Source: Cyanobacteriota bacterium (GTDB lineage Bacteria > Cyanobacteriota > Cyanobacteriia > PCC-6307 > Cyanobiaceae). From it: a stretch of DNA of 5,145 nucleotides. Below, one piece after another: positions 1 to 5,145 of the stretch (its first letter is position 1; the number at the start of each line of letters is the position of its first letter). The stretch covers positions 1-5,145 of the forward strand of contig CANHSW010000182.1 in NCBI GenBank assembly GCA_947463165.1, read 5' to 3'. The notes beneath the pieces are model-generated. The model saw only the letters and a list, made by a program, of their open reading frames with translations, made no database searches and was not told the origin of the DNA. Both the position numbers and the translations under genes were made by a program.

Positions 1-2
1 GC

Positions 3-149
3 CTCTGCACACCCCTGGACAATCCGGCGCCGGTCAACCTGACGGCCCAGTGGCAGCGCTGCTTAGACCAGCCGCCATCGCTGCCCAGGTTGGAGCTACT
101 GCGGGCCAGCGCCGCCCGGCATCGAGCCCTGCTTGCCAGGCTGGCTTGA
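3..149 (+). CDS. C-terminal end of an unrecognised gene (5' truncated by window edge)
   Basis: The frame is open from the left edge to a TGA at 147-149 and encodes 48 residues ending in an Arg/Ala/Leu-rich helix-like tail (last residues RHRALLARLA). I favour this frame because 39 of 48 codons end in G or C, which matches the neighbouring genes, and because its stop lies 19 nt before the ATG of the next gene. A second frame is open from base 2 to a TAG at 203-205, but it would run into the dehydrogenase gene. No domain can be recognised from so short a tail, so no function is assigned. The tight spacing suggests possible co-transcription with the dehydrogenase downstream. Confidence 0.5.
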   Translation, partial: LCTPLDNPAPVNLTAQWQRCLDQPPSLPRLELLRASAARHRALLARLA

Positions 150-168
150 CCTCACATCCCAGGGCCCC

Positions 169-1323
169 ATGCGTGCGGTTGGCTATCGGCACCAGGCATC
201 GCTAGACCATCCTCAATACTTACTCGATCCCCAACGCTCACGCGATATTCAACAATTAACCGCCCCTCAAAACCCACTCAATCCACAACAATTTCTCGAT
301 CCTCAAGACCAACTCAACCCCGAATACCTAGTCGACATCGAGCTGCCCGATCCCAGCCCGGGGGCTGACGATCTGTTGGTGCGGGTGGAGGCCGTGGCCG
401 TGAATCCGGTGGATGTGAAGGTGCGCCGCCGGGAGCTGCCGCCGCCGGGGGGCTGGCGGCTGCTGGGCTGGGATGCGGTGGGCAGGGTGGAGGCCCTGGG
501 CCAGCGGGCGGGCGGTTTTAGCGTGGGGGATCGGGTTTGGTATGCCGGGGCCCTGAATCGAGCGGGCTGCAATGCCGAACTGCAGTTGGTGGATTGGCGG
601 CTGGTGGCTCGGGCGCCCCAATCGCTGAGGCCAGCTGAGGCGGCGGCCCTGCCGCTCACCTCGCTCACCGCCTGGGAACTGCTGTTTGATCGGCTGCGCC
701 TGTCCCAGGGGGCCGATGCCGCCGGCCAGGTGTTGCTGGTGGTGGCTGGAGCTGGGGGGGTGGGCTCGATGCTGTTGCAATTGGCGCGCCAGCTCACCAA
801 CCTCACCCTGGTGGCCACCGCTTCCCAGCCCGAGGGCCAGGCCTGGGCGCGCCGCTGCGGGGCCCACCAGGTGATCGATCACCAGCTACCGCTGCGGCCC
901 CAATTGGCAGCCCTGGGCATAGATGCCGTGCAGTGGGTGGCCAGCTTGAGCCACACCGACCAGCACTTCGATTCCCTGGTGGATCTATTGGCCCCCCAGG
1001 GCGCCCTGGCCCTGATCGACGATCCCAATCCAGCGGCGATCGATCTACTCAGCTTGAAGCGCAAGAGCCTTTCCCTGCACTGGGAGCTGATGTTCACCCG
1101 CTCGCTGTTTCAAACAGCCGACATGGCCGCCCAGGGGGCAATCCTGCAACGGGTGGCCGAGCTGGTGGATGACAACCGTCTATTCAGCACTTGCCGCCAG
1201 ATCCTGGGGCCAATCAATGCCGCCAACCTCACCGCCGCCCACCTCCAACTAACGGGGCAGCTGGCTGGGCAACTGGCGGGGCAATCAAGTATCGGGAAAA
1301 TTGTGCTGGAGGGCTGGGATTGA
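169..1323 (+). CDS. Zinc-binding alcohol dehydrogenase family protein (MDR superfamily, quinone-oxidoreductase-like)
   Basis: A 384-residue medium-chain dehydrogenase/reductase, expected to be a cytosolic NAD(P)H-dependent reductase of carbonyl or quinone substrates; the substrate cannot be told from sequence. It opens with MRAVGY, followed by the GroES-like fold (LLVRVEAVAVNPVDVKVR at about 69-86, a LGWDAVG segment, then ALPLTSLTAWELLFDRL). The Rossmann dinucleotide motif GAGGVGS is at 194-200 and the usual GKIVLEG ending is present. Despite the family name I see no Cys/His set for catalytic zinc and no four-Cys structural lobe, so it is probably zinc-independent. As I recall the family it is usually about 335-345 residues; the excess comes mostly from a 12-residue tandem repeat at 14-61 and a short GQLA repeat near the end. 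I chose ATG 169 over TTG 133 because MRAVGY is the family's characteristic start and TTG 133 lies inside the upstream gene. There is no strong Shine-Dalgarno site. Confidence 0.9.
   Translation: MRAVGYRHQASLDHPQYLLDPQRSRDIQQLTAPQNPLNPQQFLDPQDQLNPEYLVDIELPDPSPGADDLLVRVEAVAVNPVDVKVRRRELPPPGGWRLLGWDAVGRVEALGQRAGGFSVGDRVWYAGALNRAGCNAELQLVDWRLVARAPQSLRPAEAAALPLTSLTAWELLFDRLRLSQGADAAGQVLLVVAGAGGVGSMLLQLARQLTNLTLVATASQPEGQAWARRCGAHQVIDHQLPLRPQLAALGIDAVQWVASLSHTDQHFDSLVDLLAPQGALALIDDPNPAAIDLLSLKRKSLSLHWELMFTRSLFQTADMAAQGAILQRVAELVDDNRLFSTCRQILGPINAANLTAAHLQLTGQLAGQLAGQSSIGKIVLEGWD
208..351 (+). repeat. In-frame 36-bp tandem repeat, four units, inside the dehydrogenase gene
   Basis: Units start at 208, 244, 280 and 316, exactly 36 bp (12 codons) apart. 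They encode HPQYLLDPQRSR, DIQQLTAPQNPL, NPQQFLDPQDQL and NPEYLVDIELPD. The first and third units, and the second and third, each match at 25 of 36 bases. The fourth unit is the native beta-strand of the family (VDIELPD) and matches the first at 18 of 36 bases, mostly in its first 21. The block is strikingly poor in G: 9 G in the 126 bases 205-330. Bases 241-300 are 43% GC against 73% for bases 481-540 of the same gene. It lies in the loop between the first two strands of the GroES-like domain. Confidence 0.8.
1255..1284 (+). repeat. Short 12-bp in-frame repeat (GQLA units) near dehydrogenase C-terminus
   Basis: Two full 12-bp units (1255-1266 and 1267-1278) and a half unit (1279-1284) encode GQLA-GQLA-GQ. 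The full units differ at only two third-codon positions. The repeat lies just before the conserved GKIVLEG ending, so it lengthens a surface helix or loop without breaking the frame. Confidence 0.6.
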
Positions 1324-1388
1324 TAGGCGTATTTCATCCACCCGCCTTAGCCGACTGCATTGGCCGGCCGCATTAGCCAGTTATCAAT

Positions 1389-1412
1389 AAAAAACCGCGG
1401 GTTTCCCCGCGG
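1389..1412 (-). terminator. Rho-independent terminator of the Hint-domain gene
   Basis: A perfect 7-bp GC stem (CCGCGGG at 1395-1401 pairing with CCCGCGG at 1406-1412, 4-base loop 1402-1405) is flanked on the left by six A (1389-1394). Read on the minus strand this is a strong hairpin followed by a run of six T, ending about 80 nt after the Hint gene stop. On the plus strand the bases after the hairpin (CAATCAAATC) are not T-rich, so it is unlikely to work as an intrinsic terminator for the dehydrogenase gene, which converges on it. Confidence 0.85.
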
Positions 1413-1489
1413 CAATCAAATCTAACTAATTGAACCGGCTAGATAAACTAACTAGTTGACAATCAGCGGGTCAAGATTGAGCTAGAGGC

Positions 1490-2437
1490 TCAAACCAGAG
1501 CCAGTTCCTTGGCTTCGGTGTTCAGCTCGAGCTTGGCGGCAACGGCTGCGGGGATCTGGCGGGAGAAGGCGATGCGGGGCATGTCGAGCTCCTGCATCAG
1601 TTCGCCTTCGCCGTAGAGGGCAACGTACTCGGAGTAGTTGTCCCAGCTCTGACGGCTGAAGCCATTGGTGCGGTAGCTGGAGAAATAGCTCTCGGTAGCT
1701 ACGCCATTGGCCCAGATCAGCTCGTGCTGGTCGAGCTCGAGGTTGAAGTAGGTGAGCTCGGTGGCGTTCCACTCGGTCACGCGCTCAACGGAGGCGTGGT
1801 CGATCAGGGCGCCAGCCTCGATCAGGTTGCCTTCCAGATTAACGGCGTGGGAGGGGCTCATCAGCAGGTCGGCGGTGGCACCGAAGGCGCCAGCGGCAAC
1901 GCGGATGGGGTTCTTGCCGGTGGCCAGCAGCTCGTTGAAAGAGCGGGTGCTTTGGCACACGAACTTCAGAGCCTTGACGCCATTGGCGGTGCTGATCAGG
2001 TCGCCGATCTGCAGTTCTTCGATGGCCTTTTCGCCTTCGGGAGTGCGGATCTTGGTGCCAGCAACGAAGCAGACAACCAGGTCCTTCAGCTGAATGCTGA
2101 TGGCTTGATTACCAGCGTTGGAGGGAGCACCACCGTTGAAATCGTAGTAGTAATAGCTACCAACACCATCGGTGGTGATGACACCGCCGCCGAAGGAGGA
2201 GCTATAACCGAAGTAGTACTGGTCAGCAGCACCAACGAAGTCGAGACCTTCGCTCCTCTCAAAAACGCCATTGCTGTCGACTACGTCGAAGCTTGCGGTG
2301 AGAGAAGTAACCTTGGTACCAGCAACGGTTTTCCAAACCGGAGCAATGGGCGTACCTGAATTGACGATTTTTACAGAGCTTGTAAAAGTTACGCCACGGT
2401 TGCCAGTGAATGCGCCGAAATAGTTAACGGTAGCCAC
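1490..2437 (-). CDS. Hint-domain protein (Hint_2-like, hedgehog/intein-type)
   Basis: A 315-residue protein in three parts. Residues 1-122 are a beta-like, Gly/Ser/Thr/Tyr-rich region without signal peptide or membrane helix, including DQYYFGYSSSFGGG (72-85) and a YYYY run (95-98). Residues 123-251 form a Hint domain: the first residue of the core is Cys123 in CFVAGTKI, followed by TPEGEKAIEELQIGDLI (132-148), PIRVAAGAFG (177-186), the block-B-like MSPSHAV with His197, and LDQHELIWANGVATESY (235-251). Residues 252-315 are a tail containing SWDNYSEYVALYG and DMPRIAFSRQ. The arrangement resembles the Hint_2 family, where ANG is followed by ES rather than the His-Asn of inteins. Cys123 and His197 could support an N-to-S acyl shift, but the Asn needed for splicing is missing, so cleavage or acyl transfer is possible and splicing unlikely. 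The start is GTG 2437: an in-frame TAA lies three codons upstream and the next Met is residue 193. Composition differs from its neighbours (bases 2101-2160 are 48% GC). The role is unknown; export by a signal-less route such as type I secretion is speculation. Confidence 0.85.
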   Translation of the reverse strand: MATVNYFGAFTGNRGVTFTSSVKIVNSGTPIAPVWKTVAGTKVTSLTASFDVVDSNGVFERSEGLDFVGAADQYYFGYSSSFGGGVITTDGVGSYYYYDFNGGAPSNAGNQAISIQLKDLVVCFVAGTKIRTPEGEKAIEELQIGDLISTANGVKALKFVCQSTRSFNELLATGKNPIRVAAGAFGATADLLMSPSHAVNLEGNLIEAGALIDHASVERVTEWNATELTYFNLELDQHELIWANGVATESYFSSYRTNGFSRQSWDNYSEYVALYGEGELMQELDMPRIAFSRQIPAAVAAKLELNTEAKELALV

Positions 2438-2559
2438 AGTTTGTTAAAGCTTGAGTTTTCAGGCCGCAATGGCTCTGATGGGTGCAAACCTAGCTGACTT
2501 GATTGCGAAGTGTCTCTGCCCAGGGCGAATCCATCGCTATGCGCACAGCGGCCTGCGTT

Positions 2560-2571
2560 TTTTGGCCAAAA
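2560..2571. promoter_or_regulatory. Perfect 12-bp palindrome in the divergent intergenic region
   Basis: TTTTGGCCAAAA reads the same on both strands. It lies in the 266-bp region (2438-2703) between the divergently oriented Hint gene and CofE-like gene, 123 nt from the Hint start codon. Such a site could be an operator, but I found no convincing -10/-35 pair beside it on either strand and no second copy. The rest of this intergenic region shows nothing else I can support. Confidence 0.2.
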
Positions 2572-2703
2572 GCAGCGGTTTTGCTTCGGCTCTGGGGCAA
2601 AAAGTGCTTAAGGGAGCGTCGGAGGCTTGCCAGCGGCCTGATTGGCCCTCGATTCAAGCTGAGGGGCCACCTACGCTCCGCCCATTCGCAGCCCAGCTCA
2701 GAC

Positions 2704-3900
2704 GTGCCGTTTCCGCTGTTCACCCCGCCGCCGCTGGCCTGCCTGCTGCTGGCCTTGGCCCTGCTGGCGGCAGCACTGCTGGTGCTGGAACTGCGCCATC
2801 GGCTGCGACCAGCCTCGCCCCTGCGGCTCAGCGCCGGCGACTGGCGGGTGCAACGCCAGGAAAGCGGCGTGCAGGTGCAGGGCACGATTGCGATCAGCAA
2901 CCCCCACCGGCGCATGGAGGTGTTTGTGCCGGAGTTGAGCCTGCGGCCCACCCTGCTGGGCCGGGCTTCCCTGCAGGGAGTAGAGATAAATAGCCAGGTA
3001 ATAAGCCGCCATCCGGATGAGCCGGCACGGCCAGACAACTACTGGTTTGCCTATATCGTGAAGGCGGGCAAGAGCACCTCGGCCCAGGTGAAGCTCTCGA
3101 TCACCGCAGCCGAGGGCCTGGATCTGCCCATGCTGCTGGACACCCTCTGGCTGGAGATCCTCTGGGTGAATTACGGGCCCTTCGGGCGGCTGCAGCGCCG
3201 CGATGGCCTGCTGGTGCCGCTGCGGCGTCCAGCCCCCGCCATTCCCTCCCAGGCCCAGTGGCTGGCGGGGGAAGGCTGCCAGGTGCTGCCGATTCGCACC
3301 CACCTGCTGGGGGTGCTCGATGACCCTGCCGCCGTTTTGCGCCATTACGCCGGCTCAGTGCTGCAGCCAGGGGATGTGCTCACCATCGGCGAGACGCCGC
3401 TGGCGGTGATTCAGGGGCGCTACCACCACCCCGAAACCGTGACGCCCTCCGGCCTGGCCCGCTTGTTATGTCGGGCCTTCCATCCCACCAGCTCCCTGGC
3501 CACCGCCTGCGGCATGCAGAGCCTGATCGACCTGGTGGGGCCCGCCCGGGTGCTGCTGGCCTGGCTGATCGGCACCGCCCTCAAGCTGGTGGGCCTCAAG
3601 GGCTGGTTCTATCGGCTGGCGGGCGAACAGGCGCGCCTGATCGACGACATCACCGGCACCACCCCCCCCTACGACCAAACCATCGTGCTCGGCCCAGATC
3701 AGCCGGGCCCCTTCTGTGCCGCCATGGCCCGCGAGCTGGGGGTGGGGGTGGCCGTGGTGGATGTGAACGACCTGGGCCGGGTGAAGGTGCTGGCCGCCAG
3801 CCAGGGCTGCGATGAAGCGCTGCTGATGCGGGCCCTGCGGCCCAATCCCGCCGGCAATGCCAACCAGCGCACCCCCCTGGTGCTGATCAGACCAGCTTGA
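2704..3900 (+). CDS. Membrane-anchored F420-0:gamma-glutamyl ligase-like protein (CofE-related, cyanobacterial type)
   Basis: From GTG 2704 the product is 398 residues. It has one N-terminal hydrophobic helix (about 11-28, PLACLLLALALLAAALLVLE) followed by ELRHRLRP, so a single membrane anchor is likely. Residues 40-185 are a beta-rich domain I do not recognise. From about 195 the protein resembles CofE: IRTHLLG (His200), QPGDVLTIGETPLAVIQGR (222-239) and RLAGEQARLIDDITGTTPPYD with Asp314-Asp315, followed by TIVLGPDQPGPFCAAMARELG. CofE adds glutamates to coenzyme F420-0, using GTP and divalent metal; whether this protein does so is doubtful, because picocyanobacteria are not known to make polyglutamylated F420. 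The frame is open back to TTG 2503, with an in-frame ATG at 2539. I prefer GTG 2704 because it sits just before the hydrophobic helix and the 67 codons upstream do not look coding (mixed third positions, poly-Phe/Lys stretches). There is no clear Shine-Dalgarno site. Confidence 0.75.
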   Translation: MPFPLFTPPPLACLLLALALLAAALLVLELRHRLRPASPLRLSAGDWRVQRQESGVQVQGTIAISNPHRRMEVFVPELSLRPTLLGRASLQGVEINSQVISRHPDEPARPDNYWFAYIVKAGKSTSAQVKLSITAAEGLDLPMLLDTLWLEILWVNYGPFGRLQRRDGLLVPLRRPAPAIPSQAQWLAGEGCQVLPIRTHLLGVLDDPAAVLRHYAGSVLQPGDVLTIGETPLAVIQGRYHHPETVTPSGLARLLCRAFHPTSSLATACGMQSLIDLVGPARVLLAWLIGTALKLVGLKGWFYRLAGEQARLIDDITGTTPPYDQTIVLGPDQPGPFCAAMARELGVGVAVVDVNDLGRVKVLAASQGCDEALLMRALRPNPAGNANQRTPLVLIRPA

Positions 3901-3930
3901 GCCGAGGCAGGGGCCCCGATCGAAATGGGC

Positions 3931-4025
3931 GTCAACTCTGGAGAGGCGGGTCAACTCTGGAGAGCCGGGTCAGATCTGGAGAGCCGGGTCAGATCTGGAG
4001 AGCCGGGTCAGATCTGGAGAGATCG
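3931..4025 (+). repeat. Five tandem copies of a 19-bp repeat
   Basis: Units begin at 3931, 3950, 3969, 3988 and 4007. The unit is GTCAGATCTGGAGAGCCGG. The first two copies carry AACTC where the last three carry AGATC, and the first and last copies diverge at their outer ends (AGAGGCGG and AGAGATCG). Copies 3-5 contain the palindrome CAGATCTG. The array fills most of the 169-bp gap between the CofE-like gene and the GNAT-like gene, ending 44 bp before the ATG of the latter. A 19-bp unit is not a multiple of 3, which argues against a coding role. There are no spacers, so it is not a CRISPR array. Confidence 0.95.
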
Positions 4026-4069
4026 ATACAGTGGGTTTGGAGTGACGACGTTCCCCGCGACCCCTCGCC

Positions 4070-5122
4070 ATGAGCCGCGAACCATGGCGTGACCACTGGC
4101 GGATCGAGGAGCTCCAGGGCTGGCACCTCAGCCTGCTCAAGGATCCGGTGTTTCTGCCCCTGCGGCCGCTGCTCCAACGCGCTCTCTGGCTGAACTGGCC
4201 GGAACACTTGATCCAACTGCTGGCCCAGCGAGCCCCGCTCGCTCCCCAGGTGCTGGTGGCCTTTGCGCCCCACAGTCAAGACAGCATCGGTCTGATCGTT
4301 AGCCGCCGCTTGAACCGCAGTGGCAGCTGCTGGCAGCTGCAACACCTGCGCACCACGAGCGCCGCCGATCGTCGTCGTCTCGGCCAGGCCCTGGTGCAGC
4401 AGGCGATCGTCCGTGGGCGCGGTGCCAGCAGCTGGATCGCCGAGGCTTCCAGCTTGGACAGCGCCAAGCTGGCCCTGCTGCGGGAACTGGGCTTCCAGCC
4501 CCTGCGCAGCGATCAGCTCTGGCTATGGCAACCGGAAGCCGCCAGCGAACCGCCACAGCCACCGCCGTCACCCCCGCAGCCGCCTGCGGAGCTGCAGCTG
4601 CAGAGCCTGCAGCGCCGCAACGCGGCCTTGCTCTGGCATCTGGAGCAGGTGGCCTGCCCCGCCCAATTGCGCCAGTTGCTCGATCGCAGCCTCGAGGATT
4701 TGCTCGACCAGAGCCAGGGCAAGGGATGGCTGCTGCTTGATCCCAGTCGAGGCCAGGCGGTGGCTGGGGTGCGCTGGCTTGGCGCCCACGCCGGCGGCGG
4801 CCACGACGTGGAGTTCACGGTGCAGGAGGGCTGGCAGCAGCAACTGATCGGCCCCGCCGGAGAGTGTCTGCTGCGCAAAGCCGCCCAGCAGTTGGGCGGC
4901 GCTGGCCTATGGCTGCGCTGCGACGTGCGCGATCGGGCCCGCCAGCAATGGTTGAGCGGTTTGGGGGCCCAGGAGCGCGGTGAGCGGGTGCTGATGGCCC
5001 GCAGTGTCTGGCGCCGCCACGGACCACCGGCCCTGGTGAGCTCCAGCAGCCGCATTGAGGCCATGTTGGAACAGCTGCAACCTCGGCGCCGGCCCCTGCC
5101 CACCCCCCTGGCCCCCCGCTAG
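4070..5122 (+). CDS. Tandem GNAT-like N-acetyltransferase-related protein
   Basis: A 350-residue soluble protein built of two halves that each look like a degenerate GCN5-related acetyltransferase (acetyl-CoA dependent N-acyltransferase fold). In the first half (about 15-153) VLVAFAPHSQDSIGLIVSRR is followed by RRLGQA (102-107), which fits the acetyl-CoA pyrophosphate-binding pattern R/Q-x-x-G-x-A, and by the typical late segment AKLALLRELGFQPL. A proline-rich linker PPQPPPSPPQPP (161-172) follows. The second half (about 175-316) has QAVAGVRWLGA, HDVEFTV and QLIGPA (258-263), again fitting the same pattern, then LWLRCDVRDRARQQWLSGLGA. The tail after about 318 is Pro/Arg-rich and probably disordered. 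Substrate unknown. ATG 4070 is the first start in frame after the 19-bp repeats, and no Shine-Dalgarno site precedes it. The stop is 5 nt before the next possible gene, suggesting co-transcription. The fold assignment rests on motif pattern only. Confidence 0.7.
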   Translation: MSREPWRDHWRIEELQGWHLSLLKDPVFLPLRPLLQRALWLNWPEHLIQLLAQRAPLAPQVLVAFAPHSQDSIGLIVSRRLNRSGSCWQLQHLRTTSAADRRRLGQALVQQAIVRGRGASSWIAEASSLDSAKLALLRELGFQPLRSDQLWLWQPEAASEPPQPPPSPPQPPAELQLQSLQRRNAALLWHLEQVACPAQLRQLLDRSLEDLLDQSQGKGWLLLDPSRGQAVAGVRWLGAHAGGGHDVEFTVQEGWQQQLIGPAGECLLRKAAQQLGGAGLWLRCDVRDRARQQWLSGLGAQERGERVLMARSVWRRHGPPALVSSSSRIEAMLEQLQPRRRPLPTPLAPR

Positions 5123-5127
5123 GCGCC

Positions 5128-5145
5128 ATGGCCATCCGCCCCTCC
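5128..5145 (+). CDS. Possible first six codons of the next gene (3' truncated)
   Basis: An ATG at 5128-5130, five bases after the TAG of the GNAT-like gene, opens a frame (MAIRPS) that runs off the window. The spacing fits an operon. I have a weak recollection that the Holliday-junction resolvase RuvX/YqgF follows such a gene in picocyanobacteria, but six residues cannot show this. Confidence 0.35.

Follow-up and report, generated by a model that had tools for sequence, protein, structure and literature searches.

Gene content of the window

The window, by which we mean the whole 5,145-nucleotide stretch that was analysed, encodes on its minus strand a 315-residue protein made up of a passenger, a Hint_2 domain and a tail (whole gene 1490..2437, with a GTG start at 2437 and a TGA stop at 1490-1492). 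We judged this open reading frame to be real because 61 relatives were found and the close ones of the same length share its start position. Directly 3' of the gene lies a terminator-like hairpin (1394..1413, minus strand); the basis listed for it, a consensus scan of 1330-2700 on both strands, returned 3 sites versus 1.4 (sd 1.5) in shuffled sequences. The host had been taken for a picocyanobacterium, which was right: its family includes the presumed genome of Cyanobium sp. NIES-981.

On the plus strand, positions 2503-3900 encode a 465-residue protein whose counterpart in a congener is 96% identical over 413 residues and which has only a sub-threshold match to F420-0:gamma-glutamyl ligase (E 0.021). 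A 19-base unit is repeated in tandem at 3937-4021 (4.5 copies, 95% match), between this F420-ligase-like gene and a GNAT-like gene at 4070-5122, also on the plus strand. The 350-residue product of the latter is possibly a double acetyltransferase, given a GNAT match in each half, both weak and sub-threshold.

The Hint_2 domain and its conserved tail

The preliminary description had proposed a Hint domain with a splicing-type Cys and His and without a His-Asn end, and both the Pfam match and the sequence bear this out. Pfam Hint_2 (PF13403, E 2.6e-29) covers residues 122-253 (1679..2074, minus strand) and scores 102.9 bits on the 315-residue protein against a curated cut-off of 28.4; the profile search that had been suggested earlier thus did find Hint similarity, and by sequence the protein is a member of Hint_2. 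An NCBIfam search with the same protein gave no match, and no Hint-specific NCBIfam name was found for it or for P0054, P0061, P0068 and P0091. A PDB sequence search returned weak matches only, the best being the intein 6qaz (E 0.017). The predicted structure of the module matched solved structures of the HINT fold, and in the fold alignment Cys123 (codon 2069..2071, minus strand), the predicted nucleophile of an N-to-S acyl shift, falls on residue 258 of the hedgehog structure 1at0 and on residue 1 of inteins.

Conservation was read from 202 module sequences (181 database proteins, namely the 61 relatives and 120 listed of 242, together with 20 sequences from loci and the window protein), which were aligned automatically and whose rows are not independent (L008 and L045, for instance, are one gene). 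Of the 202 sequences, 200 have Cys at position 123 and 2 have Gly. His197, the block-B His of an S-P-S-H motif (1847..1849, minus strand), is kept in 199 sequences, and His238, a second nearly invariant His in the block F region (1724..1726, minus strand), in 198. Glu249-Ser250 (1688..1693, minus strand) takes the position held in inteins by the penultimate His and the terminal Asn; 198 sequences have Glu at 249, and 200 have Ser or Thr at 250, the other two having a gap there. This pattern of Cys, His, Glu and Ser/Thr is conserved beyond chance, and it makes the loss of the terminal Asn a trait of the whole set and not of the window protein alone. An ANG motif followed by Ala-Thr-Glu-Ser had been reported at this end; the motif is present and His-Asn is absent, but a Val had been left out, the actual end being ANG-Val-Ala-Thr-Glu-Ser (ANGVATES).

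The residue preceding the Cys was tallied in 141 representatives with less than 80% identity around the Cys, from which sequences without the Cys or too short had been excluded. Aliphatic residues predominate there (Leu 40, Val 32, Ala 21, Ile 10). Inteins with Pro at position −1 undergo the acyl shift poorly, and the occurrence of this Pro in 11 of the 141 representatives counts against a uniform acyl shift. In P0059 and P0060 Gly replaces the catalytic Cys and the tail also differs, which makes them natural candidates for inactive forms.

Conservation extends about 60 residues past the end of the Hint_2 match at residue 253 (Arg262 and Asn267 in 193 sequences each, Pro287 in 192 and Arg288 in 183 of the 202), and in 196 of the 202 position 250 is followed by Phe or Tyr (Tyr251 in the window protein). 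As delimited by sequence, the module comprises residues 123-315, that is Hint_2 plus a conserved tail of about 65 residues (251-315; 1493..1687, minus strand) lying almost wholly beyond the Pfam match, and it is longer than the Pfam model. A tail profile applied to eight genomes of the family found the tail in Hint frames only, save one weak fragment that adjoins a broken copy in G035. Three or more of the last four residues are hydrophobic in 114 of 169 full-length modules, or in 48 of 85 after removal of similar ends. The same tails supplied 2390 control tetrads, of which 333 reached that level.

The length from the Cys to the end has quartiles of 188 and 201 and a median of 193 residues over the 202 sequences, some of which are contig-cut; 183 stop no more than 260 residues after the Cys and 19 extend further. 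The protein had been called a stand-alone Hint protein, and this is not borne out: in the window genome an open frame of 1,934 residues that matches endonuclease/exonuclease/phosphatase, contig-cut at both ends, terminates in the module, and other genomes encode many long proteins that have it at or close to their C-terminus. A third copy in the window genome is 5'-cut (contig 312). Among 151 genomes drawn from the host family Hint_2 was present in 10, with up to six matches per genome and four in the presumed Cyanobium sp. NIES-981 genome. The 76 viral-contig loci L063-L138 hold a Hint_2-like stretch, and some of these matches extend into the tail region.

Hint_2 proteins of other bacteria (e.g. 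Alphaproteobacteria) share the profile, a position at or close to the C-terminus and the Cys, S-P-x-H and E-(S/T) motifs, and some carry RTX passengers (e.g. P0108, Xanthobacteraceae); the tails of P0061 (Marivita) and P0052 (Paracoccaceae) differ from that of the window module. With gp41-1 and other class 1 inteins the module has in common the HINT fold, the residue-1 Cys (Cys123) and the block-B His (His197). It differs from them in its C-terminal position in the protein and in having Ser250 and Tyr251 where inteins have a terminal Asn and a following Cys, Ser or Thr; lacking that Asn, it is not an intein. Its modelled fold is also close to solved BIL domains (2lwy; Tetrahymena BIL2, 6y75). 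Type A BIL domains have a terminal His-Asn, whereas the window module has Glu249-Ser250. The title of the BIL2 entry (C1A-N143A) implies that native BIL2 ends in Asn, which Hint_2 replaces with Glu-(Ser/Thr). Like the Hog domain of hedgehog (1at0), the window module is a Hint domain with a first-position Cys, no Asn and an extra C-terminal region; the sterol link is a hedgehog feature, and the window tail is likened to the Hog region by its layout. The Hedge signalling domain is absent among the Pfam matches of the window protein, which for want of a signalling domain is not a hedgehog protein but would act like a hedgehog processing domain.

Passengers and the DNA border at the Cys codon

Residues 1-122 (2072..2437, minus strand) make up the passenger, a beta-rich domain without Cys that AF2 modelled on its own with a pLDDT of 93.8. 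Calling it Tyr/Gly-rich was fair, as Gly accounts for 17 and Tyr for 8 of its 122 residues, versus 13 and 6 of the remaining 193. The label "unfamiliar" holds in so far as its model matched no solved fold above background, but it is one of many, apparently exchangeable, passengers. With the passenger as query (candidates limited to similar total length), all 15 proteins found carry PF13403. Passenger length across the relatives ranges from 36 to 1,807 residues (contig-cut at both extremes), and the domains encountered include RTX, FG-GAP, RCC1 and Calx-beta repeats and a nuclease; of the 120 relatives listed (out of 242), we counted 51 with a Pfam domain besides Hint_2 named in the table (RTX in 8) and 69 without. 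Over the 741 pairs formed by the window protein and 38 close relatives, mean identity is 0.53 (minimum 0.35) for the passenger and 0.94 (minimum 0.86) for the module. Module identity is 0.97 for P0002/P0022 and 0.88 for P0026/P0037, with passenger identities of 0.37 and 0.56; the members of each pair are perhaps neighbours, because their longest contigs are equally long (5768 and 4833, respectively).

The window locus is syntenic with contig DGYA01000114.1 of the congeneric Cyanobacteria bacterium UBA5018 (locus L008, the same as L045 from genome G059). In the aligned parts of the flanking genes protein identity is 88.5-97.4% and fourfold sites agree at 569 of 635. The module is similarly close (186 of 193 residues identical; 86 of 94 fourfold sites), whereas in the passenger 78 of 122 residues are identical and 23 of 42 fourfold sites agree (55%). 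Fisher tests, which treat the sites as independent, gave p values of 2.4e-6 for passenger versus module, 4.8e-8 for passenger versus flanks and 0.71 for module versus flanks. Fourfold-site agreement would not drop under selection on the protein alone, which makes exchange with a diverged copy the simpler explanation. The alternative, in which the passenger of one lineage simply evolved fast, could draw on the homology that the two passengers retain (the 78 identical residues) and on the border at the window's own locus, which is gradual and not sharp: in 30-base bins 17, 20 and 24 bases match upstream of the Cys codon and 28, 27 and 29 downstream. Fast evolution is nevertheless rather unlikely in our view, since the fourfold sites of the passenger diverge along with its residues and since three genes within one genome break at the Cys codon and have different passengers.

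These three genes, L041 (contig-cut), L042 and L043 of G059, have modules that are 90-94% identical. In ungapped comparison the 30 bases upstream of the Cys codon agree at 8, 18 and 6 positions, and the 30 bases from the codon on at 26 in each case; the Cys codon is where DNA similarity starts, also in the gapped profile, and it forms the left border of the DNA that the three genes have in common. The reverse pattern was seen between L043 and L058 of the window genome, in which the DNA is 86-100% alike in all twelve 30-base bins leading up to the Cys codon, and the modules are alike for only about their first 110 bases. The comparisons suggest that passengers are exchanged around a constant module. 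At L042 (G059 contig 57) two Hint module genes lie in tandem, and the second, a 176-residue frame without the Cys end, is a possible donor or relic.

Export, predicted processing and rival readings

On indirect evidence the passenger is likely exported; the 69 of 120 listed relatives in which Hint_2 is the only Pfam domain named weaken the case. A strong hydrophobic stretch was scored at the N-terminus of 6 of 145 proteins at a strict threshold and 28 of 145 at a looser one, by a rough score with no positive control, and 10 of the 15 passengers examined have no Cys (e.g. L046 with 1,032 and L043 with 1,010 residues), the others having up to 7. In their few strong N-terminal hydrophobic stretches, the lack of Cys in most passengers examined and some of their passenger types these proteins are like type I secretion substrates (RTX proteins and others), a likeness of sequence features; the window protein differs in that a Pfam search found no RTX repeats in it. 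ABC genes like TIGR01842 were present in 151 of 151 family genomes and 14 of 14 controls, compared with 10 of 151 for Hint_2, and so do not single out the Hint carriers. Elsewhere in the window genome (G000:C25:7331-11970, L059) a cNMP-binding ABC exporter gene is followed by one for an HlyD-like adaptor; the pair is likely a type I-like exporter, and its best NCBIfam scores (HlyB-type, 578 of 725.55 bits; HlyD-type, 166.2 of 208.65) both fall below the cut-off.

We consider it on balance probable that residues 123-315 are a module that detaches the N-terminal passenger by way of a thioester at Cys123, most likely during or after export. The protein shows no obvious Sec-type signal, and its route out of the cell would be a type I-like exporter; the Hint fold together with His197 and His238 would drive an N-to-S acyl shift at Val122-Cys123, as fold and conservation suggest. 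Because position 250 has no Asn, splicing with Asn cyclisation cannot follow; water or an outside nucleophile would instead resolve the thioester and so free the passenger or tag its C-terminus. The tail may pick the exporter or the nucleophile, comparable to the adduct recognition region of hedgehog-type proteins. The hedgehog analogy put forward earlier, a thioester followed by hydrolysis or transfer, would be the most economical mechanism. It gains from the conserved tail, which occupies the place after the Hint domain where, according to PMC2362128, hedgehog-type proteins have a sterol or adduct recognition region. A search of the open-licence literature found no paper on Hint_2 chemistry or on cleavage by a Hint_2 protein. 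Further points that tell against the proposed mechanism are the Pro at position −1 in 11 of 141 representatives, the Gly that replaces the Cys in 2 of 202 sequences, the 19 of 202 that extend more than 260 residues beyond the Cys, the indirect nature of the case for export and the gradual border at the window's own locus.

The most serious rival holds that Hint_2 and its tail are a mere folded domain for C-terminal export or anchoring, the Hint chemistry being a relic and the protein uncut. The mostly C-terminal position (183 of 202), the often hydrophobic tail ends (114 of 169, or 48 of 85, as against 333 of 2390) and the loss of the terminal Asn throughout would all suit such a domain, which need not, however, have kept the Cys and the two His residues in 200, 199 and 198 of 202 sequences; we regard it as improbable, if worth serious attention. 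A splicing intein that excises itself and joins passenger to tail would explain the HINT fold, which inteins share, but it is hardly credible in view of the Ser or Thr in place of the terminal Asn (200 of 202), the Glu in place of the penultimate His (198 of 202), the Phe or Tyr that comes next instead of Cys, Ser or Thr (196 of 202) and a tail that belongs to the conserved module. Equally remote is a Hint domain of the polymorphic-toxin type that releases a C-terminal toxin: Hint or intein-like domains do occur in contact-dependent toxin systems of other bacteria, yet here only the conserved tail of about 65 residues follows the Hint domain, and the variable part is N-terminal, the opposite of toxin polymorphism.

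A wider scheme would resemble hedgehog sorting, but in bacteria: the module links the C-terminus of whichever passenger precedes it to a nucleophile of the envelope or matrix, and recombination between module copies swaps passengers at the Cys codon. The one module would then act as the processing enzyme, provide the sorting signal and anchor the recombination behind surface variation. We offer this as speculation, and as a whole it is quite doubtful. Passenger exchange around a constant module would in itself give picocyanobacteria a means of varying their surface. Hint_2 is widespread among bacteria; if the module cleaves, cyanobacteria and other bacteria would have a self-contained means of trimming or tagging exported proteins, and a natural set of thioester-forming domains that accept a range of N-terminal partners would be useful in protein ligation.

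Near some Hint genes (L046, L050, L052 and L054) we found genes for DUF4915, TPR and glycosyltransferase family 41 or family 2 proteins, and this neighbourhood may point to glycosylated surface proteins.
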